Of a stretch of DNA of 64,000 nt, positions 1 through 64,000 are shown in pieces. The DNA comes from Peptococcaceae bacterium 1109. GTDB taxonomy: Bacteria; Bacillota; Limnochordia; Darwinibacteriales; Darwinibacteriaceae. Both the position numbers and the translations under genes were made by a program. Numbering within the stretch: position 1 is the first letter of the stretch; each line of letters begins with the position of its first letter. The notes beneath the pieces were generated by a model. It was given only the letters and a program-made list of their open reading frames with translations, made no database searches and had not been told where the DNA came from. The stretch lies in the NCBI GenBank assembly GCA_001028815.1, contig LDJB01000002.1:310001-374000 (forward strand). Direction: 5' to 3'.

Positions 1-1481
1 CCATCTTCCCCACCATTGGGGAAGAATTCCTACCCAATTTTGATGAGGGCTTCCTCAACTTGACCTTTACCTTGCCCGCTGGACGCACCATCGACATGGT
101 AAAGGAGGAAGTTGCTGCTATCGAAGGGGCCATCTTGGCTGTGCCGGGAGTCGCGGGAGTATCAAGCCAAGCTGGTGATCAGGGGGACACTGACATCTCC
201 AGCCTGATTACAGGAACAGGCAACAACGTGGTGGTCATGTCCGTTCGGCTTGAGCCCGCGAATAAACGAAGTCGTTCCAGCTCTGAGATCGCCAATGAAG
301 TTCGGCAGGTCTTGTTTGATGCTAATGTGATCCGCTCTGTTGTAGTGGAGTCGTCCCTGTTCGGCACATCGGCCTCAAGCATTCTCTCGCCCCGGTTAGT
401 GATCGAAACAAGGGGTGACAGCATGGAACCCCTGAAAGAGGTCGCCGAACAGATCAAAGCAGAACTGCACAAAATTCCCGGTTTGCTGGAGATCGATGAC
501 AGCTGGGCCCAGGCCAATGAAGGGCTCTTCCTTGAAGTAGATACAGCCCGGAGTATTCTTGGAGGATTTACCGCAGGGCAAGTCGGGCTGGGAGTCCACT
601 ACGCCACCTCCGGCCTGAAGGCCACAGATGTCACCATTGACGGGCGGACTCTCCCGGTAATGCTCAGGCCCAGGCAGGTCTTTGAATCGGTGGAAGACCT
701 CTTGGCAGCGGAAGTCTTCTCTCCTGTTTCCATCGCGGGCTTTGGCGAGAACCCCATTGTCTTGGGGGAAGTGGCAGAGGCCAAAACGGAGCTGATTCCG
801 CCTACCATCCAGCGGACCGACCGGATGTATACTTTGAACATCAGCGCCAACCTAGGGGATAACGACCTGTCCTGGGTTACCGCTCAGGCAGAAAAGCTTA
901 TCGCCGGGCTTGGCCTTCCGGAAAATGTCCAAGTGCGTATCGGCGGGCTTCAAGAGGTGATCGATGAGTCCCTCAGCGAGCTGTACTTCGCTGTAGGCCT
1001 CGCAGTTATCTTGGTCTTCCTAGTAATGGCCGCCCAGTTTGAGTCTTTTGCCCAGCCCCTGATCATCATGGTGGCCATTCCCTTAGCCCTCATCGGGTCC
1101 ATTTTTGGCCTGTGGATCACTGATAACAACATCGGGATTATCTCCATGATCGGTATGATCGTGCTGGTGGGTATCGTGGTGAACAACACCATCGTCTTGG
1201 TGGACTTCATAAACCAGCGGCGGCGGGAAGGATCCACAGTACGCGATGCCGTTCGGGAAGCCTGCGTAGTAAGGCTGCGGCCCATTCTCATGACCACCAT
1301 CACCACCGTCTTGGGCATGGTGCCTCTGGCCATGGGTTGGGGCGAGGGCGCGGAGTTCCAGCGGGCCCTGGCCGTTACCGTCATTGGAGGGCTTACGAGC
1401 TCTACAATTCTTATCCTGTTTGTCGTGCCCATCGTGTACAGCTTGATCCAGCGGGATAAGCCGCTGCAGTCGAACCAGTAA
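1..1481 (+). CDS. RND-family efflux transporter, C-terminal half (partial)
   Basis: The frame is open from the window edge (first full codon at base 3) to TAA at 1479-1481, giving 492 residues, so the N-terminal half is cut off. The visible part starts with the second periplasmic porter loop (motif GEEFLPNFDEG) and ends with the C-terminal membrane bundle: AAQFESFAQP, then GIVVNNTIVLVDF, then RLRPILMTTITT, all typical of AcrB/HAE-type proton-driven pumps. In AcrB this half is about 480 residues, so the C-terminus looks complete. The proton-relay aspartates lie in the missing half. Substrate unknown; a membrane-fusion partner is expected upstream, outside the window. Confidence 0.93.
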   Translation, partial: IFPTIGEEFLPNFDEGFLNLTFTLPAGRTIDMVKEEVAAIEGAILAVPGVAGVSSQAGDQGDTDISSLITGTGNNVVVMSVRLEPANKRSRSSSEIANEVRQVLFDANVIRSVVVESSLFGTSASSILSPRLVIETRGDSMEPLKEVAEQIKAELHKIPGLLEIDDSWAQANEGLFLEVDTARSILGGFTAGQVGLGVHYATSGLKATDVTIDGRTLPVMLRPRQVFESVEDLLAAEVFSPVSIAGFGENPIVLGEVAEAKTELIPPTIQRTDRMYTLNISANLGDNDLSWVTAQAEKLIAGLGLPENVQVRIGGLQEVIDESLSELYFAVGLAVILVFLVMAAQFESFAQPLIIMVAIPLALIGSIFGLWITDNNIGIISMIGMIVLVGIVVNNTIVLVDFINQRRREGSTVRDAVREACVVRLRPILMTTITTVLGMVPLAMGWGEGAEFQRALAVTVIGGLTSSTILILFVVPIVYSLIQRDKPLQSNQ

Positions 1482-1499
1482 ACAGCAAATAATAAACAA

Positions 1500-1541
1500 G
1501 GCCGTGCATTGGCTCCTGGAGCCCTTGCACGGCCTCTTTTT
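1500..1541. terminator. Bidirectional intrinsic terminator
   Basis: Perfect 9-bp stem (GGCCGTGCA at 1500-1508 with TGCACGGCC at 1526-1534) followed on the plus strand by TCTTTTT. It sits between the convergent RND gene and the amidohydrolase; the minus-strand exit (CTTGTTTATT) is also T-rich, so it can serve both. Confidence 0.85.
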
Positions 1542-1547
1542 CGCGCT

Positions 1548-3107
1548 TTATCTTTCGTACACGCATTCTCCCTCCACGAACGTTGCTGCAACACGAGTTT
1601 CCTTGAGAATCTCTGGGCTGCCCGCGGCTAAAATATCCTGGGTAAGGACGGTGAAGTCTGCAAGCATCCCCGGGGCGAGCACCCCGCGATAGTCCTCTTC
1701 GCCAGCGGCGTAAGCTCCACCATAGGTGAAAGCTCGGAGGGCATCCCACATGGAGACTGCTTCCTCCCCATACCAAGGCTCCGTCTCCGGTTCATCCCAG
1801 CGCTTTCGAGCAACTGCGCTGTACATCCCTTTGAGGACGTCCGCTTCCTCCACCGGTGCATCAGAGCCAAAGGCGAGGTGAGTACCTTGCCTGAGGAGGC
1901 TTTGGAAGGGATAGGCCCAGCGGGAGCGGCCTCCCCAGTACCTATCAGCCATATAGCGGTCCTGGGGGCACTGAATGGGCTGCATTGAGGCAACGATGTT
2001 GAGTTCCGCGAGGCGGGGGATGTCTGCGCTGTTTAGCAGCTGAACATGTTCGATGCGGTTACGGAGGCCCTTGTCCCCGTGCGCGGCCAAGGCATCTAGA
2101 ACTGCCCGGTTCCCGGCATCCCCAATCGCGTGCACCGCCACGGGAAGGCCCCATCTATTTGCTTCCCTGACCAAGGCTGAGAGCTCCTCTAGGGACAAGG
2201 TAGGCAAGCCATACCCACCCTCCCCCTCATAGGGATCCAGCATCCACGCTGTGCGGGCCCCTAAGGCCCCATCGGCAAAATCCTTTACCGCGCCCACTCT
2301 TAAGAAGCGGTCGCCGAAGCCGCCCCTTATCCCCATTCCTTTGGCGTGGGAGAGGCTCGCAGCTGGGATGGCCAGCCAGACCTTGAGAGTCAGATCCCGC
2401 CCTTCTCTGTACTGCTGGAGAGCAGAGAGGGCGTGTTCATCGCCCATATCGTGCACTGCCACAATCCCATAGCTGTGGAAGAGATCCACTGCATCTTTAA
2501 TGGCCTTCTCCCGGAGCTTAGGGCTGGGAGGGGGTATCTTACCCGCCACTAGGGAGATGGCATTTTCCATCAACAGCCCTGTAGTCTCACCAGAGCTATC
2601 CCGCTCAATCAGGCCGTGTTTGGGATTTGGCGTCTCGCTGGTAATTCCGCATGCTTGCAGAGCAGCGCTGTTTACCCACATTAGGTGCCCGTCCTTGGCT
2701 GTTAGGGCCACCGGGGCCAAAGGCGCAACCTCGTCCAGCCACGCCTTGTGGGGCCTTCCCTCCGGCCAGTTGTTGAAGTTGAAACCCCGCCCTATGATCC
2801 AAGAACCAGCCGGGGCTTGTTCAGCGCTGGCCTTTACTTTCCCCAAGACCTCAGCCAGTGATAAGCCCTGCAGCTGCAGGCTCTGCAGTTGCAACCCTAA
2901 GCCTATAAGGTGCACATGGGCGTCAGTAAATCCAGGATAGGTGAAGTTCCCCCCAAGGTCAATGTATCTTGGGCGGTACGCCACTGCTTCTAGACTGTCA
3001 CGGGTGCCCAGGGCAGCTATTCTCCCATCCCTTACCAGGAACGCGGAAGCCCATGCCCCCGGCTCAGCGAGGGTATACACACGGGTGTTGTAGAAGATTT
3101 TGTCCAC
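1548..3107 (-). CDS. YtcJ-like amidohydrolase
   Basis: 519-residue metal-dependent hydrolase of the amidohydrolase superfamily, YtcJ/Amidohydrolase_3 group. The N-terminal metal pair HxH is in DAHVHLIG (H64, H66); later motifs are HAIGDAGNRAV, RIEHVQ and the C-terminal metal aspartate region FGSDAPV. Length matches YtcJ (about 530). GTG start with a GGGGGA-type ribosome site just upstream. No signal peptide, so probably cytoplasmic. Substrates of this group are mostly unknown (amides, imides or N-acyl compounds). It lies 32 nt after a terminator that follows trxA and has no clear promoter of its own, so expression may depend on readthrough. Confidence 0.9.
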   Translation of the reverse strand: MDKIFYNTRVYTLAEPGAWASAFLVRDGRIAALGTRDSLEAVAYRPRYIDLGGNFTYPGFTDAHVHLIGLGLQLQSLQLQGLSLAEVLGKVKASAEQAPAGSWIIGRGFNFNNWPEGRPHKAWLDEVAPLAPVALTAKDGHLMWVNSAALQACGITSETPNPKHGLIERDSSGETTGLLMENAISLVAGKIPPPSPKLREKAIKDAVDLFHSYGIVAVHDMGDEHALSALQQYREGRDLTLKVWLAIPAASLSHAKGMGIRGGFGDRFLRVGAVKDFADGALGARTAWMLDPYEGEGGYGLPTLSLEELSALVREANRWGLPVAVHAIGDAGNRAVLDALAAHGDKGLRNRIEHVQLLNSADIPRLAELNIVASMQPIQCPQDRYMADRYWGGRSRWAYPFQSLLRQGTHLAFGSDAPVEEADVLKGMYSAVARKRWDEPETEPWYGEEAVSMWDALRAFTYGGAYAAGEEDYRGVLAPGMLADFTVLTQDILAAGSPEILKETRVAATFVEGECVYER

Positions 3108-3138
3108 AAGCGGTCCCCCGTTTCTCTACCGGATCTAC

Positions 3139-3167
3139 AAAAAGGGCCCTGAGCAATGCCCAGAGCC
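3139..3167 (-). terminator. Intrinsic terminator after trxA
   Basis: On the minus strand, GGCTCTG and CAGGGCC form a 7-bp stem with one G-U pair, followed by CTTTTTG. It lies between trxA and the amidohydrolase start. Confidence 0.7.
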
Positions 3168-3183
3168 AGATTTACAAGCCGCC

Positions 3184-3510
3184 TTAGGCGGTCACTTCAT
3201 CCAAGAGTTCTGTATAGCGTGCCTTTGGCTGGACCCCCACGATGGTTTCCACAGGGTCTCCGTCACTAAACAGCATGATGGTGGGGATGCTCATGATACT
3301 GTACCGTCCCACGACCTCAGTTACTTGGTCAACGTTGATTTTCGCAAACTTCACTTTGTCCCCATATTCCTCGGCTAATTCTTCAAACACAGGTGCGATC
3401 ATGCGGCACGGCCCGCACCACACGGCCCAAAAGTCCACTAAGACAGGAACATCGCTTTCCAAAACTTCCTGTTCGAAGTTGCTGTCATCCACTTCAATGA
3501 TGTGCGCCAT
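3184..3510 (-). CDS. trxA: Thioredoxin
   Basis: 108-residue thioredoxin with the redox site WCGPC (C32, C35) after FWAV, and cis-proline region SIPT. It reduces disulfides in cytoplasmic proteins using thioredoxin reductase, which is not in this window. Two in-frame ATGs lie 6 nt apart at 3516 and 3510. The Shine-Dalgarno AGGAGG (3523-3518) leaves only 1 nt before the first but 7 nt before the second, so I start at 3510. It has its own strong promoter and terminator and appears monocistronic. Confidence 0.97.
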
Positions 3511-3540
3511 TTCCATCCCTCCTCATTGTGAAACACTTAA

Positions 3541-3570
3541 ATTATAGCCCATGTTGGAAAGGGTTGTCAA
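3541..3570 (-). promoter_or_regulatory. Sigma-A promoter of trxA
   Basis: Minus strand TTGACA (3570-3565), 18-bp spacer, TATAAT (3546-3541). Both hexamers are perfect. The predicted start is near 3534, giving a leader of about 24 nt. The -35 overlaps the last bases of the upstream small ORF. Confidence 0.88.
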
Positions 3571-3791
3571 AATCTATCCCTCAGCTGCTTGAGCTTTTCT
3601 GCGGCAAAGATGGCCCCCAACGCACCTCCCAGAAAGAGCTGAACTTGACCCAAGGGGCTACAGCGGAGTACAGCCCCGCCGGCGCTTATGAGCGCTGCCG
3701 CGGCGAAGCAGTTCAGCCACAATCCTACCCCTGCCCGTGCTCCGATATACAAGCAAATACTTAGGATGAGCCACATCTGCCACCATTCCAC
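3567..3791 (-). CDS. Small hydrophobic protein, unknown function
   Basis: 74-residue ORF, GTG start, with AGGAGG at 3806-3801 about 9 nt upstream. It has two likely membrane helices (roughly residues 5-20 and 30-62, the latter split by a Cys-Ser-Pro turn) and a basic C-terminal end rich in Lys and Arg. I do not recognise a family. It sits between trxA and the divergent penicillin-binding protein. The ribosome site and the membrane pattern support it being real; no promoter is clear. Confidence 0.5.
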   Translation of the reverse strand: MEWWQMWLILSICLYIGARAGVGLWLNCFAAAALISAGGAVLRCSPLGQVQLFLGGALGAIFAAEKLKQLRDRF

Positions 3792-3820
3792 CTTTTACCA
3801 CCTCCTACCTGCTTGTAGGG

Positions 3821-3848
3821 TATGCGCATGCAGGCATCCCTATGCGCA
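3821..3848. repeat. Direct repeat of TATGCGCA, 20-bp period
   Basis: TATGCGCA occurs at 3821-3828 and again at 3841-3848. Each copy holds the palindrome TGCGCA, so the pair is both a direct and an inverted repeat. It lies between two divergent genes, upstream of the PBP ribosome site, and could be an operator; no regulator is identified. Confidence 0.4.
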
Positions 3849-3875
3849 GATACTACATTAAGAGGAGGCAGTCAT

Positions 3876-6143
3876 ATGTGGAACTTCATTCGGCGCCGAT
3901 GGTATCTGATTCTAGCAGCCTTAGTTTTGCTGCTTGCCATTCCCACTGCAATCCTTTTTACCCGCAGCATGCGCATGGTCCGGGAGCATGCTGCAACCCG
4001 CACCTTGGAGCCCGCGGTCATCTATGACCGCAACGGAGAGCTCATCGAGCGCCTGGGCCAGCAGGGGGAGATAGTTAGGCTTGAAGAGGTGCCGGAACAC
4101 CTCAAAGAGGCAGTTGTGGCTGTGGAAGACGCCCGATTTTACCGCCACCGGGGCGTGGATGTGGTGGGCGTCTTGCGCGCCTTTTGGGCCAACCTCCGAT
4201 CCGGGCGCAAGGCTCAAGGGGCCAGCACCATTACCATGCAGCTTGCCCGGAACATCTTCCTTTACCCGGATAAAACCTGGAGCCGCAAGATTCAAGAAGC
4301 GTTCTTAGCCGTGGCCCTAGAGTCACAGTACTCCAAGGATGAAATCTTAGAAATGTACCTCAACCAGACCTATTTCGGAGAGGGAGCCTATGGCGTGGCT
4401 GCCGCGGCTCGTATCTATTTCAACAAACCCGTATCGGAGCTGGATCTCGCGGAGAGCGCCCTTATTGCTGGCCTGCCCCAGGCCCCTTCCCGGTACTCGC
4501 CTTATGCTCACCTAGAGGAAGCCCGGGAGCGGCGCAGCGTAGTGCTGCAGCGCATGGTATCGGTCGGGGCCATCAGCCAAGAAGAGGCCGAGCGTGCAGA
4601 GAACCAGCGCATTTCCCTTCAGCGCCGCACCGGCGGCAGGGCCAGGTACTTCGTTGACTGGCTCACTAATGTGCTCATTGCTGAGCTTGGGGAAACCGCG
4701 GTTTTTCAAGGCGGGTTAAAAGTACACACCACCTTAAGTCTGGACTACCAAGCCGCGGCGGAAGCTGCCTTGGGTAATCAGAACAACCAAGGGGCGTTAG
4801 TGGCCCTCGATCCCAAGACAGGTGGTATCTTAGCCATGGTAGGAGGGCGGGATTACCGGCAAAGCCAGTTTAACCGAGCTACGCAAGCCCGGCGCCAACC
4901 AGGGTCTGCAATGAAACCGATCATCTACGCGGCCGCGTTAAAAGACGGATGGAAGGTAAACACGCTGGTAGATGATACCCGCCGCAGCTACTCAGGGTAT
5001 GAACCAAAGAACTACAATGACCAATACTGGGGGCGGCTCACCATGAAGCACGCCCTGGCCATGTCCCTCAACAGCGCCGCGGTGTGGACCCTCAATGAGA
5101 TCGGCGTGGATAAAGCTATTCAGTTCGCTCAGGACGTGGGTTTGAGCCTCCACCAGGATGACCGCAACCTTGCCCTTGCCTTGGGCGGGCTAACTCACGG
5201 CGTCTCTCCACTGGCCCTTGCAGGAGCCTACAGCATCTTCCCCAGCGGCGGGACCTTCTACGAGCCAAATGCCATTCTCAACGTTATTGACAATGAGGGC
5301 AAGGAAGTGCTCCGCCAGCCAACCACGGGCAAGCAAGTGCTCACCGAGGAACAGGCCTATCTCATGACAGACATGCTCCGCGCGGTGATGGAATACGGTA
5401 CGGGGCGGTCCATAGAAGCTGCAGTACCTGCGGCAGGAAAGACGGGGACTACGAATGACAATGTAGATCTGTGGTTTGTAGGCTACACGCCCGAGATTGT
5501 GTGTGCGGTGTATGTAGGAAACGATGACCGGACTCCCGTTGAAGGCAGCGGATCGGAAACGGCTGGTGCCATCTGGTGGGACTTCCTAGAGCAGGTGGTA
5601 GATCTGGAAGAACCCCCAGACTTCCCTGTCCCAGGGAACGTTGACACGGGGATCATGATTGAAATCTTTTCAGGGCTCCTGGCCACCGAGCGCTGCCGAA
5701 ACATCGAATACGATGCCTTTATCAAAGGCACCGCACCAACAGAATACGCACCCTGTGCCTTCCCGCCAGCCCCGGAAGCAGGAGAAGAGCCCGAAGAAGA
5801 GCCTCTGGAACCTGAAGTGCCTGAGGAACCTCTAGAACCTGAGCCTGAGCCTGAGCCAGAACCTGAACCTGAGCCACAACCTGAACCAGAACCTGAACCA
5901 GAACCTGAACCAGAACCGCCCGAAGAAGAGGAACCCATACTTCCAGTAGAGCCGGCGCCCCCTGAGGCGCCGGCGGAACCTGTAGAGCCTCCACCTGAGG
6001 CTCCTGAAGTGCCTATCGAGCCGGAAGCACCCGCCCAACCCGAACAGCCCCCAGAAACCCCGCCGGAGACTCCACCCACGCCCGTACAGCCCACAGAGCC
6101 CGTAGGACCTATAGAGCCCATGGAGCCTTCTGAAGCCGCGTAA
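3876..6143 (+). CDS. Class A penicillin-binding protein (PBP1A type)
   Basis: 755-residue bifunctional cell-wall synthase: glycosyltransferase plus DD-transpeptidase, anchored by one N-terminal helix (about residues 9-30). The GT51 domain carries EDARFYRHRG (catalytic Glu near 83) and GASTITMQLARN (near 114). The transpeptidase has SAMK (S344, K347), SLN (S397-N399) and KTGT (from K522). From about residue 634 the protein is a low-complexity Glu/Pro tail with Pro-Glu repeats, probably exposed outside the cell. I start at ATG 3876, preceded by AGAGGAGG, rather than the upstream ATG at 3822, which lacks a ribosome site and would put 18 polar residues before the anchor. Confidence 0.96.
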   Translation: MWNFIRRRWYLILAALVLLLAIPTAILFTRSMRMVREHAATRTLEPAVIYDRNGELIERLGQQGEIVRLEEVPEHLKEAVVAVEDARFYRHRGVDVVGVLRAFWANLRSGRKAQGASTITMQLARNIFLYPDKTWSRKIQEAFLAVALESQYSKDEILEMYLNQTYFGEGAYGVAAAARIYFNKPVSELDLAESALIAGLPQAPSRYSPYAHLEEARERRSVVLQRMVSVGAISQEEAERAENQRISLQRRTGGRARYFVDWLTNVLIAELGETAVFQGGLKVHTTLSLDYQAAAEAALGNQNNQGALVALDPKTGGILAMVGGRDYRQSQFNRATQARRQPGSAMKPIIYAAALKDGWKVNTLVDDTRRSYSGYEPKNYNDQYWGRLTMKHALAMSLNSAAVWTLNEIGVDKAIQFAQDVGLSLHQDDRNLALALGGLTHGVSPLALAGAYSIFPSGGTFYEPNAILNVIDNEGKEVLRQPTTGKQVLTEEQAYLMTDMLRAVMEYGTGRSIEAAVPAAGKTGTTNDNVDLWFVGYTPEIVCAVYVGNDDRTPVEGSGSETAGAIWWDFLEQVVDLEEPPDFPVPGNVDTGIMIEIFSGLLATERCRNIEYDAFIKGTAPTEYAPCAFPPAPEAGEEPEEEPLEPEVPEEPLEPEPEPEPEPEPEPQPEPEPEPEPEPEPPEEEEPILPVEPAPPEAPAEPVEPPPEAPEVPIEPEAPAQPEQPPETPPETPPTPVQPTEPVGPIEPMEPSEAA

Positions 6144-6144
6144 A

Positions 6145-6180
6145 AAGAAAAAACCCGGGAGTTCCCGGGTTCGTTTGCTT
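6145..6180. terminator. Bidirectional terminator between PBP1A and rpsI
   Basis: Perfect 9-bp stem AACCCGGGA (6152-6160) with TCCCGGGTT (6163-6171). The minus-strand exit is TTTTTTCTTTTTA, making it a strong end for the rplM-rpsI transcript; the plus exit (CGTTTGCTT) is weaker. Confidence 0.88.
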
Positions 6181-6185
6181 GCAGT

Positions 6186-6590
6186 TTAACGCTTGGAGAA
6201 TTGAGGCGCTCTGCGGGCTTTCTTCAAGCCGTACTTCTTCCGCTCCTTCATCCGCGGGTCGCGGGTTAAGTAGCCAGCTTTCTTCAGAGGAGCACGCAGT
6301 TCGTTGTCAACGGTCAAAAGCGCACGGGCAATACCATGGCGGATCGCGCCTGCTTGTCCAGTGGTACCGCCACCGTGGACGTTGACGATAACGTCATACT
6401 TATTCTCTGTATTGGTGAGGACTAGAGGCTGGCGGACGATAGTGCGCAGTACCTCTCTCCCGAAATACTCGTCGATACTCCTCTTGTTAATGGTGATGTT
6501 GCCATTACCTGGGAGAATCCGTACACGAGCGACTGCCTTCTTCCTGCGGCCGGTGCCGTTATGCGCTTCTCTCTTTGGAATAACGTCCAT
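6186..6590 (-). CDS. rpsI: 30S ribosomal protein S9 (uS9)
   Basis: 134 residues, with the family N-terminal [13 protein letters not shown], the YFGRE segment and the basic C-terminal tail ending SKR that reaches the P-site tRNA in the 30S head. ATG start with GGGAGGGAG about 8 nt upstream. It follows rplM by 37 nt, the classic L13-S9 pair, and is the last gene before a strong terminator. Confidence 0.98.
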
Positions 6591-6627
6591 CTAGTCTCCC
6601 TCCCTTCGCATTGGGATTATCTCGCAA

Positions 6628-7062
6628 TCAATATTTAAGTTCTAACGTTTCAGGTTGTTGTGCCGCATGTGGATGCTGATCACCAGCATAGATCTTCAAC
6701 TTCTTGATCAACTTGCGGCCCAAGCGGTTGTGAGGAAGCATACCCCAGACAGCTGCTCGAATGACGCGCTCTGGATGGCGCCGCAACAGGTCGCCTGCGG
6801 TAATCTCCTTAATTCCACCTGGATACCCACTGTGCCGGTAGTATTTCTTATCCTGAAGTTTCTTGCCTGTCAAGTGGATCTTCTCTGCGTTGATGATGAT
6901 CACGTGATGGCCTGTGTCTACATGTGGTGTATACGTAGGTAAGTGCTTACCCTTCAGGATAGCAGCAACCTGAGAGGCTAACCGGCCCAATGTTTGATCT
7001 TTGGCATCGATAACGTACCACTGACGTGTTACTTCACTGGGTTTTGCCATATAGGTCTTCAT
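6628..7062 (-). CDS. rplM: 50S ribosomal protein L13 (uL13)
   Basis: 144 residues with the family motifs [25 protein letters not shown] and [10 protein letters not shown]. An early-assembly 50S protein. I use ATG 7062, placed 8 nt after GGGGGG; an upstream in-frame TTG at 7086 has no ribosome site. A 112-nt gap separates it from truA and may hold its own promoter and leader. Confidence 0.98.
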
Positions 7063-7127
7063 GTGGGATTCCCCCCTTTGCTTCAACAGTTCATCTAGTA
7101 AACCAGATTAGGAAACGAAACGGGGCA

Positions 7128-7157
7128 ATCGTATCCTTCTCAGGCTGTTACAAGCAA
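7128..7157 (-). promoter_or_regulatory. Possible promoter of rplM-rpsI
   Basis: Minus strand TTGCTT (7157-7152), 18-bp spacer, TACGAT (7133-7128), in the truA-rplM gap. Both boxes deviate from consensus. If used, the leader is about 58 nt. Confidence 0.4.
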
Positions 7158-7174
7158 AATCGCCAACTATCATT

Positions 7175-7939
7175 TTACAGCACCCGTGGGTGCGTGTCAA
7201 GTTCATATTCCACTCTTTCCAGTACTAACCCCACTGCTGGCGCGGTTGGCCCAGCCAGGCTTCGCTCCCCAGTTTGGAGCACTTCGGCCACGGACTCGAT
7301 GGGCCGCCTGCCTAAGCCGATTTCCAGCAAAGTGCCTACAATGCTCCGCACCATGTTGTAGAGAAAACCATCGGCGGTAAAGCGCATGGCCTTCACCCGG
7401 CTGGAGGTATCAAGTTCAACACTGAACATGGTACGGACCGTGGTTTTCACGCTGCTCCCAGTAGAGGCAAACCCTGCGAAATCATGGGTGCCCACTAAGA
7501 GAGCGGCTGCTTTTTCCACCAAGCCCCACTCTAAGGGTTCTGGGACCCAGAAGGCAAAGCGCCTCAAGAAGACATCAGTAGTGGGCCCATGGTAGATCTG
7601 GTACCGATAGGTCTTCCGCACCGCACTGTAGCGAGCGTGAAAGTCGCTGGGAACCAGCTCCGCCCCAATAACCCTAATGCTTGGGGGGAGAAGGCTGTTC
7701 ATGGCCACAGGAATGCGGGGCACAGGTACTGTGAGGCAGTCTGTCTTAAAGCTGACTACCTGTCCTTCAGCGTGCACGCCAGCATCTGTCCGGCCTGCCC
7801 CAACAATCCGGACAGGGCCCCTGGTCAGTACCTCTAAGGCGCTCTCCAGCTCCCCCTGCACGGTGGGAAGGCCGGGCTGGACTTGAAACCCTGCGAAATC
7901 GGTGCCGTCGTACTGCACCGTGAGGCGGAAGTTTTTCAC
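7175..7939 (-). CDS. truA: tRNA pseudouridine(38-40) synthase TruA
   Basis: 254 residues. It converts uridines 38-40 in the tRNA anticodon arm to pseudouridine. The catalytic aspartate is D52 in GRTDAGVHAEGQ; the C-terminal RFTADGFLYNMVRSIVGTLLEIG segment is typical (Y and R of the active site). I start at GTG 7939, preceded by AAGGGGGGTGG, not at 7981, which lies inside ecfT. The ribosome site overlaps the ecfT stop, so the two are probably translationally coupled; ecf-truA order is common in Bacillota. Confidence 0.96.
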   Translation of the reverse strand: MKNFRLTVQYDGTDFAGFQVQPGLPTVQGELESALEVLTRGPVRIVGAGRTDAGVHAEGQVVSFKTDCLTVPVPRIPVAMNSLLPPSIRVIGAELVPSDFHARYSAVRKTYRYQIYHGPTTDVFLRRFAFWVPEPLEWGLVEKAAALLVGTHDFAGFASTGSSVKTTVRTMFSVELDTSSRVKAMRFTADGFLYNMVRSIVGTLLEIGLGRRPIESVAEVLQTGERSLAGPTAPAVGLVLERVEYELDTHPRVL

Positions 7940-7952
7940 TTCACCACCCCCC

Positions 7953-8750
7953 TTAAAACAGCACACCCACCAGGACAACAAATGCGATAGACACCCCTAG
8001 GGCAATGGCATCTGCCTGGCCAAAATGGAGCTCCTTAAACTTAGTCCGCCCTTCACCGCCTCGATAGCCCCTAGCTTCCATAGCGATGGCCAGGTCGTCG
8101 GCGCGGCGGAAGGCATTCACGAACAGCGGTACCAACAGAGGAATAAGGCTCTTAGCCCGCTGCATCAGCCCGCCGCTTTGGAAATCTGCACCCCTCGCCA
8201 TTTGGGCCTTCATGATCTTCTCCGCCTCTTCAAGAAGGGTGGGAATGAACCGCAGGGCGATGGTCATCATCATAGCCAGTTCATGCGCGGGAACACCGAT
8301 ACGCTTTCCCGGTTTGAGCAAGCTCTCAATGCCGTCCGTAAGGTTGATGGGCGAAGTGGTCAAGGTGAGAAGCGAAGTCCCCATGACCAGAAGAGCCAGC
8401 CTCACCCCCATCATAACTCCTCGGAACAGGCCCTCCCAGGTCACCTCGATGAACCAAATCCGGAAAATGGGAGTGCCCTCAGTCATAAACAGGTGCAGCG
8501 ACACAGTGAGGAGGAGGATCACAAACAGCGGACGAAGCCCCCTCAGGATGATCCGCCAGGGAATCTCAGAGAGCTGCACAATCCCGAAAATGGCCACTGC
8601 GGCTAGGGCGTAACCTAGAAACGAGTCCACCATAAACAGTAGGACGATTAGCAGCACCGTACCAATGATCTTGGTGCGGGGATCCAGCCGATGGATGGCG
8701 GAGTTTCCGGGAATGTACTGACCGATGGTAATATTCTTAAACAGTGCCAT
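7953..8750 (-). CDS. ecfT: ECF transporter T component
   Basis: 265-residue integral membrane coupling protein of energy-coupling factor vitamin/metal importers. About five to six hydrophobic helices; the coupling-helix motifs appear as AMEARGYRG and the preceding MARGADF, both of the ARG type that contact the ATPases. The ATG overlaps the end of ecfA2 by 14 nt. No substrate-binding S component is encoded here, so this is a shared (group II) ECF module whose S subunits lie elsewhere. Confidence 0.95.
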   Translation of the reverse strand: MALFKNITIGQYIPGNSAIHRLDPRTKIIGTVLLIVLLFMVDSFLGYALAAVAIFGIVQLSEIPWRIILRGLRPLFVILLLTVSLHLFMTEGTPIFRIWFIEVTWEGLFRGVMMGVRLALLVMGTSLLTLTTSPINLTDGIESLLKPGKRIGVPAHELAMMMTIALRFIPTLLEEAEKIMKAQMARGADFQSGGLMQRAKSLIPLLVPLFVNAFRRADDLAIAMEARGYRGGEGRTKFKELHFGQADAIALGVSIAFVVLVGVLF

Positions 8751-9606
8751 GGCGTTTCAACTCCAATACGCGAACTAACTCCGCCTCTGCTTCCTCTAGG
8801 GTCAAAATGTTCGTTTGCACTGGGAGCCCCTTGCCCTTGAGCTCGTGCATGAGTTCTGTAACCTGGGGGACACCAAGCCCCATCTCTTTAAGGAGCTCCA
8901 CCTGGGTAAAGACTTCCCGGGGCGCCCCGTCAAACACAATGCCCCCCTGCTCCATCACAACCAGCCTAGTGCTCATCCGGGCCACATCTTCCATGCTGTG
9001 GGTCACCATAATCACCGTGACTTTACCCGCTCCGTGAAGGGCTTGAATCTTGCTGAGAATATCTGCAGAGCCCTCGGGATCAAGTCCCGCAGTAGGTTCA
9101 TCGAGGATAAGCACTGCAGGCTTCATTGCCAGGACGCCGGCAATTGCCACCCGGCGCTTTTGGCCCCCTGAGAGCTCAAAGGGTGAGTGATCCTTCAAGG
9201 CACTGTAGTCCAGGCCCACCATCTCTAGGGCCTCTTTCACCCGTGCCTCCACTTCCCTTTCCTCCAACCCGGCATTGCGGGGCCCGAAGGCCACATCTTC
9301 AAAGACAGTCTCCCCAAACAACTGGTGCTCGGGGTACTGGAACACCATTCCCACTTTTTGGCGGATCGCCCGAAGGCTCGTGTGTTTATCTGTCAGGTCA
9401 ACCCCATCCACATATACTCGGCCAGAAGTAGGCATGAGCAAGCCGTTGAAATGCTGAACCAGGGTAGATTTTCCCGAGCCCGTGTGGCCAATCAGGCCCA
9501 CAAACTCACCGTCTTCAATAGTGAGGCTCACATCCCGCAGGGCCACCTTGGCCATGGGCGTGCCTTCCATGTAAATGTGTGATACACGTTCAACTACGAT
9601 TGGCAT
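8737..9606 (-). CDS. ecfA2: ECF transporter ATPase A2
   Basis: 289-residue ABC ATPase: Walker A GHTGSGKST, Q-loop in FQYPEHQLF, signature LSGGQKRRVAIAG, Walker B ILDEPTAGLD, switch His in VTHSMED. It pairs with EcfA1 to power vitamin or metal uptake through EcfT. I start at ATG 9606, spaced 7 nt from GGTGG, rather than the in-frame GTG at 9612, which abuts that site. It overlaps ecfA1 by 13 nt. Confidence 0.95.
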   Translation of the reverse strand: MPIVVERVSHIYMEGTPMAKVALRDVSLTIEDGEFVGLIGHTGSGKSTLVQHFNGLLMPTSGRVYVDGVDLTDKHTSLRAIRQKVGMVFQYPEHQLFGETVFEDVAFGPRNAGLEEREVEARVKEALEMVGLDYSALKDHSPFELSGGQKRRVAIAGVLAMKPAVLILDEPTAGLDPEGSADILSKIQALHGAGKVTVIMVTHSMEDVARMSTRLVVMEQGGIVFDGAPREVFTQVELLKEMGLGVPQVTELMHELKGKGLPVQTNILTLEEAEAELVRVLELKRHGTV

Positions 9607-10433
9607 AGGCACTCCACCAACTCATCTACAGTGATTATCCCATCAGGAAGGTTCAGCCCGCGGCTGCGCAGGCGGTGAGATAGGGCGGTCACCTGAGGGA
9701 CGTCCAAGTGCAGGCTGCGAAGGAGCTCCACATTGGAGAACACGTCCTTCGGTGTACCTTGCAGGGCAATCTTGCCGTCGGTCATAATTACTACCCGATC
9801 CGCATTGATCACCTCATCCATGTGATGGGTGATGTGGACAATGGTGATTTTCTCAGTTTCGTTGAGGCGGTGGATGGTGTGCATGACTTCCCGCCGGCCT
9901 TCTGGATCCAGCATGGCAGTGGGCTCATCCAAGACGATGCACCGGGGGCGCATACTGATCATGCCAGCGATGGCCACCCGCTGTTTCTGGCCCCCTGACA
10001 GCTGATGGGGCGAGTGTAGGCGATATGCTTCCATTCCTACCGCCCGCAATGCCTCATCAACCCGAGCTTGGATCTCCTTAGAGGGAATGCCGAGATTCTC
10101 TGGGCCGAAAGCGACGTCCTCTTCCACAGTGGTTGCTACCAACTGGTTGTCGGGGTTTTGAAAGACCATGCCAATGGTTTGGCGGATCTGCCAAACCGCA
10201 GCATCATCCTTGGTATCAAGCCCGTCCACCAACACCCTGCCGCTAGAAGGGACCAGCAGGGCATTGCAATGCTTCGCCAGCGTTGACTTCCCCGATCCAT
10301 TGTGACCTAAGACGGCCACGAACTCCCCTGGATAAATGTCTAGATCGATGCCTTGTAGTGCAGCCCATTCCCGCTCTGTGCCAGGATTGTAGCGAAAATG
10401 CACGCCCTCAAAACGAATCAGCGGCTTGGCCAC
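9594..10433 (-). CDS. ecfA1: ECF transporter ATPase A1
   Basis: 279-residue ABC ATPase: Walker A GHNGSGKST, Q-loop FQNPDNQLV, signature LSGGQKQRVAIAG, Walker B IVLDEPTAMLD, switch His in ITHHMDE. The FQNPD...EEDVAFGPEN context marks the EcfA1 paralogue. I start at GTG 10433, 7 nt after GGAGG; an upstream in-frame GTG (10454) lacks a site. First of the ecfA1-ecfA2-ecfT-truA group, 93 nt after rplQ. Confidence 0.95.
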   Translation of the reverse strand: MAKPLIRFEGVHFRYNPGTEREWAALQGIDLDIYPGEFVAVLGHNGSGKSTLAKHCNALLVPSSGRVLVDGLDTKDDAAVWQIRQTIGMVFQNPDNQLVATTVEEDVAFGPENLGIPSKEIQARVDEALRAVGMEAYRLHSPHQLSGGQKQRVAIAGMISMRPRCIVLDEPTAMLDPEGRREVMHTIHRLNETEKITIVHITHHMDEVINADRVVIMTDGKIALQGTPKDVFSNVELLRSLHLDVPQVTALSHRLRSRGLNLPDGIITVDELVECLCQS

Positions 10434-10484
10434 AACAACACCTCCACTCCCCACAACCTACTCATTCTGCCGAAAAGTAGAGAA

Positions 10485-10505
10485 CGCAGAGGGGTAACCT
10501 CTGCG
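10485..10505 (-). terminator. Hairpin between rplQ and ecfA1
   Basis: Perfect 8-bp stem (CGCAGAGG and CCTCTGCG with a 5-nt loop). The exit is TTCTCTACTTTTC rather than a clean U run, so it is at best a leaky terminator that would lower, not stop, readthrough into the ecf genes. Confidence 0.45.
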
Positions 10506-10526
10506 ACCTCACCGGCAGCTAATTCC

Positions 10527-10865
10527 CTACACCCACTCGATGACCGCCATGGGTGCTGCATCGCCGCGGCGGAAGCCGGTCTTAATCACCCTTGTGTAAC
10601 CGCCATTCCGTTCCGCGTACTTGGGAGCAATCTCATTGAACAACTTCTGCACAGCCTTGGGATCGAGCAGATAGGCTGCGGCCTGTCTGCGGGCGTGCAA
10701 GTCGCCCCGCTTGCCAAGGGTAACCATCTTGTCCACCAGCGGCTTGATGGTCTTCGCTTTTGCTTCGGTAGTCTCGATTCTATCGTGTAGGATTAAGGAT
10801 GTTACCTGGTTGCGCAGGAGCATCCGTCTGTGATCAGATCTTCTTCCCAGTTTTCTGAGTTTCAC
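10527..10865 (-). CDS. rplQ: 50S ribosomal protein L17 (bL17)
   Basis: 112 residues with the conserved start [18 protein letters not shown] and the end [15 protein letters not shown] globular 50S protein near the exit tunnel. It lies 15 nt after rpoA, the usual end of the alpha operon. Confidence 0.98.
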
Positions 10866-10880
10866 CCTAACTCACCTACC

Positions 10881-11822
10881 TTATTCATCAGATTTCCGCA
10901 AGGAGAGCCCCAATTCTGCGAGTTTCTCTTTGACTTCCTGGAGTGATTTCTTCCCGAGATTGCGCACCTTCATCATATCTTCCTCTGTTCTCCTGGTCAG
11001 CTCTTCCACCGTATTAATACCGGCGCGCTTGAGGCAGTTGTAGGAGCGCACAGAAAGGTCCAGTTCCTCTACGGTCATCTCCATGAGGCGGTCGATGGAC
11101 TCCTCTTCCTTTTCCACCATAATCTCAACGTCGTCCACACTTTCGGTGAGGTCGGTGAAGAGTTTCAGGTGTTCCACCATGATTTTCGCCGCCCAACTCA
11201 CAGCTTCATCTGGGGCGATGGTCCGATCGGTCCAAACCTCTAGGACGAGGCGGTCATAGTCGGTAATCTGCCCTACACGAGTATCTTCCACTGTGTAGTT
11301 GACCTTCGTTACTGGGGTGAATATGGAATCCACTGGAATCAAACCGATGGGATGATCAGGGCGCTTGTTTTTCTCAGCACTGACGTACCCGCGCCCTTTG
11401 GCCACGGTGATCTCCATTTCCAGCTTTCCGCCCTCTTGAATCGTAGCTATGTGAAGTTCTGGATTAAGGATCTCCACACTGGGATCCGCCACAAAATCAC
11501 CCGCGAGAAGTTCCCCGGGTTCGGTGGCCTCCACGTGGATGGTCACAGGTTCGTCCACATGCAGCTTGACCAAGAGCTTCTTCAAGTTCAGGACTATATC
11601 TGTTGTATCCTCTACAACTCCAGGAATGGTGGAGAACTCATGGAGGATGCCATCGATGCGAACGGAGGTCACAGCTGTTCCGGGCAGGGAGGAGAGAAGG
11701 ATTCTCCGCAGGCTGTTCCCAAGTGTGATGCCGTATCCCCGCTCCAGTGGTTCAACCACAAACTTGCCATAGTCCTCTGTTAACTCAACCTGTTCGATCT
11801 TAGGCTTTTCAATTTCGATCAT
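10881..11822 (-). CDS. rpoA: RNA polymerase subunit alpha
   Basis: 313 residues. The N-terminal domain for dimerisation and beta/beta-prime assembly has [19 protein letters not shown] and LNLKKL; a flexible linker near residues 225-240 joins the C-terminal domain ([17 protein letters not shown], then [19 protein letters not shown]) that binds UP-element DNA and activators. ATG start 78 nt after rpsK. In most genomes rpsD lies just upstream; here it is missing. Confidence 0.99.
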
Positions 11823-11854
11823 AACTCTGGTACACCCTCCTTCTTACGCACACT

Positions 11855-11872
11855 GTGCGGGAAACCCCGCAC
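11855..11872 (-). other. Hairpin in the rpsK-rpoA gap
   Basis: GTGCGGG and CCCGCAC form a 7-bp stem with a 4-nt loop, placed where rpsD would normally be. No U run follows, so it is not a typical terminator; it may stabilise or mark a processing point in the message. Confidence 0.4.
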
Positions 11873-11900
11873 TGGGCCAAATGTCTGAAAGGGCATCCAA

Positions 11901-12299
11901 TCAGACTCTCCGCCTCTTGGGAGGGCGGCATCCGTTGTAAGGGATCGGTGTGACGTCTTTGATCGTGGTTACTTCCATTCCAGCAGCCTGCAAGGAGCGA
12001 ATTGCCGCTTCACGGCCTGCACCTGGGCCCTTCACGTACACGCTGACTTCCCGCATGCCGTGTTCCATAGCAATGCGAGCAGCTTGTTCCGCTGCCATAC
12101 CGGCGGCGAAGGGAGTGCCCTTCCGGGAACCTTTGAATCCCATGTGGCCTGCACTGGCCCACGAGATTACATTCCCCTGCTGATCACTGATGGTCACAAT
12201 TGTATTGTTAAACGTGGAGCGAATATGGGCAATGCCAACCGGGATATTTTTGCGTTCCCTCCGGCGCGGGCGTTGCCCTTTTGAACGCGGTCTTGCCAT
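11901..12299 (-). CDS. rpsK: 30S ribosomal protein S11 (uS11)
   Basis: 132 residues, with family motifs [25 protein letters not shown] and the C-terminal [18 protein letters not shown]. Part of the 30S platform near the Shine-Dalgarno helix. ATG preceded by GGAGG. It follows rpsM by 24 nt. Confidence 0.98.
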
Positions 12300-12323
12300 T
12301 TTGATGTCCTCCTTTCAGTCAGC

Positions 12324-12689
12324 CTATCTCTTCTTACCAGCGATGCGCTTGGGACCTTTGCGCGTTCTGGCATTGGTCTTGGTCCGCTGGCCTCGAACAG
12401 GTAAGCCGCGGCGGTGACGTATCCCACGGTAGCAGCCGATGTCTCTCAGCCGCTTGATATTCATATTTACTTCACGCCGAAGGTCGCCTTCTACGATAAA
12501 CTGCTTCTCAATGATCTCCCGGAGGCGGTTTGCCTCATCTTCGGTCAGATCACGCACCCGTGTGTTCGGGTCTAATCCGCAGATCTCAACAATTTTCTGT
12601 GCTGTGCTTCGGCCGATACCATAGATATAAGTCAAGCCGATCACTATCCGCTTGTCGCGGGGCAAATCTACACCTGCTATGCGTGCCAT
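12324..12689 (-). CDS. rpsM: 30S ribosomal protein S13 (uS13)
   Basis: 121 residues: [14 protein letters not shown] at the start, [10 protein letters not shown], and the basic tail [19 protein letters not shown]. Located in the 30S head, forming intersubunit bridges. ATG 12689 with AAGGGGGTG upstream. It follows rpmJ by 25 nt. Confidence 0.98.
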
Positions 12690-12714
12690 CTATCTGGACA
12701 CCCCCTTATAACTG

Positions 12715-12843
<129 letters not shown>

Positions 12844-12855
12844 TTAGCCGCTAGA

Positions 12856-13074
12856 CTATTTTTTCCGGTACGTTATCCTTCCGCGAGTCAGGTCATAGGG
12901 GGACAGCTCCACCGTAACCCTGTCACCGGGAAGAATCCGGATAAAGTGCATCCGCATCTTGCCTGAGATATGAGCCAAAACTTTATGCCCATTCTCTAAT
13001 TCCACACGGAACATCGCATTTGGAAGTGGTTCTATGACTGTACCTTCAACTTCAATAGCATCATCTTTCGCCAT
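12856..13074 (-). CDS. infA: Translation initiation factor IF-1
   Basis: 72 residues, the standard IF-1 length, with an OB fold ([37 protein letters not shown]; quoted in parts). It occupies the 30S A site during initiation. I start at ATG 13074; an in-frame ATG at 13101 would add nine residues not found in the family. The start overlaps the end of the upstream KOW gene by 14 nt, suggesting coupled translation. Confidence 0.97.
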
Positions 13075-13348
13075 GAACAGTTGAACCCTCCTCTCCTTCA
13101 TTCTCCGCTGGGGAGTGGCTCTCGATAAAGTACCGGATTTCGCCGTTGGACAGGGAATCGCTTACCAGCACTGCCTCGTGGGCAATCAAATGCTTTGTGT
13201 TCTTCCGCTTTGGCCGGCTGAGCTTCCTAATGTGCCCATCGGCCACCAACACGTATCCTGACTCATCAAAGCCAACCACCACATATTTTCTCCCAGAGTC
13301 TCTTCCTGCTCTTGAGGTCACTAACTGTCCTACGCTTAAGAGTCCCAT
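13061..13348 (-). CDS. KOW-domain RNA-binding protein (L14e-like)
   Basis: 95 residues. The N-terminal half ([21 protein letters not shown]) is a KOW/SH3-like barrel resembling eukaryotic and archaeal L14e/L27e; the rest is charged and likely disordered (many Glu near the end). Genes of this type commonly sit between map and infA in clostridia, as here (4 nt after map, overlapping infA). Likely ribosome-associated; the precise role is not established. Confidence 0.85.
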
Positions 13349-13352
13349 TCAA

Positions 13353-14108
13353 TCACTCCTGCAGACTTGTGAGGATCCGCGGGCCATCATCGGTTATCGC
13401 TACAGTGTGCTCGAAATGCACCGACCAGCTCCCGTCTCGGGTAACCACAGTCCAGTTGTCCTGGAGCACCTCCACGTGGTAGCCGCCGGCGTTGATCATC
13501 GGCTCGATGGCCAACGTCATTCCCACCTTCAGCCGCGGTCCCCGCCCAGGAGGGCCGAAGTTTGGGATCTGAGGCTCTTCATGCATTTCCCGGCCTATGC
13601 CGTGCCCCACAAAATCCCGCACCACAGAGAACCCGTAACTTTCAGCATATTGTTGGACAGCATGAGATATATCAGAGAGGCGGTTCCCCTCAACTGCCTG
13701 AGCGATGCCGCGGTAAAGTGCCTCTTCGCCTACCTGCAGCAAAGCATGGACATTCCCGTTCACTTCCCCCACAGGGTATGTCCAGGCACTGTCACCACAG
13801 AAACCATCGACAAACGCCCCGATATCCACTGCCACAATGGATCCCTCTTCTAAAACCTCTTCGGCTGAGGGGATCCCGTGCACAACCACCTCGTTGACGG
13901 AAGCACAAATGGTGGCAGGGTAACCGTGGTAGCCTTTGAACGCTGGAATCGCACCTTCTTTCCGGAGGAACTCTTCCACCGCTTGGTCGATCTGGAGAGT
14001 TGTCACTCCGGGGCGGATCATTTCCCGAACGAGTTCGTGAGCTCTGGCCACCACCAAACCTGCCTTGCGCATTGCCCGCAGCTCATCGGCGGATTTGCGG
14101 ATAATCAC
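13353..14108 (-). CDS. map: Methionine aminopeptidase, type I
   Basis: 251 residues. It removes the initiator methionine from nascent proteins. The five metal ligands are visible: the two Asp in VDIGAFVDGFCGD, His in GHGIGREMHEEP, Glu in AIEPMI and Glu in FEHTVAIT. GTG start overlapping the adk stop (GTGA). No N-terminal extension, so type Ia. Order secY-adk-map is standard. Confidence 0.98.
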   Translation of the reverse strand: MIIRKSADELRAMRKAGLVVARAHELVREMIRPGVTTLQIDQAVEEFLRKEGAIPAFKGYHGYPATICASVNEVVVHGIPSAEEVLEEGSIVAVDIGAFVDGFCGDSAWTYPVGEVNGNVHALLQVGEEALYRGIAQAVEGNRLSDISHAVQQYAESYGFSVVRDFVGHGIGREMHEEPQIPNFGPPGRGPRLKVGMTLAIEPMINAGGYHVEVLQDNWTVVTRDGSWSVHFEHTVAITDDGPRILTSLQE

Positions 14109-14791
14109 CGGGCACCACCTACAGATTCTTCGGCGGTAGGCTCAGCAAACCGGGAAATCAGGCTATCCACATCAGCAAACACATCTTTAATGGCCGCTTC
14201 CCCATCCACGCTGTACAACCGGCCGCTCTGGGCATAGTAATGCACCACTGGATGGGTCTGCACCATGTAGACATCCAAACGATTCCGGGCGGTTTCCACC
14301 GTATCATCTGAACGTTGGATTAAATCACCGCCGCATTTGTCACAAACTCCCTTGCCCTTTGCCCGGTAGTAAGTGAGATGATAAACAGCACCGCACTGAC
14401 TGCACACACGCCGCTGGGAAATCCTGCGAACTGCCTCCTCAGGAGTGATGCGGATATCCAGGGCGATCTGCACTCCAGAGTTGCTCAGGGCAAGCTGTTC
14501 ATCAAGGAAGACTGCTTGCCTAACCGTCCTGGGAAAGCCATCCAAGATCCACCCGCCTGCGCAATCTGGCGCCTGCAAGCGTTCATGGATAATCCTAATG
14601 GCCAGTTCATCGGGGACGAGGTTTCCTTTGGAGATGTAGCCGTTGGCTTCCTGACCCAGCGGCGAACCAGAGGCCACCGCCTCCCGAATAAGGCTTCCCG
14701 TGGAAATGTGCGGGATACCGTATTTCTCAGTAATGTGTTCTCCCTGAGTGCCCTTTCCCGCACCCGGTAGGCCTAGCAATACCAAGCGCAT
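14105..14791 (-). CDS. adk: Adenylate kinase, zinc-LID form
   Basis: 228 residues. It equilibrates AMP + ATP with 2 ADP. P-loop GLPGAGKGTQ, AMP site STGSLIREA, DGFPRT, and a LID with CSQCGAVYH and CDKCGGD: a four-Cys zinc site typical of Gram-positive enzymes. P-loop has Leu where most have Pro (GLPGAGKG), a mild variant. I start at ATG 14791, 10 nt after AGGAGG; an in-frame TTG at 14797 is possible. Confidence 0.97.
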   Translation of the reverse strand: MRLVLLGLPGAGKGTQGEHITEKYGIPHISTGSLIREAVASGSPLGQEANGYISKGNLVPDELAIRIIHERLQAPDCAGGWILDGFPRTVRQAVFLDEQLALSNSGVQIALDIRITPEEAVRRISQRRVCSQCGAVYHLTYYRAKGKGVCDKCGGDLIQRSDDTVETARNRLDVYMVQTHPVVHYYAQSGRLYSVDGEAAIKDVFADVDSLISRFAEPTAEESVGGAR

Positions 14792-14808
14792 TGTCAAATT
14801 TCCTCCTT

Positions 14809-16077
14809 CTACTTCAGGAACCCTTCATAATGCCGCATCAGCAGGTGGGCTTCGATCTGCTGCATCGTCTCGAGCGCAACGCCAACCATGATCAGAATGC
14901 CAGTTCCTCCGAAATAGAGAAGGTTGGTGGGTACCCGGGTAATGATAGCCACAAGTGATGGCAGCACCGCAACGAACGCCAAGAAAATGGCACCGGGCAG
15001 AGTAATGCGGGTCAACACCCGATCCAAGTAATCTGCCGTTGGCCTGCCTGGACGAAGGCCTGGTATATAGCCTCCGTTCTTCTTCATGTTGTCAGCGACT
15101 TCAATGGGGTTGAAAGTCACTGCAGTATAGAAGTACGTGAAGAAAATGACCAATAGCACAAAAATCACGTTGTAGCCAAAACTGCCGTATCCCAACCACT
15201 TGTTAATGAAATCCAGCGCTGGCACAAACTGCGTCAGCGTCAGCGGGAAGGTTAAGACAGACGAGGCGAAGATCACTGGAATCACGCCAGCCTGGTTCAC
15301 CTTCAAGGGAATGTGCGTAGACTGCCCGCCGTAAACCTTCCGCCCCACGATGCGCTTGGCATACTGGACGGGGATGCGGCGTTGGCCTTGAGTGACCATG
15401 ACTACTGCTGCAATGATGGCAACGGTGATGATGAGATACAGAATTAGGCTCAAAGCACTTACTCCACCCTCGCCGACGGCTCTGATGGAGTTTACCACCA
15501 TGGTGGGCAGCTCAGCTATGATTCCGATAAAGATCAGCATGGAAATACCGTTGCCGATCCCTTTTTCCGAAATCTTGTCGCCGATCCACATGAGGAAAGA
15601 CGTGCCTGCAACCAAAGTGATGGTGATGAGCGCCAAACCAAAGAACCCAGGGTTAGTGGTTACGCCCCACGCCCGAGCCATCAGTGTGGTTGCCAATGCT
15701 TGAACCAAGGCAAGGACCACTGTGGCATAACGCGTGTACTGGGAGATAATTTTCCGCCCCTCTGGGCCTTCTTTCGACAGCTCTTCCAGCTTAGGAATGA
15801 CGATCGTCAAGAGGTTTAGCACAATGGAGGCAGTAATGTACGGGCTTACTCCAAGGGCAAACACCGTAAAACGAGCCAACGCACCACCTGTAAACAGGTT
15901 GAGGAAACCGAAGATGTTCCCCCCGTCAATGCCAAGCTCCTGTGCCAATGCGGCAGCATTTACGCCTGGAACGGGAATGAACGACCCGACCCGGTAGATG
16001 GCCAGCATAGCCGCTGTGTAGATGATCTTCCGGCGCAGGTCAGGAATGCGCATGGCGTTTCTTAAAGCGTCCAGCAA
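14809..16077 (-). CDS. secY: Protein translocase subunit SecY
   Basis: 422 residues with ten predicted membrane helices; SecY signatures include the plug region IPVPGVNAAAL, the TFFYTAVTFNP-like stretch, and the C-terminal GTGILIMVGVALETMQQIEA. It is the channel of the general secretion system with SecE (40630-40860). TTG start directly after the rplO TAG, with a GAGGTG site inside the end of rplO, so translation is likely coupled. Confidence 0.98.
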   Translation of the reverse strand: MLDALRNAMRIPDLRRKIIYTAAMLAIYRVGSFIPVPGVNAAALAQELGIDGGNIFGFLNLFTGGALARFTVFALGVSPYITASIVLNLLTIVIPKLEELSKEGPEGRKIISQYTRYATVVLALVQALATTLMARAWGVTTNPGFFGLALITITLVAGTSFLMWIGDKISEKGIGNGISMLIFIGIIAELPTMVVNSIRAVGEGGVSALSLILYLIITVAIIAAVVMVTQGQRRIPVQYAKRIVGRKVYGGQSTHIPLKVNQAGVIPVIFASSVLTFPLTLTQFVPALDFINKWLGYGSFGYNVIFVLLVIFFTYFYTAVTFNPIEVADNMKKNGGYIPGLRPGRPTADYLDRVLTRITLPGAIFLAFVAVLPSLVAIITRVPTNLLYFGGTGILIMVGVALETMQQIEAHLLMRHYEGFLK

Positions 16078-16518
16078 CTAGATCACCTCAACTTGGCCGC
16101 CAGCCTCTTGGATTTTGGCTGCCGCCGATTTTGTAAAACCATGAGCCTGCACCGTCAGTGCATGCTTGATCTCACCGCTGCCAAGAATCTTGATACCATC
16201 CTTAACGCTTTTAATTAGCCCTGACTCCTGCAAGAGTTGGGGAGTGACCACAGTTCCAGGTGCAAACCGGTTCAAGTCACCCACGTTTACCTCAGCAAAT
16301 TGCCGTTGGAATATATTAGTGAATCCCCGCTTGGGCAGGCGCCGTACCAGGGGCATTTGACCGCCTTCAAAGTAAGGGCCCTTGCCACCGCCAGAACGGG
16401 AACGCTGTCCCTTCTGGCCCCTGCCAGATGTCTTGCCTAGTCCTGAACCGATACCGCGACCGACCCGCTTCCGTGCAGTGCGGCTGTTTTCAGCAGGCTG
16501 CAGTTCATGAATCCGCAC
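16078..16518 (-). CDS. rplO: 50S ribosomal protein L15 (uL15)
   Basis: 146 residues: start [22 protein letters not shown], Gly/Arg-rich region [18 protein letters not shown], and the [17 protein letters not shown] motif (fragments). A late-assembly 50S protein. GTG start with AGGGGGTG upstream. It directly abuts secY. Confidence 0.98.
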
Positions 16519-16531
16519 GTTTACACCCCCT

Positions 16532-16717
16532 CTAGCTGTTTACTTCTTCTACTTCAACAAGATGGCGTACTTTTCGCACCATGCCCCGGATGGCAGGGGT
16601 GTCTTCATGAACTACCTCACTGCCCAGCTTGGAAAGGCCCAAAGCGGCAATGGTGTCTTTTTGGTCTTTTGCATAGCCAATGGCGCTTTTCGCGTACTTG
16701 ATTTTCAATTTTGCCAC
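16532..16717 (-). CDS. rpmD: 50S ribosomal protein L30 (uL30)
   Basis: 61 residues with the short L30 fold: [19 protein letters not shown] and the central [13 protein letters not shown] start with GGGGGCG upstream. Located between rpsE and rplO as usual. Confidence 0.97.
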
Positions 16718-16729
16718 AACATTCGCCCC

Positions 16730-17233
16730 CTAACCCAAGATTTCTCCGGGATTCTTACCACGAAGGCGGGCCACATCTGCTACTGTCCGCAGACTCTCGA
16801 TACCTTTGAGAGTTGCGCGTACCACGTTGATGGGGTTGGCAGAACCAAGGGACTTTGTCAAGATGTCCTGTACCCCTGCGCACTCTAAAACGGCGCGCAC
16901 GGGACCGCCCGCAATAACTCCAGTACCTTCCGAAGCTGGTTTCAGCATAACCTTCGCTCCAGAGAACTTCTCGGTAACTGGATGCGGGATGGTGGTACCA
17001 ACGATGGGCACTTCAATCATATTCCGCTTCGCGGCTTCAGTTGCTTTCCGAATAGCCTCCGAAACTTCCCGGGCCTTGCCAAGTCCCGCTCCGACTCGGC
17101 CGTTGCGGTCACCCACAACCACAAGGGCGCTGAAAGAACGTTTCCTGCCGCCTTTAACAGTCTTAGAAACAGGATTGATGCTCACCAAACGCTCTTCGAG
17201 TTCTACTCCACTTGCTTCAATTCGTTTTGCCAA
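16730..17233 (-). CDS. rpsE: 30S ribosomal protein S5 (uS5)
   Basis: 167 residues; [16 protein letters not shown], the FSALVVVGD segment, and the C-terminal domain with [13 protein letters not shown] 30S body protein involved in accuracy and helicase activity at the mRNA entry. TTG start after GAGGGAGGG. It follows rplR by 21 nt. Confidence 0.98.
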
Positions 17234-17254
17234 GCTTACTTCCCTCCCTCGCTG

Positions 17255-17620
17255 TTAAAATTCCAGGCCGCCCTCACGTGCTCCCTCAGCGAGAGCCGCG
17301 ATTCTACCGTGATAAATATATCCGCCCCGATCAAACACAACCTTGCTGATGTCCTTTTCCTTGGCCCGCTGGGCAAGTACAAGGCCCACCTGTTTTGCGG
17401 CTTCTTTGTTACCGCCAATTGCCAGCTTCCCTTTCAGCTCAGGCTCGGCGGAAGAAGCGGCAACTAGTGTGTGACCAGTCGTGTCATCAATAATCTGTGC
17501 ATGAATATGGCGCAGGCTGCGATACACCGACAAACGGGGACGCTGCGCGGTTCCGCTGATCTTCTTGCGGAGGCGAAGGTGCCGCCGTTTCCGTGCCAGC
17601 TCCCGATTAAACTTGGCCAT
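17255..17620 (-). CDS. rplR: 50S ribosomal protein L18 (uL18)
   Basis: 121 residues: basic N-terminus [15 protein letters not shown], then [20 protein letters not shown] and the C-terminal [24 protein letters not shown] (in parts). It binds 5S rRNA with L5. ATG start; 34 nt after rplF. Confidence 0.98.
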
Positions 17621-17654
17621 CTATCTCACCATCCTTATTCCCAAACTAGTTACC

Positions 17655-18194
17655 CTATACCCTACCAGCCTTACCAGCTTTCCGGCGGATCCGTTCTCCT
17701 TCATAGCGGATACCCTTCCCGAGATACGGCTCAGGCCGGCGGAAGTCACGAATGTTAGCTGCTGTCTGACCCACTAGTTCCTTATCGATACCCCGGACAG
17801 TGATCCTAGTGGGGGTAGGTACATCTATCTCGATACCCGGCGCCGGCTCCACCTCGATGGGATGGGAGTAGCCGAGTGACAAGACCAACTTGCTGCCCTG
17901 CTTAGAGGCCCTGTAACCCACACCCACAATCTCCAGGTTGCGGGAGAAGCCCTGAGTTACGCCTTGCACCATGTTAGCAACCAGGGTCCGGGTAAGGCCG
18001 TGCAGAGAACGGTGCTCCTTCTCATCGCTTGGACGCTTGACCACAATGGCGCCGTCCTCTTGCTCTACGATCATGGCAGGATGAAGTTCCTTTGTCAGCT
18101 CGCCCTTAGGCCCTTTGACGCTGATGGTGTTGCCATCGATCTTAACTTCGACCCCTGCTGGGATGGCGATTGGCAGCTTCCCAATTCTAGACAT
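17655..18194 (-). CDS. rplF: 50S ribosomal protein L6 (uL6)
   Basis: 179 residues with two related alpha/beta domains; [15 protein letters not shown] at the start, [11 protein letters not shown], and the C-terminal [14 protein letters not shown] signature. Located near the factor-binding site of the 50S. ATG preceded by GGGGGG-rich sequence; 12 nt after rpsH. Confidence 0.98.
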
Positions 18195-18206
18195 GTCTTT
18201 CCCCCC

Positions 18207-18605
18207 TTACCATACGTAGCAGATTACTTCTCCGCCCACGCCCTGCTTGCGGGCTTCTCTATCTGTGATAACTCCCTGCGAAGTGGACAAAATGGCGATG
18301 CCAAGGCCGCCTAAGACACGGGGAATCTCGTCTTTGTTCGCGTAAACCCGCAGTCCAGGCTTGCTGATCCGCTTCAGCCCTTGGATTACCTGTCCCTTTT
18401 GAGGTGTGTACTTGAGGTACACCCGCAGGATCCCTTGCTTTCCATCATCTATAACCTTATATTCCCGAATGAATCCTTCATCCTTTAAGATTCGGGCCAA
18501 CTCCACCTTCAGTTTGGAACCGGGAATATCCACCGAGTCATGTTTCACGGAATTGGCGTTCCGAATGCGAGTGAGCATATCGGCGATTGGATCGGTCATT
18601 ACCAT
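18207..18605 (-). CDS. rpsH: 30S ribosomal protein S8 (uS8)
   Basis: 132 residues: [14 protein letters not shown] at the start and the C-terminal [28 protein letters not shown] (in parts). It binds helix 21 of 16S rRNA and in some bacteria represses the spc operon. ATG 18605 is 8 nt after GGAGG, so preferred over the ATG two codons later. Confidence 0.98.
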
Positions 18606-18635
18606 ACTGGAAACCTCCTTTCGGATGAAACGTTT

Positions 18636-18821
18636 CTACCAGCTGGCCTTGGTTACTCCTGGAATTTGGCCTTCGTTGGCTAACTTCCTGAAGCACACAC
18701 GGCACATCTGAAAGCGGCGCATATAGCCGCGGGGGCGACCGCAAATCCGGCAGCGGTTAACCTGGCGCACCTTGAACTTGGGCGCACGCTGCGCTTTGAG
18801 GATCTTCGATGTCTTCGCCAC
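18636..18821 (-). CDS. rpsN: 30S ribosomal protein S14, zinc type (uS14)
   Basis: 61 residues, the short form with two CxxC pairs (CRICGRPRG and CRVCFR) that bind zinc, plus the RQVNRCR segment. The zinc form points to Bacillota, Actinomycetota or related lineages. Standard place between rplE and rpsH. Confidence 0.98.
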
Positions 18822-18834
18822 ACTATCTCTCCTT

Positions 18835-19374
18835 TCAGCTTCTAAACGGCATTCCCATGAGCTTCAAGAGTTCATATGCCTCTTCGTCGGTCTTAGCTGT
18901 GGTGACAACCACAACTTCCAAGCCCCGCACTTTGTCAATCTTGTCGTACTCGATTTCTGGGAAAACCAGCTGTTCCCTAAGGCCGAGGCTGTAATTGCCG
19001 CGCCCGTCGAACGATTTAGAAGAGACTCCTCTGAAGTCACGGATCCGCGGCAGAGTGACGCTGATCAGCCGATCGAGGAACTCAAACATTCTGTCACCAC
19101 GGATGTCCACCTTGCACCCAATCGCCATGCCTTCACGAATCTTAAATGCGGCAACGGACTTTTTCGCCCGGGTGATGATTGGCTTCTGTCCAGCAATGGC
19201 TTCTAGGTCCCGCACAGCACCTTCCAGGGCTTTCGGGTCGCCAACGGCGTCTCCACAGCCGATGTTCAATACAATTTTCTCAAAACGAGGTACCTCCATG
19301 ACGTTCTTGTAACCGAACCGTTCCATCATGGCAGGCACCACTTCTGTTCTGTACTTTTCTTTGAAGCGTACCAA
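18835..19374 (-). CDS. rplE: 50S ribosomal protein L5 (uL5)
   Basis: 179 residues: [35 protein letters not shown], and the C-terminal [27 protein letters not shown] (in parts). It binds 5S rRNA and contacts the P-site tRNA. TTG start after GGGGGGAG. Length standard. Confidence 0.98.
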
Positions 19375-19402
19375 GAGCTACTCCCCCCTTCACCAACGGA
19401 GT

Positions 19403-19723
19403 CTAGTCGATGGACTTTCCACAGCGCTTGCATTGACGTGTAAGCTTGCCGCTCTCCGACCGCACATTGCTCACACGAGTAGGCTTATTACAACTTGGGC
19501 AGACCAAAGCAACGTTGGAAGCGTCAATCGGGCCAGGCTTCTCCACAATGCCACCCTGAGGATTCGTTTGAGTCGGACGAGTATGCTTCTTTTGGATGTT
19601 TACCCCATCCACAATGACTTTCCCAGAGCGGGGTAAAACTTCCAAAATCTTGCCGCGCTTACCTGCGTCATCCCCGGCGAGAACGAAAACCCGATCGCCG
19701 CTTTTCACATGGACTTTGCTCAT
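19403..19723 (-). CDS. rplX: 50S ribosomal protein L24 (uL24)
   Basis: 106 residues with the KOW motif [19 protein letters not shown] and the [11 protein letters not shown] segment. It carries CPSC and CKRC pairs at the C-terminus, a likely zinc site seen in some bacterial L24 proteins. An assembly initiator at the tunnel exit. ATG with AGGAGG upstream. Confidence 0.98.
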
Positions 19724-19741
19724 TTCCCATCCTCCTTTCTT

Positions 19742-20110
19742 CTACAGAACCTCAGGAGCTAAAGAGACAATCTTCATGAAGTCCTTCTCCCGCAGTTCCC
19801 GGGCAACTGGCCCGAAGATACGGGTGCCTCGCGGATTGTTCTGATCGTTTATAATCACAGCTGCATTTTCATCGAACCGAATAAATGAGCCATCTGGACG
19901 GTTGTACTGCTTCTTGGTGCGGACAACCACGGCCCGGACGATATCGCCCTTCTTGACTACGCCGCCTGGTACTGCGCTCTTTACGGTAGCAATGATTACA
20001 TCACCAACACCGGCGTAGCGCCGTTTCGATCCACCAAGCACTCGAATGCAAAGAATCTCGCGTGCTCCGGTATTGTCTGCGACCTTTAGCCGACTCTCTT
20101 GTTGGATCAC
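19742..20110 (-). CDS. rplN: 50S ribosomal protein L14 (uL14)
   Basis: 122 residues: [45 protein letters not shown] and the [15 protein letters not shown] signature. It contacts 16S rRNA in intersubunit bridges. GTG start. Standard spc-operon first gene. Confidence 0.98.
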
Positions 20111-20148
20111 TACAGCTCCTCCTTCCCTTCACCAGACTCAGGTTTATG

Positions 20149-20409
20149 CTAGCGAGCTTTCTCCACGATTTCCATGACCCGCCACCGCTTATCCTTGCTG
20201 AGGGGCCTGGTCTCCATAATGCGCACCCGATCCCCGATGCTGCACTCGTTGTTCTCGTCGTGCGCCTTAAACTTCACTGTTTGGCGCATCGTCTTGCCGT
20301 ACAGGGGATGGCGGATTACACGCTCAACGCTCACTACAACGGTCTTATCCATTTTATCGCTAACGACAGTGCCCACACGGGTCCGTCTATTGCGTCTCTC
20401 TTCGCTCAC
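20149..20409 (-). CDS. rpsQ: 30S ribosomal protein S17 (uS17)
   Basis: 86 residues with an OB fold: [24 protein letters not shown] and [19 protein letters not shown] (in parts). A primary 16S rRNA binder. GTG start; 35 nt after rpmC, the last gene of the S10 operon proper. Confidence 0.98.
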
Positions 20410-20444
20410 TCTTGCTCCTCCCTTCGCAGTTCCTCAAGGGTTTC

Positions 20445-20648
20445 TTAAGCCCGCCTAATGTTTAACTCCCGTTCCCGGATAAGTGTCTTTACCCGAGCAA
20501 TGTCCCGGCGCACATCGCGGATGCGCATGGGATTGTCTAGCTGGCCTGTTGCCAGTTGAAACCGCAGGTTAAAGAGCTCTTCCTTCAACTCCGCGAGCTT
20601 TTGTTCCAACTCACTGACTGATAAGTTGCGCATCTCTTTAGCCTTCAT
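20445..20648 (-). CDS. rpmC: 50S ribosomal protein L29 (uL29)
   Basis: 67 residues: [21 protein letters not shown] and the [24 protein letters not shown] region (in parts), a two-helix protein at the tunnel exit. ATG 20648 lies 8 nt after AGGTGG inside the end of rplP; upstream in-frame ATGs at 20672 and 20654 are poorly spaced. It overlaps rplP by 11 nt. Confidence 0.97.
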
Positions 20649-21072
20649 TCGCATCACCACCTGCCATCGCACGAGATACGAACTTGCACTTGACTGGGAG
20701 CTTGTGGGCTGCCAACTCCATGGCTTCCCGAGCTAACTCTTCACTTACGCCGCCGATTTCGAACATGATTCTTCCGGGCTTAACTACGGCTACCCAAAAC
20801 TCGGGAGCGCCCTTTCCAGAACCCATCCGTGTTTCCGCGGGCTTCTTGGTGACTGGCTTGTCAGGGAAGATCCGAATCCAGACCTTTCCGCCCCTGCGAA
20901 TGTGACGAGTCATTGCAACACGAGCTGCTTCAATTTGTGTATTCTTAATCCAACCTGGCTCTAGAGCTTGCAGGCCGTATTCCCCGAACGTTACAGTGGA
21001 CCCACGCTGAGCTTTGCCTGTCATGCGGCCACGGTGGACTCGGCGATACTTGACGCGTTTTGGAATCAGCAT
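20638..21072 (-). CDS. rplP: 50S ribosomal protein L16 (uL16)
   Basis: 144 residues: [28 protein letters not shown], the [10 protein letters not shown] loop and KLPVKCKFV. It contacts the A-site tRNA elbow region and 23S H38/H89. Abuts rpsC and overlaps rpmC. Confidence 0.98.
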
Positions 21073-21075
21073 CAG

Positions 21076-21738
21076 TTAATTGCCCCCCTTAGCCTTCTTA
21101 TCTACTCTTTCTGGGAGAATCTCGCCCCGGTAGATCCATACTTTGACACCGATCTGACCGAATGTGGTCTTTGCCTCGGCGAAACCGTAGTCAATATCTG
21201 CTCTCAGGGTGTGAAGGGGAACCGAACCCTCTGGGTTCCATTCTGTCCGGGCAATTTCTGCACCGCCTAAACGGCCAGAGACTGCTACCTTAATACCCTT
21301 CGCACCTAACCGAATGGCCCGTTGTTGAGCCTGGCGCATTGCCCTTCTGAAGGAAATCCGCCGCTCTAACTGGAAGGCGATGTTCTCCGCCACCAACTGA
21401 GCATCGAGTTCAGGATGCTTAATTTCCACAATATTGACTTGGATCTGCCTACCGGTGATGCTCTCCAGATCCTTGCGAAGTTTATCTACTTCAGAACCGC
21501 CCTTCCCGATAACCATACCGGGCCGGCCAGTGTGGATGGTGATCTTAGCACGGTTTGCCGCGCGCTCGATTTCGATCCTGGAAACACCTGCGGTATAGAA
21601 GCGCTGCTTGATCAGGCGCCGAACTTTCAGGTCTTCATGGAGCAAATCGGCGTATTCACGCTTGTTGGCGTACCACTTGCTTTCCCATTCCTTGACTATG
21701 CCAAGTCTAAACCCTACCGGGTGTACTTTTTGACCCAC
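21076..21738 (-). CDS. rpsC: 30S ribosomal protein S3 (uS3)
   Basis: 220 residues: [14 protein letters not shown], the KH domain with [17 protein letters not shown], and the C-terminal [20 protein letters not shown]. Part of the mRNA entry helicase. GTG start; 4 nt after rplV. Confidence 0.98.
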
Positions 21739-21742
21739 GCAC

Positions 21743-22093
21743 CTACTCCTCCTTTTCCCGCAAAATCACTGTAATGTGACTTGTACGCTTCCGAATCCTG
21801 TCTGCCATTCCCCTGGCCCGGGGCCGAATCCGCTTTAAGATAGGGCCTTGGTCAACATAGCAATCGGAGACATACAGTGAATCCACATCCATCTCATGGT
21901 TGTTCTCAGCATTGGCCATGGCACTGCGCACCACCTTGGCAATAATGGGAGAAGCAGCCTTTGGTGTAAAGCGCAGGATAGTCAGTGCCTCTTGCACGTC
22001 TTTACCCCGGATCAAGTCGATTACTTGGCGTGCCTTGCGTGGCGAAATCCGGACATGCCTAGCAATCGCTTTGGCTTTCCTTTCCTCAATCAT
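21743..22093 (-). CDS. rplV: 50S ribosomal protein L22 (uL22)
   Basis: 116 residues: [26 protein letters not shown] (in parts) and the tunnel hairpin region [25 protein letters not shown]. The hairpin lines the exit tunnel and is a site of macrolide-resistance mutations in other species. ATG start. Confidence 0.98.
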
Positions 22094-22112
22094 GTTCTAT
22101 CCCCCGTTCTAC

Positions 22113-22391
22113 TTATCTACGCGAAGACTTCTCGCTGCCTGCGTGCCCCCGGAAGGTCCTGGTGGGAACAAACTCGCCTAACTTGTGCCCAACCATTTCC
22201 TCGGTGATATAAATCGGCACGTGCCTGCGTCCGTCATGAACGGCAATAGTATGGCCGACCATTTCAGGGAAAATGGTGGACCGCCGCGACCAAGTCTTGA
22301 TAACCTTTTTGTCGTCCTTTTCGTTCATCTCACGAACTTTGTTCAGCAAGTGAGCGTCGGCGAAAGGACCCTTTTTCAGTGATCTACCCAT
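22113..22391 (-). CDS. rpsS: 30S ribosomal protein S19 (uS19)
   Basis: 92 residues: [33 protein letters not shown] and [16 protein letters not shown] head protein bound with S13. ATG with AGGAGG upstream; 28 nt after rplB. Confidence 0.98.
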
Positions 22392-22419
22392 TTCTACACC
22401 TCCTCGTAGAGAACCGTTC

Positions 22420-23247
22420 TTACCGTTTGCGCCGCCTTACGATCAGACGATCGCTGAGCTTCTTCTTACGAGTCCGTCTACCAAGTGCAGGCTTACCCCA
22501 AGGTGTAACAGGTCCTGGCATACCAACAGGAGCTCTGCCTTCTCCACCGCCGTGGGGGTGGTCCACTGGGTTCATAGCAACGCCGCGGACGTGGGGCCTC
22601 TTGCCCAGGTACCGAGACCGGCCTGCCTTACCAATCACGATGTTCTCGTGCTCAACGTTCCCCACTTGGCCAACGGTAGCACGGCACCGCAGCAGAACCA
22701 TGCGGAATTCTCCTGAAGGAAGCCGGAGGGTAGCATAGTTTCCGCTCTTACCCATCAACTGAGCCGAGCCGCCTGCTGAGCGAACCAGCTGGCCGCCTTT
22801 GCCTGGTTGAAGTTCGATGTTGTGAACGATGGTTCCAACAGGGATGTTCTCCAGAGGCAGAGCGTTGCCAGGCTTGATGTCCGCTTGCGGGCCAGATTCA
22901 ACCATGTCTCCAACGCTAAGGCCCACAGGAGCGAGAATGTAGCGCTTTTCCCCATCCAGATAGTGCAGGAGGGCAATGCGGGCAGTGCGGTTGGGATCGT
23001 ATTCAATAGCTGCAACTTTAGCTGGAACGCCATCTTTGTTGCGCTTAAAGTCGATGATACGGTACTTCCGCTTATGGCCGCCGCCCCGGTGGCGAGTGGT
23101 AATCCGGCCTTGGGCATTGCGGCCACCGCTGCTGGTTAGACTAACAACCAACGACTTCTCCGGCTCTTTCTTGGTAATCTCTTCAAAAGTTGACACAGTC
23201 ATGCTGCGCCGGCCCGGAGTGGTCGGTTTATACTTCTTAACTGCCAT
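22420..23247 (-). CDS. rplB: 50S ribosomal protein L2 (uL2)
   Basis: 275 residues: [39 protein letters not shown], and the C-terminal [13 protein letters not shown] loop whose His is near the peptidyl-transferase centre. Primary 23S binder and subunit-joining protein. ATG start. Confidence 0.99.
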
Positions 23248-23261
23248 GTTTCCGTACCTCC

Positions 23262-23549
23262 CTATAGTCCTTCAAAGACCTCAATGGTGTGGCCGGGCTC
23301 AAGGGTAACAACAGCCTTTTTCCAATCTGGCTTCCGACCTTGAGTCATACCCATCCGGCGCATCTTGCCGCGCACACGTGAGGTGTTTACCTTGCGGACC
23401 TTAACTTTGAAGAGTTCTTCCACTGCTTCCTTGATTTGGGTCTTGTTAGCCCTCAAGTCAACTTGGAAGGTGTACTTATTCTGCGTCGCCATGATATCGG
23501 TGCTTTTCTCAGTGATGATCGGCCTAATCACAATATCCCGGGCATCCAT
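23262..23549 (-). CDS. rplW: 50S ribosomal protein L23 (uL23)
   Basis: 95 residues: [32 protein letters not shown] and the basic loop [13 protein letters not shown]. It forms the trigger-factor and SRP docking site at the tunnel exit. Its ATG shares a base with the rplD stop (TAATG), so the two are coupled. Confidence 0.98.
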
Positions 23550-24172
23550 TATGCAAGCACCTCCTCTAGCTTGAGTACAGCGTCCTTCGTAATCACCATC
23601 TTGTGTGCGTTGAGCACATCATACACGTTCAAACCCATGGACTTGGCCACTACGGCGCCAGGGATATTCCGAGTGGAAAGCTCCACGTTCTTATCCCATT
23701 CGCTGGTCACCACGAGGGGCTTCCGCGCGGCACCCAGGTTACTTAAGATACCCGCCATGACCTTGGTCTTGGGCTCGTTTACTGCCAGCCGATCCACGAC
23801 CACGAAATCGCCGGCCTGGACCTTTGCTGTCAAGGCAGACTTTAACGCGGCCCGGCGTGCTTTTTTCGGCAGATAAAAAGCGAAATCACGGGGAGTTGGC
23901 CCGAAGACTACGCCGCCGCCCACCCACTGGGGTGACCGAATGCTGCCTTGCCGTGCCCGGCCTGTACCCTTCTGCCGCCAAGGCTTGCGCCCGCCGCCTC
24001 GAACCAGCCCTCTACTCTTTGTGGCCACAGTACCCTGCCGGCGATTGGCTAATTGCCTAAGAACGGCCTTGTGCAGGAGTTCTTGGTTAATCTCGACTCC
24101 AAAAACAGCATCGTTTAGTTCAAGCTCACCAACTTGCTTGCCTTCAATATTATAAACGGCCACTTTCGGCAT
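23549..24172 (-). CDS. rplD: 50S ribosomal protein L4 (uL4)
   Basis: 207 residues: [32 protein letters not shown] (the extended tunnel loop) and [20 protein letters not shown]. Constricts the exit tunnel; in gamma-proteobacteria it also regulates the S10 operon, a mechanism not assumed here. ATG start. Confidence 0.98.
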
Positions 24173-24201
24173 GATTGCAGCCTCCTCTCTTCATCTAGTC
24201 T

Positions 24202-24840
24202 TTAGTTCTTCACAGCACTGCGTACAATCACGAGGCTTCCCTTTACTCCAGGTACCGCACCCTTCACCAGAAGCAGATTGCGGTCTGCATCGACCTTAAC
24301 TACTTCCAGGCTCTGAACGGTTCTCCGTTGCCCGCCCATCCGGCCTGGTAGTTTCCGCCCCTTAAAGACCCGGGCTGGGTCAATGGACCCTAAGGAACCA
24401 ACGCCCCGGTGATACTTAGAACCGTGGCTCATCGGGCCTCGGCCTTGGCCGTGGCGCTTAATGGGACCCTGGAAACCCTTACCTTTGGTCTTCCCGGTTA
24501 CATCTACCTTTTCCCCTTCGGAAAAGATATCTACCCGCACTTCGTCGCCCACATTCAGCTTGGCGAAATCTTCATCAGATTCAAATCTAATCTCTTTGAG
24601 ATAACGCTTCGGCTTCACACCTGCTTTCGCAAAGTGCCCCTTCTGCGGTTGGTTGAAGAGCCTCTCTCTTTTATCGCCAAAACCGAGCTGAACTGCATTA
24701 TAGCTGTCAGTTTCCTCAGTTTTCTTCTGAACTACGGTACATGGGCCAGCTTCGATGACAGTGACAGGAATTAAGAAACCGTCTGCATTGAAAATCTGGG
24801 TCATGCCCAATTTCTTGCCAAGAATACCTTTGGCCATCAT
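24202..24840 (-). CDS. rplC: 50S ribosomal protein L3 (uL3)
   Basis: 212 residues: [17 protein letters not shown], the central loop [26 protein letters not shown] (in parts) and [16 protein letters not shown]. One of two assembly initiators of the 50S. Two adjacent ATGs open the gene (spacing 6 and 9 nt from GGGGG); either could serve. Confidence 0.98.
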
Positions 24841-24869
24841 AACGCACCCCCTAAAATCGATCCAGCTGG

Positions 24870-25187
24870 CTAGTTGTCCTGAATCTTCAGTTGAATGTCC
24901 ACACCAGCAGGCAGATCTAACCGCATCAAAGCGTCAACCGTCTTAGGATTAGGATCCAAAATGTCGATCAGCCGCTTGTGCGTGCGCATTTCGAACTGCT
25001 CACGCGAGTCTTTGTGCACGTGGACAGAACGCAAAACTGTATAAATGTTCTTTTCCGTTGGTAAGGGGATGGGTCCTGAGACCTTGGCCCCAGTCCTTTT
25101 CGCAGTGTCCACAATCTTCTGTGCAGAACTATCTAGGATTTTGTGATCAAACGCAGTCAGCCTAATCCGAACCTTTTGCTTAGCCAT
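24870..25187 (-). CDS. rpsJ: 30S ribosomal protein S10 (uS10)
   Basis: 105 residues: [51 protein letters not shown] (in parts). It also acts with NusB in antitermination in other bacteria. I start at ATG 25187, 10 nt after GGGAGG; the open frame extends 26 codons upstream into the leader without family similarity. First gene of the S10 operon, 180 nt after tuf. Confidence 0.98.
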
Positions 25188-25323
25188 GCTGAGTTTTCCT
25201 CCCTCACGCTCGATTAACGAACATACTCCGTAGAAATTCCCTGAACTGCCAAGAGCGTTCAGCAACCTCCTACTTCATCGCACATCCCTTTTGTATTTGA
25301 AATTCACTCTAAACAGCCGAATA

Positions 25324-25355
25324 GGAAAAGCAATCCTTGCCCGGACTGCTTTTCC
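25324..25355 (-). other. Strong hairpin in the tuf-rpsJ gap
   Basis: Minus strand GGAAAAGCAGTCC (25355-25343) pairs with GGATTGCTTTTCC (25336-25324), 13 bp with one G-U, around a 6-nt loop. No U run follows (TATTCGGC), so it is not a standard terminator. It could be an RNase processing site, a 3-prime stabiliser of tuf mRNA or a regulatory leader element of the S10 operon. Confidence 0.6.
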
Positions 25356-25368
25356 CGGCCATCACACA

Positions 25369-26571
25369 CTACTGCAGAATCTTGGTTACAACGCCAGCGC
25401 CTACGGTGCGCCCGCCTTCACGAATAGCAAAGCGCAGGCCTTCCTCCATCGCGATTGGAGTGATGAGCGATACGCTGAGGCGGGTGTTGTCGCCAGGCAT
25501 AACCATTTCGGTGCCCTCGGGGAGCTCCACGATACCGGTTACGTCAGTGGTCCGGAAGTAAAACTGAGGCCGGTAGCCTTGGAAGAATGGGGTGTGCCGG
25601 CCGCCTTCATCCTTGGTCAGGACGTATACTTCGCACTCAAACTTGGTGTGCGGAGTAATGGAACCGGGCTTGGCCAGAACTTGGCCCCGCTCAACTTCAT
25701 CACGGGTAATACCGCGGAGCAGAACACCAATGTTGTCACCAGCTTGAGCTTGGTCAAGGAGCTTGCGGAACATCTCTACGCCGGTAGCAACGGTCTTCCG
25801 GGACTCGTCTTGCAGGCCAACGATGGAGACTTCGTCGCCAACCTTGATTACGCCACGCTCTACACGGCCAGTTGCAACGGTACCGCGGCCGGTGATGGTG
25901 AAAACGTCCTCAACAGGCATGAGGAAAGGCTTGTCAACGTCCCGCTCTGGGGTTGGGATGTACTCATCAACTGCATCCATGAGCTTTTGCAGCTGAGCGC
26001 ATGCTTCCCCAGGAGCACCAGCCTGGAGTTCTTCCAGAGCCTTCAGGGAGCTGCCAGCTAGCACAGGAATGTCGTCGCCAGGGAACTCGTACTCGCTGAG
26101 GAGTTCACGGACTTCCATCTCAACCAGTTCCAGAAGCTCGGGGTCGTCCACCATATCAGCTTTGTTCAGCCATACAACAATGGCGGGCACGCCTACCTGG
26201 CGGGCAAGGAGAATGTGTTCCCGAGTTTGAGGCATGGGGCCGTCAGCGGCGGAAACAACCAGGATTGCACCGTCCATTTGGGCGGCTCCGGTGATCATGT
26301 TTTTCACATAGTCAGCGTGGCCTGGGCAGTCTACGTGAGCGTAGTGCCGCTTCTCTGTTTCATACTCCACGTGGGAAGTATTAATGGTAATACCGCGTTC
26401 CCTTTCCTCGGGAGCGTTGTCGATTTCTTCGAACTTCTTGACCTTGCTGGTGTCGCCATGGGCGAGCAGCATGGTAATCGCAGCAGTAGTTGTGGTCTTG
26501 CCGTGGTCAACGTGACCAATGGTGCCCACGTTTACGTGCGGCTTAGTTCTTTCAAACTTTTGCTTTGCCAT
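25369..26571 (-). CDS. tuf: Elongation factor Tu, copy in the str operon
   Basis: 400-residue GTPase that delivers aminoacyl-tRNA. G motifs: [24 protein letters not shown]; catalytic His in the DCPGHADY loop. Domains 2 and 3 are complete ([28 protein letters not shown]). It lies 37 nt after fusA. A second copy is at 41158-42360; the proteins differ at only three positions (L171/V, S175/A, final Q/E), which suggests gene conversion. Confidence 0.99.
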
Positions 26572-26608
26572 TATTGTTCCTCCTCGTCATGAGACTTGTT
26601 GGTAATAG

Positions 26609-28684
26609 TTACAGACCAGCCTTTTCTTTGATTTCCTGAGCTAAATTAGCCGGAACCTGCTCGTATCGTCCAAAATGCATTGAGTACTGTGCCCGCCCTT
26701 GCGTCAAAGAACGCAGGTCGGTGGCGTACCCGAACATTTCCCCTAGAGGCACATAGCCCCGCACCACTTGAGTATTTCCCCGGTGCTCCATGCCTTCGAT
26801 CCGTCCCCGCCTGGAGTTCATATCTCCGATTACATCACCGAGGAATTCCTCAGGAGTTGTCACTTCTAGGCGCATGATAGGTTCCAAGAGGACTGGGTCA
26901 GCTTTAGCCGCGGCTTCCTTGAAGCCAATGGAGCCGGCAATCTTAAAGGCCATTTCCGATGAGTCAACCTCGTGGTATGAGCCATCAACCAATGCAACTT
27001 TCACATCAACGACGGGATAACCGGCCACCACGCCATTGAGCAGGGCTTCTTTCACGCCTTGCTCCACAGAGCTCCAGTACTCCCTGGGAACCGTTCCGCC
27101 GACGATCTTACTTTCAAAGGCGAATCCGGCGCCTGGTTCATTGGGCTCTACCTCAAGCACAACGTGGCCGTACTGGCCCCGTCCACCCGACTGGCGGACG
27201 AACTTGCCCTCGGCCTTGACAGCCTTGGTGATGGTCTCTCTGTACGCCACTTGAGGTTTGCCGATGTTGGCCTCCACTTTAAACTCCCGGAGGAGGCGGT
27301 CCACAATGATCTCCAGGTGAAGCTCACCCATGCCGGAAATGATGGTTTGACCCGTTTCTTCATCGGTATGGACCTGGAACGTAGGATCTTCTTCCGCTAA
27401 GCGCTGCAAAGCTAAGGTTAGCTTATCTTGATCTGCTTTGGACTTCGGTTCAACCGCAAGATCAATGACTGGCGCTGGAAATTCAAGTGCTTCAAGTAAA
27501 ATAGGATGGTCTTCGGCTGCAAGAGTATCTCCTGTGGATGTATCTTTCAAACCAACGAACGCCACAATCTCACCGGAATCAGCTTGTTCTGCCTCTTCCC
27601 GATGGTTTGCATGCATTCGCAGAATGCGCCCAACACGCTCTTTGCGGCCCCGGGTTACGTTGTACACGTAACTACCTGCCTTAAGAGTTCCTGAATACAC
27701 TCGGAAAAAGGTCAGCTTACCTACATATGGATCTGTCATGATCTTGAAGGCCAATCCAGCAAAGGGCTGGTTATCGTTGAGCTCCCGCACTTCTTCCGCC
27801 CCTGTGCGAGGATTGATGCCTGTCACTGCAGGCAAATCGCTCGGTGAAGGCAGATAGTCGCAGATGGCATCCAAGAGGAGCTGAACTCCCTTGTTCTTAA
27901 AGGACGAGCCGCACAAAACGGGGATTAGTTCCACATTCAAGCAGGCTCGCCGCAGTGCCGCCTTCAGCTCTGCGGTGCTGATTTCCTCACCCTCAAGATA
28001 CTTCATGGTCAATTCTTCATCTGTTTCCGCAATTTTTTCGAGCATGAGCTCGCGAGCGGCCATCACTTCATCTTTAATCTCTTCTGGAATCTCGATCTCT
28101 TCATCGATGTTCCCCAGGTCATCCACGTACACGTGAGCCTTCATTTCCACCAAGTCCACAATTCCACGGAACGTATCTTCAGCCCCGATGGGCCATTGAA
28201 TAGGCACTGGGTTGGCAGCCAGTCTTTCCCGAATCATGTCAATTCCACGCTGGAAATTGGCGCCAACACGGTCCATCTTGTTGATGTACGCAATCCGGGG
28301 GACATGGTACTTATCGGCTTGACGCCACACCGTCTCAGACTGGGGTTCTACCCCGCCTACCGAGCAGAAAACTGCTACTGCTCCGTCCAAGACTCTCAGT
28401 GAACGCTCCACTTCTACAGTGAAGTCCACGTGTCCGGGCGTATCGATAATGTTGATGCGATGTCCTTTCCAATGGCACGTCGTAGCAGCGGAGGTAATAG
28501 TGATACCCCGCTCCTTCTCCTGCGCCATCCAGTCCATGGTTGCGCCGCCCTCATGTGTTTCTCCTAGCTTGTGAACTCTCCCGGTGTAAAAGAGGATTCT
28601 CTCGGTGGTTGTGGTTTTCCCTGCGTCGATGTGAGCCATGATTCCAATGTTGCGCACTTTGTCTATAGAGAAATCTCTACCCAC
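26609..28684 (-). CDS. fusA: Elongation factor G
   Basis: 691 residues, five-domain translocase. G motifs: [32 protein letters not shown]; domain IV with [12 protein letters not shown], the C-terminal [17 protein letters not shown]. Bacterial canonical length. GTG start after GGGGGAG. str operon order rpsL-rpsG-fusA-tuf. Confidence 0.99.
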
Positions 28685-28735
28685 TTTATACTCCCCCTAG
28701 CCGAGTAAACCCATTGTGTGACACCGAGGTGCACA

Positions 28736-29206
28736 CTACCAGCGATAGTGGGCAAACGCTTTGTTTGCTTCCGCCATCCGATGGGTATCTTCCTTCTTCC
28801 GTACAGCTCCGCCCTGGTTGTTGACGGCATCCATCAACTCACCGGCGAGCTTTTCTATCATTGTCTTTTCCCCACGGAGCCTGGCGTATTGAACCAGCCA
28901 CCGTATGGCCAGAGCCTGACGGCGATTGGCACGCACTTCTACAGGTACCTGATATGTGGCACCACCGACCCGGCGAGGCTTAACCTCCAGAACAGGCATG
29001 ACATTATTCATGGCCTCGTTGAGGACCTCTACAGGCTGTTTGCCGAGTTTCTCCGCGGCTAATTCTAAAGCACCATACATGATGGCTTCCGCGGTACCCC
29101 GCTTGCCATCATACATGATGGCGTTGATGAACTTGGTCACCAGTTCATTGCCGTATACTGGATCGGGAATAACTTGTCTCTTGGGAACACTACCCTTTCT
29201 TGGCAC
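28736..29206 (-). CDS. rpsG: 30S ribosomal protein S7 (uS7)
   Basis: 156 residues: [38 protein letters not shown] and [20 protein letters not shown] at the end (in parts). Primary assembly protein of the 30S head and E-site contact. GTG start. Standard length. Confidence 0.98.
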
Positions 29207-29238
29207 GATTTCACCCCTTTTCTGTAGCGGTGGAAATG

Positions 29239-29655
29239 TTACTTAGGCCGCTTGGTCCCGTACTTGGAACGGGCTTGGCGACGGTTGGCAACACCAGCAG
29301 TGTCCAATGTACCCCGCACGATGTGGTAACGCACACCTGGCAGGTCCTTCACCCTACCACCGCGGATCAAGACCACACTGTGCTCCTGCAGGTTATGGCC
29401 CTCTCCGGGAATGTAGGAAGTCACCTCAATACCATTGGTTAGGCGCACACGAGCCACTTTCCGCAGAGCCGAGTTTGGCTTCTTAGGGGTAGCAGTGTAT
29501 ACCCTGGTACAAACACCCCGTTTTTGCGGAGAACCCTCTGCGTTAAACAGAACTTCGTTGCGGAGCGTGTTTTGGTTGTACAACAGTGCAGGTGCACCGC
29601 TCTTCCCTTTCTGCTTGCTCCGCCCCTTTTTCACCAATTGGTTGATAGTCGGCAC
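29239..29655 (-). CDS. rpsL: 30S ribosomal protein S12 (uS12)
   Basis: 138 residues: [38 protein letters not shown] (in parts) and [18 protein letters not shown]. The lysines of [11 protein letters not shown] and RVKDLPG are the sites of streptomycin resistance in other species; both are wild type here. The extra segment after PALLYNQ is like that of Bacillus S12, also 138 residues. GTG start. Confidence 0.98.
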
Positions 29656-29681
29656 TATGGATAACCTCCCTTCCTTCTTCC

Positions 29682-29930
29682 TTAGTTGTCTTCAATGATT
29701 GCTGCAACAGCAGCCCCCACTTCAATGGAACAGGCTTTTCCCAGCTCGGCCATTGAATCCACTTCGATGATCCGCACGCCGTTTTGGTTGCATAAGTCCA
29801 GAATTGGCCGGATCACTCGTTCATCGGCATCTCGGGCCACAAAGACCTCTTTTGCCTGACCACCCTGTACAGCCTTAAGGGTCTGCTTAGCGCCTACAAT
29901 GCGCTGTGCAGTCTTGAGTCTGTGCGGCAC
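29682..29930 (-). CDS. L7Ae-family RNA-binding protein (YbxF/RplGB-like)
   Basis: 82 residues with the L7Ae/L30e/Gadd45 fold: [29 protein letters not shown] (in parts), then [11 protein letters not shown] and [12 protein letters not shown]. Proteins of this kind bind kink-turn RNA. It is the first gene of the str operon in Bacillota, as here, 27 nt before rpsL. GTG start with AAGGAGAG upstream. Its own leader holds a strong hairpin close to the transcription start. Confidence 0.92.
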
Positions 29931-29957
29931 TGTGGTCTCTCTCCTTTACTTACAGAT

Positions 29958-29982
29958 CCCGCAGGGAAGGACTCCCTGCGGG
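29958..29982 (-). other. Leader hairpin of the str operon
   Basis: Perfect 10-bp stem (CCCGCAGGGA with TCCCTGCGGG, 5-nt loop) starting about 10 nt from the predicted transcription start and 28 nt before the L7Ae gene. No U run on the minus strand. It may protect the 5-prime end, or end readthrough from rpoC weakly. Confidence 0.55.
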
Positions 29983-29997
29983 TCGACACACTTACGT

Positions 29998-30026
29998 ATT
30001 GTACCACCGCCGTAGGGCTCTGTCAA
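29998..30026 (-). promoter_or_regulatory. Sigma-A promoter of the str operon
   Basis: Minus strand TTGACA (30026-30021), 17-bp spacer, TACAAT (30003-29998), between rpoC and the L7Ae gene. Predicted start near 29991. It separates the rpoBC unit from the str-S10-spc-alpha block. Confidence 0.85.
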
Positions 30027-30048
30027 TAAATTTCGGCGGGATGGGCCT

Positions 30049-33000
30049 CTATTGGGAGACAAGTTCTACAGAGGCTTCATCGGTATCTCCAGCTATGGAA
30101 CGGCCTTCCAGCTCTTCCTCGCCGTCCAGTTCCAACTCATCTACGTTGATCTGCACATTACGGTAGCGAGACATACCTGTACCAGCTGGAATCAGTTTGC
30201 CGATGATCACGTTTTCCTTGAGGCCTAAGAGGCGGTCTGTCCTCCCTTTAATGGCCGCTTCCGTAAGGACTCTAGTGGTCTCTTGGAAGGAGGCTGCGGA
30301 CAAGAAGCTCTCTGTGGCAAGGGAAGCCTTGGTGATTCCCAACAGAACCGGTTTGGCTTCTGCAGGTTCCCCGTCTTCCGCCTTAGCCCTGCGGTTTTCT
30401 TCTTCCAGCTCAGCTACATCGATCAAGGCGCCAGGGAGAAGTCTGGTATCCCCTGCCTTTTCCACCTTGTACTTCCGCAGCATCTGCCGGACAATCACTT
30501 CGATGTGCTTGTCGTTAATATGCACACCTTGAGAGCGGTATACTTCCTGTACTTCCTGGACCAGGTAGCGCTGGACTGCAGGCACTCCTTGCACAATCAA
30601 GATGTCGTGGGGATTTACAGGCCCTTCTGTGATGCGGTCCCCCGCTTCTAGCTGGTCCCCATCCTGTGCCCTCAAGCGAGCGCCATAGGGGATGGTGTAG
30701 GACTTTTCCTCTCCATCCAATCCGGTTACTACAGCCTTCCGCACTCCCTTGCTCTCTACGAAACGGACGGTGCCCGCGATTTCTGTGATAATCGCCTGGC
30801 CCTTGGGCTTGCGGGCTTCAAAGAGCTCCTCCACCCGGGGAAGGCCGGCGGTGATGTCATCGCCCGCAACTCCACCAGTGTGGAACGTTCTCATGGTGAG
30901 CTGTGTACCTGGTTCGCCAATGGACTGGGCTGCTACGATACCTACCGCTTCACCCACATCTACGAGGCCGCCAGTGGCCAAGTTGCGGCCGTAGCACTTC
31001 ACGCACACGCCGTAGCGGGTGTGGCAGCCCAGGACGGACCTGATCTTAACCTTTTCAATACCCGCTTCCTCGATGGCCTTTGCCGCATCATCGCTGATCA
31101 TCTCATCAGCCTTGGCCAAGGTCTCACCTGTCTCAGGATGAACTACATCCTCCAGGGCTACTCGGCCTGCAACGCGCTCCCACAAAGACTCAATCACGGC
31201 AACGTGTTCACCAGATACTTCCTTGATGGCGGCCACTTCGATGCCTTCGTTTGTGCCGCAGTCGTGCTCCCGGACTATGACGTCCTGGGCCACATCGACC
31301 AGGCGGCGAGTAAGGTAACCGGAGTCAGCAGTTCGAAGCGCGGTGTCCGCCAACCCTTTGCGGGTACCGTGGCTGGAAATAAAGTACTCCAGCACCGTGA
31401 GGCCTTCACGGAAGTTTGACTTAATAGGAATTTCAAAGGTCTTACCGGTGGGGTCTGCCACCAGGCCCCGCATCCCTGCGAGCTGACTGATCTGGGACTC
31501 GTTACCACGGGCACCAGAGATGGCCATCATATACACCGGGTTGAAGCGGTCAAACCTATCCAGCATCTCCTTGGTGATGGCTTCTTTCGCCCGAGTCCAG
31601 ACTTCACATACCCGCTGGTAGCGCTCTTCTGGGGTGAGAAGCCCTCTTCTGAACTGGCTCTCGATCTGGTCAACCTCAGCCTCCGCCTGGTGTACCCGTT
31701 CGTGCTTACTCGCAGGAACAGAGATGTCTTCCACAGAGACGGTGGTGCCAGAGCGGGTGCTGTAGTAGAAACCTAGGCGCATGATTTGGTCCAAAGTCTT
31801 AGCGGTTTCCGAGGCGCCTGTTCGGCTGTAAAGCACTTCTACTAGGTTCCCCAGCTTCTTCTTATCAATAACATCATTTATATACTGGAAGCCTTCAGGC
31901 ATGATTTCGTTGAAGAACAATCTGCCTGGAGTGGTTTCTAACCGGCTCCCATCGGGCTGGCGCAAGATGATCTGTGCGTGCAGGCTCACTGCCCCCGCAT
32001 CATAGGCATGGCGCACTTCGTCAATGGAGTTGAAGTACTTCCCTTCACCTAAGGCACCAGGCCGCTGAGACGTGAGATAGTAGATGCCGATGACCATATC
32101 CTGGGTTGGGGTCACGATGGGCCTGCCGCTAGACGGCACCAGGATGTTGTTGGTGGACATCATGAGCAGCCTGGCCTCGGCTTGCGCCTCCGCAGACAAG
32201 GGAACGTGCACAGCCATCTGGTCGCCGTCAAAGTCCGCGTTGTAAGCTGTACACACCAGCGGGTGGATCTGAATAGCCCGGCCTTCAACGAGCACCGGCT
32301 CAAAGGCCTGAATACCCAAGCGGTGCAGGGTTGGGGCCCGGTTGAGCAGGACAGGGTGTTCCTTAATGACGTCTTCCACCACGTCCCACACTTCAGGGCG
32401 GACCCGCTCCACCATCTTCTTGGCGCTCTTGATGTTATGTGCAAGATTCCTGGCCACCAGTTCCTTCATGACGAAGGGCTTAAAGAGCTCCAAAGCCATT
32501 TCCTTGGGCAGCCCGCACTGGTACATCTTCAACTTGGGGCCTACCACAATTACGGAGCGGCCTGAATAGTCAACCCTCTTACCCAAGAGGTTCTGGCGGA
32601 AGCGGCCCTGCTTACCCTTGAGCATATCGCTCAAAGACTTCAAGGGACGGTTGCCAGGGCCCGTTACAGGCCTTCCCCGGCGGCCGTTGTCGATGAGAGC
32701 ATCTACCGCTTCCTGCAGCATGCGCTTTTCATTCCGCACGATAATATCTGGGGCACCTAGCTCCAGAAGACGCTTCAGGCGGTTGTTCCTGTTGATTACC
32801 CGCCGGTAAAGGTCATTGAGGTCAGAGGTGGCAAACCTGCCGCCATCCAGCTGCACCATGGGGCGCAGTTCTGGAGGGATTACTGGGATTACGTCCATGA
32901 TCATCCAGGACGGCTTGTTCCCAGATGCGCGGAAGGCTTCCACTACTTCCAACCGGCGCACAGCACGCACCCGCCGCTGGCCGGTGCTATCCCGAATCTC

Positions 33001-33579
33001 CTTGCGGAGTTCAGAGCTGAGTTCATCAAGGTCGATTTCGTCCAGAAGTTTCTTAATGGCTTCTGCTCCGATCCCAGCCTTGAAGCGGGCACCAAACTTC
33101 TCGCCGTATTCCCGATACTCCGCTTCGCTGAGGAGCTGGTACTTGGCTAACGTGGTTTCGCCGGGATCGATGACAATGTACGATGCAAAGTATAATACTT
33201 TCTCCAGTGTCCTGGGAGATAAGTCAAGCAAGAGGCCCATGCGGCTCGGGATCCCTTTAAAGAACCAGATGTGGGATACAGGTGCCGCGAGTTCAATATG
33301 GCCCATGCGCTCACGGCGCACTTTGGACCTGGTTACTTCCACTCCGCAGCGGTCACAAACGATTCCCTTGTACCTTACCCTTTTGTACTTGCCGCAGTGA
33401 CATTCCCAGTCCCGGGTTGGCCCAAAGATCTTCTCGCAGAACAGGCCTTCCCGCTCCGGTTTGAGGGTGCGGTAGTTAATCGTCTCCGGCTTTTTCACTT
33501 CGCCGCTTGACCAAGCCCGAATCTGTTCAGGCGAGGCGAGCCCGATTCTAATTCGATCAAAGAAATTGACATCCAGCAA
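30049..33579 (-). CDS. rpoC: RNA polymerase subunit beta-prime
   Basis: 1176 residues. Zinc site 1 [20 protein letters not shown] (part), catalytic NADFDGD that holds Mg, trigger-loop region [16 protein letters not shown], zinc site 2 with Cys at CGTNEG and [14 protein letters not shown]. Length fits Bacillota (about 1200) without the large insertion of Gram-negatives. I start at TTG 33579, 7 nt after GGAGGG, giving [17 protein letters not shown] as in relatives; the in-frame GTG at 33609 would overlap that ribosome site. Confidence 0.98.
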
Positions 33580-33611
33580 GGGCAGTCCCTCCTTTTGTCT
33601 AACGCCCACTC

Positions 33612-36600
33612 CTACTCCGCAATGTCGTCATCGCTGGCAAGCACATGGATATCCTCGAGTGCTAGGTCCTCATCTTCATCTAAATCGATAACATCCAGGT
33701 CTTCCACATCGAGGTCCACATCTAGGTCATCGCTGTCCAGGTCTAGATCGCCGTCCTCATCGCCGAGTTCTTCTTCGCCCTCGCTGTCTGATGGATCCAG
33801 CGCATCGTCGTCCTCGTCCTGGCCTTCGTCCTCATCATCGTCCTGCTTCCGACCACTGCGGTTGGCTCCAAGTGCGGTGCGCTCTACGCGCTGCACCGTC
33901 TTGCCTTGGATGTCTATCCCCAGCTCTTTCGCCATCTCGCTGATGTCCTCGTCCTCGTCGCGGATTTCGATCTCCTGCTCTTCTTCACTGAGCACTCGTA
34001 CATCCAGCCCCAGGCTCTGCAGTTCCTTAATGAGTACCCGGAAGGATTCAGGAACACCAGGTTCGGGGATGTTTTCCCCTTTGACAATGGCTTCGTAGGT
34101 TTTCACACGGCCCACCACATCGTCGGACTTGACAGTAAGGATTTCTTGGAGCGTATAGGCCGCACCGTAAGCTTCCAGGGCCCACACTTCCATTTCTCCA
34201 AACCGCTGTCCTCCGAACTGGGCCTTGCCACCCAAGGGCTGTTGGGTAACGAGGGAGTAAGGCCCTGTGGAACGGGCATGGATCTTGTCATCAACAAGGT
34301 GGGCCAGCTTGATCATATAGATGATGCCCACAGTAACAGGGTTATCGAAAGGTTCGCCGGTCCTGCCGTCGTAAAGCACGGTCTTGCCATCCCGGCGCAT
34401 ACCTGCTTCTTCCATGGTATCCATGACTTCGATTTCTGTAGCACCATCGAAGACAGGCGTTGCTACATGGAAGCCCAGGAGCTTGGCAGCCATACCCAAG
34501 TGTGTCTCGAGAACCTGCCCAATGTTCATCCGGGATGGCACGCCCAACGGGTTGAGGACGATTTGCACCGGCGTCCCATCAGGGAGGAAAGGCATATCCT
34601 CTACGGGCATAATCCGGGAGATAACACCCTTGTTCCCGTGGCGCCCGGCCATCTTGTCGCCTTCAGAAATCTTTCGCTTCTGGGCAATGTAGACCCGGAC
34701 CAGCTTGTTCACGCCTGGCGACAGCTCATCGCCGTTCTCACGAGAGAACACCTTCACATCGACGATGATGCCGCCTTCTCCGTGGGGCACTCTAAGGGAA
34801 GTATCCCGCACTTCCCGTGCCTTTTCGCCGAAAATAGCTCGCAGCAGGCGCTCCTCCGCGGTGAGCTCCGTCTCGCCCTTGGGCGTTACCTTGCCAACCA
34901 AGATATCGCCTGGCTTTACTTCCGCACCAATGCGGATGATGCCGTCTTCATCAAGGTTCTTCAGGCTGTCCTCGCCCACGTTGGGAATATCTCGGGTGAT
35001 TTCCTCGGGGCCAAGCTTAGTGTCACGAGCCTGAGCTTCATACTCTTCAATGTGAATGGATGTGAAGACATCGTCTTTAACCAGTTCTTCGCTGATTAAG
35101 ATAGCATCTTCGTAGTTGTAGCCTTCCCAAGGCATAAAGGCAACCAGAACGTTCTTGCCCAAAGCCAGTTCGCCCATATCGGTTGAGGGGCCATCGGCCA
35201 AAACGTCACCGGGGACAACTTCCTGGCCCACGAAACAGCGGGGCTTTTGGTTTACGCAGGTCCCTTGGTTAGAGCGCTTGAATTTGAGAAGGGGATAATA
35301 GTCCCGCTTGCCACTTGGGCGCTCCACCACGATTTCGCTGCCTGTGACCCGCTTAACGGTCCCAGCATGCTTTGCAAGGACTACCGCGCCAGAGTCCACA
35401 GCGGCCTTGTATTCCATCCCCGTTCCCACTAAAGGAGCTTCTGCTTCCAAGAGGGGCACAGCTTGGCGCTGCATGTTAGCACCCATCAGGGCCCGGGCGC
35501 CGTCGTCGTTTTCAAGGAACGGAATCAAAGCGGTGGCGATACTCACGATCTGCTTGGGGGAAACGTCCATGTACTCAACTTGCTCTGCAGGGACGATACG
35601 GATCTGATCCCGATCACGTACGGTCACCCGAGAGTTCACAAAGCGGTTATCATCATCCACCGGCTCGTTGGCCTGGGCGATGACGTAGTTATCTTCCTCG
35701 TCGGCCGTGAGATAATCAATCTCCTCGCTGACCACACCGTTCTCAACCCGCCGATAGGGCGTTTCGATAAAGCCATATTCGTTAATCCGCGCATAAGTAC
35801 ACAGTGCGGTGATCAGGCCTATGTTTGGGCCTTCAGGCGTCTCAATGGGACACATCCGGCCGTAGTGGGAATGGTGCACGTCCCGTACTTCAAAGCCTGC
35901 CCGGTCCCGAGAAAGGCCGCCAGGGCCCAAGGCGCTGAGGCGCCGCTTGTGGGTAAGCTCTGCCAAGGGATTTGTCTGGTCCATGAACTGGGACAGCTGG
36001 CTGGACCCGAAAAACTCCTTAATAGCAGCTACCACAGGGCGGATGTTGATCAGGGCTTGGGGAGTGATGATCTCCACGTCCTGAATGGTCATGCGCTCCC
36101 GTACAACCCGCTCCATCCTGCTGAGGCCGATCCTGAACTGGTTCTGTAGAAGCTCGCCCACGCTCTTTAAGCGGCGGTTGCCTAGGTGGTCGATGTCATC
36201 CACCGTGCCCAGATCGTAAGCCAGGTTTACCAGGTAGTTAATGGACGCCAAAATGTCGTCGGGGGTGATGGTGGTTACACCAGGATCTGGCTGATGGTTA
36301 GAGAAGAGGCGGACTTCATCCCCTTCCTTGGTGAGAAGAATGACAGAATTAATGCCCGCGGCGGTAATCTCTTCAGCACGCCGGCGGGTAATCCGTTCTC
36401 CCTTTTCCACCAGCAGCTCGCCGGTCTCTGGATCAACGATGTTCTCCCCGGCGACGCGATTAACAAGCCGCTCCGTCAGGCGCAGCTTTTTGTTGATCTT
36501 GTACCGCCCTACACCGGCCAGATCATATCGTTTTGGCTCATAAAAAAGGGTCTCAAACAACCCCCGGGCGCTTTCCTCTGTGGGCGGTTCACCTGGGCGC

Positions 36601-37313
36601 AGCCTCTTGTAAATCTCGATTAGGGCTTCATACTCATTGCTGGTGTTGTCTTTCTCGAGAGTGGCGCGAATTTGGGGAGCATCGTTGAACTCAGCCAGAA
36701 TCTTCGCATCGGTAGCCAAGCCGAGAGCCCGAATCAATACGGTGACCGGAAGCTTACGAGTCCGATCGATCCGCACGTAAATCACGTCATTGGAATCAGT
36801 CTCAAACTCCAGCCAGGCTCCGCGATTGGGAATAATATTTGCGGAAAACAGGCGCTTTCCGCTTGTATCTAAAGTATAATTAAAGTACACACCAGGAGAG
36901 CGAACCAGTTGGCTGACGATTACGCGTTCTGCGCCGTTGATTACGAAGGTCCCCTGCTCAGTCATGAGGGGGAAATCCCCCATGAAGACTTCCTGTTCCT
37001 TGACTTCGCCGGTTTCCTTGTTGATCAGGCGCACTCGCACCCTCAGCGGAGCAGCGTAGGTAGCATCACGTTCTTTGCATTCCTCTACGCCGTACTTCGG
37101 GTCCCCAAAACTGAAATCAATGAACTCCAATACTAGGTTGCCGGTAAAATCCTGAATTGGAGATATGTCCTTGAATACTTCCATGAGGCCCTCATTAAGG
37201 AACCACTCATAGGACTTCCGCTGAATGTCGATGAGATTGGGCATATCCAGGATCTCTTTGATCTTCCCGTAGTTGACCCGCTTTCGTTTTCCTTGATACA
37301 TGGCTACTGCCAA
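33612..37313 (-). CDS. rpoB: RNA polymerase subunit beta, acidic C-terminal tail
   Basis: 1233 residues. Recognisable stretches: rifampicin region [22 protein letters not shown] (fragment), [38 protein letters not shown], and the end of the conserved body [24 protein letters not shown] (part). After about residue 1157 comes a 76-residue tail in which 43 residues are Asp or Glu and none is Lys or Arg, with DLD repeats; the body otherwise matches the usual size (about 1190 in Bacillus). TTG start, 6 nt after AGGTGA; the next ATG (37301) is poorly placed. The gene ends 32 nt before the rpoC start. Confidence 0.98.
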
Positions 37314-37353
37314 AGGCCCTCACCTCTCCTTTTGGTTTCCCAAGAAACAACAC

Positions 37354-37380
37354 GAAAAGCAAGGGCTGTTCTTCCCTCGC
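37354..37380 (-). terminator. Attenuator-like hairpin in the rpoB leader
   Basis: Minus strand GCGAGGG (37380-37374) pairs with CCCTTGC (37365-37359) in 7 bp with one G-U, followed by TTTTCGTG. It lies 40 nt before the rpoB start, well inside the leader of the rpoB promoter, so termination here would cut rpoBC expression. Confidence 0.5.
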
Positions 37381-37510
37381 TTCTACTATGTTCATTGCGC
37401 AAATTCCGTTATCTACCCCCCAAAAAAACTTTCCAAGGACAGCAGGAATTTGAATGAGAGTGTTGAATTATTTCTAAACGGGAGTAATATCCCCATTTTG
37501 GCACTAACTG

Positions 37511-37539
37511 ATCATAACACAGGGGTTATTTGTTGTCAA
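37511..37539 (-). promoter_or_regulatory. Sigma-A promoter of rpoBC
   Basis: Minus strand TTGACA (37539-37534), 17-bp spacer, TATGAT (37516-37511). Predicted start near 37504, giving a leader of about 190 nt. It allows rpoBC to be made independently of rplJL. An inverted repeat surrounds the -35. The 309-nt rplL-rpoB gap is accounted for by this promoter, the leader and two hairpins. Confidence 0.85.
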
Positions 37540-37550
37540 GCCCCTGTGTT
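37516..37550. repeat. 10-bp inverted repeat across the rpoB promoter
   Basis: AACACAGGGG (37516-37525) and CCCCTGTGTT (37541-37550) are perfectly complementary, 15 bp apart. On the minus strand one arm lies just upstream of the -35 and the other fills the spacer next to the -10. Candidate operator, or a hairpin in readthrough RNA from rplL. Confidence 0.7.
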
Positions 37551-37575
37551 CCTTGCTTCATATCGAGCTAGTTTT

Positions 37576-37602
37576 AAGGGACCTTCTGCCAGAAGGTCCC
37601 TT
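37576..37602 (-). terminator. Hairpin after rplL
   Basis: Perfect 12-bp stem (AAGGGACCTTCT with AGAAGGTCCCTT, 3-nt loop) 20 nt after the rplL stop. The minus exit is AAAACTAG, not U-rich, so it is a leaky terminator or an RNase cleavage site separating rplJL from rpoBC, a place where many bacteria have attenuation or processing. Confidence 0.6.
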
Positions 37603-37622
37603 TGTTGTTTTGCAGTCTTGTA

Positions 37623-37997
<375 letters not shown>

Positions 37998-38029
37998 TTA
38001 TTTACCCTCCTAAGAATATGCAAATTTTA

Positions 38030-38557
38030 CTAAGCGCCAGCTTCTTCCTTCTTTTTCCGCACTGCTTCCAGCGCATAAACGAAGTTGCGGATGTTGCCCT
38101 GCAGTACGTTGACCATACCAGCAATTGGGCCTTGCATTGCCCGGAGAACCATGGACAAGAGTACCTCTCTGCTGGGGAGATCAGCAAGGGCTTTCACTTC
38201 CTCGGGCCCTAAGGCCTTGCCTTCCACCAATCCGCCTTTGATTTCCAGATCCTTGTTCTTCTTTGCGAAGTCACTGATAATCTTCGCAGCTACAACTGGG
38301 TCATCATAACCAAAGGCAATGGCAGTTGGGCCAGCGAGGTAAGGCTCAATGGCTTCTACCCCAGCCTCCCGTGCTGCCAAGATGGTTAAGGTGTTCTTGA
38401 GAACCTTAAACTCAACGCCCGCTTCCCTAAGCTGTTTCCGGAGTTCAGTAATCTCTCCTACATCTAGTCCCCGGTAGTCAGCGATTACCGCTCCCTGCAC
38501 ACGACTGAGGCGGTCGCGAATTTCCTGAACCTTTGCAACCTTTTCCGGTTTGGGCAT
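38030..38557 (-). CDS. rplJ: 50S ribosomal protein L10 (uL10)
   Basis: 175 residues: KVQEIRDRLSRVQGAVIADYRGLDVGEITELRKQLR (in parts), FKVLKNTL, and GPTAIAF. Base of the L7/L12 stalk; with L12 it represses its own leader. I start at ATG 38557, after GGGAGGTGAAAGG; the upstream in-frame ATG (38629) lies in the leader terminator region. Confidence 0.98.
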   Translation of the reverse strand: MPKPEKVAKVQEIRDRLSRVQGAVIADYRGLDVGEITELRKQLREAGVEFKVLKNTLTILAAREAGVEAIEPYLAGPTAIAFGYDDPVVAAKIISDFAKKNKDLEIKGGLVEGKALGPEEVKALADLPSREVLLSMVLRAMQGPIAGMVNVLQGNIRNFVYALEAVRKKKEEAGA

Positions 38558-38581
38558 CCTTTCACCTCCCTTTTCTACAAC

Positions 38582-38762
38582 AAAAAAGACCTCCGCAGAC
38601 AGGGCGGAGATCTCAAATAAGCTGAACATGGAGGCTGACTGGTTCGGCAGCGAACACAGTCATCTCTACTCTTCTCCGACCTCGGCGGGCGAGATTGCTC
38701 TCCTTCGGTACTAGTGTACACCTGCTGTCTACGGCCTCTGTGCTATTCTGTTGTCAATCAAC
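38582..38762 (-). ncRNA. L10 leader with attenuator
   Basis: The leader between the promoter start and rplJ carries the sequence CCGTAGACAGCAGGTG, resembling the L10-binding core of known L10 leaders, and ends in an intrinsic terminator: GATCTCCGC (38612-38604) pairs with GCGGAGGTC (38596-38588, one G-U), then six T. This is the expected autoregulation of rplJL by the L10(L12)4 complex. Confidence 0.82.
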
Positions 38763-38768
38763 GGCGAT

Positions 38769-38797
38769 AGTATATCACGTTGGTTTCTACTAGTCAA
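38769..38797 (-). promoter_or_regulatory. Sigma-A promoter of rplJL
   Basis: Minus strand TTGACT (38797-38792), 17-bp spacer, TATACT (38774-38769), beginning 6 bp after the rplA stop. Predicted start near 38762. Confidence 0.85.
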
Positions 38798-38802
38798 CAA
38801 CC

Positions 38803-39498
38803 TTAGCGAGAGATATCTTGGGTATTTACCCTGAGTCCAGGGCCCATTGTGGACGACAGTGACAGCTTGCGCAGGTAGGTACCGCGGGCTGCTGCTGGCT
38901 TAGCCTTAATGATGGCGTCCATCAAGGTCTTGAGGTTTTCCATCAGCTGCTCGTCAGTGAAGGAAACCTTGCCGATGGGCACGTGCATGCCCGCTTCTTT
39001 GTTAACCCTGAATTCGACCTTACCAGCTTTAGAGTCGTGCACCGCTTTGGCCACGTCAAAGGTGACTGTGCCTGTCTTCGGGTTGGGCATGAGGCCCCGT
39101 GGGCCAAGGATACGCCCGAGCTTACCAACTACGCCCATCATGTCAGGGGTGGCGATGGCCACATCAAAGTCTGTCCAGCCGCCTTGGATCTTAGCAGCCA
39201 GATCTTCGTCGCCTACAAAATCTGCCCCTGCATCCCGTGCTTCTTGGGCTTTCTCGCCCTTTGCAAACACGAGCACCCGCACATCACGGCCGGTACCGTG
39301 GGGAAGTACAACTGTACCCCGGACTTGTTGGTCCGCGTGCCGGGGGTCGACACCCAGCTTCATAGCCACTTCCACCGTTTCGTTGAACTTGGCTGTGGCA
39401 CACTTCTTTACCAAAGCAATGGCTTCTTCTGGCGTATAATATTTTCCCGGTTCAATCAGCTTCATGGCTTCCTGAAGCCGCTTACCACGTTTTGCCAT
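38803..39498 (-). CDS. rplA: 50S ribosomal protein L1 (uL1)
   Basis: 231 residues: [38 protein letters not shown] (part), [16 protein letters not shown]. The mobile stalk protein at the E site; it represses its own mRNA in many bacteria. ATG with AAAGGAGGAAC upstream. The 74-nt gap before it contains GTGGGAGG, similar to its 23S target. Confidence 0.98.
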
Positions 39499-39572
39499 GG
39501 TCTGTTCCTCCTTTGTGGTGCAGACGGAACGTAGTTCCTCCCACGTTTTTCAATCTATTCCCAGCGTGTTCC

Positions 39573-39998
39573 CTAGTCTTCGACAACAACGCCCATGCTC
39601 CGGGCAGTGCCTTCCACCATCCGCATGGCTGCTTCCACAGAGGCAGCGTTCAGATCAGGCATTTTCAGCTCCGCAATCTCACGGACCCTATCCCGCTTGA
39701 TGGTGCCCACTTTTTCCCGATTGGGAACTCCGGAACCACGCTCGATATTCATAGCCTTCTTGATTAAGACCGCCGCGGGCGGAGTCTTGGTGATGAATGT
39801 GAATGACCGGTCTTCATAGACGGTAATCACTACTGGAATAATCATTCCAGCTTGGTTTGCGGTCCTTTCGTTAAAGGACTTGCAAAACTCCATAATGTTG
39901 ACACCATGTTGTCCTAGTGCCGGACCTACCGGCGGCGCCGGGTTTGCCTTACCTGCAGGGACCTGCAGCTTAATCAAGGCTGATACTTTCTTTGCCAC
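39573..39998 (-). CDS. rplK: 50S ribosomal protein L11 (uL11)
   Basis: 141 residues: [31 protein letters not shown] (in parts), the C-terminal domain with [25 protein letters not shown]. Part of the GTPase centre, target of thiostrepton and needed for stringent response. GTG start; 73 nt after nusG. Confidence 0.98.
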
Positions 39999-40071
39999 GG
40001 CGCATACACCCCCTTAAGATTAATGTGGTAATGGCGGATTATTCATCCTCCCACTAAAAAGAGCGCAACCC

Positions 40072-40611
40072 TTATAGTTTGGCCACTTGACTGAAATCCA
40101 ATTCTACAGGGGTTTCGCGTCCAAACATTGAAACATTGACCCGCAGTTTGCCCTTCTCAGGGCTGATTTCGCTGATCGTACCGGAAAAGTTGACGAAGGG
40201 CCCAGCCACAACGCGCACCGTTTCCCCAACGGAAAAGTCGCTTTTCGGAGCCCCTTCAAAGCCCATACCCCTTAGTATAGTATGAACTTCGTGTTCTGCC
40301 AAGGGGATCGGCTTCACACCAGAGCCTACAAACCCTGTTACGCCCGGCGTGTTACGCACCACATACCAGGAATCGTCAGTGATGATCATCTCCACCATGA
40401 CGTATCCTGGGAAAATCTTCTTGGGCGTCACCTTCCGCTTGCCGTCTTTGTACTCCACCACTTCTTCAGTGGGGACCACAACGCGGAAGATCTTGTCTTC
40501 CATTCCCATGGATTCTACACGCCGCTCTAGGTTTGCCTTTACCTTATTCTCATACCCAGAATAAGTATGGATGACATACCACTGCTTGTTTGGGTGATCC
40601 TTTTCGCTCAT
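40072..40611 (-). CDS. nusG: Transcription elongation factor NusG
   Basis: 179 residues: NGN domain (WYVIHTYSGYENKVKANLERR, in parts; FPGYVMVEM; VRNTPGVTGFVG) and KOW domain (GETVRVVAGPFVNFSGTISEI). It binds RNA polymerase and modulates pausing and Rho action. ATG start whose only good ribosome site (GGAGGG) is about 20 nt upstream, separated by a small hairpin. Confidence 0.98.
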   Translation of the reverse strand: MSEKDHPNKQWYVIHTYSGYENKVKANLERRVESMGMEDKIFRVVVPTEEVVEYKDGKRKVTPKKIFPGYVMVEMIITDDSWYVVRNTPGVTGFVGSGVKPIPLAEHEVHTILRGMGFEGAPKSDFSVGETVRVVAGPFVNFSGTISEISPEKGKLRVNVSMFGRETPVELDFSQVAKL

Positions 40612-40629
40612 GCCGCAGGGCTTTAGCCC

Positions 40630-40860
40630 TTACCCTCCTAACCTACGAAGTAGGTTCAGTGCTCCGGTGGCTAGAACGTCGACTAATCCACTGAATATTG
40701 CGACCACGACGACCGTGACGACAACCACGATGGTATATGTGATCAGCTCTTTACGGTTTGGCCAGGATACCTTGCGGAGTTCACTGCGAGCTTCCCGCAG
40801 GTACTTGGTAAATCTGGCCCAAACTGTAGGTTTGCTCTGCACTGCTGCCACAATCCTCAC
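40630..40860 (-). CDS. secE: Protein translocase subunit SecE
   Basis: 76 residues: amphipathic segment KYLREARSELRKVSWPNRKELITYT (in parts) followed by one membrane helix (about residues 42-65). The short form typical of Gram-positives. Start uncertain: GTG 40860 or GTG 40851, the latter better spaced from AAGG. It clamps SecY in the translocon. 17 nt after rpmG. Confidence 0.96.
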   Translation of the reverse strand: MRIVAAVQSKPTVWARFTKYLREARSELRKVSWPNRKELITYTIVVVVTVVVVAIFSGLVDVLATGALNLLRRLGG

Positions 40861-40877
40861 ATCCTTCTCGTCAAACC

Positions 40878-41027
40878 CTAGCGGGTTTCTTTGTGCACGG
40901 TATGAGTTCTACAGGTCTTGCAATACTTCTTCAGCTCGATGCGATCCGGGTCGTTCTTCCTATTCTTCATAGTACGGTAATTCCGGTTCTTGCAATCGAC
41001 GCATTCCAACGTGATACCGACACGCAC
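40878..41027 (-). CDS. rpmG: 50S ribosomal protein L33 (bL33), zinc form
   Basis: 49 residues, the usual length, with CVDC and CKTC pairs for zinc and the [15 protein letters not shown] segment. I start at GTG 41027, 8 nt after GGAGG; the open frame to 41072 runs through the promoter -10. First gene of rpmG-secE-nusG-rplK-rplA. Confidence 0.96.
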
Positions 41028-41062
41028 GCCTGCCACCTCCAGTAGGTCAAAATACCTTTTAG

Positions 41063-41091
41063 AATTTAACACATTTCAGGATCGCTGTCAA
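41063..41091 (-). promoter_or_regulatory. Sigma-A promoter of rpmG-secE-nusG-rplK-rplA
   Basis: Minus strand TTGACA (41091-41086), 17-bp spacer, TAAATT (41068-41063). It lies just after the tuf terminator; predicted leader about 29 nt. Confidence 0.82.
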
Positions 41092-41107
41092 TACTGAGCC
41101 AAAGTGG

Positions 41108-41142
41108 AAAAACAGGCGAGGCAGAGAGCTGTCCTCGCCTGT
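41108..41142 (-). terminator. Intrinsic terminator after tuf
   Basis: Perfect 10-bp stem ACAGGCGAGG (41142-41133 region) with CCTCGCCTGT (41121-41112) on the minus strand, then TTTTCC. It lies 16 nt after the tuf stop. Confidence 0.9.
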
Positions 41143-41157
41143 GTAACTCACTTCTTC

Positions 41158-42360
41158 CTACTCTAAAATCTTGGTTACAACGCCAGCACCCACAGTGCGG
41201 CCGCCTTCACGAATAGCAAAGCGCAGGCCTTCCTCCATCGCGATTGGAGTGATAAGCGATACGCTGAGGCGGGTGTTGTCGCCAGGCATAACCATTTCGG
41301 TGCCCTCGGGGAGCTCCACGATACCGGTTACGTCAGTGGTCCGGAAGTAAAACTGAGGCCGGTAGCCTTGGAAGAATGGGGTGTGCCGGCCGCCTTCATC
41401 CTTGGTCAGGACGTATACTTCGCACTCAAACTTGGTGTGCGGAGTAATAGAACCGGGCTTGGCCAGAACTTGGCCCCGCTCAACTTCATCACGGGTAATA
41501 CCGCGGAGCAGAACACCAATGTTGTCACCAGCTTGAGCTTGGTCAAGGAGCTTGCGGAACATCTCTACGCCGGTAGCAACGGTCTTCCGGGACTCGTCTT
41601 GCAGGCCAACGATGGAAACTTCGTCGCCAACCTTGATTACGCCACGCTCTACACGGCCAGTTGCAACTGTACCGCGGCCGGTGATGGTGAAGACGTCCTC
41701 AACAGGCATGAGGAAAGGCTTGTCAACGTCCCGCTCTGGGGTTGGGATGTACTCATCAACTGCATCCATGAGCTTCTGCAGCTGAGCACATGCTTCCCCA
41801 GGAGCACCAGCCTGGAGTTCTTCCAGAGCCTTCAGGGCGCTGCCTGCAACTACGGGGATGTCGTCGCCAGGGAACTCGTACTCGCTGAGGAGTTCACGGA
41901 CTTCCATCTCAACCAGTTCCAGAAGCTCAGGATCGTCCACCATATCAGCTTTGTTCAGCCATACAACGATGGCAGGCACGCCAACCTGGCGGGCAAGGAG
42001 AATGTGTTCCCGAGTTTGAGGCATGGGGCCGTCAGCGGCGGAAACAACCAGAATTGCACCGTCCATTTGGGCGGCTCCGGTGATCATGTTTTTCACATAG
42101 TCAGCGTGGCCTGGGCAGTCTACGTGAGCGTAGTGCCGCTTCTCCGTTTCATACTCCACGTGGGACGTATTGATGGTAATGCCCCGCTCCCTCTCTTCAG
42201 GAGCATTGTCGATTTCCTCGAACTTCTTTACCTTGCTGGTGTCGCCATGGGCGAGCAGCATGGTAATCGCAGCAGTAGTTGTGGTCTTGCCGTGGTCAAC
42301 GTGACCAATGGTGCCCACGTTCACGTGCGGCTTAGTTCTTTCAAACTTTTGCTTTGCCAT
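41158..42360 (-). CDS. tuf: Elongation factor Tu, second copy
   Basis: 400 residues, nearly identical to the copy at 25369-26571 (differences at 171, 175 and the last residue). Same G motifs ([20 protein letters not shown]). ATG 42360 is preceded by GGAGGAAAA; the frame stays open 16 codons further. It lies downstream of a tRNA cluster and upstream of rpmG, like the tRNA-tufB locus of enterobacteria, and has its own terminator. Confidence 0.99.
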
Positions 42361-42436
42361 TTTTCCTCCACTCCTCCCTAATGAACGGGTTATCTGATCG
42401 ATATACAATTCTCTCCACGACTAGAAAGTCCTGCTT

Positions 42437-42643
42437 TTACAGAACTGCATAATACAGTGGGAGAAATGAACCAACCATGAACCAGGTGAGGTCGAAGGAG
42501 GCACTTTCCTCAAGCCGTTCCGACCACAACCCCCCGAGAAGTACGGCAGTGGGCCAGCTGAGCCACACCGGGAGCACCAAGAGGTGCACCGCCGTTATTA
42601 AGCTTCCCAGGATCAAACTGATTAAACCATTCCGCACTCCCAT
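42437..42643 (-). CDS. Small membrane protein, unknown function
   Basis: 68 residues, ATG with GGGGGG 6 nt upstream and a plausible promoter. Three hydrophobic stretches (about residues 4-18, 21-39 and 53-67) interrupted by SERLEESASFD suggest two or three membrane helices. I do not recognise a family. It lies between the tRNA cluster terminator and tuf, 76 nt before tuf with no terminator, so it may share a transcript with tuf. Confidence 0.6.
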   Translation of the reverse strand: MGVRNGLISLILGSLITAVHLLVLPVWLSWPTAVLLGGLWSERLEESASFDLTWFMVGSFLPLYYAVL

Positions 42644-42669
42644 AAGCGGCCCCCCTTTGCAGGTACTTC

Positions 42670-42698
42670 ATCTTATGGGAACGGGAATCTTGAGGCAA
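42670..42698 (-). promoter_or_regulatory. Possible promoter for the small membrane ORF and tuf
   Basis: Minus strand TTGCCT (42698-42693), 17-bp spacer, TAAGAT (42675-42670), right after the tRNA terminator. No better promoter was seen closer to tuf. Confidence 0.5.
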
Positions 42699-42699
42699 C

Positions 42700-42725
42700 A
42701 AAAAACCATCAGCAGAAACTGACGG
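42700..42725 (-). terminator. Intrinsic terminator after the tRNA cluster
   Basis: Minus strand CCGTCAG (42725-42719) pairs with CTGATGG (42712-42706), 7 bp with one G-U, followed by TTTTTTG. It starts 15 nt after the fMet tRNA CCA end. Confidence 0.85.
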
Positions 42726-42739
42726 TCTTGATTTGCAAT

Positions 42740-42816
<77 letters not shown>

Positions 42817-42827
42817 ATGTTTATAAA

Positions 42828-42915
42828 TGGTGGAGGGGACAGGATTCGAACCTGTGAAGGCGTCAGCCAACAGATTTACAGTCTGCCCCCTTTGGCCAGC
42901 TTGGGTACCCCTCCA
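42828..42915 (-). tRNA. tRNA-Tyr (anticodon GTA)
   Basis: 88 nt including encoded CCA. Acceptor TGGAGGG/CCCTCCA, anticodon loop CTGTAAA, long variable arm typical of bacterial tRNA-Tyr, T-loop GGTTCGAATCC. Confidence 0.96.
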
Positions 42916-42931
42916 CGATATTACTTCCTAC

Positions 42932-43007
42932 TGGAGCCGGTGGAGGAACTCGAATCCACAACCTCTCGATTACAAGTCGAGTGCTCTACCAATTGAGCTA
43001 CACCGGC
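42932..43007 (-). tRNA. tRNA-Thr (anticodon TGT)
   Basis: 76 nt including encoded CCA. Acceptor GCCGGTG with CACCGGC, D-arm AGCTCAATTGGTAGAGC, anticodon loop CTTGTAA, T-loop ATTCGAGT. First of three tandem tRNA genes. Confidence 0.96.
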
Positions 43008-43022
43008 TTAGCGACATTTTAG

Positions 43023-43051
43023 AGTATAGCAGGCTCCGCCGAAATTGTCAA
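43023..43051 (-). promoter_or_regulatory. Sigma-A promoter of the tRNA cluster
   Basis: Minus strand TTGACA (43051-43046), 17-bp spacer, TATACT (43028-43023). Predicted start about 8 nt before the tRNA-Thr 5-prime end. Confidence 0.9.
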
Positions 43052-43074
43052 CTCCCAACCGGCGGTTTTTTATT
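43036..43074 (+). terminator. Plus-strand terminator-like hairpin over the tRNA promoter
   Basis: On the plus strand CCGCCG (43036-43041) and CGGCGG (43060-43065) form a 6-bp stem with an 18-nt loop, followed by TTTTTTATT. No plus-strand gene ends here; it would stop antisense transcripts entering sigH. May be chance. Confidence 0.35.
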
Positions 43075-43723
43075 CCACCGTTTCCCGCTTCTCTAGATAA
43101 CGCTCCAGCTTGCGTTTGACACGCTGCAAGGCGTTGTCAATAGACTTCACGTGACGGTTGAGGTCATCAGCGATCTCCTGATAGCTCTTCCCTTCCAGGT
43201 AGTACATGAGGACCTTCCATTCTAGATCACTTAAGAACTCACCCATCTTGCTTTCAATGTCCACGAACTCTTCCCTGCTGATAACCAGTTCCTCTGGATC
43301 GGTTACTCGAGAGCCAGAGATGACATCAAGGAGCGTCCTGTCTGATTCTTCATCATAGATTGGCTTGTTCAGGGATACATAGGAGTTGAGGGGAATGTGC
43401 TTCTGCCGAGTGGCGGTCTTAATCGCTGTAATGATCTGCCTGGTGATACACAGCTCCGCGAAGGCCCGAAACGAGGCTAGTTTGTCAGCGCGGAAGTCGC
43501 GGATGGCCTTGTAAAGGCCAATCATGCCCTCTTGGATGATATCTTCCCTATCGGCCCCAATCAAGAAGTATGACCGGGCCTTAGCACGGACGAAATTCTT
43601 ATACTTATTGATCAAGAACTCGAGGGCGACTGTGTCGTTCTCCCGGGCCAGTTCAACGATATCTTCGTCGCTCAGACTCTCATACACTTCATAGTACCTC
43701 TTCGGAGCATTTACACCCACCAA
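43070..43723 (-). CDS. sigH: RNA polymerase sigma-H (sporulation, Spo0H)
   Basis: 217 residues. Sigma-70 region 2 with ALEFLINKYKNFVRAKARSYFLIGADREDIIQEGMIGLYKAIRDF (in parts), FRAFAELCITRQIITAIKTATRQKH, and region 4 with LSDLEWKVLMYYLEGKSYQEIADDL and the HVKSIDNALQRVKRKL helix-turn-helix. These match SigH of Bacillus, which directs early sporulation and post-exponential genes. TTG start 6 nt after GGAGG (a GTG follows). Position between rlmB and rpmG is the usual one. Own promoter. Confidence 0.95.
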   Translation of the reverse strand: MVGVNAPKRYYEVYESLSDEDIVELARENDTVALEFLINKYKNFVRAKARSYFLIGADREDIIQEGMIGLYKAIRDFRADKLASFRAFAELCITRQIITAIKTATRQKHIPLNSYVSLNKPIYDEESDRTLLDVISGSRVTDPEELVISREEFVDIESKMGEFLSDLEWKVLMYYLEGKSYQEIADDLNRHVKSIDNALQRVKRKLERYLEKRETVE

Positions 43724-43782
43724 GTATCCCCTCCAGCGCAGTTCTGGGAAGCCCGAACAGAACGAGTTTGTCCAAAATTCAT
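43711..43782 (-). other. Possible leaderless upstream ORF at sigH
   Basis: ATG at 43782 is exactly 7 nt after the sigH -10 box, so the transcript may begin at this ATG. The frame encodes 23 residues (ending TWWV) and stops 13 nt inside sigH in another frame. No ribosome site is possible if the start prediction is right. Speculative. Confidence 0.2.
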
Positions 43783-43788
43783 GGCTCT

Positions 43789-43818
43789 ATTATACACCAA
43801 CTGTAAAGAGGGGGTCAA
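43789..43818 (-). promoter_or_regulatory. Sigma-A promoter of sigH
   Basis: Minus strand TTGACC (43818-43813), 18-bp spacer, TATAAT (43794-43789), directly after the rlmB stop. Confidence 0.83.
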
Positions 43819-43823
43819 GCAAG

Positions 43824-44576
43824 CTAGTGGCCACGATGGCTTTGGGTGCGCTGCCGCACTACCTCAAACATGAGCAAGGCGCCTGCCACACCTGCATTCA
43901 GGGAGTTGATCTGCCCCAGCATGGGGATGCGGGCCAGGAAGTCGCACTTCTCCTTCACTAAGCGGCTAAGGCCTTCTCCTTCCCCGCCCACCACCAATGC
44001 AATTGGGCCTGTGAGGTCTTGCTCATAGCAGAGCTCCCCGTCCATATCCGCTCCGACAATCCAGTAACCGGCCTCCTTCAGATCATCGATGGCCCGGGGA
44101 ATATTTACCACCCGAGCAACAGGCACATAGCTGAGGGCACCCGCGGAAACCTTTGCCACTACTGGTGTTACCCCTACCGCACGCCGCTTAGGGATGATTA
44201 CCCCCCCTACTTTAGCCGCTTCTGCGCTGCGCAAGAGGGAGCCTAAGTTGTGGGGATCCTGCAGCCCGTCCAATACCAGGAGAAAGGGGGGCCATGCTGG
44301 GTCTTGAGGCTTGGATATAAGTTCCTCTAGCTCTGCGTATTCAACAGCCGCAATCTGGGCCGCGACTCCCTGGTGCCTGCCAGTGGCGCTAATCTTGTCC
44401 AGGTAGCGGCGATCCACCTCTTGAATGATGATACCCTTCTCCTTGGCTAGTGCGACAATGCGCTGCATCTGCCGGTCTCTGCTATCCTTCACTACCAGCA
44501 GTTTGTTAACGGCTTGGCCTGCTTTGAGAAACTCCAAGACAGGCTGGCGACCTTCAATCCAGTCGTATTCTGCCAT
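43824..44576 (-). CDS. rlmB: 23S rRNA 2-O-methyltransferase, TrmH/RlmB family
   Basis: 250 residues of the SpoU (SPOUT) class: small N-terminal RNA-binding domain, then motif 1 LDGLQDPHNLGSLLRSAEA, motif 2 VVGGEGEGLS and motif 3 IPMLGQINSLNAGVAGALL forming the knotted AdoMet site. Members methylate G2251 of 23S rRNA. I start at ATG 44576, 6 nt after GAGGG; the ATG at 44582 abuts that site. The start overlaps mrnC by 23 nt. Confidence 0.93.
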   Translation of the reverse strand: MAEYDWIEGRQPVLEFLKAGQAVNKLLVVKDSRDRQMQRIVALAKEKGIIIQEVDRRYLDKISATGRHQGVAAQIAAVEYAELEELISKPQDPAWPPFLLVLDGLQDPHNLGSLLRSAEAAKVGGVIIPKRRAVGVTPVVAKVSAGALSYVPVARVVNIPRAIDDLKEAGYWIVGADMDGELCYEQDLTGPIALVVGGEGEGLSRLVKEKCDFLARIPMLGQINSLNAGVAGALLMFEVVRQRTQSHRGH

Positions 44577-44967
44577 CTTCATCCCTCAGATCTACATGTA
44601 AATGGGAAAGAAGTTCCAACAGGCGCTCTTCCTGGCGGGAGAGATACAGGTATCCAAGGAGCGCCTCGAACCCCGTACTGTACTTGTAATCTGCTACCGC
44701 CGCACTCCGGGGCGGAGTGGAGCGGGCATTGCGCCCCCGCCGCACAATTACCTTCTCTTCCTCAGTAAGGAGCGGCTCCCACTGGTGGACTATTTCCGCT
44801 TGCGATTTGGCCTGCACGTAGTGGACCGCAGCCTTGTGCAGTTCGTGGATGCGGCCTCGCTGCGCGGCCAGCTGGGTTCGGATGTAAAGCTCGAACACAG
44901 CATCCCCCACATACGCCAAAACCAATGGGGAAAGCTGTTTCGGATCGCCCTCAAAGCTCTGCATCAC
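44554..44967 (-). CDS. mrnC: Mini-ribonuclease III
   Basis: 137 residues: an RNase III catalytic domain without the dsRNA-binding domain. AYVGDAVFELYIR holds the catalytic Asp; TGFEALLGYLYLS is the second signature with Glu. It matures 23S rRNA in Bacillus. Start chosen at GTG 44967 (8 nt after GAAGG); GTG 44976 and ATG 44964 are alternatives. The gene overlaps the end of cysS, as is common in Bacillota. Confidence 0.95.
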   Translation of the reverse strand: MMQSFEGDPKQLSPLVLAYVGDAVFELYIRTQLAAQRGRIHELHKAAVHYVQAKSQAEIVHQWEPLLTEEEKVIVRRGRNARSTPPRSAAVADYKYSTGFEALLGYLYLSRQEERLLELLSHLHVDLRDEDGRIRLD

Positions 44968-46411
44968 TGGAAACACCTTCTATCTTCCACCGAGGCCCCC
45001 GCGGGGTATCTTCCACCGTTACGCCCATCTCTTGCAGGCGGTCCCGGATCTTGTCGGCCAGTGCGAAATTCTTACTTGCCCTAAGCTCTTGGCGGATCTC
45101 CAACATCAAGCCCATGAGCGGCTCAACAAGGCTCGATTCGCCGCTGGCAGCCTTCCCTTGGACGATCCCTAAGATATCTCTGGCGTACTTCTGGAAAACG
45201 GCCTCCGCCTTCTCAAGCACGATTTGGCTGGGCTGGATATCCTGGTTGCTGTAGGCATTTACCTCCCGCACCAAGTCAAACAAAAGGCCTAGGGCTTGCG
45301 CAGTGTTGAAGTCATCAGCTAGCGCCTGGACAATGCCTTCCTGGATTTCCCCGATTCGGGCCAGGGCTTTCTCATCTTCTGCAGAAACATCCCTGCGCAA
45401 ATCAGGGCTGCGCAGCAGGGCCTCAAGGTTAGTTACAGCCTGGTTCAGCCGTTTCCAGCCCCGGCTCATCTCCTCTAGCTTACCCTCATAGTATTCCAGC
45501 TCTGAGCGGTAGTGGGTAGAGAGGATGTAGTACCTGAGAAGTTCTTTAGGGTAGCGCTTGGCCAGATCTTGGACAGTGACAAAGTTCCCCAGGGATTTGG
45601 ACATCTTCTCGTCCTGGAAGTTGAGCATGCCGTTGTGCACCCAGAACCGGGCTAATTGCTCGCCAGTAGCTGCCTCGGATTGGGCGATCTCGTTCTCGTG
45701 ATGTGGGAAAATGAGATCGCTGCCGCCTCCGTGGAAATCAAAGGCGCAGCCTAAATACTTGTGGGACATGGCAGAGCACTCAATGTGCCACCCAGGCCGC
45801 CCAGGTCCCCAAGGGCTGTCCCACGCGGGTTCTCCACGCTTGGCCGCCTTCCACAAGGCAAAGTCGGCCGCATCGCGCTTAGCAGGATCTACCTCAAAAC
45901 GGGTCCCTTCCAATAGCTCATCCCGCTTCTGATTGCTTAGTTTGCCGTATCCAGGAAAGGACGATACGTCAAAAAATACGCTCCCGTTCGCGGCATAAGC
46001 GTACCCCTTAGCTACCAGCTCTTCCACCAAAGCGATAATCTCCGGAATATGCTGGCTTACCCTGGGATAGACATCTGCCCGCTCCACGCCTAGTGCGTCC
46101 ATACTGGCTAAATACTCGTCAATGAACTCCTGCGCGAGCTCCAATGGAGCCACGCCCTGTTCATTTGCGCGGGCGATGATTTTATCATCAATATCTGTGA
46201 AGTTCTGCACGTGATAGGTCTCGTAGCCTTGACTGCGCAGGAACTTCTTCACCACATCCCAGATCACGTTAGGCCGGGCATGGCCAAGATGGGTGTGGGA
46301 ATAGGGTGTGACGCCGCACACGTAGATCCCAATGCGGTTCCCATCCCTTGGGACAAACTCCTCTTTCTGCCTGGTCATGGTATTGTAGACTTTAATCGCG
46401 GCTCGCTCCAT
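44951..46411 (-). CDS. cysS: Cysteinyl-tRNA synthetase
   Basis: 486 residues. Class I enzyme: zinc Cys in YVCGVTPYSHTHLGHARP (HIGH variant HLGH), further zinc ligands at ECSAMS and FPHHENE, and KMSKS in DEKMSKSLGN. It charges tRNA-Cys. I start at ATG 46411, 6 nt after GGGGGG; the frame is open to 46456. It overlaps cysE by 20 nt and shares the cysteine T-box. Confidence 0.97.
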   Translation of the reverse strand: MERAAIKVYNTMTRQKEEFVPRDGNRIGIYVCGVTPYSHTHLGHARPNVIWDVVKKFLRSQGYETYHVQNFTDIDDKIIARANEQGVAPLELAQEFIDEYLASMDALGVERADVYPRVSQHIPEIIALVEELVAKGYAYAANGSVFFDVSSFPGYGKLSNQKRDELLEGTRFEVDPAKRDAADFALWKAAKRGEPAWDSPWGPGRPGWHIECSAMSHKYLGCAFDFHGGGSDLIFPHHENEIAQSEAATGEQLARFWVHNGMLNFQDEKMSKSLGNFVTVQDLAKRYPKELLRYYILSTHYRSELEYYEGKLEEMSRGWKRLNQAVTNLEALLRSPDLRRDVSAEDEKALARIGEIQEGIVQALADDFNTAQALGLLFDLVREVNAYSNQDIQPSQIVLEKAEAVFQKYARDILGIVQGKAASGESSLVEPLMGLMLEIRQELRASKNFALADKIRDRLQEMGVTVEDTPRGPRWKIEGVSSDAEL

Positions 46412-47075
46412 GCTCAGCCCCCCAAACAGCCTGTTTTTCTCTTTCAAGGCGCTCAATGCGCTCCTCTAGTTTAGCAATCTGCTCCCTAAACTCCCCAATA
46501 CATTTGCCAATGGGATCGGGCAGCTGATCATGGCAGAGGGGATCAACCCTTTGCCCATTAAGGCGCACCACCCGGGCAGGCACCCCGACGGCAGTGGAGT
46601 TAGGCGGAATCTCCTGCAGGACCACTGCACCAGCGCCGATCCGGGAGTTTGCGCCCACCGTAAAGGAACCGAGGACCATAGCCCCTGCGGCCAGCACCAC
46701 GTTTTCCTCAATGGTGGGGTGGCGCTTACCCTTCTCTTTGCCCGTGCCCCCTAAGACCACCCCTTGATACAAGGTGACGTTATCCTTCACAACGGCAGTC
46801 TCACCGATGACTACGCCTGCGCCGTGATCTATAAAGACCCCTGCGCCAATCTGCGCGCCAGGGTGAATCTCCACCCCTGTGAAAAACCGGGCAATCTGAC
46901 TGATGAGCCGGGCCAAGACGTAGAACTTGTGTTTATAGAGAAAGTGGGCTACACGGTGAGCTTGGATGGCATGGAAGCCGGGATAAGCAAACAGAATCTC
47001 CCAACTGCTCTTCAGGGCCGGATCCCGTTCCCTAATGGCTTGAATATCACGCTTCAGCCGCTCCCAAACGGTCAT
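46392..47075 (-). CDS. cysE: Serine O-acetyltransferase
   Basis: 227 residues. N-terminal helical domain (SSWEILFAYPGFHAIQAHRVAHFL, in parts) and a left-handed beta-helix of hexapeptide repeats with HPGAQIG, GVFIDHGAGVVIGETAVV and VLGGTGK. It makes O-acetylserine for cysteine synthesis. ATG 47075 follows AGGAGG. The C-terminus carries about 35 mostly charged residues (coiled-coil-like LEERIERLERE). Under T-box control. Confidence 0.97.
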   Translation of the reverse strand: MTVWERLKRDIQAIRERDPALKSSWEILFAYPGFHAIQAHRVAHFLYKHKFYVLARLISQIARFFTGVEIHPGAQIGAGVFIDHGAGVVIGETAVVKDNVTLYQGVVLGGTGKEKGKRHPTIEENVVLAAGAMVLGSFTVGANSRIGAGAVVLQEIPPNSTAVGVPARVVRLNGQRVDPLCHDQLPDPIGKCIGEFREQIAKLEERIERLEREKQAVWGAEHGASRD

Positions 47076-47094
47076 AGCTAACCTCCTATTGATC

Positions 47095-47362
47095 ATCAAA
47101 CACGGCCCACATCTCAGACAGAGACGAGGGCCGCGGTTCCACTCTGCTTCCTGCCCGGCGCCACAAAGCCCGGGACAAGCACTTTTGCGCACGCTAACGG
47201 GTGCTCCCGTCCAAACCTACCCCACGAGGAGTGGATCGGATTGGAGGATCAAGGGTGCACTTCAGCTGCTTTCTACCTAGGATGGTCACAGCCAAGCCAT
47301 CCACTCTCTGCAAGGCGAACGACAGCCTACTCTCCCTCTCATTTCCATATCTATTGAGATGT
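47095..47362 (-). promoter_or_regulatory. T-box riboswitch, cysteine-specific
   Basis: The 318-nt region before cysE holds a T-box. The conserved T-box element reads AGAGTGGAACCGCG (TGGAACC at 47141-47135). A terminator stem follows: CGCGGCCC (47135-47128) with GGGCCGTG (47108-47101), then TGTTTG, a weak U run. The likely specifier is TGC at 47259-47257 in GAAGTGCACC, fitting cysteine, in agreement with cysE-cysS downstream. Uncharged tRNA-Cys should allow readthrough. Confidence 0.85.
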
Positions 47363-47368
47363 AATCTT

Positions 47369-47397
47369 ATTATACGCAAAGGGTGATCCTCCGTCAA
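47369..47397 (-). promoter_or_regulatory. Sigma-A promoter of the cysE T-box operon
   Basis: Minus strand TTGACG (47397-47392), 17-bp spacer, TATAAT (47374-47369). The -35 overlaps the stop codon of ispDF. Confidence 0.88.
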
Positions 47398-48536
47398 ACC
47401 TTAATTAGGGAAACGACGGCATGGGCAGCAATCCCCTCACCCCGGCCAGTGAATCCTAGGCCTTCGGTGGTGGTGAACTTTAGCCCCACCCGGCTTTCAG
47501 GAAGGCCCAGCACCTTTCCGAGGCCCCTCCGCATTTTGTCTTTCCAGGGGCTGAGTTTAGGTTTTTGGGCAACGATCGTAAGGTCCACATTCCAAGGCCT
47601 AAGCCCGTGTTCGTTCAGGAGCTGTACCACTTCCCCCAAGAGCACCATGCTGTCCGCACCAGCGTACTTCGGATCGGTATCGGGGAACAAGTCGCCGATA
47701 TCACCCAAACCGGCTGCGCCCAAGAGGGCGTCGCTTACCGCATGGGCCGCGACATCTGCATCGGAATGGCCCAAAAGCCCCAGTTCATATGGGATCTCTA
47801 CTCCAGCCAATACCAGCCGCCGTCCAGTAACCATCCGATGCACATCAAAGCCGTATCCAATAAGTGGCGCCGCCACTTTTCCTCCCCCTCGCCCTAAGTC
47901 TGCTGCGGTTGTGATCTTAATGTTGCTGTAGTCCCCTGAGACCACTACCACTCTGCCCCCGAAGCGCTCCACGAGAGCGCAGTCATCAGTGACGATGACC
48001 CCCTCCGCGGCAGCCGACTGATGTGCAGAAACCAGCAATTCCCGCAGAAACGCTTGAGGCGTCTGCACTGCCCAGAGCTTGTCCCGGGGGAGGGTCTTTT
48101 GGACAAGGTCTCCTTCCACCACCTTAATCGTATCTGTAACAGGCACTGCTACAGTGGCCGCACTGTGTTCTTTGCACGCGGCAAGCACGTTTTCGATCAT
48201 CTCTTGCGTTACAAAGGGTCGGGCTGCATCGTGGACCAGGACCCACTCAATGTCAGGCCCCAATGCCTGCAGGCCTAGGTAGACACTCTCTTGCCGCTCC
48301 CTTCCGCCCTCTACCACAGAGACTTTCTTGCCCCATTCCTGGGCCAAGCCTTCCACCGCGGCCATATCTTCCCTCCGGGCGACAATCACGATCTGTGCCA
48401 CGAAGGGGCACTGGGCAAAGGTGCTAAGGCTGTAAGCCAAAATGGGCGTGCCCTCCAGCGGTAGGAGGATCTTATTCGTCCCTCCGCCCATGCGCTGGGA
48501 TGAGCCTGCCGCCGCCAATACTACCCCCACTCCCAT
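47394..48536 (-). CDS. ispDF: Bifunctional IspD-IspF (MEP isoprenoid pathway)
   Basis: 380-residue fusion. The N-terminal part (about 1-225) is the CDP-ME synthase IspD: GVVLAAAGSSQRMG, TNKILLPLEG, VHDAARPFV, TDDCALVE. The C-terminal part (about 226-380) is the cyclodiphosphate synthase IspF: GYGFDVHR and LGHSDADV supply zinc ligands, ending FTTTEGLGFTGRGEGIAAHA. Steps 3 and 5 of the MEP pathway; the intervening kinase IspE is not here. I start at ATG 48536, 7 nt after GGGGAGG. A terminator lies just 26 nt upstream. Confidence 0.97.
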   Translation of the reverse strand: MGVGVVLAAAGSSQRMGGGTNKILLPLEGTPILAYSLSTFAQCPFVAQIVIVARREDMAAVEGLAQEWGKKVSVVEGGRERQESVYLGLQALGPDIEWVLVHDAARPFVTQEMIENVLAACKEHSAATVAVPVTDTIKVVEGDLVQKTLPRDKLWAVQTPQAFLRELLVSAHQSAAAEGVIVTDDCALVERFGGRVVVVSGDYSNIKITTAADLGRGGGKVAAPLIGYGFDVHRMVTGRRLVLAGVEIPYELGLLGHSDADVAAHAVSDALLGAAGLGDIGDLFPDTDPKYAGADSMVLLGEVVQLLNEHGLRPWNVDLTIVAQKPKLSPWKDKMRRGLGKVLGLPESRVGLKFTTTEGLGFTGRGEGIAAHAVVSLIKV

Positions 48537-48561
48537 GGAACAACCTCCCCATAATTCCCAC

Positions 48562-48587
48562 AAAAAGAGCCCGGAACCCGGGCTCTT
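48562..48587 (-). terminator. Intrinsic terminator between PIN/TRAM gene and ispDF
   Basis: Perfect 10-bp stem AAGAGCCCGG with CCGGGCTCTT (3-nt loop) followed by TTTG on the minus strand (T run continuous with the stem, TTTTT). Only 26 nt before the ispDF start. Confidence 0.82.
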
Positions 48588-48602
48588 ACTCTCAGTATTT
48601 GG

Positions 48603-49676
48603 TTATAATGCCCTTTCCATCACTTTCGGCTTGGCAAAAATCATTCGGCCAGCTGCTGTCTGCAGCACACTGGTTACCAAGACTCCAATGGTTTCGCCAA
48701 TAAACCGCCGGCCCCCATCCACAACTATCATGGTACCGTCGTCTAGATAGGCTACGCCTTGCCCTTGCTCCTTGCCATCTTTGATCACATGTACCCTCAA
48801 TTCCTCACCGGGGAGCACCACCGGCTTGACGGCATTGGCCAGTTCATTGATGTTAAGTACAGGCACGCCGTGCAGCTCACACACTTTGTTGAGGTTAAAG
48901 TCGTTGGTGACAACTTTCCCTTCCAAGTCCTTTGCGAGACGCACCAGTTTAGTGTCTACTTCTGTAATGTCTTCGTAGTCCCGATCCAAGATCTCCACTG
49001 TGACGTAGGGTTCCTTTTGAATCTTGTTGAGGATATCCAGCCCCCGCCGCCCCCGGTTGCGCTTCAGCACATCGGACGAGTCAGCAATGTGCTGCAGTTC
49101 CTCTAACACAAACCCCGGAACAATGAGTGGACCTTCTAGAAAACCTGATTTGGTTATGTCGGAAATACGCCCGTCAATAATTACGCTTGTATCGAGAATC
49201 TTCGGGCTTGCCCCCGACCGCCCTCCCAGTTTGTACGGTTTGTCGCCAGAACGGTGAAAAACACTAAGCAGTTCATCCTTCTTGCGTACACCGACGGCGA
49301 GGCCGACATAACCAAAGATGAGACCCGTAATGATAGGAAGGAAGACGCCAATAATGGGAATTTCTCTCGGCAAAGGTATGGTGATAAGAATAGCGATAAT
49401 CAATCCGATGACAAGGCCAAGTGTGCCGCCTACCAGTTCGCTGGCGGGTGTCCGGTGTAGGGCTTGAATGATAGCGCACAGCCAGTTGACAATCATCGGC
49501 CCAATAAATACACCGGCCACTACACAGCCTCCGATCAAGATGCCCATGATGTAACGGGGATCAATGATCGCTGAGATACCATTGACAGTCAATAGGACCA
49601 CTGCACCCTGATATCCCAGAAGCGCCCCAAGCGCGCCAGAAATGATCCGTGCGAACTTCACCAAACTCTGCTTCAC
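48603..49676 (-). CDS. PIN/TRAM-domain membrane protein (YacL-like)
   Basis: 357 residues. Four hydrophobic helices (about residues 10-130), then a PIN nuclease-type domain starting [13 protein letters not shown] (acidic residues for metal) through [14 protein letters not shown], then a C-terminal TRAM domain ([22 protein letters not shown], in parts). Common next to radA-disA-ispD in Bacillota; function in RNA metabolism presumed, not shown. The outermost GTG (49676) overlaps its own AGGAGG but forms a GTGA overlap with a 25-codon ORF upstream; TTG 49664 or GTG 49661 are alternatives. Confidence 0.9.
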
Positions 49677-49750
49677 CTCCTGGGATGCAGCTTACTGTCC
49701 CTATTATTTCCCTCTCTCAGTTCCTTATGCACCTCACTGTCCAGGCACAT
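49673..49750 (-). CDS. Possible 25-residue peptide upstream of the PIN/TRAM gene
   Basis: ATG at 49750 (a GTG precedes it), GGGGAG 4 nt upstream, TGA at 49675-49673. Its stop overlaps the outermost start of the PIN/TRAM gene as GTGA, as in coupled genes. The peptide is hydrophilic ([14 protein letters not shown]...). Could be chance; it fills most of the 83-nt gap after carD. Confidence 0.25.
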
Positions 49751-49759
49751 CACTCCCCT

Positions 49760-50236
49760 CTAAGACAATAGCTCAGCTATTTTAGCATTCACCTCATCTT
49801 CGGTGCTGCCGGAAGCCACCACCAGCTCACTGATGAGGATCTGCCTCGCTGTCTCCAGCATTTTGCGCTCGCCTGTGGAAAGGCCCTTGTCTTGATCCCT
49901 GAGTGTAAGATTGCGGACCACCTCTGCCACAGCAAAGACATCTCCGCTCTTGATCTTCTCCATATTAGCACGATAGCGGCGATTCCAGTTCGACGACATG
50001 GTCGTCTTTTCGCCGCCCAAAATCTCGTATACGCGCCGAACGCCTTCGTCATCAATAACTTGACGAAGGCCAACTTCCTCAACCGAATCCATGGGGATCA
50101 TAACTTTCATGTCACCGATGGGCAGAGCCATGATGTAGTACTTCTGGCGCTCACCGAGGACTTCCCGCTCCTCGATGGCCTCAATCACCCCCGCCCCATG
50201 CATCGGGTAAACAACATTATCTCCAACATTGTACAC
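49760..50236 (-). CDS. carD: CarD/CdnL-family transcription regulator
   Basis: 158 residues. N-terminal RNA-polymerase-interacting Tudor-like domain (GDNVVYPMHGAGVIEAIEERE; YYIMALP; MIPMDSVEEVGLR) and a C-terminal helical DNA-binding domain (WNRRYRANMEKIKSGD, VVRNLTLRDQDKGLSTGERKML). Such proteins bind the RNA polymerase beta subunit and stabilise open complexes. GTG start 9 nt after AGGAGG. It is inserted between disA-side genes and the PIN/TRAM gene. Confidence 0.95.
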   Translation of the reverse strand: MYNVGDNVVYPMHGAGVIEAIEEREVLGERQKYYIMALPIGDMKVMIPMDSVEEVGLRQVIDDEGVRRVYEILGGEKTTMSSNWNRRYRANMEKIKSGDVFAVAEVVRNLTLRDQDKGLSTGERKMLETARQILISELVVASGSTEDEVNAKIAELLS

Positions 50237-50269
50237 GCGGAGAAACCTCCTTTCAGGTTCCCACTACTA

Positions 50270-50298
50270 ACTTTATCACTTTTTGTGTGAAAAGTCAA
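50270..50298 (-). promoter_or_regulatory. Sigma-A promoter of carD
   Basis: Minus strand TTGACT (50298-50293), 17-bp spacer, TAAAGT (50275-50270). Predicted leader about 27 nt. Probably also transcribes the PIN/TRAM gene. Confidence 0.8.
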
Positions 50299-50331
50299 TC
50301 AACGTTCAGATTTCCCAACTCTCCCCATACC

Positions 50332-50361
50332 TTGACAACCGATTTTCGGAAGACATATAAT
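50332..50361 (+). promoter_or_regulatory. Sigma-A promoter of the MazG-like orphan
   Basis: TTGACA (50332-50337), 18-bp spacer, TATAAT (50356-50361), both perfect. Divergent from the carD promoter, -35 boxes 33 bp apart. Confidence 0.88.
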
Positions 50362-50404
50362 GGGACCAGAGTTAGGCTCGACCTTCGGAGGAGGAGTGAC
50401 CAGA

Positions 50405-50806
50405 ATGGCTAAGTCTGACACCACGTGCAGTGATTTTCAAGCAATCGTCCAAGAGAATCTGGTCCGGCATTACAGCATCCTAGACCTTGTTTCTAAGTTC
50501 CAGGAGTCTAACGCCCGAGTAAACCGTGCAATCTTCCGCGCCGTAACTGACTGCGGCTGCATCGAGATTCGCTCCACAAAACAGACACTCCCCAGCGACT
50601 GCTCCTTTACAGATATTAAACAGTACTTGAAATCCCACGTAGAAGGGAATCTGTGTGAAAACTGCCGGGAGATAGTGGAAGCGGAGATGGGTCAGAACAT
50701 CTTCTACCTCACCGGCATCTGCAATGCCCTCGGACTTAGGCTGGAGGAAGTAATCGGCAAAGAAGGAAAGCGTGTCGAAACGCTTGGCATGTTTCACCTA
50801 CGCTGA
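50405..50806 (+). CDS. Conserved hypothetical protein with MazG-like helices
   Basis: 133 residues, ATG 50405 with GGAGGAGGAG upstream. The N-terminal half is helical (HYSILDLVSKFQES) followed by CGC and an SxK-rich stretch; the C-terminal half has CENCREIVEAEMGQNIFYLTGICNALGLRLEEVI (in parts), which resembles the EExGDxLWYL...LG pattern of MazG-type nucleotide pyrophosphohydrolases, but the metal-binding Glu/Asp set is incomplete. Paralogous proteins are common in clostridia without a known role. A strong promoter serves it alone. Its stop abuts the disA stop with no spacer. Confidence 0.85.
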   Translation: MAKSDTTCSDFQAIVQENLVRHYSILDLVSKFQESNARVNRAIFRAVTDCGCIEIRSTKQTLPSDCSFTDIKQYLKSHVEGNLCENCREIVEAEMGQNIFYLTGICNALGLRLEEVIGKEGKRVETLGMFHLR

Positions 50807-51871
50807 TTACAGCTGGCGATCAACTAATACCTGTTCTCTGAGGCGGCGTAAGCCTTCTTTGATGGCTTTAGCCCGCACCTCACCAATACCTTCCACATCA
50901 TCTAGTTCCTCAATAGATGCTTCCATAACCGCTGGCAAACTGGAGAACTCTCGCACCAGGTTTTCAATTACGGGCATGGGAAGCCGTGGGATCTTCGACA
51001 GGATTCTATAGCCCCTGGGTACTACAGGCTGTTCAAAGCTACTAATGCTAGAGCTGTACCCGAGGGCTTTGTTCATAAGAGGCATATTGAGCAAGTCTTC
51101 CGAGTCCCAACCCTCAATGTCCGCCCAAGCTTCCACTGGGTTTACATCTGGCTGCTGCAGATAGTCCTTGAACACCAAAAGCCCTTCGTCTTTGATATCC
51201 ACCATTAGTTCTTCCAACTGCATATGTACTAGCCGGCCCTCAGACCCAAGCTGCAAGACATACCGGGAGATCTCCCCTGCAATGCGGTTCACCATCTGGC
51301 TGCGCTGCAGCACAGTCGTGACATCCCCCAACGTTACCAGGTCCTCGAACTCTAGGGCGCTTAAGTTGGTAAGAGACTGCTGGAAAACGCTCTTATACTT
51401 CTCCAAAGTGGCCAGCGCTTGGTTGGCCTTGGCCAAAACCACACTGACATCCCGCAAAATGTACTTCCAGTTGCCTTTGTAGACTGTAATCACGTTGCGC
51501 CGCTGGGAAATGGCTATCACAAGCTGCCCCGTCTGCCGGGCCACCCGTTCCGCGGTGCGGTGGCGCGTGCCTGTTTCATGGCTGGGAATCATGGGATCAG
51601 GAGTAAGCATGGTATTCGCAGCCAAGATCCGCTTGGCATCTCCAGATAAAATGATGGCGCCGTCCATTTTCGCCAGTTCGTACAGTGCCGCGGGATGAAT
51701 CTCCGCATCAATCTTAAACCCGCCATTTACCAGTGCCATAACTTCCGGGGTATCACCTACTACAATAAGACCACCGGTCCTCGCCCGGAGAATGTTCTCG
51801 AGCCCCTCGTAGAGCAGGGTCCCAGGCGCTACCAAGCTTAGTTCTTGATAGTGCTGCTCGAATTCTGGCAT
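50807..51871 (-). CDS. disA: Diadenylate cyclase DisA (DNA integrity scanning)
   Basis: 354 residues. N-terminal DAC domain makes c-di-AMP from two ATP: DGA at 70-72 (KMDGAII) and RHR at 103-105 (GTRHRTAE). A helical linker (about 145-285) and a C-terminal helix-hairpin-helix domain (LDDVEGIGEVRAKAIKEGL) bind branched DNA. I start at ATG 51871, after AGGAGGTGAAGGT and 5 nt after the radA stop; the in-frame ATG at 51892 lies inside radA. Operon with radA. Confidence 0.97.
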   Translation of the reverse strand: MPEFEQHYQELSLVAPGTLLYEGLENILRARTGGLIVVGDTPEVMALVNGGFKIDAEIHPAALYELAKMDGAIILSGDAKRILAANTMLTPDPMIPSHETGTRHRTAERVARQTGQLVIAISQRRNVITVYKGNWKYILRDVSVVLAKANQALATLEKYKSVFQQSLTNLSALEFEDLVTLGDVTTVLQRSQMVNRIAGEISRYVLQLGSEGRLVHMQLEELMVDIKDEGLLVFKDYLQQPDVNPVEAWADIEGWDSEDLLNMPLMNKALGYSSSISSFEQPVVPRGYRILSKIPRLPMPVIENLVREFSSLPAVMEASIEELDDVEGIGEVRAKAIKEGLRRLREQVLVDRQL

Positions 51872-51875
51872 ACCT

Positions 51876-53237
51876 TCACCTCCTAGATCCAAGGGCCTGG
51901 CTGAGCGCCTCCTGAATGGTGCTCACGCCCGCAACTTCCAAAGGTTCACTACCTGTTATGTTTGGCTTGGGAATAATGCACTTCTTAAAGCCTAAGCGGG
52001 CCAGTTCGTGCAGGCGCTGGCTGATGCCCCGCACAGCCCTAATTTCCCCAGAAAGGCCTATCTCCCCAATAACAGCGCAATATGGATCAATGCTGCAGTT
52101 CTTATCGCTGCTGGCCACCGCTACCGCGATCCCTAAATCCACCGCTGGTTCTTCTAGGCGGATGCCCCCTGCAACGTTTACAAACACATCTTGTGTTTGG
52201 AGGGCGTAACCGCACCGCTTCTCCAAGACTGCTAAAATGATGGAGAACCGCTGGTAGTCAACTCCGGTGGTTTGGCGGCGAGGAGGCCCGCCAAAGTGGG
52301 CAGGGGCGACTAAGGCTTGTACTTCCACCAAGAGAGGGCGTGTACCCTCAAGGCAGGGGACTACAACCGAACCAGAGCTGTTCGTGGGCCGCTGGGCAAG
52401 GAGCATCTGCGAGGGGTTGCTTACCTCCTGCAAGCCCGCCTCTGTCATTTCAAAGATCCCCACCTCATGGGTGGAGCCAAAGCGGTTTTTTACAGAGCGG
52501 ATAATCCGGAAAGAAGTATGGCTCTCCCCTTCGAAATACAGGACGAAGTCAACGGCATGTTCAAGCACCTTTGGCCCAGCTAAGCTGCCCCCCTTGGTCA
52601 CGTGGCCTACGAGGAGGACTGCGGTACCTGTACCCTTAGCCGCTTGCAAAAACCGCCCAGTAGATTCTCGGACTTGTCCTACACTCCCTGGCGGCGAGGG
52701 CACTTCATCCACAAACATGGTCTGTATGGAATCCACAATCACTAACTTCGGACGTTCTTCTTCGATGAGACTGCAGATGTGGCCCGTGTGGGATTCACTC
52801 ACCACCGTAAGATCTCGTGCGGCGATCCCCAACCTCTCGGCGCGCAGTTTCAGCTGAGTGAGGGATTCTTCCCCGGTAACATAGAGGACTGATCCAGTAT
52901 GCTGGGCAACGCTTCCTGCCACCTGCAGAAGCAAGGTGGACTTGCCGATCCCTGGATCGCCGCCGATCAGCCCTAAGCATCCGGGAACAAGGCCGCCCCC
53001 GAGTACCCGATCCAGCTCCTTGCTTCCTGTGGAAAACCGAGGCTCATCCACAGTGGAGATCTCTGTCAAGGGCAAAGGAGTGGAGCGCTTAACCCATGCT
53101 CCCTTGTATTTTTCCTGTTTAGAGACGGTTTCTTCCACTAAAGTGTTCCACTCACCGCAGTTGGCACACTTTCCCATCCAACGGAGACTCTCCGCCCCGC
53201 AGTTTTGACATATGTAGCGGATTGTCGTCTTAGCCAC
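51876..53237 (-). CDS. radA: DNA repair protein RadA
   Basis: 453 residues. Zinc finger C10-x2-C13...C24-x2-C27 (CQNCGAE, CANCGEW), RecA-like ATPase with GGDPGIGKSTLLLQ and the RadA motif KNRFGS, then a C-terminal Lon-protease-like domain (ATTGVDYQRFS-like region, GGIRLEEPAVDLGIAVA) lacking proteolytic residues. It drives branch migration in recombination. GTG start. Own promoter embedded in the clpC terminator. Confidence 0.97.
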   Translation of the reverse strand: MAKTTIRYICQNCGAESLRWMGKCANCGEWNTLVEETVSKQEKYKGAWVKRSTPLPLTEISTVDEPRFSTGSKELDRVLGGGLVPGCLGLIGGDPGIGKSTLLLQVAGSVAQHTGSVLYVTGEESLTQLKLRAERLGIAARDLTVVSESHTGHICSLIEEERPKLVIVDSIQTMFVDEVPSPPGSVGQVRESTGRFLQAAKGTGTAVLLVGHVTKGGSLAGPKVLEHAVDFVLYFEGESHTSFRIIRSVKNRFGSTHEVGIFEMTEAGLQEVSNPSQMLLAQRPTNSSGSVVVPCLEGTRPLLVEVQALVAPAHFGGPPRRQTTGVDYQRFSIILAVLEKRCGYALQTQDVFVNVAGGIRLEEPAVDLGIAVAVASSDKNCSIDPYCAVIGEIGLSGEIRAVRGISQRLHELARLGFKKCIIPKPNITGSEPLEVAGVSTIQEALSQALGSRR

Positions 53238-53277
53238 AGCTCGATCCTTTCTAAAACCGCACTAACTCGATATATTT

Positions 53278-53306
53278 ATTATAACATTGGAAAAAGGGGC
53301 GTACAA
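53278..53306 (-). promoter_or_regulatory. Promoter of radA-disA
   Basis: Minus strand TTGTAC (53306-53301), 17-bp spacer, TATAAT (53283-53278). The -35 lies in the descending arm of the clpC terminator. Confidence 0.7.
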
Positions 53307-53331
53307 CTAGAGTTCCTCTAGCGTATGCCCC
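53290..53331 (-). terminator. Intrinsic terminator after clpC
   Basis: Long hairpin with GGGGC and GCCCC ends and a TAGAG/CTCTA inner stem (positions 53331 to 53296, small internal mismatches), then TTTTTCC on the minus strand, 13 nt after the clpC stop. It marks the end of the ctsR operon. Confidence 0.85.
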
Positions 53332-53344
53332 AAATTTCCAAATT

Positions 53345-55756
53345 CTAGCGGAAGATCAGTTCCCCATCCCCCACATCGACAGTGACTTGTCCGCCTTCCT
53401 TGAACCGGCCCTTGAGCATCTCCTCAGACAGGGGGTTTTCAATATACCTTTGAATAGCTCTCCGCAGTGGGCGAGCCCCGAAATCTGGATCGAACCCTTT
53501 GTCTGCGAGGAAGTCCTTGGCCGCTGGAGTGATCACCAGCTCTAAGTCCATCTCCTTCATCTGCTGGCGCAGTTCTGCAAGCATGATGTCGGTGATTTCC
53601 TTGATGTGTTCCTTGTTGAGGGCGTGGAAGACAATGATCTCGTCAATCCTGTTCAGGAACTCAGGGCGGAATGTCCGCTTCAGCTCATCTGTAACCTTTT
53701 CCTTCATGGACTCGTACTCGCTGCGCTCGTCCACAACGATGCGGAACCCGATGCTGCTTTCCCGCTGGATCTGCCGGGCGCCCACATTGGAGGTCATGAT
53801 GAGCACCGTGTTCCGAAAGTCCACCGTGCGCCCCTTGGAATCGGTTAAACGCCCGTCTTCTAGCACCTGCAAGAGGACGTTGAACACTTCGGGGTGAGCC
53901 TTTTCCACCTCGTCAAGGAGGACCACAGAGTATGGGCGCTGCCGCACCGCATCGGTGAGCTGGCCGCCTTCGTCATACCCTACGTATCCAGGAGGAGCCC
54001 CAATCAGGCGGGAAACCGCGTGGCGTTCCATGTACTCGGACATGTCAATGCGGATCATGGCATCGTCATCACCGAACAGCGCGTTGGCCAGAGCCCGGGC
54101 CAGTTCGGTCTTCCCTACGCCGGTGGGGCCGAGGAAGAGGAAGGAGCCAATAGGCCTGCTCGGATCCTTCAGCCCAGCACGGGCACGGCGCACAGCCTTT
54201 GACACCGCTTCGATGGCTTCTTCCTGGGCAATCACCCGCTCGTGGAGGATCTTCTCCAGCTCCAAGAGGCGCACAGACTCTTCTTCTGCCAGGCGGGTCA
54301 CGGGAATCCCCGTCCAGCTAGACACGATATCTGCGATGGCATTCTCATCCACTACCGCATCGCTCCGCCCCCTGTTGCTCTTCCAGTCGGAACGCTTTGC
54401 TTCCAACTCATCCCGGAGCTGCTGCTCCCGGTCCCGGAGGCTCGCAGCCTTCTCGAACTCCTCGTTCTTAATGGCCGATTCCTTCTCTATCCTAATCTCC
54501 TCAATCTGTGCCTCCAGCTCCTTTAAAGCGGGAGGAGTGACTAAACCGCTAAGCCTCACCTTTGAGCCTGCCTCATCGATGAGGTCAATGGCCTTATCTG
54601 GGAGATACCGGTCGCTAATATAGCGATCGCTGAGTCGGGCCGCGGCTACAAGCGCTTCATCGCTGATCTTTACTCGGTGATGGGCTTCATAGCGGTCCCG
54701 AAGTCCTTTCAGGATCTCGATGGTCTCTTCAACGGTGGGCTCATCCACCATGACGGGCTGGAAGCGCCTCTCTAGAGCTGCGTCTTTCTCTACGTACTTG
54801 CGGTACTCATCCAAGGTGGTTGCCCCGATGGCCTGGAGTTCACCCCTTGCGAGGGCGGGCTTCAGGATGTTAGAAGCATCAATGGCACCTTCAGCAGCGC
54901 CCGCACCGATGATGGTGTGCATCTCATCGACAAACATGATGACATCCCCCGATGAGCGGATCTCTTCCATCACCTTCTTAAGGCGCTCCTCAAACTCGCC
55001 TCTAAACTTAGAACCCGCGACCATGGCCCCTAAGTCTAAGGAGACTACCCGCTTACTGGAGAGGTTCTCGGGAACATTGTTATCCACAATCTTCTGTGCC
55101 AGGCCTTCCGCAATAGCGGTCTTGCCCACCCCAGGCTCGCCGATGAGGACGGGGTTGTTCTTAGTGCGGCGGGAGAGCACCTGAATCACCCGCTCGATTT
55201 CCTTATCCCGGCCAATGACAGGGTCCAGTTTACCTTCCCGGGCCATCTCTGTAAGATCCCGGCCAAACTGATCCAAGGTCGGGGTCTTTGTTTTCCGCGG
55301 AGCCCGCTGCCCCTGCTTGGAGGCACCCCCTAACAGTTCGGTTACCTGCCGCCGGACTTTATCCAGGTCCGCACCAAGGTTGATGAGTACCTGAGCAGCA
55401 ACTCCTTCCCCTTCCCTGATTAAGCCCAGTAGAATGTGCTCTGTCCCGATATAGCTGTGGCCGAGCTGACGGGCTTCATCAAAGGCCAACTCTAAGACCC
55501 GCTTGGTACGGGGGGTAAACCCACTGGGGCCAGTAGGCGCGGCTTCGCCCCTTCCGATAACTCGCTCAATTTCTGCACGCACATCATCGATGCTAATGCC
55601 GAGGGTTTGGAGGGCCCGGGCTGCAACACCTTCACCTTCTGCAATAAGTCCTAGCAAGAGGTGCTCGGTCCCCACCACATTGTGCCCTAAGCGCCTGGCT
55701 TCTTCCTGCGCAAGGACGATTACTCTTTGGGCCCGCTCCGTAAAACGGCCAAACAT
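53345..55756 (-). CDS. clpC: ATP-dependent Clp protease ATPase subunit ClpC
   Basis: 803 residues. N domain with two repeats ([20 protein letters not shown] and the [20 protein letters not shown] copy, in parts), AAA1 with [15 protein letters not shown], a UVR-type middle segment ([18 protein letters not shown]), AAA2 with [15 protein letters not shown]. Unfoldase for ClpP; with MecA or McsB it degrades arginine-phosphorylated proteins. ATG start 28 nt after mcsB. Last gene of the CtsR operon. Confidence 0.98.
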
Positions 55757-55784
55757 TTCTCCACCTTCTTTCCTGGTTTCTAGG

Positions 55785-56828
55785 TTATTTTAATGTATCC
55801 CGAATGAGGCTGGCTCGCAAGCGATCCCGCTCTTCCGGGGGAAGCTCCTGCCCCATCACTTTTTGAAGATGGGCAGGCCTCGTTAAGACGATTAGCTGTT
55901 TTAAGAGATTTGCATCTACATTGGTAATTATGCCTAGTTCCACTCCCAGTTTCACATCGGACAGCAGTGCCATGGCTTCTTGGCCAGAAATGGAACGGGC
56001 ATTGGTAAGGATGCCATATGATCTGTATAGGCGATCTTCTGTGGCCAGCCGGTTCTGAGGGCTTAGGAGATACTCCCGTGCCTGCCGTTCCCCTTCGAGG
56101 ATCTGGTTCGTCAGGCGGTTGAGCCGCTCGATAATCCCCTCTTCGCTCATGCCTAGGGTAGCCTGGTTAGAAAGCTGGTAGATGCTAGCCTGGGTGTCGC
56201 TGCCCTCACCATACAACCCCCGCACCGCAAGGCCGAACTTAGTCACAGCACCTAAGATGTGTGTCACTTGGTTCACTAGCTTCAGCGCAGGGAGATGGAG
56301 CATCACTGAGGCCCGCATGCCTGTGCCCACGTTGGTAGGGCAGGCGGTGAGGTAACCCCGCTCCTGGTCGAAGGCGTAATCTAGCTGGGCCTCGATGGCA
56401 TCATCAACGGTGTCCGCCAAGCGCCACGCCCCGTCCAGCTGCAGCCCTGGATGAAACACTTGAATGCGGAAGTGATCTTCTTCGTTGATCATGACACTAA
56501 CTTCATCCTGTTTGGCCAGGATCACTCCCTTAGCATGAGTATTCTTGGTGTGTTCTGGGCTGATTAAGTGCTCCTCCACTAACAGCTGGCGCTCTAGGAC
56601 CTCAACCTCCGCCATGCGCAAGAGCCTTACAGGAGCAAAACTGTTCATGGCCGGGGGAATAGACTCTGCAATCTGGAGTACATGCTTCAGTTGTTCCCGG
56701 GTAGCGGCCCCTGGAAACGGGATGCCCTTTAGGTTCCTAGCTAAGCGAATGCGGGATCCGAGGACAATATCTCCTTCAGGGCCCGTGCCTCGCATCCAGC
56801 CGCTTAGGGATTGACTAACGTCCCTCAT
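55785..56828 (-). CDS. mcsB: Protein-arginine kinase McsB
   Basis: 347 residues of the guanido-kinase fold: [15 protein letters not shown] (phosphate-binding Arg), [19 protein letters not shown] (catalytic Cys region, CPTNVGT), RGLYGEGSD and the C-terminal PHIL-like segments. It phosphorylates arginines on proteins, including CtsR, and marks them for ClpCP. ATG overlapping the mcsA stop (ATGA), so coupled. Confidence 0.97.
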
Positions 56829-57343
56829 TTCCCACTCTCTCCTTCCGCCGCAAGGAGCCTTTCCAACTCCCGCACCTGATCTCGCAGTTCCGCTGCTTTT
56901 TCAAACCGCTCTGCCCGTACACACTCCTCCAACTCCCGGCGTTTGTCCTCAATTTCCCGCTGGATGCGGAACTTTGTGTAGCCAGTGACAGGGATCTTTC
57001 CCACATGCTGATTGGTAGAGTGAATGCGGCGCAAAATCCCATCGATCTCAGGTTGGAAAATAGTGTAGCAGTCACTGCATCCCAGCTGGGCACGTTTTTG
57101 AATGTCCCCCAGGCTGGAACCACAAGTGGGGCAACGGCGCTGATCAGGCGGGGCAACCTTCCCCCATACCTGCGGCGCATCAAAGAGGTTCGCCAAGATG
57201 TTTTGGATATTAAACCCCGCGGCGAAACCACTGCTGTAACCTTGAGCACAGCTTTGGCAGAGATTTACTTCAGTCTTATGGCCGTTTTCCACTTTGACAA
57301 ACCGGACAGTGGCTTGATTCTGCCCGCATTTTTCACACAGCAT
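56825..57343 (-). CDS. mcsA: McsB activator McsA
   Basis: 172 residues with four CxxC motifs in two zinc fingers (CEKCG, CQSCA; CPTCG, CSDCY) and a C-terminal UVR helix pair (LEECVRAERFEKAAELRDQVRELERL, in parts). It activates McsB and links it to ClpC. Starts 13 nt after ctsR. Confidence 0.97.
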   Translation of the reverse strand: MLCEKCGQNQATVRFVKVENGHKTEVNLCQSCAQGYSSGFAAGFNIQNILANLFDAPQVWGKVAPPDQRRCPTCGSSLGDIQKRAQLGCSDCYTIFQPEIDGILRRIHSTNQHVGKIPVTGYTKFRIQREIEDKRRELEECVRAERFEKAAELRDQVRELERLLAAEGESGK

Positions 57344-57355
57344 TTCTATTCCCCC

Positions 57356-57820
57356 CTAAGCGCGCTGCTCCATTATGAGCAGAAGCATAGCCCTGATGAG
57401 GCTAGCCCTGAGGACGTCCTTCCCTTCTTCGACCCCCGTCGTCTCCTGTTGGACAATACCCCGCATAAGTTGCGCCTCTCTCCTGTTGATTACCCGAAAA
57501 TCTGTCAGTCTGGCCAAGAGATCGTCCATCTCCCGCTCTGTGAGGCGCCGGCCGATTTGGCCAAGGAGCTCCAGGGCGTCTTGCCTCACATCCTTAACCT
57601 GCACCCGCCCGATGCGGATGTAGCCCCCGCCTCCCCGTCGGCTTTCTACAATATAACCGCGCTCTAGGGAAAAGCGGGTTGCCAGGACGTAGTTGATCTG
57701 AGAGGGAACACAGGCGAAAACGTCCGCGAGCTGCGCCCGGCTTAGTTCAATGGCTCGGCCTTGATTTTCCCGGAGCATCTGCTTGATGTAAGCTTCGATG
57801 TGGTCCGCAAGTGTGCCCAC
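57356..57820 (-). CDS. ctsR: Transcriptional repressor CtsR
   Basis: 154 residues, matching Bacillus CtsR. Winged helix with LADHIEAYIKQML, SRAQLADVFACVPSQINYVL (helix-turn-helix) and RGGGGYIRIGR (wing with the glycine thermosensor), then a dimerisation domain. Represses clp genes. I start at GTG 57820, 7 nt after GGGGG; an upstream open frame to 57895 runs over its operator and promoter. Confidence 0.97.
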   Translation of the reverse strand: MGTLADHIEAYIKQMLRENQGRAIELSRAQLADVFACVPSQINYVLATRFSLERGYIVESRRGGGGYIRIGRVQVKDVRQDALELLGQIGRRLTEREMDDLLARLTDFRVINRREAQLMRGIVQQETTGVEEGKDVLRASLIRAMLLLIMEQRA

Positions 57821-57832
57821 CAATCCACCCCC

Positions 57833-57849
57833 TTTGACCATTCCTGACC
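57833..57849 (-). promoter_or_regulatory. CtsR operator
   Basis: Minus strand GGTCAGG-AAT-GGTCAAA, matching the tandem heptad CtsR box (RGTCAAA-nAn-RGTCAAA) with two deviations in the first half. It covers about +2 to +18 of the transcript, between the -10 and the ctsR start, so CtsR would block its own promoter. Confidence 0.85.
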
Positions 57850-57857
57850 TTGCCTTA

Positions 57858-57888
57858 ATTATAGCATATCCCCATGGAGTCTCTGCAA
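57858..57888 (-). promoter_or_regulatory. Sigma-A promoter of the ctsR operon
   Basis: Minus strand TTGCAG (57888-57883), long 19-bp spacer, TATAAT (57863-57858). The -10 is perfect; the -35 assignment is less sure. Confidence 0.65.
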
Positions 57889-57901
57889 CTCCCAATTCTC
57901 T

Positions 57902-57920
57902 ACGTCAGGGAACGTCAGGG
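57902..57920. repeat. Tandem 10-bp direct repeat in the ctsR-spmA gap
   Basis: ACGTCAGGG occurs at 57902-57910 and 57912-57920, one helical turn apart, between divergent ctsR and spmA. Possible regulator site; function unknown. I could not find a convincing sporulation promoter upstream of spmA. Confidence 0.3.
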
Positions 57921-58022
57921 GGCTGTGGAGGGCCCCTGTTGGCCCGTAAGCGCCCTAGATGACATTCCTGCACTAAAAATGAGCCCCTTCCGCATAGAGA
58001 TTACTGGAAAGGAAGGTTACCC

Positions 58023-58598
58023 ATGATCAACTACCTGTGGTTTCTCATGATTGCCAGCGGCATCGCGGTGGCTGCTCTCAACGGGCGCATTGAAGTGATT
58101 ACAGAAGCCATCGTCAAAGGGGCGGAGCAAGCTGTGGCCATTTCCATCGGCCTCGCAGGGCTAATCGCCTTCTGGTCGGGTATGATGGAGATTGCCCAAG
58201 CTAGCGGTATGATGGCCCTGCTCGCGAGGCTTATGCGTCCCATCGCGAAAAAGCTGTTCCCTGAAGTCCCCTCTGGACATCCTGCCATGGGCGCCCTGCT
58301 CCTAGCCATGTCCGCGAATATCCTCGGGCTAGGCAATGCCTGCACTCCTTTAGGAATCAAAGCCATGGAAGAGCTGCAAAAGCTCAACAGGGAAAAGGAT
58401 ACAGCCAGCAATAGTATGTGTACTTTTCTCGTCATCACAGCTTCCAGTTTGACCATCATCCCAGGGACCATCATTGCCCTTCGGGCTGCCCAGGGTTCCT
58501 CCGCCCCAGCTGAGGTGGTGGGCCCCATTATCTTCGCAACCACGTGTTCCACACTGGCCGCCATAGTCTTGGACCGCATACTCCGCCGCTACTGGTAG
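58023..58598 (+). CDS. spmA: Spore maturation protein SpmA
   Basis: 191 residues, four or more membrane helices, nucleoside-recognition/Gate domain: ISIGLAGLIAFWSGMMEIAQASG, then GHPAMGALLLAMSANILGLGNACTPLG, NSMCTFLVITASSLTIIP (in parts). SpmA and SpmB help dehydrate the spore core in Bacillus. ATG with AAAGGAAGG upstream. First of a two-gene operon. Confidence 0.95.
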   Translation: MINYLWFLMIASGIAVAALNGRIEVITEAIVKGAEQAVAISIGLAGLIAFWSGMMEIAQASGMMALLARLMRPIAKKLFPEVPSGHPAMGALLLAMSANILGLGNACTPLGIKAMEELQKLNREKDTASNSMCTFLVITASSLTIIPGTIIALRAAQGSSAPAEVVGPIIFATTCSTLAAIVLDRILRRYW

Positions 58599-58612
58599 GA
58601 AGGAGAGATAAG

Positions 58613-59146
58613 ATGCTCCATACCCTCACCCAGGTTTCCCGCCTGGCAGTGCCTCTCACGTTCCTTACCATCATCTCCCTGGGCATAAGAAGCAAAGTGG
58701 CGGTCTATGAGGCCTTTGTCACAGGTGCGAAAGCTGGCCTCTACACCACTTTCCGCCTTGTACCCAATCTCATTGCCATGCTGGTTGCCGTTCAAATCTT
58801 CCGCCTCTCTGGGGCATTGGAGCTAGTCATCACCGCCTTGCGCCCTGTGACCAGCCTTTTTGGAGTTCCCGAAGAGGTCCTACCGCTGATGCTGGTCCGC
58901 CCCCTATCTGGCTCAGGTGCCTTGGGAGTAATGGCTCAGCTCTTCGCAGACTATGGGCCTGATTCTTTCGTCGGGCGGCTCGCCAGCGCTGTCATGGGCA
59001 CCACGGAAACCACTTTCTATGTCCTCACAGTGTATACAGGGGCAGTGGGGATTAAGCGCATCCGCCACACCCTCACGGTCAGCCTGCTTACAGATTTAGT
59101 GGGCTTTATCGCAGCGGTTTTTATCACTTTCGCCCTGTTTGGATGA
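58613..59146 (+). CDS. spmB: Spore maturation protein SpmB
   Basis: 177 residues, Gate-domain membrane protein paralogous to SpmA: KVAVYEAFVTGAKAGLYTTFRLVPNLIAMLVAV (in parts), MLVRPLSGSGALGVM, MGTTETTFYVLTVYTGAVGIK. I start at ATG 58613, 14 nt after spmA, with AAGGAGAG upstream; the earlier in-frame ATG lies inside spmA. Its 3-prime end overlaps the convergent birA by 51 bp. Confidence 0.95.
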   Translation: MLHTLTQVSRLAVPLTFLTIISLGIRSKVAVYEAFVTGAKAGLYTTFRLVPNLIAMLVAVQIFRLSGALELVITALRPVTSLFGVPEEVLPLMLVRPLSGSGALGVMAQLFADYGPDSFVGRLASAVMGTTETTFYVLTVYTGAVGIKRIRHTLTVSLLTDLVGFIAAVFITFALFG

Positions 59147-59911
59147 AGCTTCTTCCTCTGGGAACCTAAGGCTCACTTCCTCAGGGAAAACTGCCTCCAA
59201 AAGCCCGCCCACCGCCTCCACCAAGAGACTGCCATCGGGCAAGACTTCACGCGCGGTCGCGAGCCGCTCCTCGCCGCTGGAGATAAGGCAGATAGGACGG
59301 TTCAGGAAGTTACCGTACAGCCCAAACCCTTCGCGGAGATCAAGTTCACCTGCCCAGAGCTGTGCCAAGCAGTCATTGGCCCCCTTGAGGGCTCTGCTTA
59401 GAACCTCAAAGCGGGCCAGGGGATATCCGCAGCACTCCTCTAAGGAAGCCCTGGGCAGCTGGACTTGCCCTTGGCTCCGGTTCACGTTAATCCCCACCCC
59501 AGCCACCACCCACACGCCTTGGGGGGTTTTTATGCTCTCGCAGAGGATCCCTCCTAGTTTGTGCCGCCCCACCCACAGATCGTTTGGCCATTTGACCTTG
59601 ATGGCTGAAGAGTAGGCCTGCAGTTCCCGGGCGATGCCTAAGCCGAGGGCTAAAGGAAGCAGCCCAGTTTTGGTATAGTCTGGGAACCGCCAGATTATGC
59701 TAAAGGTTAGCGAAGTATTGTCAGAAAACCAAGGCCGGCCACGGCGGCCACGGCCCGCGGTCTGCTCTAGAGCCCAAATCACAGTGCCGTGTGCAGAGCC
59801 TGCCCTGATCTGAGCCTTGGCGAAATCATTAGTAGAAGGGAGCGTTTCATAGAGTTGGATAGTCTGAATGTGGGGTAAATCCCACCCCAGTACAGTACAG
59901 ATAGTTTCCAT
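59096..59911 (-). CDS. birA: Biotin--protein ligase, no DNA-binding domain
   Basis: 271 residues. Catalytic domain motifs: STNDFAKAQ, EQTAGRGRRGRPWFS (biotinyl-AMP loop), KWPNDLWVGRHKLGGILCE, VVAGVGINVN. A small C-terminal domain follows. There is no N-terminal helix-turn-helix, so it should biotinylate carboxylases but not repress transcription. I start at ATG 59911 after AAGGGGG; the frame to 59974 crosses its promoter region. Confidence 0.95.
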   Translation of the reverse strand: METICTVLGWDLPHIQTIQLYETLPSTNDFAKAQIRAGSAHGTVIWALEQTAGRGRRGRPWFSDNTSLTFSIIWRFPDYTKTGLLPLALGLGIARELQAYSSAIKVKWPNDLWVGRHKLGGILCESIKTPQGVWVVAGVGINVNRSQGQVQLPRASLEECCGYPLARFEVLSRALKGANDCLAQLWAGELDLREGFGLYGNFLNRPICLISSGEERLATAREVLPDGSLLVEAVGGLLEAVFPEEVSLRFPEEEASSKQGESDKNRCDKAH

Positions 59912-59926
59912 TTTATGTAAACCCCC

Positions 59927-59955
59927 TTGCAATGGGAAAAACACAGCAGTATAAT
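59927..59955 (+). promoter_or_regulatory. Promoter of htrA
   Basis: TTGCAA (59927-59932), 17-bp spacer, TATAAT (59950-59955). Predicted start near 59962, within an inverted repeat TTACC/GGTAA (59956-59960 and 59966-59970). Confidence 0.8.
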
Positions 59956-59978
59956 TTACCCGAAAGGTAATCATTCAA
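59948..59978 (-). promoter_or_regulatory. Possible promoter of birA overlapping that of htrA
   Basis: Minus strand TTGAAT (59978-59973), 19-bp spacer, TATACT (59953-59948). Its -10 shares bases with the htrA -10 on the other strand, so the two promoters would exclude each other. Confidence 0.45.
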
Positions 59979-59992
59979 GAAGGAGGATCTAT

Positions 59993-61243
59993 ATGCGCTT
60001 TAAGAAGCTCTCTACAACAGTTCTTTTTGTGCTCATTGCCTTCTTAGCTGCCAGTGCCATGTTCGACATTCTGCCGTATAACAGCGTGTCCAACGCGCAA
60101 GCGGAACCGGCAGAGGTTGAGCAGGTTGAGCCGCGGGCCGCGGTACCCACCACTGCAACACTGTTGGGTAACCCATATCTCATTGCAGATATTGCGGAAG
60201 TGGCAAGCCCGGCGACGGTCTTCCTTGCCGTGGAATGGCCTGCACCGGAAGCACCGAACCGGGGAACCATGCCCCGCTATCGGGATCCCTTTGGCTTCTT
60301 TGATTTCTTTTTTGACCCCTGGTATTACACTGAGCCTCGGCAGCAAACCAGTCAGGGCACAGGATTCTTCATCGATGAATCGGGGATTATCCTCACCAAC
60401 CAGCATGTGGTGGGCAACAAGGGCGAAGGCCAGACCATCACTGTCGCGGTGGACGTCCCCGGCCTGAAGGAAGAGTACAAGGCGGAAATCGTGGGTTCGG
60501 ATGCTACCCTAGACCTTGCTGTCCTCAAGATTATTGATGCGGAAGAGGGCACACTCTTCCCCCGCTTAGAGCTGGGTGATTCAGATGCTACCCGCCCAGG
60601 GGAGTGGGTAATTGCTATCGGCAATCCCTACGGCCAAGCCTTCGACCATACGGTCACCATCGGCGTGCTCAGTGCCAAGGGGCGTGCCATCAGTGTACGG
60701 GGCTCGGACGGAAGGGTTCAACAGTATGAGAACCTGATGCAGACTGATGCCTCCATCAACCCTGGGAACTCTGGTGGGCCCTTACTTAACGTTGAGGGCA
60801 AGGTAATCGGCATTAACACCGCTGTGCACGCCTCAGCCCAGGGCATCGGGTTTGCGATCCCGATTAATGTGGCCAAGGATGTGCTGGAAGAGCTGATCGA
60901 AACAGGCGGCGTAAAGCATGAACTGCCTCCCAAAGCGTGGCTCGGCATTTATTACCGGGAGATTACAGAGGACCTTGCCCGCCAGCTCCGCTTGCTGGAC
61001 ACCAAAGGCGTGTTGGTCCTAGATGTGATCAGTGGTTCCCCTGCAGAAGCAGCAGGACTCAAGCCTTGGGATGTGATCCGCCGGATTGACGATCGGGACA
61101 TCTTCACCACTGCAGACGTGGCGGAGGCCATCGCAGAGCTCCAGCCAGGCGATGAAATCCTGGTGACTGTCTCACGGGGTGGCGTGGCAGATTTGTTCAC
61201 TGTAACCCTTGGTGATATGCCCGCTGAACTCCGAACAGAGTAA
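59993..61243 (+). CDS. htrA: HtrA/DegP-type serine protease, one PDZ domain
   Basis: 416 residues. N-terminal signal anchor (about 9-26), trypsin-like domain with H138 (TNQHVV), D174 (TLDLAV) and S260 (NPGNSGGPL), then one PDZ domain (about 325-410). Quality-control protease outside the membrane. A Phe/Asp/Pro-rich loop (FGFFDFFFDPWYY) precedes the catalytic core, as in the LA loop of HtrA proteins. ATG 59993 follows AGAAGGAGG; the upstream frame lies over the promoter. Confidence 0.96.
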   Translation: MRFKKLSTTVLFVLIAFLAASAMFDILPYNSVSNAQAEPAEVEQVEPRAAVPTTATLLGNPYLIADIAEVASPATVFLAVEWPAPEAPNRGTMPRYRDPFGFFDFFFDPWYYTEPRQQTSQGTGFFIDESGIILTNQHVVGNKGEGQTITVAVDVPGLKEEYKAEIVGSDATLDLAVLKIIDAEEGTLFPRLELGDSDATRPGEWVIAIGNPYGQAFDHTVTIGVLSAKGRAISVRGSDGRVQQYENLMQTDASINPGNSGGPLLNVEGKVIGINTAVHASAQGIGFAIPINVAKDVLEELIETGGVKHELPPKAWLGIYYREITEDLARQLRLLDTKGVLVLDVISGSPAEAAGLKPWDVIRRIDDRDIFTTADVAEAIAELQPGDEILVTVSRGGVADLFTVTLGDMPAELRTE

Positions 61244-61262
61244 AGCTTGAGATTGAATGTCT

Positions 61263-61294
61263 AAAACCCCTTGCACCGCAGTGCAAGGGGTTTT
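61263..61294. terminator. Bidirectional terminator between htrA and folB
   Basis: Perfect 14-bp stem, AAAACCCCTTGCAC with GTGCAAGGGGTTTT around a 4-nt loop. The A/T ends give a U run in either direction, ending htrA (+) and folB (-). Confidence 0.93.
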
Positions 61295-61308
61295 CGATGT
61301 TCTTCAAC

Positions 61309-61662
61309 TTAGGGCGTGCGGGTGATCTCCACTTCCAAGTAATCCATGATGCCCCCTACGGGGACAAAGGGCTTCCGAATCCGCACGACCACTTTTTCCA
61401 CATCGTAAGCGTGGAGGATTTCCTCGGCAATGGTTTCTGCCAGGACCTCAGGGAGGAGAAACTCCCGTTCTTCCACAATGTCCTTGATTAACGTGTAGGC
61501 GTCCACATAGCTGAAAGCCAATTCCGGATCGTCACTGCCGTAGCGGAGATCGGTGTAGACTTCTAGATCCACCTCGAAGCGCTGCCCCATCTCTTTCTCT
61601 GCGGCATAAGCACCGTGATACCCATAGAACACCATATTCTTGAGCGTCAATCGATCAGACAT
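61309..61662 (-). CDS. folB: Dihydroneopterin aldolase
   Basis: 117 residues: LKNMVFYGYHGAYAAEKEMGQRFEVDLEV (in parts), with catalytic Glu of the YHG-EKxxGQ region, and the C-terminal VRIRKPFVPVGG. It cleaves dihydroneopterin in folate synthesis. No other fol gene in the window. Lies 17 nt after ftsH and probably cotranscribed with it. Confidence 0.96.
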   Translation of the reverse strand: MSDRLTLKNMVFYGYHGAYAAEKEMGQRFEVDLEVYTDLRYGSDDPELAFSYVDAYTLIKDIVEEREFLLPEVLAETIAEEILHAYDVEKVVVRIRKPFVPVGGIMDYLEVEITRTP

Positions 61663-61679
61663 CGTGTAAGCCCCCCTCG

Positions 61680-63614
61680 CTACTCCATGCCTATAACCGG
61701 TTCGCCTGTAGGCGCTACGCCCCGTTCCCGAAGGCGGTTTACCTCTTTCCCTTTATATGCATCAGGTTGGGGGTCGGTGACTGGAACTTCCGTTGCCTCC
61801 AAGCTCTCCAGTTCCCGCCCTGCCATGATGGCCTCAAACTCTTCCCTTGTCAAGGTCTCCCTATCCAAGAGAGCGTCGGCTACTGCATCGAGCTTCGCCC
61901 GGTGCTCGGTCAGGATTTCCACCGCTCGCTGGTAACTGCTTTCCACGATTTCCCGCACTTCTTGGTCAATGGCAGCTGCCACTTCTTCGCTGTAGTTGCG
62001 ATCCCGGGAGATATCCCGGCCGAGGAAGACCAGGTCTTCCCCGCTAGGCCGCCCAAAGGTGAGAGGGCCAAGCTTTTCACTCATGCCCCACTCCATCACC
62101 ATCTTGCGGGCCGTCTTGGTTACCCGCTCCAGATCGTTATGGGCACCAGTACTGATCTCGCCCAGGGCGATCTCCTCTGCTGCCCGCCCCGCTAGGAGCG
62201 ATACCAGATCATCGTAGAGCTTTGACCGGCTGGTAACAAACCGCTCCTCTTCGGGGAGCATCATGGTATAGCCGCCGGCCATACCCCGCCCGATAATGGT
62301 CACTTTGTGGACTGGGTCGCCGTGGGGCAGGAAGTACGCTGCAACGGCGTGCCCTGCCTCGTGATAAGCAAAGACCTTGCGGTCTACTTCAGTGAGGACT
62401 CGGTTCTTCTTCGCTGGGCCCATGAGCACCCGGTCGATGGCCTCTTCCATGTCTGACATAAGGATCTGCCTGCGGCTTGCCCGGGCAGCCAGAATAGCTG
62501 CTTCATTGAGAAGGTTTTCCAGGTCAGCCCCGGCAAAACCAGGGGTGCGGCGGGCGAGGACGTTGAGATCCACGTCTGGAGCTAACGGCTTGTTGCGGCT
62601 GTGAATCTTCAAGATAGCTTTCCGCCCTTCCAGGTCGGGGCGGTCCACGATAATCTTCCGGTCAAAGCGGCCTGGGCGCAAAAGCGCTGGGTCCAGCACG
62701 TCCGCCCGGTTGGTAGCTGCCATCACAATAATGCCGCTGTTGGTCTCAAAACCGTCCATCTCCACAAGCATCTGGTTGAGTGTCTGCTCCCGCTCATCGT
62801 GGCCGCCACCAAGGCCTGCGCCCCGCTGACGCCCTACTGCATCGAGCTCATCGATGAACACCAGGCAAGGAGCGTTCTTCTTCGCTTGGTCAAACAGGTC
62901 CCGCACCCGGGAAGCACCGACACCAACGAACATTTCCACGAATTCAGAGCCGCTGATACTGAAGAAGGGTACGCCCGCTTCGCCAGCAACAGCCCGGGCC
63001 AAGAGGGTTTTACCCGTTCCAGGAGGCCCTACCAAGAGGACGCCCTTGGGAATCTTGGCACCCACCTCCTGAAAGCGCTTGGGATGCTTGAGGAATTCCA
63101 CGATCTCCTGCAGTTCCTGCTTGGCTTCATCCACACCCGCGACATCGTTAAACCCGACTCGGGGTTTGTCCTCTGTGATGAGCCGCGCCCGGCTCTTGCC
63201 AAAGGACAGGGCCCGGTTATTGCCCCCTTGCATCTGGTTCATGATAAAGAGCCAGATCAAAGCCAGGACAACCACGAAGATCAAATTAGGAAGCAAAGCC
63301 ACCCACCAGGGCGTGGTCGGGGGCGGTTCAGCGGCAATCTGCACACCAGCATCAGTGAGCAGCTTGGTAATATCAGGCATCGTACCCATGGGTACAAGGG
63401 AAACAAAAGGCGTCCCGTCCCTCAGGACACCGCTGATCTGCTGTTCACCAACCATCCGCACTGATGCCACTTGGTTTTGATCTATAAGCCGAAGCAGTTC
63501 CGAATAAAACAGTTCCCGTTCGAAACTCCGGGGTGAGTACAAACTGCTGGCGAGGGAGACCACGATGATAGCGATCAGCAAATAGAGGCTGATGCCTCGC
63601 AAGAATTTGTTCAA
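61680..63614 (-). CDS. ftsH: ATP-dependent zinc metalloprotease FtsH
   Basis: 644 residues. Two N-terminal membrane helices (about 7-24 and 105-127), AAA domain with Walker A GPPGTGKT (about 196-203), [16 protein letters not shown] region [18 protein letters not shown], and zinc site HEAGH (about residue 420). Degrades membrane and regulatory proteins. I start at TTG 63614, 6 nt after GGGAGG, giving [13 protein letters not shown] as in relatives; the ATG at 63632 is part of that ribosome-site region itself. Confidence 0.98.
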
Positions 63615-63679
63615 ATCTATCCTCCCCTCCATAGTTGGAGCGCACCAGTATGCAAATTCAGATACTCATGCATTGTTTA

Positions 63680-63708
63680 ATTATAGCACAGGGGTATGCA
63701 TGTGACAA
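63680..63708 (-). promoter_or_regulatory. Sigma-A promoter of ftsH-folB
   Basis: Minus strand TTGTCA (63708-63703), 17-bp spacer, TATAAT (63685-63680), in the gap after tilS. Predicted leader about 60 nt. Confidence 0.83.
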
Positions 63709-63711
63709 TGA

Positions 63712-64000
63712 TTATCGCCACGATTGACCCGGCACGCAGGTGAGGCGGACAACGTCCTTGGTACCGTGGGAAAGGCGCCCTTTTTCTCCCCGCCTTACCT
63801 CAGGGATCCACAGGATGTCCTGCTGGTCAGCGACTAAGGGCAAAGTGCACCGCAGGCCCCGAGGCACGTGCGCTTCCAGCATCAGGCGGCTCACTTTTTT
63901 CAGGGAACTGCTGCCAAAGGGCTGCATGCGGTCCCCGTCCTGCCTGGGGCGCACTATCAAGGGTAAGGCCAAAGCTTGGAGGTCGAAGTCTTCACTGTGT
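63712..64000 (-). CDS. tilS: tRNA(Ile)-lysidine synthase, C-terminal end (partial)
   Basis: The frame is open from the right window edge to TAA at 63714-63712; about 95 residues are visible. The pattern LIVRPRQDGDRMQPFG, then KVSRLMLEAHVPRG and DILWIPEVRRGE, matches the C-terminal domain of TilS, which makes lysidine at tRNA-Ile position 34. The catalytic PP-loop domain lies outside. tilS-ftsH order is typical of Bacillota, though hpt, often found between them, is absent here. Confidence 0.9.
   Translation of the reverse strand, partial: HSEDFDLQALALPLIVRPRQDGDRMQPFGSSSLKKVSRLMLEAHVPRGLRCTLPLVADQQDILWIPEVRRGEKGRLSHGTKDVVRLTCVPGQSWR

Follow-up and report, generated by a model that had tools for sequence, protein, structure and literature searches.

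The conserved control element of the rplL-rpoB gap in this bacterium is, to judge from its sequence, a leader hairpin adjoining rpoB, separate from the 10-bp inverted repeat on the rpoBC promoter that first drew attention to the locus. It is the hairpin that matters more than the repeat and that is the lasting lead. Within the window (the whole stretch of 64,000 nucleotides analyzed here), the genes run on the minus strand in the order rplJ-rplL-gap-rpoB-rpoC, as named from sequence and from relatives, and the 309-nt gap between rplL and rpoB holds, in the sense of that strand, the rplL hairpin, then AACACAGGGGC-TTGACA-ACAAATAACCCCTGTGT-TATGAT, and then the rpoB leader. The features are as follows:

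37623 to 37997, minus strand: rplL, ribosomal protein L7/L12
37576 to 37602, minus strand: rplL-rpoB intergenic hairpin with a 12-bp stem, behind rplL (the rplL hairpin)
37541 to 37550, minus strand: left (upstream) arm AACACAGGGG of the inverted repeat, in paired form in the window's genus only
37534 to 37539, minus strand: -35 hexamer TTGACA of the rpoBC promoter, seen in 20/20 family genomes
37516 to 37525, minus strand: right arm CCCCTGTGTT of the inverted repeat, the spacer end with the TRTG motif and the first T of the -10
37511 to 37516, minus strand: -10 hexamer TATGAT of the rpoBC promoter
37314 to 37504, minus strand: rpoB leader RNA, its start predicted from the promoter, with a AUUCAACA-like block and an invariant UCCUGC
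37345 to 37384, minus strand: conserved rpoB leader hairpin AAGCGAGGG...CCCUUGCUUUU, a covariance-model match of 46.5 bits
33612 to 37313, minus strand: rpoB, RNA polymerase beta subunit, listed with a TTG start and with an in-frame ATG at 37301-37303

Elsewhere on the same strand, a ribosomal protein L10 leader (RF00557) is matched upstream of rplJ at 38573-38752 (44.9 bits, gathering score 44), and the C-terminus of RpoB (33612-33900) is a long, very acidic tail rich in Asp and Glu.

From the rpoBC promoter to rpoB, the leader measures about 190 nt. Leaders were aligned with the promoter as anchor, in one alignment (A1) from 20 family genomes and 2 of 11 genomes from the rest of the order, and in another (A2) from the same 20 and 9 of the 11, the two excluded genomes (G022 and G024) having longer leaders in which the hairpin is present by pattern. 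In all 29 aligned leaders of the order, TCCTGC, AGCGAGGG and CCTTGCTTTT are invariant, and these leaders share a single helix in their consensus fold, AAGCGAGGG/CCCUUGCUU, whose G-U pair is kept in 29/29 (the arms can also be written AGCGAGGG...CCUUGCUUUU, and the stem AAGCGAGG...CCUUGCUUUU). A consensus fold of the whole family gap (20 family and 2 order genomes) contains the leader hairpin and other short helices, with one pair overall changed on both sides, and lacks the inverted repeat; the core pairs of the hairpin are unvarying there except for one-sided changes at the ends, and hence show no covariation. Covariation appears above the core: among 135 distinct hairpins, upper pairs 1, 3, 4 and 5 beyond the core pair above all of 300 shuffles, and pairs 2 and 6 do not exceed them. 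The 56 hairpins behind covariance model R1 were chosen by the pattern GCGAGG...CCTTGC, so the invariance of those twelve bases in a third alignment (A3), in R1 and in the set of 135 hairpins is partly a product of that choice.

Across the 135 hairpins the tail behind the stem begins with four U (96-100%), has U at position 5 in just 1%, and is U-rich again at positions 10 (91%) and 12 (83%). A terminator scan calls the leader hairpin, at 37345-37384, and its form suggests a weak terminator or a pause site. Pairing of an upstream antiterminator with the 5' arm of the hairpin was also sought, and in 93 leaders the best upstream duplex was no better than in shuffled sequence, its median rank being 54.5 of 100 in 32 leaders and 50 of 100 in the other 61. 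Upstream of the hairpin, a second block of the form GG-N(1-2)-A[AT]AAT occurs in 29 of 60 fetched leaders (L193-L252) against 8% of shuffled ones, lying 29-34 nt before the hairpin match in 15 of those 29, and the bases after the -10, TTAGTG (window 37502-37507, minus strand), are similar in many members of the order, with related starts (ATGTCA, ATGTTA) found more widely.

The hairpin reaches well beyond the family. By pattern it is present in all 31 fetched genomes of the order, the family included, and is patchy outside the order, with 1 of 9 fetched genomes from the rest of the class carrying it. Of 80 rpoB loci from public genomes, 34 have the strict pattern GCGAGG...CCTTGC ahead of rpoB, and among the 78 whose upstream sequence was long enough for comparison, 39 show no more than two mismatches to 17 stem and tail bases (0/78 when shuffled); named carriers include records of Desulfosporosinus, Desulfofundulus, Desulfotruncus and Pelotomaculum, and 11 loci named Paenibacillus are without the hairpin (5-6 mismatches). 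A scan of 398 whole genomes from the phylum with R1 gave a match in 128 and none in 270 at an E-value of 0.01 or better, these E-values being rough by the tool's own warning and some of the genomes belonging to the same species as training loci. The hairpin lies beside rpoB in 29 of the best 30 R1 loci and elsewhere in one; of 80 further genomes, 70 have a match 21-244 nt ahead of rpoB and on its strand, and 10 have one elsewhere, with 18 such off-site matches listed in all. With one genome common to both sets, the hairpin thus precedes rpoB in 99 of the 109 genomes checked out of the 128 matched.

No Rfam 15 family matches the leader at its gathering score, either in the window or in 18 of the 30 best R1 loci, where the matches above gathering score are L10 leaders and one tRNA. 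The best known-family match in the gap, RefA9, was rejected because it scored 28.3 bits where the gathering score is 49, as were a weak match to ncr1015 in one locus (L180) and a PyrG_leader match in another (L183; 40.4 versus 65 bits) that lies between rplL and rpoB but off the hairpin. Lacto-rpoB RNA (RF01709), listed for Lactobacillales, resembles the leader hairpin in being named for rpoB, and it sits before that gene. It matches above cut-off in none of 40 related genomes and nowhere in window positions 36900-43000; two of the 40 give weak matches (22.8 bits, cut-off 40) on contigs other than that of rpoB, and in a control of 14 genomes Lactococcus lactis gives a match. The absence of any above-cut-off match in the 40 related genomes led us to reject Lacto-rpoB as the identity of the hairpin. 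Among the titles and abstract openings listed for open-licence papers, we found no description of this rpoB leader hairpin.

The inverted repeat is a different matter. An earlier note on this DNA had described a perfect 10-bp inverted repeat around the -35 of a near-consensus rpoBC promoter, and this description is confirmed, with arms at 37541-37550 and 37516-37525. Read on the minus strand, the sequence is AACACAGGGG-C-TTGACA-N17-TATGAT, such that the repeat spans 37516-37550 with a gap of 15 nt (37526-37540) between its arms, and the right arm ends on the initial T of the -10; the promoter itself has a 17-nt spacer and a TG ahead of the -10.

The start of rpoB could be obtained in 20 of 22 family genomes (the window's own included), and all 20 upstream regions were used. 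TTGACA, a spacer of 17 nt and, one base ahead of the -10, TRTG (TGTG in 16, TATG in 4) are present in every one of them, with TATCAT (15), TATGAT (4) or TACTAT (1) as the -10. The exact right arm CCCCTGTGTT recurs, without a matching left arm, in 4 of the 18 family genomes outside the genus (G014, G010, G012 and G004), and two more (G009 and G018) have CCCCTGTG followed by a different base. The right arm is thus promoter sequence common to the family. Comparison of the repeat across 40 genomes (20 of the family and 20 from the rest of the order and class) confines it to the genus of the window, in which two genomes were compared: the window's own (G000) and one other species (G001). In the register of the window, both form 10 of 10 Watson-Crick pairs and the other 18 family genomes 1-6 of 10. 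Likewise, when the 26 nt ahead of the -35 are set against the spacer region, the longest complementary run measures 10 nt in G000, 11 nt in G001, 4-7 nt in the other 18 family genomes and 3-6 nt in the 20 further genomes. A weaker, 7-nt pairing in G010 (AACACAG/CTGTGTT), in another register, was put down to chance, as its genus mates, with varying left bases, follow no clear rule in retaining it.

These comparisons bear most directly on the reading first proposed for the repeat, that of an operator at which a dimeric repressor would block the -35 and spacer. Two species retain a perfect palindrome centered next to the -35 of a near-consensus promoter, which is what such an operator would look like, and palindromes of this kind are found on the -35 and -10 elements of genes controlled by dimeric repressors. 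However, once the rplL-rpoB gaps of relatives were aligned, all 18 family genomes outside the genus proved to retain the -35, the spacing and a -10 without the repeat, which is present in just one other member of the genus and so, unlike those operators, is not conserved along with its promoter. Loss of the repeat from relatives that keep the promoter is the outcome that the earlier note had named as refuting its proposal. The right arm, moreover, is already explained by the promoter, and the half-sites, 25 bp apart from center to center, are unusually spaced, being separated by about 2.4 helical turns and hence lying on nearly opposite faces of the helix. Nor did a search for further copies yield any: the repeat is single-copy in the 2.70-Mb, 11-contig genome of the window and in G001, and a degenerate search returned only this locus and its G001 equivalent, with none in G005, a genome of the next genus. 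Allowing two mismatches, the left arm plus -35 has two additional sites in G000 and one in G001, against zero and two, respectively, when read backwards as a control. The operator proposal of the earlier note is therefore unsupported, and we regard it as the least likely of the readings considered and very improbable in itself; the repeat is probably not a conserved repressor switch.

A second possibility is that the arms complement each other by coincidence, a chance 10-bp match beside the promoter spacer having been inherited by two related species. Perfect repeats are not rare in the window, which contains eight distinct centers with perfect arms of at least 10 bp and loops of 3-40 nt where 30 shuffles average 2.1 (sd 1.5), and a 10-bp repeat somewhere within 64 kb is ordinary. 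Roughly half of the right arm is in addition constrained by the promoter, through TRTG (20/20 genomes) and the initial base of the -10, so that few of its positions are free to vary. Yet when the 309-nt gap was shuffled 5000 times, just 58 of the resulting sequences had one or more such repeats; the gap itself contains two (the second being the rplL hairpin), a number reached in 3 of 5000. Pairing left with right arms from different genomes among the 40, with both left arms of the genus excluded, gave a best complement of 9 nt and never 10, and within the genus the pairing has outlasted three differences. Coincidence therefore seems unlikely, if less so than an operator.

Those differences come from the comparison of G000 with G001, whose RpoB N-terminus is 94% identical over 271 residues. 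G001 reads AACACAGAGGC-TTGACA-ACAAAAAGCCTCTGTGT-TATGAT: one pair is altered on both sides (GGGG/CCCC in G000, GAGG/CCTC in G001), a single pair in two species, and an eleventh pair extends the stem to 11 bp. The left arm is identical at 10 of 11 positions, but the adjoining 24 nt on its upstream side agree at 4/24 without gaps or 15/27 with gaps; the leader matches at 182 of 200. In G005, the left stretch is AAAACAGAGGC and the right arm CCCCTATGAT, with 6 of 10 pairs formed, and 9-10 of the 11 left-arm bases are retained despite the broken pairing, so similarity in the left arm need not reflect pairing. When G005 (GAGG on the left, ACCCC on the right) serves as the outgroup, every one of the three changes that distinguish the arms of G000 and G001 raises pairing, namely an A to G change in the left arm of G000 and C to T and A to G changes in the right arm of G001, the latter two together copying the left arm. 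Three more arm differences, whose polarity G005 cannot assign, set G005 apart from both. The spacer position of the compensated pair varies freely in the family (C in 12 genomes, A in 4, T in 2, G in 2), and by a hand estimate the chance of a compensated match, given the number of arm changes, is about 6-11%. The paired change fits either a maintained stem or homogenization of the arms by template switching, between which one event cannot separate.

Under the latter, the repeat would be a neutral quasi-palindrome, in which template switching during replication perfected a spacer and a partly complementary upstream stretch with no selected function. Template switching is reported to be able to create perfect stems and to repair the pairing of existing ones (PMC8794818), and the outgroup comparison, with every difference raising pairing and two G001 changes copying the left arm, agrees with this. 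Nevertheless, at least two separate homogenizing events would be needed, the polarity depends on one outgroup with three further differences of undecided direction, and selection for a stem predicts the same pattern. We rank this origin a close second, as possible but doubtful.

The reading that we tentatively favor, at somewhat less than even confidence, is that the repeat is a genus-level stem on an ordinary rpoBC promoter of the family and that any function it has is exerted through RNA, as a read-through or processing stem. The earlier note had raised a hairpin on read-through RNA from rplJL as its alternative, and this idea gains some favor from the one sister species, in which pairing is kept with changed sequence through a single compensated pair, the sign of an RNA hairpin that the note had named. 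Local folding of the stretch that starts 30 nt ahead of the -35 and ends at the predicted start point yields z-scores of -2.8 in G000 and -5.4 in G001, against -1.9 to +2.6 in the other 18 family genomes, and predicts a stable RNA stem between rplL and rpoB in both species of the genus. This stem follows directly on the rplL hairpin, about 25 nt further on. Every one of the 20 family genomes folds into a strong hairpin at the place of the rplL hairpin; in the window, the U-tract of that hairpin in the sense direction is weak. The better T-tract of the rplL hairpin is on the plus strand, and the terminator scan accordingly assigns it to the antisense direction. The sequence behind the repeat stem contains no U-tract, so the repeat itself does not qualify as an intrinsic terminator, which needs a G+C-rich stem with a U-tract directly behind it; the scan lists no terminator there either, although it considers loops of only 3-8 nt and the stem has a loop of 15 nt. 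According to the read-through reading, the stem would form only in transcripts that continue from rplJL: RNA polymerase that passes the rplL hairpin would make a second stable stem, of 10-11 bp, which may contribute to termination, slowing or processing of that transcript, and rpoBC would thereby rely more on its own promoter.

In E. coli, the rplJL-rpoBC junction has an attenuator and is processed by RNase III between rplL and rpoB; a 1980 paper by Barry, Squires and Squires, cited in PMC5371410, is a related reference. The arrangement predicted here would resemble it in placing hairpins between rplL and rpoB that limit or process ribosomal-protein read-through, but differs in having a near-consensus rpoBC promoter within the gap, with one hairpin overlapping that promoter. 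Two serial hairpins behind a stop codon also recall hairpin-cluster terminators, although their spacing of 25 nt exceeds the spacing of under 15 bases given for such clusters (PMC8355165).

Taken together, the gap may hold a leader RNA that is uncatalogued, occurs widely in the phylum and sets the synthesis of RNA polymerase, with the hairpin as a weak terminator or pause and the repeat as an extra gate specific to the genus, a proposal that we consider plausible but rather less than probable. The near-invariant stem AAGCGAGG...CCUUGCU, with its kept G-U pair and covarying upper pairs and with four U and then a non-U behind it, would in this proposal be a deliberately weak terminator or a pause that answers to RNA polymerase or to a transcription factor, to which the promoter-borne inverted repeat would add, in the genus of the window, a second gate on rplJL read-through. 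The repeat itself matters little, beyond illustrating that promoter sequence common to a family can resemble half an operator. To our knowledge, the control of RNA polymerase amount is little understood outside E. coli, and a hairpin that precedes rpoB in many families of the phylum, and that matches no Rfam 15 family at gathering score in the window and 18 loci, would offer a concrete, testable handle on it.
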